Source: a virus
Length of the DNA: 24,176 bases
Virus record (IMG/VR): IMGVR_UViG_3300048834_000406
Coordinates: 1-24,176 of that record
Strand: one strand, 5' to 3'
The first letter of the stretch is position 1; each line of letters starts with the position of its first letter. Below are positions 1 to 24,176 of this stretch, one piece after another. The notes under the pieces were generated by a model. The model searched no databases and was not told where the DNA came from. It worked only from the letters and a program-made list of their open reading frames with translations. The position numbers and the translations under genes are program-made.

Positions 1-1559
1 GCGGCCTGCTGATCCAGAGGAAGCATCGAGAACTCGGGGTTCGCCTTGGCCAGATCGCCGATCACCTTGGTCAGATCAGGTGCGGTCTTGTCCTTCTTCC
101 CGAAATGCATGTCGTAGAGGGTGTCATAGGCCCCTTCCGGCGACAGCTTGCCGATCACGGTCATCAGCAGATCCTGGGTGGACTCGAACTCCTGATAGAA
201 GACCTCACCACTCTCCTCGCTCTGGAACGCGATCCTGGCAGAGACGAGCCCGCCGTTTTCGTCGGTGACAAACTCGGATTTGTCCCGCAGCGCGGTGTAT
301 GCATCATCGAAGTAGGTGTTGTAGGCGCCGGTGATCCCATCGATGAAGCGGTCGGTATCACCGACATTCAGGGCGTGAACCGCGCCCATCCACTGGCGCA
401 TCCCATCCTTGGTGCGCTTGTCGTCCATGAACTTTTCAAAGGCCTCTGCCTTCTCCACCTGGCCGGTGCGCAGGTAGTGTTCGATGATCGCCGGCATCTT
501 CTCAGCCTGATACGCCTTCATCCCTGCATCCACGGCCCGGTCCAGCTTGGCTTGGGTGGTCTTCACCGGCGCATTTTTGCCAATGATGCCGAAGGACAGG
601 GGTGGCGCCGTCTTTGCCGCCACATCGATCGACGCAACCGGGGTGCCTTGGTCTGTCACCGGTGCGGCCGGCGCCTGATCCTTGCCTTGCGGCTTCTGCG
701 CCTGGAACGCACCGGAGGTGTCGGTGGTGGAGACCACAGGCGCCGGGGTCACGGGAACATCCTCGACCGGCTTCGGGGCTGCTGGCGCACCAGGTGCGGC
801 ATCTGCGACCACAGGGACGCCACGGCGCTTGGCTTCGTCATTGGCCATGGCGGCGGCGACAGCGGCATCCATGATCGAGAGCGGGCGCTTCGAAGGCGGC
901 ACATCATCATAGGGCCCGGGGGCAGAGGCTTCACCCTTGGCCTGATCCTTCGGTCTGTCACTTGCACGGGTGTTGGCTTGTGCCGCCTCCACGGCCTGAT
1001 CGAGCAACGTTTTCTCCCCTCGGCCGGGCGGGGCTTCCTCATCCCGTCTTGCCTCCCGGTTCACCGGCGCCCGCTCCTGTTCGGGCGAGGTGACCAGCGG
1101 GACGCGGCGGCTTGGGGTAGACACCTGTTCAGGGATCGTTGGCGCTTGGTCGGCGCCAGTCGGTGCAACCTGCTCGGGGCTGGCGACCTGCGGCTTGATG
1201 CTGAGATCGCCATAGGACAGCTTGGTGCCGCTTCCCACCGGCATGTCAGGCGGCGCCGGTTCATTCGACGTGGATACCGCGACATCGGAAGGGGCGCCCG
1301 AGATCATGGCGTCGACAGTATCGTTCCAGGCGGCGATCTCGGCGTCACGTTGGGAGAGAAGGCGGTCTTCCTCCTTCCGCTTCCTCGCGCGTTCCTCGCG
1401 GGTATAGGCGCGATCCTCTTTGCGCCACTCCTGATCCTGGCGGCGCCAGGTGTGTTCTTCATCATCGATCTGGCGACGGCGCTTGCGGTCTTCGCGGCCC
1501 TCGCGCCAGTCCATGCCATCCATCGTGCCGGAGACCAATCCAGAGAAGAAATCGGCCAT
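1..1559 (-). CDS. Large virion (ejection-type) protein, N-terminal part, truncated by window edge
   Basis: Reading the minus strand from ATG at 1559 gives 519 codons with no stop, running off the left edge. The start overlaps the lysozyme stop by one base (TAATG), and AAGGGAG lies 7 bases upstream. Residues 1-15 are hydrophobic/Gly-rich (MADFFSGLVSG). Residues about 17-75 are a very charged Arg/Glu/Trp helix, likely coiled coil. Residues about 80-345 are a Pro/Ala-rich low-complexity linker, and a folded domain with many aromatic residues starts near 345. I recognise no catalytic motif. Its place directly after a lysozyme and an internal-protein candidate, at the end of the structural block, suggests a large internal or DNA-ejection protein of the kind short-tailed phages carry there. 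That role is inferred from position only. Confidence 0.8.
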   Translation of the reverse strand, partial: MADFFSGLVSGTMDGMDWREGREDRKRRRQIDDEEHTWRRQDQEWRKEDRAYTREERARKRKEEDRLLSQRDAEIAAWNDTVDAMISGAPSDVAVSTSNEPAPPDMPVGSGTKLSYGDLSIKPQVASPEQVAPTGADQAPTIPEQVSTPSRRVPLVTSPEQERAPVNREARRDEEAPPGRGEKTLLDQAVEAAQANTRASDRPKDQAKGEASAPGPYDDVPPSKRPLSIMDAAVAAAMANDEAKRRGVPVVADAAPGAPAAPKPVEDVPVTPAPVVSTTDTSGAFQAQKPQGKDQAPAAPVTDQGTPVASIDVAAKTAPPLSFGIIGKNAPVKTTQAKLDRAVDAGMKAYQAEKMPAIIEHYLRTGQVEKAEAFEKFMDDKRTKDGMRQWMGAVHALNVGDTDRFIDGITGAYNTYFDDAYTALRDKSEFVTDENGGLVSARIAFQSEESGEVFYQEFESTQDLLMTVIGKLSPEGAYDTLYDMHFGKKDKTAPDLTKVIGDLAKANPEFSMLPLDQQA

Positions 1560-2233
1560 TATTGCGCTCCCTTGAAGAAGCTGGTGAACCATTCGCCGGA
1601 CTTCGGCGCCGATTTGGCTGGTGCGGCCACCTTCGGGGCGAGGCGGCTGTCGAAAACCGCCTTCGCATAGGCTTGCCGGCGCTCGTTGTGCGGCGTCCCG
1701 GGCCGCCAGAACTTCTGGGAGGCGATGAGTGCTGCTTCTTCCGGCGAGGTGGAAGCCATGATCGCATCCCAGGCGCCGCGCTCGCTGGTTTGCCCTTCAT
1801 GCCAAAGAAACTCGAGCTGGGTGTCAAAATCGGAGGGATCGACGCCCCGCTCATTGGCGAAGTTGAGATAGGCGCGCTTTCGCACCCCATTCCACTGGCC
1901 CGAACCGAAGGCGTTGCCATTGTCACCCACGGCCGCCGGATTGATGTCGGCTCCACTCTCCTGCATCAGGTTGCCGACAAGGCCAGCGGCGACATGACCG
2001 GGCACACCTTTGTTGGTGTAGAAGTCGAACGCATAGGCGGGGCGATCCGAGATCGCACCATCATAGGCAAAAGTGTTGCCAGACGCAGGGGCTGAATGGT
2101 CAGTCGCACCAGGTGCGCTGCGCAGCGCCGCCGCGGACTCGAGAATGCCAAGTTCGCGTTCCCGGGTCTCCCGGGTCCGCTTCTTCTCGACCCCATCGGC
2201 GAAACCGGTGAGAAGGCCGGCGGCGAGAGTCAT
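1559..2233 (-). CDS. Virion-associated lysozyme (phage tail lysozyme family)
   Basis: A 224-aa protein. The folded part, residues about 66-196, looks like the phage tail lysozyme family (Pfam Phage_lysozyme2). It has the segment FYTNKGVPGHVAAGLVGNL, then MQES with likely catalytic Glu92, then NAFGSGQW and the typical DTQLEFLWHE. It should cut peptidoglycan glycan strands locally during DNA entry. There is no signal peptide; the N-terminus is a short Ala/Gly stretch followed by a charged helix (residues 15-35), and the C-terminus is a Lys/Pro-rich tail. The start overlaps the HEXXH gene stop (ATGA) and the stop overlaps the next start (TAATG), so it belongs to the ejection-protein block. No separate endolysin is seen in this window, so a role in final lysis cannot be excluded. 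Confidence 0.85.
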   Translation of the reverse strand: MTLAAGLLTGFADGVEKKRTRETRERELGILESAAALRSAPGATDHSAPASGNTFAYDGAISDRPAYAFDFYTNKGVPGHVAAGLVGNLMQESGADINPAAVGDNGNAFGSGQWNGVRKRAYLNFANERGVDPSDFDTQLEFLWHEGQTSERGAWDAIMASTSPEEAALIASQKFWRPGTPHNERRQAYAKAVFDSRLAPKVAAPAKSAPKSGEWFTSFFKGAQ

Positions 2234-2610
2234 TTCGCCCCCCTGGTGTCCGCATAGGCGGACAGAAGGTCTTGCGCGATGCTCTGGATCGAATAGGCCT
2301 CGAATTCTTTCGATGGCGCCCCTTCGCCAATGGACTCACAGACCCACTGGAACGCATGAACGGCTTCATGGACGAGAAGGCCGACGATGGAGTTGTGGTC
2401 TTCGTGCTGGTCGTGGTTGATGGTGATCAGCACCACGGTTTTATTGTCATGCGTCCTGAAGCGGACACAGCAGCCCGGTGACGTGGGATAGGGGCTGTCC
2501 TCAACCCTCATGCGCTTGATCTCGCGCTTCCACGCCTTTTCCGAGGGGCAGAAGCCGATGAAGACGGGCTGCCAACCCCGTTCGATCCATTTGACCAAGC
2601 TTTTCTTCAT
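2230..2610 (-). CDS. Small HEXXH zincin-like protein
   Basis: A 126-aa protein with a zinc-protease signature HEAVH at residues 81-85 and a downstream acidic segment (Glu102/Glu104 in KEFEAYSIQ) that could supply the third zinc ligand. The rest resembles a minimal metallopeptidase core: beta-strands around VVLITINHD and a long helix after the motif. No signal peptide or membrane segment is seen. It lies between the internal virion protein and the lysozyme, with 4-base overlaps on both sides, so it is made with virion components. It could process a structural protein, be packaged, or be an inactive fold. The HEXXH motif is seen directly; protease activity and substrate are inference. Confidence 0.8.
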   Translation of the reverse strand: MKKSLVKWIERGWQPVFIGFCPSEKAWKREIKRMRVEDSPYPTSPGCCVRFRTHDNKTVVLITINHDQHEDHNSIVGLLVHEAVHAFQWVCESIGEGAPSKEFEAYSIQSIAQDLLSAYADTRGAK

Positions 2611-3542
2611 GCCGCCATCGCCTTCGGCTTGCCAAGGGCGTCGACTTTACCGGCGAGTTCCTTGAGGGCGCCCATGGTGACGCCAAGGGCGTCGATGACG
2701 TTGATGGATTTGCCGTCACCCAGCCCGGTTTTCGCGGCGAAATCTTCGGCGTAGGTGCCGATATGTTCGCCGCCGTCGCCTTCCCCATCCTTGTAGCGCC
2801 ATTTTTCGACGCGCATCGATTTGACCGCGTCAAGGATGCCGTGGACTTTACGCTTGTCGGTCTTCTTCTCCTCGGACGACGCCATCGCCCCGATGGCTTG
2901 CCCAATGCCGGCGCCGATGCCGCCCATGATGTTGTTGTTGGCGGTCCATGCGCTCATCTGTTGGTTGAACTGCGTGTTCAGCAGGTTGCCCTGCTGGGCA
3001 TAGCCCTGCATCGCCCCGGCGTTGCCAGACGCCGCAGCACTGTTCGAGAGTTGCATGGATTGCGCCGGGTTCACCGCCATCCCCTTGCCCAAGTTGATGG
3101 CGTTGGCCTTCATCGCCTCCGCTTTGGCTTCGACATTGCGGCGGGCCATGTTGCCGGCGCCGGCTGCGGCCAGGGCCTCGGCGGTCTGATCGCGACGGGC
3201 CTCACCGGCCCAGCGGCCAGAGGCGGGATTGACGCCCATGGCGGCGGAGCGGCGTTCGGCGATACCGCGCGAGATCGCCGACTGCTGGCGCACATCGGCG
3301 ACTGCCTCGGCCGCCGCTTCCGCCTGCCGTTCCGGGCTGTCATAGGAGGCAGCATCCTTGACGTATTGGTCTTCGAGCGGCTGGAACACCGCCTTGTATC
3401 TTGCGCGATCATCGGTTGCCCACTGGTTGGTGACATCCGCCTGGCCCTGCATGAACTTGAGGTATTCTTCGCCGATCTGCGCGGATTTGACGGCGGCGGC
3501 GCCGATCTGGGGATCGGGATCAGGTGCGCTTTTCTTGCCCAT
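2607..3542 (-). CDS. Internal virion protein candidate with C-terminal S74-like chaperone/autoprotease domain
   Basis: A 311-aa protein. Residues 1-215 are Ala/Gln/Asn-rich and mostly helical, ending in a Gly/Ala/Ile-rich segment (GGIGAGIGQAIGAM, 207-220) that could touch membrane; this composition is common in podovirus internal or ejection proteins. Residues about 221-305 match the pattern of the intramolecular chaperone domain of peptidase family S74. SSEEKKTD aligns with the usual S-D-x-R-L-K-T-D, placing Ser222 and Lys227 where the catalytic Ser and Lys lie. It is followed by VEKWRYKDG, HIGTYAEDF and a final helix ALKELAGKVDAL. S74 domains normally trimerise tail spikes or fibres and then cleave themselves off. 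The gene overlaps the GNAT-like gene by 23 bases and the HEXXH gene by 4. Confidence 0.8.
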   Translation of the reverse strand: MGKKSAPDPDPQIGAAAVKSAQIGEEYLKFMQGQADVTNQWATDDRARYKAVFQPLEDQYVKDAASYDSPERQAEAAAEAVADVRQQSAISRGIAERRSAAMGVNPASGRWAGEARRDQTAEALAAAGAGNMARRNVEAKAEAMKANAINLGKGMAVNPAQSMQLSNSAAASGNAGAMQGYAQQGNLLNTQFNQQMSAWTANNNIMGGIGAGIGQAIGAMASSEEKKTDKRKVHGILDAVKSMRVEKWRYKDGEGDGGEHIGTYAEDFAAKTGLGDGKSINVIDALGVTMGALKELAGKVDALGKPKAMAA

Positions 3543-3987
3543 CGTCTGTCCTTTTCGCCTCTAGCCACCGGCATTCATCGACCAGCATCCCGAAGAGTAT
3601 ACCATCGCCCCCGTCCGTCGCACCACAACGGATAGTGGTTTCGATCCGAAAACCGAGTTTCAGACACAATATCTGGATGGGGATGTTCTTCACCGACACC
3701 ACCGCATTGATGCGCTTCACCTTCTTGTGGTGGAAGGCGTAGCCAAAGATCAGGCGCAGGGTGAACTTGGACAGCCACCGCTTGCCACCATTGGTGGTCA
3801 CATGCATCGAAAGGAAGTGGCCGTAGTGGGCGTTGTAGAGGATGACGGCCAGAATCTCGCCGGTAGCCTTGTCCAGCACCCCGACCGCTTCGCTGTCAGC
3901 GGCGAGTTCGGAGGGATCGAGTTGAAGCCGAGGTGCAGCCCAGGCTTTGAGAGCGTCTTGATTTGAGGCGGTGACCAGATGGGGCAT
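3520..3987 (-). CDS. GNAT-like acyltransferase-fold protein
   Basis: A 155-aa protein with the layout of a GCN5-related N-acetyltransferase. An N-terminal helix and strand are followed by the strand GEILAVILYNAHYGHFLSMH. Then comes a helix in the acyl-CoA binding region (TLRLIFGYAFHH), a strand KRINAVVSVKN, and the closing IQILCLKLGFRIETTIR, which resembles the classic ending 'xxLYxKLGFxxEG'. The usual Q/R-x-x-G-x-G/A pyrophosphate loop is degenerate (NGGKRWLS), so activity is uncertain. Proteins of this fold occur among podovirus virion and tail genes. The start lies 3 bases after the collar-fibre stop. It may modify a structural or host protein, or serve only as a structural fold. Confidence 0.75.
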   Translation of the reverse strand: MPHLVTASNQDALKAWAAPRLQLDPSELAADSEAVGVLDKATGEILAVILYNAHYGHFLSMHVTTNGGKRWLSKFTLRLIFGYAFHHKKVKRINAVVSVKNIPIQILCLKLGFRIETTIRCGATDGGDGILFGMLVDECRWLEAKRTDDGQEKRT

Positions 3988-3990
3988 GGC

Positions 3991-4881
3991 TCAATACTTG
4001 ATGCACAGCTTCCAGGCCAGGTTGCGCGGCCTCGTCTCACCGCCCCGGCTGCCGGTGTTGGCGCCATAGACGTAGATGTTGTGGGCGTGGGTGCCGGCGT
4101 CGCCAATACCGACATTATGGCCGTGAGCGCCGGCGGCTTCTGTGTATTCGGTTCCAAGGCCACCGGATGAATGATTGGCGGTTCCGATGTAGCCGCCTGT
4201 GCTTGCTCCATTCCCTGTGCGCACTGGATGGGTATGCTCGCCTTGCGTGTCAGTCCAGGCGGCGTGGTTGTGGTTGCCCTGAGCGTCTGCCGCTGCGACG
4301 TGGCCGTGATCCTGGAACTGATGGTGCTGCCAGCTGCCGAAGACGCGACTTGCATCGGCGCCGCGACCAAGATCGGCGGCCCGGATGAACTCGCCCCTCG
4401 CATCGATCAGGGAGAAGGTGGTGGACCCGTTGCCGGGGCCGAACTGATGCGCCACCTTTCCGCCCTCTGTGCCGGCAAGCAATCCGCTGGCCTGGATAAA
4501 GTTCCACAGCGACGAGTAACTTGCTCGGGAAAATGTGGCCCCATTCAGGTCCAGCCAGCCGGGTTGGGTGACGGAAGACGGGAAGAAGGCGACAATACCC
4601 ACCGGTGCCAGAAGCGACGGCGACATGTTGGCCAGTGCCACCTCGATAGCGGCGCGATCCGCGGCGGCGGAGGTGGCAGCGGTTTGCGCCAGCACCCGTT
4701 GGGCGGTGACACCATCGCCATCGATATACTTGGGCAGCGACAGATAGGCGGAGACACCATCACCGATCCGAAACACCTTGGTATCGGTCTCATAGCAGGG
4801 CTCACCGGCCGAGGGTGTCGGGTTCACGGCCGTCCATTCGGCCAGAGTGCCTTGCCGAAGGCGATACTTGACGGTCGGCAT
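3991..4881 (-). CDS. Tail fibre protein with phage collar domain and HxH metal-binding motifs
   Basis: A 296-aa protein. The N-terminal 55 residues (YRLRQGTLAEWTAVNP, then GEPCYETDTKVFRIGDG) match the small beta domain found at the start of major tropism determinant and other receptor-binding proteins. Residues about 93-165 are a phage tail collar domain (PVGIVAFFPSS, GWLDLNG, FSLIDARGEFIRA). The C-terminal part has five HxH motifs (192-194, 204-206, 216-218, 253-255, 265-267), which in long tail fibres hold metal ions along the trimer axis. It ends ETRPRNLAWKLCIKY, the usual collar ending. ATG at 4881 overlaps the upstream stop as TGATG; GTG at 4884 is an alternative. It is probably the host-recognition fibre. 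Confidence 0.88.
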   Translation of the reverse strand: MPTVKYRLRQGTLAEWTAVNPTPSAGEPCYETDTKVFRIGDGVSAYLSLPKYIDGDGVTAQRVLAQTAATSAAADRAAIEVALANMSPSLLAPVGIVAFFPSSVTQPGWLDLNGATFSRASYSSLWNFIQASGLLAGTEGGKVAHQFGPGNGSTTFSLIDARGEFIRAADLGRGADASRVFGSWQHHQFQDHGHVAAADAQGNHNHAAWTDTQGEHTHPVRTGNGASTGGYIGTANHSSGGLGTEYTEAAGAHGHNVGIGDAGTHAHNIYVYGANTGSRGGETRPRNLAWKLCIKY

Positions 4882-5234
4882 CACACCACCCCCTTGATGA
4901 ATTCGCGTTCCGTGCGCCTGCGGGCGAAGCCGGAGGCGATGAAGAGTGCGAAGATGAGAAGCCCGGGCCAGAACGCATAGGCGGCGGTCGCCGCAGCGGT
5001 GGCGACGAAGGCGACATCCTCGAGGCTGTCCCAGGTGGCCCCGTCGAACAGCGCGATCTGGACCTGTTCAACCAGCACCCAATAGCCGATGGCGGCCACC
5101 CACCACGGGACGCCAAGGAAGACGGCGCCCACCCCAAAGACGAGGCCATGCAGAGATTGGTTGCGGAGATAGCCCCAGGGATCGGCGATGAAGCCGGACG
5201 GGGTTCGCAGCAGATTGAGCAACCATTTCAGCAT
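4881..5234 (-). CDS. Small membrane protein in the tail block (possible holin-type)
   Basis: A 117-aa protein starting at ATG 5234, which overlaps the preceding stop (TGATG). A longer form from 5267 would overlap the upstream gene further and is unlikely. Hydrophobic stretches at residues about 28-57 (LHGLVFGVGAVFLGVPWWVAA, then a Trp-rich turn) and 73-103 suggest two or three membrane spans, followed by a positively charged tail (ARRRTEREF). No family is recognised. Size, topology and basic C-terminus would fit a holin or other lysis-related membrane protein, but no endolysin or spanin is next to it; it lies between tail genes. The function is inference. Confidence 0.8.
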   Translation of the reverse strand: MLKWLLNLLRTPSGFIADPWGYLRNQSLHGLVFGVGAVFLGVPWWVAAIGYWVLVEQVQIALFDGATWDSLEDVAFVATAAATAAYAFWPGLLIFALFIASGFARRRTEREFIKGVV

Positions 5235-5812
5235 CACGGCGCCTCCTCGAGTTGTTCCAGCACCCAATCCTGGACTTCGGCCTGACTATGTCCGGCCTCG
5301 AGTCGGATCGCGGCGAGGAAGATCAGATCCATGATCTCGACCGGCACCCCGAAGGCGACACGGAAGGTTTCCATGTCGGGATGGGTGCGCAGAACAATGG
5401 TGACGGTGTCCCACCACAGAACGAGATCGTCATAGGCGTCCACTACGCGCCGGGTCTCCAGTTCAGCCATGAGCGCGGCCAGCATGTGCGGGGCCGGCGG
5501 ATAGGGGATCATCTTCAAGGCGGCGGCGAAGGCCCGCTTCCATGGCGCCCATGTCTCGCGCGCCAGTGCCAGTTCCTCCTCCGGCGTCTGCGGCGGCGGC
5601 GCCGGGGTTCCGGGGTTGACTACCACTTGCTCCCAAGCGGTGCCGGTCCAGCGACGGCGTTTGCCGGCCTGAGCGGCTGGTGGAGCGACAAGCACGACAC
5701 CGGCGGGCTTGATGAATTCGTCGCCCTCGATCAGGGGATCGGGCCTTGGGTTCGGTTGAAGGGTGACCTCGCCGACAAAGTAGTTGTTCTGGTCAGTCTG
5801 GTAGCCTTGCAT
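5234..5812 (-). CDS. Tail-associated protein, possibly fibre assembly-like
   Basis: A 192-aa protein of unknown family. The N-terminus (DQNNYFVGEVTLQPNPRPDP) and the short beta segment GKRRRWTGTAWEQVV resemble the linker parts of tail-fibre assembly and attachment proteins. A Pro-rich spacer (about 68-78) is followed by an all-helical C-terminal half with many Trp and Leu (residues about 84-190). The gene sits just upstream of a membrane protein and the collar fibre and starts six bases after the previous stop, with GAGG about 5 bases ahead of ATG. A role in fibre attachment or chaperoning fits its position, but no catalytic or conserved motif proves it. Confidence 0.7.
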   Translation of the reverse strand: MQGYQTDQNNYFVGEVTLQPNPRPDPLIEGDEFIKPAGVVLVAPPAAQAGKRRRWTGTAWEQVVVNPGTPAPPPQTPEEELALARETWAPWKRAFAAALKMIPYPPAPHMLAALMAELETRRVVDAYDDLVLWWDTVTIVLRTHPDMETFRVAFGVPVEIMDLIFLAAIRLEAGHSQAEVQDWVLEQLEEAP

Positions 5813-5818
5813 GATGCC

Positions 5819-6127
5819 TCACTTCGCCGCCCAGCCGGTGTTTCCGACACCGGACTGCTTGACATACAGGGTGGTGGATGCGCCGCCATCGAGGCGGCGA
5901 TAGAGGGTGCCAACCTTGGCGGTGACCGCGCCTTCTGGTGATCCGTTGCCGGACAGGATGCCCGCCTGAGCCAGAATGGCCTCGACCAACTGGTCGGTCA
6001 GCTTGTCCAGGTCACCTTGGCGCACCGCCTTCATTTTGGGATCACCGCGCTCGCCCAGCAGCACCTCCACCTTTTCGGCGAGGATGCGCAGCAGCGCGCC
6101 CGAGTCCTTGGGTTGCAGCGGCATCAT
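5819..6127 (-). CDS. Small structural protein with 'DGGASTTLYVKQSG' C-terminal signature
   Basis: A 102-aa protein. Two adjacent ATG codons (6127 and 6124) overlap the stop of the hub gene: the first gives an ATGA overlap, the second TGATG. The N-terminal half is helical (LLRILAEKVEVLLGERGDPK). The C-terminal part, with GTLYRRLDGGASTTLYVKQ and NTGWAAK, is a short beta signature seen at the ends of many phage structural proteins, where a line about trailing zero or constant data ends in 'GWVAK'. It is probably a minor tail or fibre-linked protein. A longer upstream extension would overlap the hub gene widely and is rejected. Confidence 0.8.
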   Translation of the reverse strand: MMPLQPKDSGALLRILAEKVEVLLGERGDPKMKAVRQGDLDKLTDQLVEAILAQAGILSGNGSPEGAVTAKVGTLYRRLDGGASTTLYVKQSGVGNTGWAAK

Positions 6128-7839
6128 TGCGCCAACTCCTCGATGCTGCCGGCGAGCGAGATCGCGGAGATCTCGGCCGAACCTTCGACCTCGACTTCCC
6201 AGCGTGAGGCCAGGAAGCCGGCGGGCAGACGGGCGGGCGCGTTGAAATCGGTGGTGGAGTGGACGAGAACTCCATCGGCAAAGATGCGGGTGGTGACCTC
6301 CACCTCTTCCGATGCGCTTTCCTCGGTTTCGACCAAGACGACCCCAAAGGTTTCGAGGTGGGGGAGGACGAACCGCTTGGATCTCCACCGCGCCGGGGCC
6401 TCCGGGGCCGAGGGATCATCGAACAGCCGGATGGTTGTGTTATCGTCAAGCACATAAAGCGCGCCCTCGGTCTGCTGGGCGTAGAGCGCGGTTGGCTGGA
6501 CCGGTGGTTGATCGACGCTGACAAAGAAGGGTTGTTCGCCGGTCAGGTCGATGATGCCGATCGACCGCAGATCGCCGGATGTAGCTGGCCCGCCACCGGT
6601 GTAGGTGATGAACGGTTCCGGCAGCACCGGTCCCTCGGCGTCATAGTCGGGCAGACCGGCGTAGCTGGTGCTTGGTGAGCCGCCCGCGATGGTTTCGATG
6701 GCCCCGGAGATATGGGCGAAGATGTATTTTCCATCGAAGTTTTCGGCGATCAAGGTTTCCGGCGAGAGAGCGGCCCAGGCCACCTTGTCGAACAAGCCAC
6801 GGCTGGCGACCTGAGAACCGGAAGCGGTGATCGTGATCAATCCATCATGGCTGGCATAGGCGGCGGCAAACCCGAGATCCACGATGGAGCGGGCGGAGAC
6901 GCAGGGCAGGCCTGACTCCATCCGCTCCATCACCATCGACTCCGGGGCGGTGCCCTGCACGATGTAGGGGGTGCCGGTGGTCATCACCGCCAGTGTCGAC
7001 CCGAAGGCGGCGAGCCCGACGATGTCGTAGTCCAGCAGCAGCGCATACTTCGATGGCCACGCATGCGGGATGTAGGGCTCACTGAAATACAGCGTCTTGC
7101 CCACAAACCCGGCGAAAATGCCGTTTGGCATGGCGGTCAGACCGGCGAGATCGTCGTCTGGGGGGTCGTAGTCGTTGGATGGCACCACCTCCGCCAGCCT
7201 CTTCCATGTGGTGGCGAGGGAGTCGGCATAGGTCGTTGTGGCCACCGGGATCTCGGCGATGAAATAGAGATCGGTGACACCAAGCGCAGAGGTTTGGGAC
7301 CGATAGATGCGCCTGCGGTTGATACCGCGCCCCGAGGGGGTCGCCGCGAACCCGCCGACTGTCACTGTCATCGCCGGAGAGACCGTGACCACCGCCGGCA
7401 GCGGTGATGGCGCGCTTTCTTCGTCAAGTTCGGTGACCCAGGTATAGGCGTAGGTGATATCGGCTTGGAGCGCGGTGTTCAGGGTGCCGGATGGTGTCAG
7501 GGTGGGTGCGGATACCGGGGCGTCCAGTCGAAGCGGATAGGTGGTCGCACCATCCTTGCGCACCTTTGGCGCACCGTCTCCGGTGATGTAGAGGCGGTCG
7601 GAGGCCACCGGGCCCGGGGCAACCTTGACCTCGACCGGCCAGGACAGCCATTCCGAACCATGCTTGTAGATGGTGGTGGCTGATGCACCCAATTCATGCT
7701 CGAGAGAGGCGCCGCCATAGGGCCGGATCGCACCGGAATCGAGATTGGTGTTCACCGCCGCCTGTGCGAAGCCATCCGGCAGCAATCGCGGATGCAGCCG
7801 GGGGATCATCCCTTTGAAGTTGGCGATGCGAAGCAACAT
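6124..7839 (-). CDS. Tail hub / nozzle-type protein
   Basis: A 571-aa protein starting at ATG 7839, which overlaps the preceding stop (TGATG); the longer form from 7965 would overlap the upstream gene by 127 bases and reads as non-protein-like. The opening FKGMIPRLHPRLLPDGFAQ, then NTNLDSGAIRPY, is the typical start of large beta-rich tail proteins of podoviruses, including nozzle/hub proteins. Repeating beta segments with a fibronectin-like stretch follow (ITYAYTWVTELDEESAPSP, RRIYRSQTS). Later come propeller-like blades (NGIFAGFVGKTLYFSEPYIP; AYASHDGLI). It should form the distal tail channel next to the adaptor proteins encoded just upstream. The family pattern is clear to me; the exact fold is inferred. 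Confidence 0.8.
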   Translation of the reverse strand: MLLRIANFKGMIPRLHPRLLPDGFAQAAVNTNLDSGAIRPYGGASLEHELGASATTIYKHGSEWLSWPVEVKVAPGPVASDRLYITGDGAPKVRKDGATTYPLRLDAPVSAPTLTPSGTLNTALQADITYAYTWVTELDEESAPSPLPAVVTVSPAMTVTVGGFAATPSGRGINRRRIYRSQTSALGVTDLYFIAEIPVATTTYADSLATTWKRLAEVVPSNDYDPPDDDLAGLTAMPNGIFAGFVGKTLYFSEPYIPHAWPSKYALLLDYDIVGLAAFGSTLAVMTTGTPYIVQGTAPESMVMERMESGLPCVSARSIVDLGFAAAYASHDGLITITASGSQVASRGLFDKVAWAALSPETLIAENFDGKYIFAHISGAIETIAGGSPSTSYAGLPDYDAEGPVLPEPFITYTGGGPATSGDLRSIGIIDLTGEQPFFVSVDQPPVQPTALYAQQTEGALYVLDDNTTIRLFDDPSAPEAPARWRSKRFVLPHLETFGVVLVETEESASEEVEVTTRIFADGVLVHSTTDFNAPARLPAGFLASRWEVEVEGSAEISAISLAGSIEELAQ

Positions 7840-8483
7840 CAGAAGTCGTTGTATCTGGTTCGGCCGCGCGCCCTGGTCTGGCCGCGCAGGTTTGCGGTGA
7901 AGTGTGTGTTGCAGGCGTCTTCGAAGCGGGCGGCATGGATGGCGGCGCCGGAGGGATCGGTCCAAGGGCGCTCGGGCAGCAGGAGAAGGCGGGCGACGGC
8001 GCCGGACCCTATTGGTTCAGCGAACTGGTCCAACATGAAGTCGGGGACTTGGTTGAAATAGTCCTGCAGCATCACACCGGACCTGGTGTAGTCGTGGCCG
8101 GCCTTGGGCTTGAGAAACACGGAGACTGAAAGGGTTCCGGGCTCGAAGGGGAACAGGATGAACCGGCCCCATTCGGCTTGTGACAGCCATTTGGGCGGCG
8201 CCGGGGTTGCCAGCCGCCAATCCGCGGGGAGATCGTTGAATTGGGTGACAGCCAGATCGATCGGCCCCCAATTCGCACGTTCGACCCTGTGAATCTCGGC
8301 GTAGTCCGGCACCTCGATAGCGAATTCGTTGGTGGTAACCTCGACCGACAGGTTCATCCGCCAGCAGCGGGTGCGCTCGCAAAACTCCCGGGCCGCCAGT
8401 CGAGCCATGAACTCCAGCGCGATCTGGGAGACATTGGGCACATGCGGGGCGATGTAGGGGGTGAATTGCGAGGTATAGATCAT
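7839..8483 (-). CDS. Tail adaptor-type structural protein
   Basis: A 214-aa protein. The N-terminus FTPYIAPHVPNVSQIALEF followed by AAREFCERTRCWR matches a family encoded beside the hub protein in many proteobacterial podophages: a helix that brings a conserved Cys-Glu-Arg-Thr segment next to Trp, then an edge-to-edge beta domain (FAIEVPDYAEIHRVERANW). The centre is beta-rich with WGRFILFPFEPGTLSVSVFL, and the C-terminus is basic. It probably forms a ring between portal and hub or a tail-tube component. The stop overlaps the hub start by one base, and it begins three bases after the preceding stop, so the three genes form a coupled tail set. Confidence 0.75.
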   Translation of the reverse strand: MIYTSQFTPYIAPHVPNVSQIALEFMARLAAREFCERTRCWRMNLSVEVTTNEFAIEVPDYAEIHRVERANWGPIDLAVTQFNDLPADWRLATPAPPKWLSQAEWGRFILFPFEPGTLSVSVFLKPKAGHDYTRSGVMLQDYFNQVPDFMLDQFAEPIGSGAVARLLLLPERPWTDPSGAAIHAARFEDACNTHFTANLRGQTRARGRTRYNDF

Positions 8484-8486
8484 CGC

Positions 8487-9200
8487 TTACCTGTTGAACC
8501 GGGTTGTCGGCGAGTTGACGTTGCTGGTCGCCTCGTTCGTGGCTTTGATGCCCAATGCTTGCTGGAACAGAGCGAGGTGAGCCTGGGCCCGTGCGGCTGC
8601 ACCCGGCAGGTTGATGTCCTTGCCGAATGCCTTGGCGAGAACGAAGTCGTAGACCGCGTTGCGGTAGGCATCCGGGACCGGCACCACCATCGAATAGGAG
8701 TCGGTGCTGGTGGGGTTGGATGGGATGGCAAGCGGCGCAGGCAAAGCCGAGGCCACCACCTCGATCACGCCTGTCCCATCGTTGCCGGGGACGACGAAGA
8801 AGGCGGAGGGATCGCTGTCATGGTCGACCACATGGGCCACCATCTGGTTGTAGGGGAGATAGGAGGGGTCATGCCAGTTGGGGACGAAGCTATCGATATC
8901 GATGCGTGAGGCTGGCGTGATCACCTTGCCCCCTGCCCTGCCCCCTGGGGCGTCGTCGCGGGCGACCAGGTTGCGGTTGACCTGCAGCAGCTGATGATAG
9001 CCCTCGGGCAGCGATTGCAGGGTGCCGCGCTGGAGTTCGACCTCGATGGTCTTGCCGGTGGCCGAGGGTTTCGCAATGGCGATATCTCGGACGGCCTGAT
9101 TGACCCAGCCCAGTAGTTCGGCCCGGGGCCAACGAACAAAGTTGCCGTCATTCAGCGTGACGGCAACTTCGGTCAGGATGGAGGCGACTGTAAACGACAT
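8487..9200 (-). CDS. Phage adaptor protein (DUF6682-like)
   Basis: A 237-aa protein. The opening TEVAVTLNDGNFVRWPRAELLGW, then NQAVRDIAIAKPSATGKTIEV and LQSLPEGYHQLLQVNRN, follows the pattern of the head-tail adaptor-like family I know as DUF6682: an N-terminal helix with RWP, a strand with LP, and a long middle beta domain. The C-terminal part (PVPDAYRNAVYDFVLAKAFGKD, then helices) closes the family's layout. It likely docks on the portal ring. The start is at ATG 9200 with GGTGAGAG directly upstream. The name of the family is from memory, so it should be treated as probable. Confidence 0.78.
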   Translation of the reverse strand: MSFTVASILTEVAVTLNDGNFVRWPRAELLGWVNQAVRDIAIAKPSATGKTIEVELQRGTLQSLPEGYHQLLQVNRNLVARDDAPGGRAGGKVITPASRIDIDSFVPNWHDPSYLPYNQMVAHVVDHDSDPSAFFVVPGNDGTGVIEVVASALPAPLAIPSNPTSTDSYSMVVPVPDAYRNAVYDFVLAKAFGKDINLPGAAARAQAHLALFQQALGIKATNEATSNVNSPTTRFNR

Positions 9201-9226
9201 CTCTCACCAGTGGTTGGAGGTGTCGA

Positions 9227-9871
9227 TCAAGCCTCGACAGGCTTCATCAGCGCCCCAATGACATTCTTGCGCGAGGACCGGGGCGCCGGATCGCGGCCGA
9301 ACCGGGCCTTGAAGGCGTCCCAGACCTCTTCCTTCGACATTTCGTCGTAGGGGTTCGGTTCCTCGACCGGCTTCTGCGGCGCCGGCTCGGTCGCCGGGGC
9401 GGACTCGATGGCGGCCTTGATCGTGTTGACCTGGTCAGCCTTGACCATCTCAAGCGTATCGGGGTGGGTGCCGGATTCCTCGGCCTCGCCGGCAGCAACC
9501 GGCGGCGCAACCGGAGGTGTGGTTGTGGTGGTGACCTCACCAACCGCCACGGTATGGGCGTGAATTCCGTCGCCAACCGGATGGGCGTGATCGCTCTGCG
9601 TCGCGGCAGGAGTGATGGCGTGGGTGTGGGCGGGATCGGTCCCAGCGAAAGCGCCGGTGGACTGCGGAGCGACAGGCGGCGGTGCTTCCTTCGGATCAGT
9701 CAGTTCGGCTGGCTGATAGGCGGGATCGCAGCGCAGCAGCACCAGCGCATGCTCGGGATCGGCGACATCAGCGATGTGGCGCCCATCGGGCTGGGGAGCG
9801 AAATGGTAGGTGGTGCCGGAGACTTCGACCTTGCTGCCGCCTTCGCGGTGAATGGAGAGTTCGATACGCAT
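9227..9871 (-). CDS. Unknown structural-block protein with HxH motifs and HeH-like C-terminus
   Basis: A 214-aa protein in three parts. Residues 1-55 are a small beta domain (RIELSIHREGGSKVEVSGTT). Residues about 60-175 are a Pro/Ala/Thr-rich linker with three HxH motifs (82-84 HTH, 95-97 HAH, 104-106 HAH). Residues about 178-210 (SKEEVWDAFKARFGRDPAPR) look like the short helix-extension-helix segment common at the ends of head-associated phage proteins. AGGAA lies 8 bases before the ATG. The HxH spacing echoes the collar-fibre C-terminus, so a metal-binding, fibre-like trimer is conceivable. Its position between the decoration candidate and adaptor genes suggests a head or neck protein. Function unknown. 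Confidence 0.72.
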   Translation of the reverse strand: MRIELSIHREGGSKVEVSGTTYHFAPQPDGRHIADVADPEHALVLLRCDPAYQPAELTDPKEAPPPVAPQSTGAFAGTDPAHTHAITPAATQSDHAHPVGDGIHAHTVAVGEVTTTTTPPVAPPVAAGEAEESGTHPDTLEMVKADQVNTIKAAIESAPATEPAPQKPVEEPNPYDEMSKEEVWDAFKARFGRDPAPRSSRKNVIGALMKPVEA

Positions 9872-9903
9872 CGGGGATTCCTGCGATTAGGAGGGATTGG
9901 TGC

Positions 9904-9937
9904 CGCCCCGGGGGATGCCCTGACCCTCCCCGGGGCG
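9904..9937 (-). terminator. GC hairpin between decoration and His-rich genes
   Basis: A perfect 10-bp inverted repeat (CGCCCCGGGG at 9928-9937 read on the minus strand, with its complement at 9904-9913) and a 14-base loop lie in the 95-bp gap between two genes. No T-tract follows, so it is a poor intrinsic terminator. It may slow polymerase, protect the upstream transcript end or help Rho-dependent partial termination. It is the only structure I see in this gap. Confidence 0.4.
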
Positions 9938-9966
9938 ACTACGCGCCGTTCCCTCGTCCAGCGCGA

Positions 9967-10410
9967 TCAGAAGACGAGATCGAGGATCACCGTCAGCTTC
10001 TTGTTGGCGGCGGCCGACACATCGGCGGCGATGGTGGCGCCGATGGAGCGGTGGGTATCCGCCGGGGCGATGCCCTTGCATTTCAGCGCGGTGGCTGCGG
10101 CCTCGGTGTTGTTGACCGATTGGGCCGAGAACAACTCGGTGCCGACCGTGCGGGCGTTGTCGAGACTGCCGGGGGTGCCGGACATCAGGCCAACGTTCGC
10201 GGTGGTGGCGCCAAGGTTTTCGCCGATCACCTGGCAACCGACGACGCGAGCCCCGGCGGGCAGCAGTCCCATCTCGATCTTGTCGTTGGCTGCGACATAG
10301 CCGGTGGGGTTGAAGACGTATTCGAAGATGGCGGAGGTGCGGACGCCGGCGGCGTAGGCCGTGGGCTGGAACGCCTTGCCCTTCGCGGTAGGGGTCTGGA
10401 GGACGGTCAT
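9967..10410 (-). CDS. Capsid decoration/cement protein candidate
   Basis: A 147-aa protein directly after the major capsid gene. It is rich in Ala, Gly, Thr and Val and predicted as mostly beta: SAIFEYVFNPTGYVAANDKI, LLPAGARVVGCQVIGENLG, GTELFSAQSVNN, KKLTVILDLVF. Small, Ala/Gly-rich beta proteins at this position are often capsid-binding cement or head-fibre proteins. I recognise no named family. The leader holds ACAAGGA 8 bases before ATG, flanked by a second AGGA, matching the CsrA core. Hairpins lie on both sides of the gene, which may give it its own expression level. The role is inference from size, composition and position. Confidence 0.75.
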   Translation of the reverse strand: MTVLQTPTAKGKAFQPTAYAAGVRTSAIFEYVFNPTGYVAANDKIEMGLLPAGARVVGCQVIGENLGATTANVGLMSGTPGSLDNARTVGTELFSAQSVNNTEAAATALKCKGIAPADTHRSIGATIAADVSAAANKKLTVILDLVF

Positions 10411-10418
10411 GGCCGAGT

Positions 10419-10425
10419 TCCTTGT
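10419..10425 (-). promoter_or_regulatory. ACAAGGA element at the decoration-gene RBS
   Basis: On the minus strand the leader reads AGGAACAAGGAACTCGGCC before ATG at 10410. The AAGGA core is the ribosome binding site, and ACAAGGA matches the CsrA core ACARGGA, with a second GGA six bases upstream. It is offered as a candidate target of the CsrA-like protein. Confidence 0.35.
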
Positions 10426-10440
10426 TCCTGATTGGGAGAA

Positions 10441-10462
10441 GGCCGCCGGTCACCCGGCGGCC
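10441..10462 (-). terminator. Hairpin terminator candidate after the major capsid gene
   Basis: On the minus strand a perfect 9-bp GC stem (GGCCGCCGG / CCGGCGGCC) with a four-base loop is followed by TTCTCCC. It lies 17 bases past the capsid stop and before the next gene's RBS. The stem is strong but the T-tract is short, so partial termination (high capsid, less downstream transcript) is plausible. Confidence 0.5.
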
Positions 10463-10478
10463 GCGTCGATTACGCCTC

Positions 10479-11579
10479 TCAGGCGTTCGGATCCTTGGCG
10501 TAGGTGTCCATCGCCAGCACACCGAAGTCCCGGTTGTTGAAGCGGGTCTTTTTCAGGCCCATGATGATGCCGGCGACAACGGTGGGTTCGTTGTCGTAGT
10601 CCTCCATCTCTTCTTTCCAGGTGAAGCGCTGGCCGCCGGGGGTGCCGTAGGCGATAACGCCCGCCTGACGGCCCATGAGGAGCGCACGAGCGGCGGGGAG
10701 GTTGGCGCCGGCACCGTAGTCGGAGAACCGGATGACGTTTTCATGGGAGTGGAGGACGGCATTGTTGATCATGCCGAGGCCACCCTTGAAGATCATCGAG
10801 TTCCGGCCCTCGGCCGTCGCCACCGCCTTCTGGATGTCCAGCCATTCGCCAGCGACGCTGGAGTTGCGCATGCTGTGTTCCTGGTAGGTCGACATCAACA
10901 CCACCAGGTGCGGGGCGCCATCCACATCGATCGGGACGATGTTGGTGGCTTCGGTGTCGACCGACCGCATCATCTTGACACGCACGATCGCGCGCTCGAT
11001 CAGCGACTTCGACATCACGTCGGACGTGGTGATGGTCGCTTTCGAAGTCGCCGAACCGCCGAACAGAAGGTGGGTGGCATCAGGGGCCTGCAGGGCGTTG
11101 CCAGCAAACCCGGTGTAGTCGGCGGGCTCGATGAACTCCTCGTTGATGCCGCGCGCACCCGACAGATAGACGAACTTGATTTCGTCCAGATAGGCGCGCC
11201 AGTAGTCGGTCAGACGGTCTTTTGCGACCTTGCGGAGGTCGTGAACCACCCGTTTCCGGCTCATTTTGCCGCCGGCGCTGACGGGGTGCCGCATCTGGTC
11301 GATGATGACCTCGTCCGAGAAGAAGCGTAGGGCTTCTTCCTTACCCTTCACCCGGTTGTCACCGAAGGTGGGCCGCTGGCGCAGCTGCACGGAGAGGTCG
11401 AAGCTGACGCGGTCGCCGGCGTCAGAGGCGATCTCCAGTTTTTCCTCGATGATGTTGTTGTCGCCCTTGCCCTCGAACTTGCGGGAGAAGTAGCCCTTGC
11501 GGTTCACATCGACGGCAAGGTTGGTGGACCATTTCTTCTGGGCTTTGGGGTCGCCCCACGCGATCACGGTCGTGGTCAT
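10479..11579 (-). CDS. Major capsid protein (N4-gp56 / DUF4043-like family)
   Basis: A 366-aa protein with the pattern of the N4-gp56 family of major capsid proteins. Its features are an early segment WGDPKAQKKWSTNLAVDV and KGYFSRKFEGKGDNNIIE, then GDRVSFDLSVQLRQRPTFGD, KEEALRFFSDEVIIDQMRHP, then the helix RLTDYWRAYLDEIKFVYLSG. A C-terminal KNDRDFGV-like end (KTRFNNRDFGVLAMDTY) closes it. It builds the icosahedral shell on the scaffold encoded upstream. ATG at 11579 has GAGAGG 6 bases ahead. A 108-bp gap with a possible promoter separates it from the CsrA-like gene, which may allow stronger expression. Confidence 0.92.
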   Translation of the reverse strand: MTTTVIAWGDPKAQKKWSTNLAVDVNRKGYFSRKFEGKGDNNIIEEKLEIASDAGDRVSFDLSVQLRQRPTFGDNRVKGKEEALRFFSDEVIIDQMRHPVSAGGKMSRKRVVHDLRKVAKDRLTDYWRAYLDEIKFVYLSGARGINEEFIEPADYTGFAGNALQAPDATHLLFGGSATSKATITTSDVMSKSLIERAIVRVKMMRSVDTEATNIVPIDVDGAPHLVVLMSTYQEHSMRNSSVAGEWLDIQKAVATAEGRNSMIFKGGLGMINNAVLHSHENVIRFSDYGAGANLPAARALLMGRQAGVIAYGTPGGQRFTWKEEMEDYDNEPTVVAGIIMGLKKTRFNNRDFGVLAMDTYAKDPNA

Positions 11580-11638
11580 GGTGTTGCCTCTCGCTAACGT
11601 TGCGTGAAGGCGCGTCCATGCACCATGTCATGGCCAAG

Positions 11639-11667
11639 GTTTTACCAGATGTTGCGCTTTGTGAAAA
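11639..11667 (-). promoter_or_regulatory. Candidate sigma70-type promoter for the capsid gene
   Basis: On the minus strand TTTTCA (11667-11662) and TAAAAC (11644-11639) are separated by 17 bases, and TGG precedes the second box as in an extended -10. Each box matches the consensus at 4 of 6 positions. Transcription would begin about 50-55 bases before the capsid ATG. The local AT-richness contrasts with the surrounding GC-rich genes. Confidence 0.35.
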
Positions 11668-11687
11668 GAGACACGCTATATGTTGTG

Positions 11688-11864
11688 TCAGGTTGAACCG
11701 GGCGGTGTGTTTTCCCCGCCCGGTTCATCGATCCGCCTGATTTGGACAGCCGCAGGCGCCAGGATGCGGAGCGCCATCTTGGAGTTGTGGTCGCGGGTGA
11801 CCTCGACCACCACATCATCACCGATGGCGATGCGCGTTCCGGGGCGGATCTTGAGTTGCAGCAC
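11688..11864 (-). CDS. csrA: CsrA/RsmA-like RNA-binding regulator
   Basis: A 58-aa minus-strand reading frame from GTG 11864, with AGGGGG 5 bases upstream, to TGA at 11688, not starting with ATG. Its first 47 residues align without gaps to E. coli CsrA as I recall it: ML-L, R7, G9, IGDDVVVEV (14-22), AP at 36-37, V40 and R44, about 15 identities. Leu4 and Arg44, the known RNA-contacting positions, are both kept. CsrA-family dimers bind GGA motifs in mRNA leaders and usually block or alter translation. It lies 12 bases after the scaffold stop and 108 bases before the capsid gene, so it is embedded in the head operon. The target is unknown; phage structural mRNAs or host mRNAs are both possible. 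Confidence 0.82.
   Translation of the reverse strand: MLQLKIRPGTRIAIGDDVVVEVTRDHNSKMALRILAPAAVQIRRIDEPGGENTPPGST
11694..11727 (-). promoter_or_regulatory. 12-bp hairpin with GGA in its loop, at the csrA-like 3' end
   Basis: TGAACCGGGCGG and CCGCCCGGTTCA form a perfect 12-bp stem around a 10-base loop starting GGAAAA on the minus strand. The structure overlaps the last codons of the csrA-like gene, just before its stop. There is no T-tract, so a terminator is doubtful. GGA in the loop of a hairpin is the form preferred by CsrA proteins, hence it may be an autoregulatory or transcript-protecting element. The pairing is directly visible; the function is inference. Confidence 0.45.
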
Positions 11865-11876
11865 CGTTGCCCCCTG

Positions 11877-12893
11877 TCAGATATCCAGCGAGGCGAAGTG
11901 ATCGCGCTCCTCTGGGGTCAGTGAGGCCATGATGCGTTCGGCCTCGGCCGCATCGGCCTTTTCCAGGCGATCTTGCAACTCGCCGAACCGGGTATCCCTG
12001 GTATTGGAGAGGCCGGCGGATGGCATCGTCTGGATGGTGACGGGCAGAGGCGGTTTTTCCGAGGGCGGCGGAGGTGCCTTCGGTTTCGCCGCCTTTGGGT
12101 CGGCTTGGGGATCGGGTGGTGGAGTCACCTTTTCGAGCGGGGGCGCCTTGATGCCAAGGGCCTCGGCCTCGACCAGGTAGCGTTTGTGGGCGAGTTCGAG
12201 GATCTGCCGCTGATCCAGCTTGGCCCTAAGCGCCTCATTGCCCAGGATGTCTTTGACATGCTGATCATAGGCGTTGACATGCGCCTCCTCGATCAGCCCG
12301 GGATGCTCGGTCAGGTAGGTGGTGGCCGCACGGTTGAAGCTGTCACGGTAGGCATCGAACTGCGCGGTAGCCGCATCCTCCACCGCCTTTTCATAGACCT
12401 CGACCAACTTGAGATCGGCCTTGGCCGCTGCTTCGCGATCCGCGATGTCCTGTTGTTCCTTCAGGTATTCTTCACGGGTGACCTCGCCATCTTCGTAGCG
12501 TTCAAACGCCTTTTCGCGGGCGGCCTTGGCCTCATCGATGATGGTTTGGGCCGCTTCTACGTCGACTTCGGGGCGCGGTGGCAGAACAGGCGCATCAGGC
12601 GGCGCAGATGTGATTGGTGGCTCGCTTTCGTCAGCTTCGGTAACGGCAGGCGGGGTTTTTTCGTCCGTCTCCGTCTGGCCTTCTTCGCCATCTTCACCCT
12701 CGTCCTGATCATCCTCAAGTGCGGCCCGCTCCTCATCGGTGAGGCGGGCCAGATCGGATTCGTCAAACTCATCGCCCTCGGGGATGTCGTCCTTGGGCAA
12801 GAGGCTGGAGAGGTCTTCTTCACCATCACCACTTGCAAGCGGATCGATGGTGTCGTCTTCGTCGTCCAGTGGCGGCGCTGATTTGTCGTTCAT
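11877..12893 (-). CDS. Capsid scaffolding protein
   Basis: A 338-aa protein starting at ATG 12893 with AAGGAG 6 bases upstream; the longer frame from 13046 overlaps the next gene and looks unnatural there. The N-terminal 110 residues are extremely acidic (LDDEDDTIDPLASGDGEEDL), then a Pro-rich stretch, a long charged helix (about 120-250) and a short basic/helical C-terminus with RDTRFGELQDRLEKADAAEA. This layout, at this place between portal and major capsid genes, is that of an internal scaffolding protein that directs procapsid assembly and leaves afterwards. I see no protease domain that would degrade it. Confidence rests on composition and position. Confidence 0.85.
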   Translation of the reverse strand: MNDKSAPPLDDEDDTIDPLASGDGEEDLSSLLPKDDIPEGDEFDESDLARLTDEERAALEDDQDEGEDGEEGQTETDEKTPPAVTEADESEPPITSAPPDAPVLPPRPEVDVEAAQTIIDEAKAAREKAFERYEDGEVTREEYLKEQQDIADREAAAKADLKLVEVYEKAVEDAATAQFDAYRDSFNRAATTYLTEHPGLIEEAHVNAYDQHVKDILGNEALRAKLDQRQILELAHKRYLVEAEALGIKAPPLEKVTPPPDPQADPKAAKPKAPPPPSEKPPLPVTIQTMPSAGLSNTRDTRFGELQDRLEKADAAEAERIMASLTPEERDHFASLDI

Positions 12894-12900
12894 CACAAAC

Positions 12901-12907
12901 TCCTTGT
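12901..12907 (-). promoter_or_regulatory. ACAAGGA element at the scaffold RBS
   Basis: The leader reads CAACAAGGAGTTTGTG before ATG at 12893. AAGGAG is the ribosome binding site and ACAAGGA matches the CsrA core ACARGGA, 7 bases ahead of ATG. Confidence 0.35.
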
Positions 12908-12915
12908 TGCAGGGC

Positions 12916-13197
12916 TCAGGTTGGGGTGGGTCCGTCTTCGGAAGCACAGACCGGATACCGGTAGAGGACGCGGTAGAGGTTTGCGCCGAGGTCAACGTCG
13001 ACACGAATGATGGTGGCCCCAGGCGGCAGACGGGTGTCTTGGTCACACCTGTCTGCTTGCCTGATGATCAACATCCCCAACGCCGACTCCGCACCAAGCG
13101 GCACATCCGGCGCTGGGTCTTCGGGATCGAGGTATTCGAGCAGCGTGGAAAACCGGAAGCTGCGCAGGGCCGCGAACATGGGATTGAGGCCGGGCAT
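12916..13197 (-). CDS. Small unknown protein between portal and scaffold
   Basis: A 93-aa protein whose ATG at 13197 overlaps the portal stop by one base (TAATG). The sequence begins MPGLNPMFAALRSFRFSTL and has a central ESALGMLIIRQADRCDQDTR and a beta-like end (TIIRVDVDLGANLYRVLYRYPV). There is no signal peptide, membrane span or recognised motif. The gene is 22 bases upstream of the scaffold ATG and is probably translationally coupled to the portal. It may be a portal-associated or head-assembly factor; no function is claimed. Confidence 0.72.
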   Translation of the reverse strand: MPGLNPMFAALRSFRFSTLLEYLDPEDPAPDVPLGAESALGMLIIRQADRCDQDTRLPPGATIIRVDVDLGANLYRVLYRYPVCASEDGPTPT

Positions 13198-15461
13198 TAC
13201 ACCATCTCCTGTTGAGGCGTGGGCTCAGGTGCCATCGGTGCTGGCGGCACCATCTGCGGGCTTGGCGGGGGTGGCATCGGGGCGGGCTGGGCCCCGGTGG
13301 TTTGCAGGAGCGCGTCGGCGGTATCGACGGCTGGCGCCGCCTCCATCATCTGGATCGCCAATTCCAGCGCCGTCTTCATGTCCGCCAGCTTTTCACGCGG
13401 CACGGTTTCGAGCGCGCGCTGGATATCGGCGCGCACCTTGTCGGTGTCGGTTGCGATCTTGGCTGCCTTGGCCTCGGTTTCGGCGGCTTTGGCCTCGATT
13501 GTCCGCAGGTTGGCCTCTTCCGCCCGGGCCGCCATCTGTGCCTGACGCTGCGCCTCGGCTTTCCTGGCCTCACGCTCGGGATCGGGGGTGTTGGGATCGG
13601 CGTCTGGGTCTTCCATGCCTGTGATCTGTCTGACCCGCTTGACCAATTCCTCGCCGTTGGGCAGGTCCATGGACTCGATGAGAAGATCGAGCATGACCAT
13701 GACGATCTGCGGGGCGACCGGTGCGATCTTGGCGGCCAGATCAAGGAATTGCTCGACGGCGGCCTGCCGCATGGTCGCGTTGTAGTCGTCCTCGGCGATC
13801 ACATAGTCGGCCTTGGACCTGACAATATCGTTCTCGGGCAACCCATCATTGACGGTGATGTAGTCGGGCACTCCGCGCTGGTTGGTGATGCGGAACTGCT
13901 TTTCCTCGGTGGTGAACTGTTCGATGAGGGAAAGCCGTTTTTCGCCATGAAACTGTCTGGCCATCCGCAGATTGTCGAAGATCGGGGCGGTGGACAGCGC
14001 GCCTTGCTGCTGGCGGGCGATGATGGCCTTGCCGGAAGAGGCGTTGGTGGTGCGGCCCAGGCTTTCATCGGTGACGCCGGACAGCGACTGAATCATGTTG
14101 GTGGACATGCCCATCAGTTCGAGGTGTGAAGCCGCCAACTCGCGCTCCGTCTTCATCTCGAACGCCCTGCCCACCTTCTTCACGATGATCGGATCGGGCC
14201 GGGCGGCTTCTTCCTCCAACTCATCGATATCCTCGACCGCTCCTTCATCCATGATGATGACGCGGCTGTTCAGGATGTATTGGGCCTTGGATAGCCGCTT
14301 GTTGATGTCGCGTTGGGCGTCCCGCATGTTGCGGATCACCCCATAGGGCGAGTTGTCCTTGGCCTTCCGGTAGGCGACCAGGGGCGTGAACGGGAAGCGG
14401 TTGTGCCGGTAGGGCGATGGTGACAGCCACAGCAGGCCGGTTGTGGTCATCACCGCCACATACATGCGGTAGACCACCTTCTTGATCAGCTTGGCGCGGC
14501 CGCTTTCGATGTCTTCGACATGGCCGGGGCTCCACGGATCATACAGTTCGCCGCGGAACTCGCCGCCCCGCATGCGATAGGTTTCCTCGGGCACCCGGAA
14601 CCATGCTTCGATCAGTCTTACCCGGTCCCGGCTGTAGCTGGGATGGTCGGTGGTGGTGCTGGAGAGTTGGACCACCTCTTCTTCGTGGCTGTCCATGGCG
14701 CTGTCGCCCATCCGGTCGAGGCTGGCGCCATAGTCGTGGTATCGGCTGATCGCGGAGTCGATGATGTGTTCGCGGCCCTTGAATGTGGCCCGGGCGAAGT
14801 CGCTATCCACCCATTTGGAGCGGAACATGAACCGGCCATCACCGCAGTCCAGATCGGTGGCGGCGGAATCGGCGAGCAAATTGCGCCAGCTGACGAAGCG
14901 GTCGAAGATGGGTTCGCCCTCGTCGTCGTCCTGAACGCCGCCCTCCATCCATGAAAGCCCGGCTTTGACCTGTTCGGCGAAGGCTCTGGACCAGTGGAAC
15001 TCCGCCATATTGGTGTCGTCCAGGTATTTCATCAGCGCCGTCTTCTTTTCGGCCGCCTGGGCGGTCTCTTGGCGGCGCGGCAGAATCTTGTAGTTGGTGC
15101 GGCCGCGTCGCTCCGTTCCGATGATCCAGTTGATGGATTGGGCGATCAGGTTGAACACCAGCGCTTCCTGTCCGCGCTGCTGCAGCTTCATCACATCCGC
15201 CGCTTCCCACTGGTCGTTGTCGTAAAACGCCTCATCCTTTTCCATCTCGCGACGGGCGCCCGACTGTTTCTCCAGTTCGCTCTGATAGAAGCTGATCAGC
15301 CGGCTCCAGATCGCCATGTTGGCGGGACTGTCCAGCTTGGATTTGGCGGCCTCGGCGATATCGCCCATCATGGTGTCGCTGGCCGGCTTGCGCTTGGGCA
15401 CCTGGAAGTTGGCGGGCGCCAAGGCAACCCTATCGGCAAGGGTGGAGGTGTCTTCACGCAT
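13197..15461 (-). CDS. Portal protein (P22 gp1-like)
   Basis: A 754-aa protein. The segment EKDEAFYDNDQWEAADV, then QQRGQEALVFNLIAQSINWI and GTERRGRTNYKILPR, is the hallmark of the P22-type portal family. The family's middle part follows (KAGLSWMEGG; FRFPFTPLVAYRKAKDN-like region; NKRLSKAQYILNSR; GRTTNASSGKAIIARQQQG). Residues about 640-710 form a long charged coiled coil (barrel/crown helix), followed by a Pro/Met/Gln tail. Twelve copies make the DNA channel at one capsid vertex and hold the packaging motor and tail. ATG at 15461 overlaps the preceding gene by 8 bases; the RBS contains ACAAGGA and a second AAGG closer to the ATG. Confidence 0.93.
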   Translation of the reverse strand: MREDTSTLADRVALAPANFQVPKRKPASDTMMGDIAEAAKSKLDSPANMAIWSRLISFYQSELEKQSGARREMEKDEAFYDNDQWEAADVMKLQQRGQEALVFNLIAQSINWIIGTERRGRTNYKILPRRQETAQAAEKKTALMKYLDDTNMAEFHWSRAFAEQVKAGLSWMEGGVQDDDEGEPIFDRFVSWRNLLADSAATDLDCGDGRFMFRSKWVDSDFARATFKGREHIIDSAISRYHDYGASLDRMGDSAMDSHEEEVVQLSSTTTDHPSYSRDRVRLIEAWFRVPEETYRMRGGEFRGELYDPWSPGHVEDIESGRAKLIKKVVYRMYVAVMTTTGLLWLSPSPYRHNRFPFTPLVAYRKAKDNSPYGVIRNMRDAQRDINKRLSKAQYILNSRVIIMDEGAVEDIDELEEEAARPDPIIVKKVGRAFEMKTERELAASHLELMGMSTNMIQSLSGVTDESLGRTTNASSGKAIIARQQQGALSTAPIFDNLRMARQFHGEKRLSLIEQFTTEEKQFRITNQRGVPDYITVNDGLPENDIVRSKADYVIAEDDYNATMRQAAVEQFLDLAAKIAPVAPQIVMVMLDLLIESMDLPNGEELVKRVRQITGMEDPDADPNTPDPEREARKAEAQRQAQMAARAEEANLRTIEAKAAETEAKAAKIATDTDKVRADIQRALETVPREKLADMKTALELAIQMMEAAPAVDTADALLQTTGAQPAPMPPPPSPQMVPPAPMAPEPTPQQEMV

Positions 15462-15915
15462 AATCCTTGATCTCCTTGTGAACGACCTTGCCGGTCGTGT
15501 TGTCCGTGATCAGGGCATCTGCGGCGAATTCTTCGCGCTCCTTGGGGAGAGGAGGCATCTTGATCAGATCGCCAAGGTAGTCGTTGACGATCGACATCAG
15601 TCGGATCACCGACTTCTTGTTGTTCGGATTGAAGCCCAGGTTTTCGAGGAACCGCTGGGCCTGCTTGATCGGCGTGTTTTCGGAGACCCAATGCTCGCGG
15701 CTCCAGCGCCAAGCCGACTCGAGGGGGACGACACAGGGGATGCACCGCTCATGCGTCATCGCGTTGATGGTGGGGACCAACACCATCGAGGGGCGACCGT
15801 CGATCAGGTTCCAGGTCAAAAAGACGGTGATATCGCCCCTAGCATAGACCTGGTGGAAGACGGCGAGATCGTAGCTGACCTTGTAACGTGCGGCGGTGTT
15901 GAGATCGAGGGTCAT
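15454..15915 (-). CDS. Unknown protein between terminase and portal
   Basis: A 153-aa protein starting at ATG 15915, overlapping the terminase stop (ATGA); the longer frame from 16113 lies inside the terminase gene. It reads as a compact alpha/beta protein: KVSYDLAVFHQVYARGDITV, then LIDGRPSMVLVPTINAMTHE, with two cysteines in RCIPCVV, and a C-terminal helical half (QAQRFLENLGFNPNNKKSVI). No family is recognised. It ends inside the portal start by 8 bases. The position between packaging genes suggests a head-assembly or packaging accessory factor; no catalytic motif is evident. Confidence 0.75.
   Translation of the reverse strand: MTLDLNTAARYKVSYDLAVFHQVYARGDITVFLTWNLIDGRPSMVLVPTINAMTHERCIPCVVPLESAWRWSREHWVSENTPIKQAQRFLENLGFNPNNKKSVIRLMSIVNDYLGDLIKMPPLPKEREEFAADALITDNTTGKVVHKEIKDYA
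15473..15479 (-). promoter_or_regulatory. ACAAGGA element near the portal RBS
   Basis: The portal leader reads TTCACAAGGAGATCAAGG before ATTATG. The ACAAGGA core lies 11 bases before ATG and a second AAGG 3 bases before it. It overlaps the end of the preceding gene, so binding by a CsrA-like protein there would affect portal start. Confidence 0.35.
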
Positions 15916-17315
15916 ACTGCCATGCCTCCGGTTGAGCGTCGTGACGGGCGCTTCTTCGCGTTGATGAAAGAGGGATCGAAGCCTTGGCCCCACTGGCGGA
16001 AGGCGTCGGCATAGTTGGAGTAGCGGTCGTGCATTGGCACGTCCGTGAAGGCGTCGAGCCGGGCGTTGTAGGTCTTCCGGTAGTTGTCGAGCGCGACGAT
16101 GCCATCCGAACATTCGTCGGCGTCGATGAAGATCTTGCCGCTGGACATGGCCAGTCTGGTCGCCTGGATGCCGATCAGCGTTTCCTCGATCCGCTGGACC
16201 ACCTCGAAGCTGAGGCCCGGCATCAGGGCTTGCATGATCTCCAGCGCGCTCTTTCCGGTCTGCAACGACTTGTTGACGGCATCATGCGGCAGGAAGTGCC
16301 GGCCACCGAGGTTGTAGTTCCGCTTCTGCATGTAGGCGGCGTAGTGGTCGAGGCTTTCGCCGCTATTCTCATAGGCGTGGATGAAACGGTGTTCGCCGGC
16401 GACGAACTGGTGGAACCAGATGGCGGTGGTGTCGTTCCAGCCCAAGTCCCAGAAGGTGTTGACCGGGATACCTGGTGTGTAAGGGACGTGCCTGATATGC
16501 CCGGCCGCCCGCAGCTTCTGCATTTCGTTGGCGTAGTAGGCGCCCCTGATCTTGCCCTGTCGCCACAGGCCCATGAGAAGCGCGTCGCGCTCCTCCGGGG
16601 TCATTTGCAGCAGGTTTTCCCGGTATCCTGTGCCTGTGAGGTGCGGGTTTTCGGACAGGCGCGCCGGGATGAACCTGCGGGTGATGGTGGTGACTGTCCG
16701 CAACTCCGGGTCCACGATATCGACCGGGATTGCGGTGGCTTTACCGTCTTCCTGGATGCCCCACCGCTCCATCACCCACTTCTGGCCAGGCCCATCGGGG
16801 TTGGTTGTGGAACGGATGTAGCGGGGCAACGAGCGGTCGGTGGAGCGACAGCGCGAGAACAGGTAGATGTAGCAAACCGGTGTTGGCCATAGGGTGAGTT
16901 CGTCAAACCCCACATAGTTCCAGGCGCGACCGCGATACTTGAACCGATCGCTGTCATGCTGGAGGTGGCCAAACTCCACCTTGGCGCCGGCTGGGAACGT
17001 CCAGATCTTGTCGGTCTTGTTGTAGAAGGCGTCTGGCTCGATCAGTGGGTAGAGTTCGACCGCTCTGTCGATCATGTCCCTGAGTTCGGGATAGGAGCGA
17101 CGGAACAGTATGGCGCGATGCTTTGGGTTGAATGCGCCGTCATGCTGGAGGCAAAGCGCATCGATCAGAAGCGCATCGGTCTTTCCACCTCCAGCTGCGC
17201 CACCATAGAGCGCTTCCAGATCGTCACAGGCGAGGAATTGGGTTTGCCGGGGTGTTGGCTCCCACAACACCTCTTCGGTGTCCTCCTCGACCCCTATGGT
17301 GCCCATCGCGCTCAC
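15912..17315 (-). CDS. terL: Terminase large subunit
   Basis: A 467-aa packaging motor. ATPase domain: Walker A GGAAGGGKT at residues 38-46, a Walker B NYVGFDEL with Asp138/Glu139, and coupling motif RSTTNPDG (168-175). Nuclease domain: Asp290 in FWDLGWND, Asp344 in LPHDA, and an acidic Asp437 in the YADAFR segment near the end. It translocates DNA into the procapsid and cuts concatemers. The annotated GTG start at 17315 overlaps the previous stop (GTGA); ATG at 17306 is an alternative that removes three residues. The length is at the short end for the family but all key residues are present. Confidence 0.95.
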   Translation of the reverse strand: MSAMGTIGVEEDTEEVLWEPTPRQTQFLACDDLEALYGGAAGGGKTDALLIDALCLQHDGAFNPKHRAILFRRSYPELRDMIDRAVELYPLIEPDAFYNKTDKIWTFPAGAKVEFGHLQHDSDRFKYRGRAWNYVGFDELTLWPTPVCYIYLFSRCRSTDRSLPRYIRSTTNPDGPGQKWVMERWGIQEDGKATAIPVDIVDPELRTVTTITRRFIPARLSENPHLTGTGYRENLLQMTPEERDALLMGLWRQGKIRGAYYANEMQKLRAAGHIRHVPYTPGIPVNTFWDLGWNDTTAIWFHQFVAGEHRFIHAYENSGESLDHYAAYMQKRNYNLGGRHFLPHDAVNKSLQTGKSALEIMQALMPGLSFEVVQRIEETLIGIQATRLAMSSGKIFIDADECSDGIVALDNYRKTYNARLDAFTDVPMHDRYSNYADAFRQWGQGFDPSFINAKKRPSRRSTGGMAV

Positions 17316-17689
17316 TGGATCGCCCCTGTGGTGGGGTGGGTCTGGGCGTGATGGTCTTGGGGCGGGGCCGCATCCGTTGCATAGGCGATGGTTTCCGCCT
17401 CTTCCTCGTCTTCGTCCGACCAGGCGAGCGGTAGCAGCAAGTGATGGTCGAGCAGAACCGATCGATAGACCGCTTCCAGCAGGGTTTGCGTCCCGAACAT
17501 CGCAGCGGCGATCGGCTGATGGACGATGAACCCATCATCGTATCGGATCATGGCTACAGCCAGGCGGCCCTCGGCCTCGATGCTGACGCAGTCGATACGG
17601 CAGGGCAGCGTGGTGTTGCCGATGATCGCGTTTACCGCATCGATGGTGGCGGTGAGGCGCTGACGGAGCGAGAGGAGTGGCGCGGTCAT
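17312..17689 (-). CDS. Small unknown protein between terminase subunits
   Basis: A 125-aa protein inserted between terminase small and large subunits with 4-base overlaps on both sides. It starts TAPLLSLRQRLTATIDAVNA, has a beta-like centre (CRIDCVSIEAEGRLAVAMIR), and an acidic, Glu-rich segment (SDEDEEEAETI) before a His/Gln/Pro/Thr-rich end. No family is recognised. Tight coupling suggests it helps packaging or is made with the terminase, for example as a regulator of the small subunit. The function is unknown. Confidence 0.72.
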   Translation of the reverse strand: MTAPLLSLRQRLTATIDAVNAIIGNTTLPCRIDCVSIEAEGRLAVAMIRYDDGFIVHQPIAAAMFGTQTLLEAVYRSVLLDHHLLLPLAWSDEDEEEAETIAYATDAAPPQDHHAQTHPTTGAIQ

Positions 17690-18468
17690 GGTTCCACCTC
17701 ATCGTCCTCGTCCACCATCAGGTCTCTGGTTGTCACGACCGCAGCTTCCTTGGCCGGAACCTTGACGATCTTTGCCTTCACCGAATGCTCGATGGGACCG
17801 CCATTCTTGCCGGTGACCTCACTCAGGTCTTTGAACATGCCCAGATGCTTGCCGACGAGTTCGAGCGCCCGTGAGCGATCCGCGATTACGAACTGCTTTC
17901 CATCCTTCGTTTCCTTGACGCCCCCGAAGATGGCCGCTGCCTCTGGTGACATGGTCGAGGTATCCGCGAACACGGTGAAGGGTCGGCCAAGGCCATCACA
18001 TTCCGGGCATTCGGGGTTATGGGGTCGTGCGAGGCGGTAGCCGTATCCACCATCGTCGGTGGGGCGTTGGGCGATCTCGCGCGCCTTTTCCGGCAGCAAT
18101 CGCCATTGCTCCACCGCTTGGCGATACTCTCGCTCCGTCTTCCACTGGTAGTGGTATTCAAAGCCCCAACAGTATCGGCAGCTACCGATGCGATGTTCGG
18201 TCAGTTCACGCCGGTCTGCGGTGGCTTCAATCCAGAGGCGCCGCAAAACATCATCGGCCTCGATCTGCAGCTTGGCCGCGCGCTTCTCCATCTCCTCGGC
18301 GATGGCGGCGGCAACCCTATCATTTACCAGCATGCGGGCGGCGTTGACGTCCGCGTTCTTCTGGCTGTAGCCGGCCTTGCGATAGGCATCACTCGCATTG
18401 AGGCTCAACAGATACTCGCGAACGAAAATCTGCTGTTTTTTCGTGAGTTGATCGATTTTGCCGGCCAT
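17686..18468 (-). CDS. terS: Terminase small subunit with zinc-ribbon-like insert
   Basis: A 260-aa protein. Residues 1-60 (LTKKQQIFVREYLLSLNASD, then AYRKAGYSQKNADVNAARML) match the DNA-binding helix-turn-helix domain of the terminase small subunit family (Pfam Terminase_2). A region at about 95-160 has Cys97-x-x-Cys100 and Cys154-x-x-Cys157, consistent with a zinc ribbon. The C-terminal part is helical and then acidic (DEDDEVEP). It should recognise the packaging site and feed DNA to the large subunit. AGAGGTGA precedes the ATG at 18468 by about 7 bases. The upstream 127-bp gap is the only promoter-sized gap before the head block. Confidence 0.88.
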   Translation of the reverse strand: MAGKIDQLTKKQQIFVREYLLSLNASDAYRKAGYSQKNADVNAARMLVNDRVAAAIAEEMEKRAAKLQIEADDVLRRLWIEATADRRELTEHRIGSCRYCWGFEYHYQWKTEREYRQAVEQWRLLPEKAREIAQRPTDDGGYGYRLARPHNPECPECDGLGRPFTVFADTSTMSPEAAAIFGGVKETKDGKQFVIADRSRALELVGKHLGMFKDLSEVTGKNGGPIEHSVKAKIVKVPAKEAAVVTTRDLMVDEDDEVEP

Positions 18469-18595
18469 GGCGCATCACCTCTACTGGCCTCGCATTGTGC
18501 CAGAGGTTGATTCGCCATCCTAGCCATAGTGGTATCGCGTGGGCTTGAGGGCTAGATTTGGTGGTGGTGGTTAAGAAATGGGTGTTTTTGTCACC
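18469..18595 (-). promoter_or_regulatory. Intergenic region ahead of the packaging block
   Basis: 127 bp between the HTH-like gene and terminase small subunit, the largest gene-free stretch apart from the gap before the capsid gene. It probably holds the late promoter, but I see no convincing -35/-10 pair. One segment (minus strand CACTATGGC, near 18522-18540) loosely resembles the CACTATAGGG part of T7-type promoters. That is too short to claim a phage RNA polymerase promoter. Confidence 0.35.
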
Positions 18596-18598
18596 CTA
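18580..18598 (-). terminator. Weak hairpin/T-tract terminator after the HTH-like gene
   Basis: On the minus strand TAGGGTGACAAAAACACCC is followed by ATTTCTT. A 5-bp stem (GGGTG/CACCC) with a seven-base A-rich loop overlaps the stop codon. The stem is short, so partial termination at best. Confidence 0.35.
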
Positions 18599-18988
18599 TT
18601 TGCCCAATGCCTCATATCTGGCGGCGAACCAGACCGGCCATGTGATCGCATGGGCGTTGCGGCCGAGGATGTGGCGACCGGTTTGAGGTAGAACCCCGAT
18701 CTTGCGCCAGGCATCGGCCCGGGCGACCAGGTGGTGCCTCATGCAGATGGTATCGATCAGCAAGGCCAGATCGTCGGCGCTGGCCGGCATATCATCGACA
18801 CCCACATCAAGCAGCCGACGATAGGTCGCCATCACCTCCGGTTCGAGGTCGGGCCTCGGGGGCGCGGAGAGGATGTCTTGCCGCAGCGCCGCCTGGGCGC
18901 GGCCTGGGGCGACCAGATCCTTGTCCATCTGATACATCCTGGCTCTGGCCAGATTGGTGAGCGCGGCGTCTACCTTGTGATCTCGCAT
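18596..18988 (-). CDS. HTH-like putative DNA-binding regulator
   Basis: A 130-aa protein from ATG 18988, chosen because GAGG lies five bases upstream; a GTG at 18994 sits on the RBS. The C-terminal region (residues about 88-125: VARADAWRKIGVLPQTGRHI, then ITWPVWFAARYEALG) resembles phage HTH proteins in which 'LGVSxRTxRRxLxG' is followed by 'IPxPVWxxL'. The N-terminal half is helical and Ala/Arg-rich. Located immediately upstream of the packaging block and followed by a weak terminator, it could switch late transcription. The HTH reading is from pattern only and no binding residues are proven. Confidence 0.68.
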   Translation of the reverse strand: MRDHKVDAALTNLARARMYQMDKDLVAPGRAQAALRQDILSAPPRPDLEPEVMATYRRLLDVGVDDMPASADDLALLIDTICMRHHLVARADAWRKIGVLPQTGRHILGRNAHAITWPVWFAARYEALGK

Positions 18989-18995
18989 CGTCACC

Positions 18996-19181
18996 TCAAT
19001 TGGTGGTGCAGGTCATCATCCCCGAGTTGGGGTCTGTGATGCAGCTGGTGGTGGTTGTCGGTCCAAAGGTGCCGGACGATGAGCAGGTCACCAAGCCCGA
19101 GTTCGGATCGGTGATGCAGTTGGTGGTTTGCGCGGTGGCGGCGGTGGTGATCAGGACCAGGGCGATGATGAGGCGCGTCAT
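18996..19181 (-). CDS. Tiny secreted protein with duplicated CITDPNSG cysteine motif
   Basis: A 61-aa protein from ATG 19181 with GGGAG 6 bases upstream. Residues 1-17 are a signal peptide (RLIIALVLITTAATA, cleavage likely before Gln18). The mature part has two near-identical modules: CITDPNSGLVTC (22-33) and CITDPNSGMMTC (47-58), joined by a Ser/Gly/Thr spacer; each encloses a Cys pair 12 residues apart. This suggests two small disulfide loops in the periplasm. Short 'NCITDP'-type exported proteins are known, without function, in alphaproteobacteria and their phages (from memory). It sits in the accessory block and ends seven bases before the HTH-like gene. Confidence 0.8.
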   Translation of the reverse strand: MTRLIIALVLITTAATAQTTNCITDPNSGLVTCSSSGTFGPTTTTSCITDPNSGMMTCTTN

Positions 19182-19243
19182 TGGTGGCTCCCAATAATGT
19201 GGCCTAAGCACCCTAGTCCTGAATCGGTCGGCCAGACAACACC

Positions 19244-19450
19244 TCAGATCGCTGTCAGAAGTCCCGGCTGACCAGAGATATCAGAGCAGGCTTTTGCAAA
19301 CTCCAGTCTGGCCGCGTTATACTCGTCCCAGGCGTCACGGCTCGCTTGCGCCGCTTCGTCTGCCGCCTTCCGTTTCTGTTCGAAAGCCTTCTGCGTCTCA
19401 TCGAGACGGCCAAGGGCCTGATTCAGTCGTTCGATCTGTTCTTCTGTCAT
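19244..19450 (-). CDS. Small coiled-coil protein
   Basis: A 68-aa protein from ATG 19450 with GAGGA five bases upstream; a frame from 19483 would begin inside the preceding gene's end. It is almost entirely charged helix (TEEQIERLNQALGRLDETQ, then KAFEQKRKAADEAAQ) with heptad-like spacing, and one late cysteine. No family is recognised. It lies downstream of a small membrane protein in the exported/membrane part of the accessory block. Confidence 0.75.
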   Translation of the reverse strand: MTEEQIERLNQALGRLDETQKAFEQKRKAADEAAQASRDAWDEYNAARLEFAKACSDISGQPGLLTAI

Positions 19451-19461
19451 GTCTCTTTCCT

Positions 19462-19608
19462 CTAGCCCCGCCACCACAGCCATTTGTGCTTACGCGGGTT
19501 TGCGTCATGTGAGATCTCGATGGCGAACCAAGCCAGAATGATTGCCTCGATAACGATGATGGCAGCGGCACCGACGAAGACGCCGAGCCCGAAATCCCAC
19601 CAGTTCAT
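19462..19608 (-). CDS. Small single-span membrane protein
   Basis: A 48-aa protein from ATG 19608 (overlapping the preceding stop as ATGA) to TAG at 19462. It begins MNWWDFGLGVFVGAAAII, continues through one membrane span (about residues 6-30, VIEAIILAWFAIE) and ends in a short basic, Trp-rich tail (NPRKHKWLWWRG). No family is recognised. The gene is small enough to be missed by length cut-offs, but its overlap with the upstream gene, RBS context and neat membrane topology support it. It may act at the inner membrane together with the exported neighbour. Confidence 0.75.
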   Translation of the reverse strand: MNWWDFGLGVFVGAAAIIVIEAIILAWFAIEISHDANPRKHKWLWWRG

Positions 19609-20000
19609 GGGCCGCACCCCTCATCATCGATCAGCAACGCCAAACTGGCGAGGTTGTCTCTGATCGCCCTGTCCTCAGCCAGCCTGCGGGCCAGATCCGC
19701 GGCACTGATCGTGCGACACGGCTCATCGGCGGGATAAAGCTGGATGTCCCACGCCTCCGCTTCCACATCGGTGCCTGTGATAGAGACAACCGTATGGCCG
19801 GTGAGGTAGCCAAACTCTGGCTCGAACCTTTCTTCCTCCCACCAGTTCTTCTCGGACTCCGGCCATTCGGTGGCGCTGGTCGTCAGCGCGGCCGCACTGG
19901 CCCGCAGCTTCTCCAGCGCCTCATCCAAGCTGTCGGCGACAACCACGACATCAGCATAGGCGCGGACATTCATGGCGAGCGTGCAAACGAAATCAGGCAT
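19605..20000 (-). CDS. Unknown accessory protein
   Basis: A 131-aa protein from ATG 20000 with GGGAGGTG upstream; the longer frame from 20243 is out of natural context. It begins MPDFVCTLAMNVRAYADVVV, a strand-helix pattern often seen in small nucleic-acid-modifying folds (ADSLDEALEKL), then an acidic middle (EWPESEKNWWEEERF) and a beta segment HTVVSITGTDVEAE. The C-terminal part is helical and acidic. It resembles phage 'A1 pp/DUF' style small proteins only in general shape. No function assigned. Confidence 0.72.
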   Translation of the reverse strand: MPDFVCTLAMNVRAYADVVVVADSLDEALEKLRASAAALTTSATEWPESEKNWWEEERFEPEFGYLTGHTVVSITGTDVEAEAWDIQLYPADEPCRTISAADLARRLAEDRAIRDNLASLALLIDDEGCGP

Positions 20001-20001
20001 G

Positions 20002-20238
20002 TCACACCTCCCGCCATTCGATTTCTGTGATGTCAACCTCTTCTCCGGCTTCGGTGAGGAAGAGATCGTCGCCTGCGATGTTGGTCTTGATCTGCGAGCA
20101 TTCATCGAACACGCGCGATGGCTCTCCGCTGTAGCACCAACCACCGGTTTCTCGGTCGATCGTGATCGGATAGCTTGCCTCAACCGTCTCGCTGGTGCCG
20201 ATAATCCGATCTTCGGTGCCTTTCTTGTAGTAGGGCAT
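20002..20238 (-). CDS. Unknown small protein
   Basis: A 78-aa protein from ATG 20238 preceded by TGAGGTGTGAC; its start region (GAGGTGTGACATGCC) is identical over 15 bases to that of the next gene, from which it is separated by one base. Sequence: PYYKKGTEDRIIGTSETVEA, then a beta-like centre TGGWCYSGEPSRVF, and an acidic C-terminus (EEVDITEIEWREV). No family is recognised. It reads as a small beta-rich protein. The repeated translation start suggests copying of the start region or a conserved initiation signal. Confidence 0.72.
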   Translation of the reverse strand: MPYYKKGTEDRIIGTSETVEASYPITIDRETGGWCYSGEPSRVFDECSQIKTNIAGDDLFLTEAGEEVDITEIEWREV

Positions 20239-20246
20239 GTCACACC

Positions 20247-20759
20247 TCAGAAGGTTGGGCCGGAAGCGGCGAAGGGGTCGGCGGGCGACGCTGGCAGACG
20301 AGTGATACATTCAGCCAGCTTAACCAGAGCGCCGCGCGATCCCTCCAACGAGAAGCTAACCACCGGCTTTGCCTCGGCGTTGGTGAGGGTCAGGGTGCGG
20401 CCGCCTTGAAGCGCGGTGATGAAAGCGGGGGTTACGGCATTGACCACCAGCGAGTTGCCAGATGCGATGGCGACCAGTTCGAACCTGGTGTTGTCAACAT
20501 CGGCGAAGCCCCTGATCTCGCGCTGCCCCAAACTCCAAGCCTCATCAACCACCACCGCCGCAATCTGGCCGGTTTTCACCGTCCCAGGCGTCCCGATCAA
20601 TGACAGCATGGTGGAATCTGAGAAGGTCAGCGCGCCGCAGTAGGTGTCAGCGGGATCGGACAGATCGATCACCACCTGCCAAACCCCCTCGGCGTGGTAG
20701 ACCTCGGCCAGCGCAGGCGTGGCGGTGAGAGCGGCGACAAAAACGATGTGTTTCATCAT
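20247..20759 (-). CDS. Exported (periplasmic) unknown protein
   Basis: A 170-aa protein. Tandem ATG codons at 20759/20756 overlap the preceding stop; I chose the first because AAGG lies 7 bases upstream. The N-terminus MKHIVFVAALTATPALAE is a clear signal peptide with cleavage after ALA. The mature part is beta-rich (VWQVVIDLSDPADTYCGAL, then RGFADVDNTRFELVAIASGN, ALQGGRTLTLTNAEAK) and ends in FSLEGSRGALVKLAECITRL. It contains two cysteines that may pair. This ending resembles alphaproteobacterial periplasmic proteins of unknown role (from memory). It could act on the envelope, for example in blocking superinfection; that is speculation. Confidence 0.78.
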   Translation of the reverse strand: MMKHIVFVAALTATPALAEVYHAEGVWQVVIDLSDPADTYCGALTFSDSTMLSLIGTPGTVKTGQIAAVVVDEAWSLGQREIRGFADVDNTRFELVAIASGNSLVVNAVTPAFITALQGGRTLTLTNAEAKPVVSFSLEGSRGALVKLAECITRLPASPADPFAASGPTF

Positions 20760-20974
20760 AATACCACCTTCTTGGGTTGATGTTCGGTTTCGGCTGGCAG
20801 GATCACATCGACCTGGTCGAGGTATGCCCAACGGGTGCCATCGTCGTAGTCGATCAGATGGCGACCGTTCTTGATGCCGAAGCCGGAGACGGTGGCGACC
20901 ACAGGTGCATCCATCCCGAACCCGGGCCGCAGCACCACGCGCGCTCCCACGACGATCTTGCGGGTGTCGATCAT
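20756..20974 (-). CDS. Small SH3-like beta protein, unknown
   Basis: A 72-aa protein from ATG 20974, overlapping the preceding stop (ATGA), with GGAGGAG upstream. The sequence GARVVLRPGFGMDAPVVATV, then KNGRHLIDYDDGTRWAYLD, looks like a five-strand SH3/KOW-type barrel: alternating hydrophobic strands, a Gly-Phe-Gly turn and an Asp-Asp-Gly turn. The C-terminus is short and basic. A nucleic-acid or protein-binding adaptor role is plausible by fold. Function unknown. Confidence 0.7.
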   Translation of the reverse strand: MIDTRKIVVGARVVLRPGFGMDAPVVATVSGFGIKNGRHLIDYDDGTRWAYLDQVDVILPAETEHQPKKVVL

Positions 20975-21441
20975 GGTGTCTCCTCCAGCGCGGCCGCCAG
21001 CTTGCGGACGTGGTTTCGCAGATCTTCGACCATTGCGGCGGGGACTCTGCCCTTGGCGGCAAGCGCTGCACTCACCTCGTCAGCGGCCCGCTTGGCCTGG
21101 GCGACTAGGACCGACTTCTGCGGCTTGGAAGCATCCAGCAACTCCTGGATGGTGTCCTCATGCCGATCCCATCCCGCAGGCACATCGACCAGCACCGGTG
21201 ACGAGTAGACGCCTGCGACAGATCGGTATTCCCAATCAGCGATCCCGCTATCGTCCCCATAGATGCCACGCTCGGTCAGAAGTCCTGTCAGGGCGTCGCA
21301 TGCCTCGGGCTCCGACATCACATCAAGCATGATGTGGACGGTGGTAACATAGCGCTTCGCCGCAGGGCTGACCGCATTGCGGGCCTCGTAGGCGGCGGTG
21401 ATGGCGGCTTGTTCAGCTTCATGTTCAATGAGGTTGGACAT
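20971..21441 (-). CDS. Unknown accessory protein
   Basis: A 156-aa protein from ATG 21441; a longer frame from 21507 begins without support. N-terminus MSNLIEHEAEQAAITAAYEA is helical, the centre (VTTVHIMLDVMSEPEACDAL, then ERGIYGDDSGIADWEYRSVA) looks like a beta-alpha domain with a conserved-looking ADWEY, and the C-terminal 60 residues are a helical, Lys/Ala-rich segment. No family is recognised. It is followed by the SH3-like gene with a 4-base overlap. The start has only a weak GGGGG as SD. Confidence 0.72.
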   Translation of the reverse strand: MSNLIEHEAEQAAITAAYEARNAVSPAAKRYVTTVHIMLDVMSEPEACDALTGLLTERGIYGDDSGIADWEYRSVAGVYSSPVLVDVPAGWDRHEDTIQELLDASKPQKSVLVAQAKRAADEVSAALAAKGRVPAAMVEDLRNHVRKLAAALEETP

Positions 21442-21442
21442 T

Positions 21443-21586
21443 TCAGCCCCCGAAAGCGTTGTGGAATGCGCCGATGAAGTAGGGGGCGCAGGCGAACAGC
21501 GGCGCACCCACCAGCATTGCGGCGACGAACAGTGCCTCGCCCAAAGTGATCGTGCGGGCGATGCGGATGAGGTCTCGCATATCCAT
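21443..21586 (-). CDS. Small single-span membrane protein
   Basis: A 47-aa protein: DMRDLIRIARTITLGEALFV, then a membrane span AAMLVGAPLFACAPYFIGAF. I chose ATG at 21586; ATG at 21580 or GTG at 21595 (GTGA overlap with the preceding stop) are alternatives. It ends one base before the next gene start. The amphipathic head and single span resemble small phage inner-membrane proteins. No function is seen. Confidence 0.62.
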   Translation of the reverse strand: MDMRDLIRIARTITLGEALFVAAMLVGAPLFACAPYFIGAFHNAFGG

Positions 21587-21591
21587 GTCGC

Positions 21592-22005
21592 TCACGCCTG
21601 GAAGAGATCGAAGATGTGGTTGGGATAGACGGCCAGCACCGCCCAATCCTCGGACGAGGTTTCGCTGCCCTCGGCCTCGGCCCTGTCCATGGCGGCGGTG
21701 ATCGCGGCGACACAGGCGCCATCAACATCAGCGGCCTCGACCCATTCGCGGGTCACGCAGTCCGCCGCGCATGACTGGTCGCCATGCCACTCCATCGGCA
21801 TCATCAGCAGCACCGTGAACTTGCCCTGCGCCGCCTCGATAGCTTGCATCGCTTGGACCTTCAGGTCAGCCACCTTCGCCATGCGGGCGATTTCAGACAT
21901 CGCGAAATTGCGACCCTCGGCGGTGCCGTCCTCGATCAAGGCCAAGAACGCGGGGACGAGTCCCTGCCAGCTTGGCGTGATGTTGATGGTCTTTGGTTCA
22001 GTCAT
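21592..22005 (-). CDS. Unknown accessory protein
   Basis: A 137-aa protein with GAGGAGG 6 bases before its ATG. N-terminal helix (INITPSWQGLVPAFLALIED), an Ala/Lys helix (EIARMAKVADLKVQAMQAIE), then a beta segment with MEWHGDQSCAADCVTREWVE and a final acidic/hydrophobic part (SSEDWAVLAVYPNHIFDLF). Two close cysteines are in the beta segment. No family is recognised. The 66-bp gap upstream holds AAAAGGAG and a possible 15-codon leader frame, but no promoter that I can defend. Confidence 0.72.
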   Translation of the reverse strand: MTEPKTINITPSWQGLVPAFLALIEDGTAEGRNFAMSEIARMAKVADLKVQAMQAIEAAQGKFTVLLMMPMEWHGDQSCAADCVTREWVEAADVDGACVAAITAAMDRAEAEGSETSSEDWAVLAVYPNHIFDLFQA

Positions 22006-22071
22006 GGTCGCCTCCTCTGGCGGTGTCGGCCTGCGGTAATCGCTGCCATGTCTCCTTTTAAGGTGTTTTAA

Positions 22072-22665
22072 TCACCCTGTCAATACATCAAGCGGGATGC
22101 TGTTGACCTGATCCCCCCATGCCACCCATCCCGGTCGGGTGGTCCGGCTGAACACCTCGATCCTGCGGGCCTCGGGCATCAGCTTCTCAGCGGCGGCGAA
22201 GGCTTCATCTGGCTTCTGGCTGTGCGCCCTGACCGGCCCCTCGATCACGGATCGGACGGTGCGGGCGCATTTGGGATCACCGCGGCGGCCGATCAGGAAT
22301 GGCTCGCTGGCGCAGCGCAGGACGTATCCGGTTCCGAATGCGATCTTGCCGTGCTTGGTGCGCTTCACCCACGTCCCTGATGTGGTGAAGCTGAACCCCC
22401 AAGCCGCCATGACCTCCAGCGCCTGCGGCAGCATCGGATTGGTCGCCCACAGCCAAAGCAAGCAGTTCTCGGCGGCCAAGGCGTCCATGGGTAGCGCCTT
22501 GATCCAGTCCAGCGGCTGGCACTCATACTGCGCCGATGGATTCTTCGCTTCACCCCGCGCCGACCAGTTCGCAAAACTCCACGGCGGATCGACCATAATC
22601 AGATCGAAACCGCCGAACGGCCTCAGATCGGCCCAGGCGCGGATGATGGCGGGATCGGGCTTCAT
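22072..22665 (-). CDS. MT-A70-type adenine-N6 methyltransferase
   Basis: A 197-aa protein from ATG 22665 (GTG at 22674 is rejected because the GGAG lies one base from it). The catalytic DPPW motif (residues 26-29, in DLIMVDPPWSFANWS) identifies an MT-A70-like N6-adenine methyltransferase. The segments ENCLLWLWATNPML, SGTWVKRTKHGKIAFGTGYV and PVRAHSQKPDEAF follow the family. It uses S-adenosylmethionine to methylate adenine in DNA (possibly RNA). No paired restriction enzyme is seen, so it is probably a solitary phage methylase for protection against host restriction or for regulation. ATG overlaps the stop of the 34-aa ORF (ATGA). Confidence 0.9.
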   Translation of the reverse strand: MKPDPAIIRAWADLRPFGGFDLIMVDPPWSFANWSARGEAKNPSAQYECQPLDWIKALPMDALAAENCLLWLWATNPMLPQALEVMAAWGFSFTTSGTWVKRTKHGKIAFGTGYVLRCASEPFLIGRRGDPKCARTVRSVIEGPVRAHSQKPDEAFAAAEKLMPEARRIEVFSRTTRPGWVAWGDQVNSIPLDVLTG

Positions 22666-22766
22666 CCGGTGCACTCTCCATCATTGGCCTGGCAGAGCGC
22701 GCCGACCTTCACGAGGCTGTCAAAGCCGGGACATGTCCCGGTCTTGTCCCGCCCTGTCCCGGTCAT
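22662..22766 (-). CDS. Tiny 34-aa ORF, coupled on both sides
   Basis: Sequence MTGTGRDKTGTCPGFDSLVK then VGALCQANDGECTG; starts at ATG 22766, overlapping the preceding stop (ATGA), with GAGGTGG upstream, and its stop overlaps the methylase ATG. Three cysteines; no known family. Such tight coupling suggests real translation, but the DNA here is also repetitive (TGTCCCG repeats and a palindrome), so it may be a translated leader across a binding site rather than a functional protein. Confidence 0.5.
   Translation of the reverse strand: MTGTGRDKTGTCPGFDSLVKVGALCQANDGECTG
22726..22761. promoter_or_regulatory. Palindrome and phased TGTCCCG repeats (operator-like)
   Basis: A perfect 16-bp palindrome CCGGGACATGTCCCGG (22726-22741) is joined to two further TGTCCCG copies at 22745 and 22755; the three copies start 11 and 10 bases apart, so they face the same side of the helix. 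This is the usual form of a protein-binding site. It lies within the 34-aa ORF just upstream of the methyltransferase gene. Confidence 0.45.
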
Positions 22767-22978
22767 GTCGCCACCTCGCGCAGCTGCGCCGCTGCCGCCT
22801 CAAGCGCCTCAAGGGGGGCGACATAGAACTTGGCGTAGGCTCCACCCTTGCGGTCGTGGAGATCGCGGTAGAACTTGGTGCATTTGGGCAGATCGGCGGC
22901 GGCGATGGTGTGGCGCCAGTTGCCATCGACCATGATCACGCGCGATTTGTCGCGGGAAACGATGGCCTTGAACGTCAT
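22763..22978 (-). CDS. Unknown small protein
   Basis: A 71-aa protein from ATG 22978 overlapping the previous stop (ATGA); the longer frame from 23071 is inside the preceding gene. Opening MTFKAIVSRDKSRVIMVDGN, then WRHTIAAADLPKCTKFYRDL and a helical, Ala-rich C-terminus (LEALEAAAAQLREV). Beta-hairpin plus helix; no family is recognised. Lies between the winged-helix gene and the tiny ORF. Confidence 0.7.
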   Translation of the reverse strand: MTFKAIVSRDKSRVIMVDGNWRHTIAAADLPKCTKFYRDLHDRKGGAYAKFYVAPLEALEAAAAQLREVAT

Positions 22979-23288
22979 GGCAGACACCAGAGGTGGACGA
23001 TGCCAAACCCGTTCGACCTGGTCCGGCGATGCCGGACCACCGCTCCAGTGGCCTCGAACACCGCCAGCCACTTCCGGCAGGTTTTTTCGCTCACATGCGC
23101 GGCGGCCGCGATCACCGGCAATTCCAGTGGGGTCTTGGTCAGGGCCCCAAGCACACGCTCATTGGGCTGGGGACCGGCGGGCCCGCGCTTGGCCTTGCCG
23201 CCGCGCATCCGGTTGTTCTCCACCATCGCGGCCCGGGCCAGTAGTGCTTGGTAGATCTCGGGATGGTCGGCGCAAATCACTCGGTTGT

Positions 23289-23292
<4 letters not shown>
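22975..23292 (-). CDS. Winged-helix-type putative DNA-binding protein
   Basis: A 105-aa protein starting with GTG at 23292 (GTGA overlap with the initiator stop; GGGAG 7 bases upstream). A basic linker (NRMRGGKAKRGP) is followed by residues about 45-100 that read as a winged helix: VLGALTKTPLELPVIAAAAH, VSEKTCRKWLAVFEATGAVV (recognition helix), then a wing RHRRTRSNGFG. It may bind the iteron region or regulate early genes. The fold is inferred from pattern. Confidence 0.72.

Positions 23293-24176
<884 letters not shown>

Follow-up and report, generated by a model that had tools for sequence, protein, structure and literature searches.

A CsrA-like protein of Bcep22-like podophages and its candidate target, a leader hairpin before the capsid gene

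The csrA gene and its genomic slot are already known from Bcep22-like podophages. A phage-encoded translational regulator of phage mRNAs is likewise known from T4, whose RegA is an unrelated protein that represses early mRNAs. The Bcep22-like CsrA-like regulators JC1 gp47, BcepIL02 gp49, Pavtok gp9, LASTA gp20 and Skulduggery gp12 belong to the same family as the protein described here and occupy the same slot, ∼100 nt before the capsid gene, their group being distant from it in sequence (PEp14 and Parlo ∼30% identical; Skulduggery 39% over 52 aa). Sobrero and Valverde (2020) count 30 csrA-bearing phages, including Bcep22, DC1, Parlo, PEp14 and SopranoGao (PMC7366521), and the papers on JC1 (PMC9144972) and CSP3 (PMC10269572) call the gene a moron and list host functions of CsrA. 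According to the CRISPRi-ART paper, the role of phage csrA in the life cycle was untested before that paper's own plaque assay, in which knock-down of csrA (gp28) in coliphage PTXU04, a phage-encoded CsrA homologue like the one in our data, resulted in smaller plaques (PMC11879866).

At the level of RNA, binding of E. coli CsrA to ymdA (and moaA), and of RsmA to phz2, is described as relieving a fold that hides the Shine-Dalgarno (SD) sequence (PMC7652899), and the same is proposed here; unlike in those cases, one hairpin type stands over several late genes and the phage encodes its own CsrA within the late operon. In the RsmE-hcnA and RsmN-RsmZ complexes, ANGGA lies in a hairpin loop and Arg44/62 contacts the first G of its GGA, again as proposed here (PMC3791407), whereas 41 of 78 phage records lack both Arg44 and that G. 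This paired loss is a pattern pointing to a possible shift in specificity.

The stretch of DNA analyzed (hereafter the window) is a 24-kb virus record of 24,176 nt whose genes and their arrangement (P22-like portal, Phage_capsid_3, terminase subunits) mark it as a piece of a Bcep22-like podophage. Its genes follow the order portal, scaffold, csrA, capsid, as in Bcep22-like phages, and this order confirms the location between scaffold-position and capsid genes given in an earlier note on this DNA:

13197..15461, minus strand: P22-like portal protein
11877..13046, minus strand: scaffold-position gene directly upstream of csrA (PHROG 8246; start uncertain)
11688..11864, minus strand: csrA-like gene (58 aa, GTG start; Leu4, Arg7 and Arg44 kept, Ile at position 6)
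10479..11579, minus strand: major capsid protein (Phage_capsid_3), presumed to be the cis-linked target

By direct reading of the sequence, AGGGGG stands immediately 5′ of the csrA-like GTG and 12 nt separate that codon from the stop of the scaffold-position ORF; the gene ends 108 nt from the capsid gene. The earlier note had read a 58-aa, GTG-start, CsrA/RsmA-like frame at this position. The frame is open, and the Pfam search which that note proposed as a check returned a family match (PF02599, 33.4 bits against a curated cut-off of 27, E 4.4e-8). An alignment to CsrA over 47 residues had also been claimed; the family relationship holds, but the Pfam match covers residues 1–44 and stops there. 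The motifs IGDD and AP and the RNA-contact residues Leu4 and Arg44, as listed there, are all found in the protein. Matches to PHROG families named CsrA-like or transcriptional regulator were weak (best E 1e-4), and the NCBIfam csrA equivalogs scored below cut-off (TIGR00202, 14.4 vs 70.1 bits; NF002469, 19 vs 73 bits). Because the equivalog cut-offs were missed, the 58-aa protein is, as judged by profile searches, a divergent member of the CsrA family and no orthologue of bacterial csrA.

An AlphaFold2 monomer predicted from 33 homologues (pLDDT 84.3, pTM 0.59) retrieved exclusively CsrA, RsmA and RsmE chains among its first 15 Foldseek matches in the PDB, the best having a TM score of 0.73 and an rmsd of 0.7 over 44 columns; the best E-value was 1.7e-3, and no match reached 0.001. 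Among 54 distinct phage CsrA-like sequences, Arg44 is present in 30 and lost in 24, Leu4 is present in 22, and residue 7 is basic in 48. The Arg6 side of the Arg6-Glu46 intersubunit salt bridge, whose counterpart in the RsmN structure is given as Arg8-Glu64 (PMC3791407), is missing: position 6 is Ile in the window protein and L, I, V or M in all 54 sequences. Position 5 is acidic in 37 of the 54.

Relatives were collected by means of the capsid protein, as the small CsrA-like protein alone retrieved none when used as query. The resulting 101 loci with a capsid match comprised 80 from IMG/VR, 20 named phages and the window, some of them representing one genome twice (L019/PEp14, L033/Parlo). 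A CsrA-like ORF ended ≤700 nt upstream of the capsid gene in 61 of the 101 loci, and at 80–145 nt in 53 of these. Eighteen named phages were examined, with capsid proteins 58–66% identical to that of the window, and 13 of them carry a CsrA-like or carbon storage regulator annotation between the scaffold-position and capsid genes; the gene is hence neither hidden, as the earlier note had put it, nor out of the ordinary for its phage group. One or two small extra ORFs lie between the scaffold-position gene and csrA in DC1, BcepMigl, BcepIL02 and CSP3. In Stean, POI1126, Atu_ph08 and PBC5, csrA was unannotated or labelled ‘hypothetical’ and was found by search, and in Mwe-JY07 the case for csrA is weak (E 0.004–0.007). 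All 31 IMG/VR records of at least 54 kb held a CsrA-like ORF (15, 12 and 4 over three search rounds); the Pfam cut-off was missed by most of the 12 second-round ORFs, with E as high as 0.003, and two of these 31 records duplicate PEp14 and Parlo. In PBC5 and Atu_ph08 csrA stays after the scaffold-position gene and the capsid gene sits elsewhere. No CsrA-like gene was found in the distant relatives KLEP18-1 and RHph_Y1_10 (capsid 33% identical), and in the short contig of a closer relative, L008, neither a CsrA-like ORF nor a leader hairpin was seen.

ANGGAN is the canonical CsrA hexaloop, and a hairpin presenting it lies in the gap between csrA and the capsid gene, its loop GGA 38 nt before the capsid ATG:

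11638..11647, minus strand: weak resemblance to a -10 element, TGGTAAAACC, 5′ of the hairpin (judged by eye and against relatives)
11609..11624, minus strand: leader hairpin P1, GGUGC-AUGGAC-GCGCC, a 5-bp stem with an ANGGAN hexaloop (GGA at 11617-11615; homologous hairpins in relatives)

Close relatives have GGUGC-AUGGAU-GCGCC or GGGC-AUGGAA/U-GUCC, and most others GCGC-AnGA(n)-GUGC. The stem-loop pattern was matched in 92 of 101 capsid leaders, compared with a mean of 0.5 (highest 3) in shuffled leaders and 0 on the opposite strand, and a variant hairpin was recognized by eye in six more; no such hairpin was seen in the capsid leaders of L008, KLEP18-1 and RHph_Y1_10. Over entire records, the general motif was matched 120 times in 45 records, of which 40 had one match or more and none more than 6, versus 22 matches for the reversed pattern. 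The strict window-type pattern matched once in the window (0.08 expected) and once each in the records of seven of 12 close relatives. A search of the window for a second CsrA hairpin with the strict pattern found none, and the loose pattern gave four matches including the leader (5.9 expected). Rfam returned nothing near gathering score on 11400–11900. In csrA phages of other groups the motif was matched once in phi297 and not at all in coliphage Pondi, whose csrA matches the query to a comparable degree and stands in another gene context.

The hairpin is shared by further genes in the relatives. Among 50 motif matches in 43 loci, two were capsid leaders and 38 others precede an SD-preceded ORF of at least 60 codons whose start lies within 60 nt. 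These include the annotated endolysin/lysozyme of Pavtok, Itty13, Skulduggery, POI1126, Atu_ph08 and PBC5, an ORF of ZX1 that is 53% identical to the Pavtok endolysin/lysozyme ORF (that of SopranoGao is alike by eye), darB of POI1126, Atu_ph08 and PBC5, and a POI1126 virion protein 44% identical to the window ORF 3542-2607. Where the motif is overlapped by the annotated start (Pavtok, POI1126 gp26 and the capsid gene of Atu_ph08), the next ATG was taken. Matches outside leaders also occur: the second matches of JC1 and BcepMigl fall inside darB or its reading frame, and several others inside other ORFs. The hairpin persists before the capsid gene where csrA has been relocated, as expected of a trans-acting factor. 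In L091 and L092 (Atu_ph08 and PBC5) the capsid and endolysin genes are divergent, with a copy of the hairpin leader before each.

A -10-like sequence precedes the leaders (at least four of six matches in 46 of 55; mean 4.24 vs 3.72 in shuffled sequence), and P1 therefore probably lies near the 5′ end of the transcript. P1 pairs 1–4 are present in 55/55 leaders by construction, being demanded by the search pattern, which likewise biases the P1 comparison of own and swapped arms (z -7.2). Among outer pairs 5–9, pair 6 alone stands out (35/55 vs 24.4 expected, p 0.001), and a G-U pair at the second step is kept in 52/55 leaders. Covariation in a 16-row MAFFT alignment, the registers of which shift with loop length, did not exceed that of shuffles for P1 (249/500 by cells paired, 189/500 by score). 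No description of the leader appeared among the open-licence papers listed by literature searches; the words hairpin, stem-loop, promoter, untranslated and leader are absent from the text of the JC1 paper, and CsrA, promoter and hairpin from that of the POI1126 paper. The leader as target of the phage CsrA was previously unnamed and appears to be new.

The same leader is predicted to adopt a second fold, P2, that involves the start of the capsid gene:

11568..11626, minus strand: capsid leader able to form P2 (MFE -21.0, z -2.8), a pairing between the ribosome-binding/start-codon region and the loop plus 3′ arm of P1
11587..11592, minus strand: SD-like GAGAGG of the capsid gene, paired in P2 (predicted pairing of the region 0.82 free, 0.50 with P1 forced)

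Examples of P2 pairing are GGAUGUGC/GCACAUCC in BcepMigl, GGAAGUGCUC/GAGCACUUCC in L036 and CAUGG/CCAUG in the window, where the pairing, at -7.7, ranks with the weaker ones. Across 55 non-redundant capsid leaders, P2 arms paired with their own partners at -13.0 kcal/mol, compared with -8.9 (sd 0.34) for swapped and -7.2 for shuffled partners (z -12), and a control segment 5′ of the hairpin had no own-partner preference (z 0.5). The other leaders behaved alike (33 leaders; own -13.0, swapped -9.8, z -7.1). That set was derived from the 43 loci and 50 matches by excluding by eye seven loci (8 matches, in-gene or without a nearby start) and skipping three plus-strand matches of L091 and L092; of the 39 left, 38 leaders were kept, 35 of them non-redundant, and two with a misassigned start were dropped. 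Whole-leader folding of seven relatives gave z-scores of -2.5 to -4.9. Covariation in P2 was weak in the 16-row MAFFT alignment (2/500 by score, 19/500 by cells paired, 305/500 by pairs changed on both sides), pair counting of this kind being ill-suited to leaders in which loop length shifts the register. An alternative fold hiding the start region, as in ymdA, is thus both predicted and reflected in own-versus-swapped pairing. Own-partner P2 pairing, the fold z-scores of the leaders and the kept G-U pair together argue for a leader that would act as RNA rather than as a DNA operator.

P1 and P2 are mutually exclusive, since they share the 3′ arm. P1 is absent from the minimum-energy fold in 54/55 leaders, P2-type folds winning, and forcing P1 lowers the mean SD pairing from 0.68 to 0.59, with 14 leaders freed by more than 0.2 and two changed in the opposite direction. 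P2 wins by predicted energy and P1 alone frees the SD only modestly, so the switch would have an effect only with protein bound.

The protein and the loop appear to be connected through residue 44. In the RsmN-RNA structure, Arg62 (equivalent to Arg44) contacts GGA at N7 of its first G, and binding by R62A is >1000-fold weaker (PMC3791407). Across 78 phage records, Arg44 and a loop GGA were both present in 30 and both missing in 41, with Arg44 only in four and GGA only in three (Fisher 5.7e-14); after dereplication at 95% capsid identity (n=56) the counts were 22, 30, one and three, respectively (2.3e-11). A dependent model was preferred over an independent one on the capsid-protein tree (Pagel-type LRT 25.3, p 4e-5). 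The link had been spotted by eye before the test, and a ranking of 91 residue/position tests served as a check against mere ancestry: Arg44 came first by Fisher, six orders of magnitude ahead of the runner-up (3.4e-5), and first by LRT (23.9; next 14.2) among the 24 tests fitted on the tree, and none of 100 simulations of independent traits reached 23.9 (highest 16.9). Six loops missed by the pattern were scored by eye (L037 and L067 as GGA; L012, L068, L069 and L081 as non-GGA), all 78 rows being retained, and residue 44 in the rhizobial proteins and L072 rests on a gapped alignment. Coding Arg or Lys together lowered the LRT to 18.5.

The exceptions with Arg44 and no GGA are four records of Pavtokviruses with AUGAC loops, and those with GGA and no Arg44 are L029, L072 and L079. 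All leaders examined in L029 and L072 (four and three; records G037 and G019) are GGA-looped, with His or Ile at residue 44, and another residue may take over the G contact there. Leaders of one genome also tended to agree in loop type: of 38 pairs drawn from 21 genomes, 31 did so, against an expectation of 16.5 (p 2e-4). The seven contrary pairs come from Skulduggery (Arg44, with AUGAU at the lysozyme leader), L018 (Asn44, with AGGAU at the second leader) and Itty13, L044 and L074 (mixed loop types). Binding of the leader hairpin by the phage CsrA appears well supported, if indirectly, and the change of the loop in step with the protein suggests that these phages employ the protein in timing their own late genes rather than in disturbing the host.

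We consider it somewhat probable that a phage-dedicated CsrA regulates the phage's own late mRNAs by binding P1, excluding P2 and boosting capsid and lysis translation. The protein would act on P1, close to where the capsid transcript presumably begins, and in relatives also on P1 of lysis, darB and other virion transcripts. Without the protein, the leader would prefer P2, its loop and 3′ arm paired with the SD/start-codon region; once CsrA occupied the loop of P1, P2 could no longer form and the start site would open. Expression of CsrA from the late operon would in this way turn on or raise translation of the capsid and lysis genes. Relief of an SD-sequestering fold by CsrA is known from ymdA (PMC7652899). 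Family membership, synteny, P1, P2, the Arg44-loop tie and the shared loop type were computed, and from them we infer physical binding, activation as the direction of control, and timing. The earlier note had suggested a tuning of capsid:scaffold:portal ratios; the CsrA-type hairpin ahead of the capsid gene is in keeping with a role in expressing head genes, but ratios of head proteins are too narrow a target given that the hairpin precedes lysis, darB and virion genes in relatives.

The direction of control could also be the reverse, with a CsrA dimer bridging the loop GGA and a second site at the SD so that capsid and lysis mRNAs stay silent until CsrA is diluted or titrated. As in repressed targets, a further GGA falls within 20 nt upstream of the ATG in 18 of 27 GGA-looped leaders; the second GGA is absent, however, in the remaining 9, the window included, and a repressor added to a P2 stem that already hides the start region would be redundant. 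We judge repression, the main rival, to be rather unlikely. Decidedly less credible is that hairpin and P2 are read by some other factor (RNase E/III, 5′-end stability, a host factor or a transcription regulator) and that the csrA-like protein acts elsewhere. The -10-like sequence ahead of the leaders, with P1 probably near the 5′ end, and the retention of leaders by phages whose proteins lack Arg44 would suit such a reader; yet it is Arg44, the known contact of the first G, that best tracks that base among the 91 residue tests, the csrA-like gene is present in 31/31 long records, and the two relatives with 33% identical capsid proteins that lack the gene also lack the capsid-leader hairpin.

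A CsrA-fold virion or morphogenesis protein working with the scaffold, and not an RNA regulator, would explain why JC1 gp47 was reported in mass spectrometry of purified virions (PMC9144972), why the gene lies beside the scaffold-position gene and far from the capsid gene in PBC5 and Atu_ph08, and why 24 of 54 members have lost Arg44. The JC1 detection, however, comprised one unique peptide and was not definitive according to its authors (PMC9144972), the loss of Arg44 tracks the RNA loop, and residue 7 has remained basic in 48/54 members; we regard this explanation as very improbable. A moron retuning the host Csr/Rsm network (metabolism, biofilm, CRISPR control) is the reading of the JC1 and CSP3 papers, with their list of CsrA host functions (PMC9144972, PMC10269572), and Serratia CRISPR-Cas is indeed described as controlled by the host Rsm/Csr system (PMC8450108). 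Against this, the gene sits in a late operon with a CsrA-type site just downstream, and Pfam CsrA was above cut-off in none of ten alphaproteobacterial genomes holding relatives (at least three of the ten being MAGs). Because of this last result a host-directed role is unlikely, and we rejected the host-metabolism moron, rating it as extremely improbable. Two of the ten genomes gave weak CsrA matches, that of Sediminimonas falling at the prophage's own csrA; an eleventh genome, a planctomycete MAG, had five CsrA matches above cut-off, but the phage contig was probably binned with it in error. A chromosomal csrA is reported to be absent from B. cepacia and B. cenocepacia, which serve several of the relatives as hosts (PMC7366521), and the diversion of host metabolism suggested in the earlier note thus found no support.

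Returning to the activation of late mRNAs through P1, a broader version of it has, in our estimate, an even chance of being correct: that phage CsrA, together with a two-state leader repeated ahead of the capsid, lysis, darB and virion genes, forms a self-contained late-gene switch, and that roughly half the family has, through co-evolution of protein and loop, abandoned the GGA code in favour of AUGA/AAGA loops, giving a private CsrA-RNA code even in hosts without csrA. The target, the capsid-leader hairpin and in relatives the lysis leader, is proposed base by base from sequence alone. If true, this would amount to a directly testable, phage-encoded translational timer, would offer a set of naturally occurring CsrA proteins whose RNA specificity has been altered, and would account for csrA riding in the structural operon.

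Several further features were observed. In the sequence 5′ of the capsid hairpin (window 11638-11687, minus strand; also L005-L011, L013, L018 and L020) there are repeats or palindromes near the -10, ACAACATATAG/ACAACATCTGG, and CCACATGTGGTAT in L013, which are possibly a late transcription-factor site. Elsewhere on the minus strand, the window encodes a Phage_lysozyme2 tail lysozyme domain (1559-2233; 110 bits), a tail-fibre-like protein (3991-4884) that carries a collar domain and, at its N terminus, an Mtd_N domain, an MT-A70-type adenine methyltransferase family protein (22072-22674; 112 bits), and a 71-aa ORF (18996-19211) in which what looks like a signal sequence and CITDPNSGxxTC, present twice, were noted by eye, and for which a metallothionein match was sub-threshold only.
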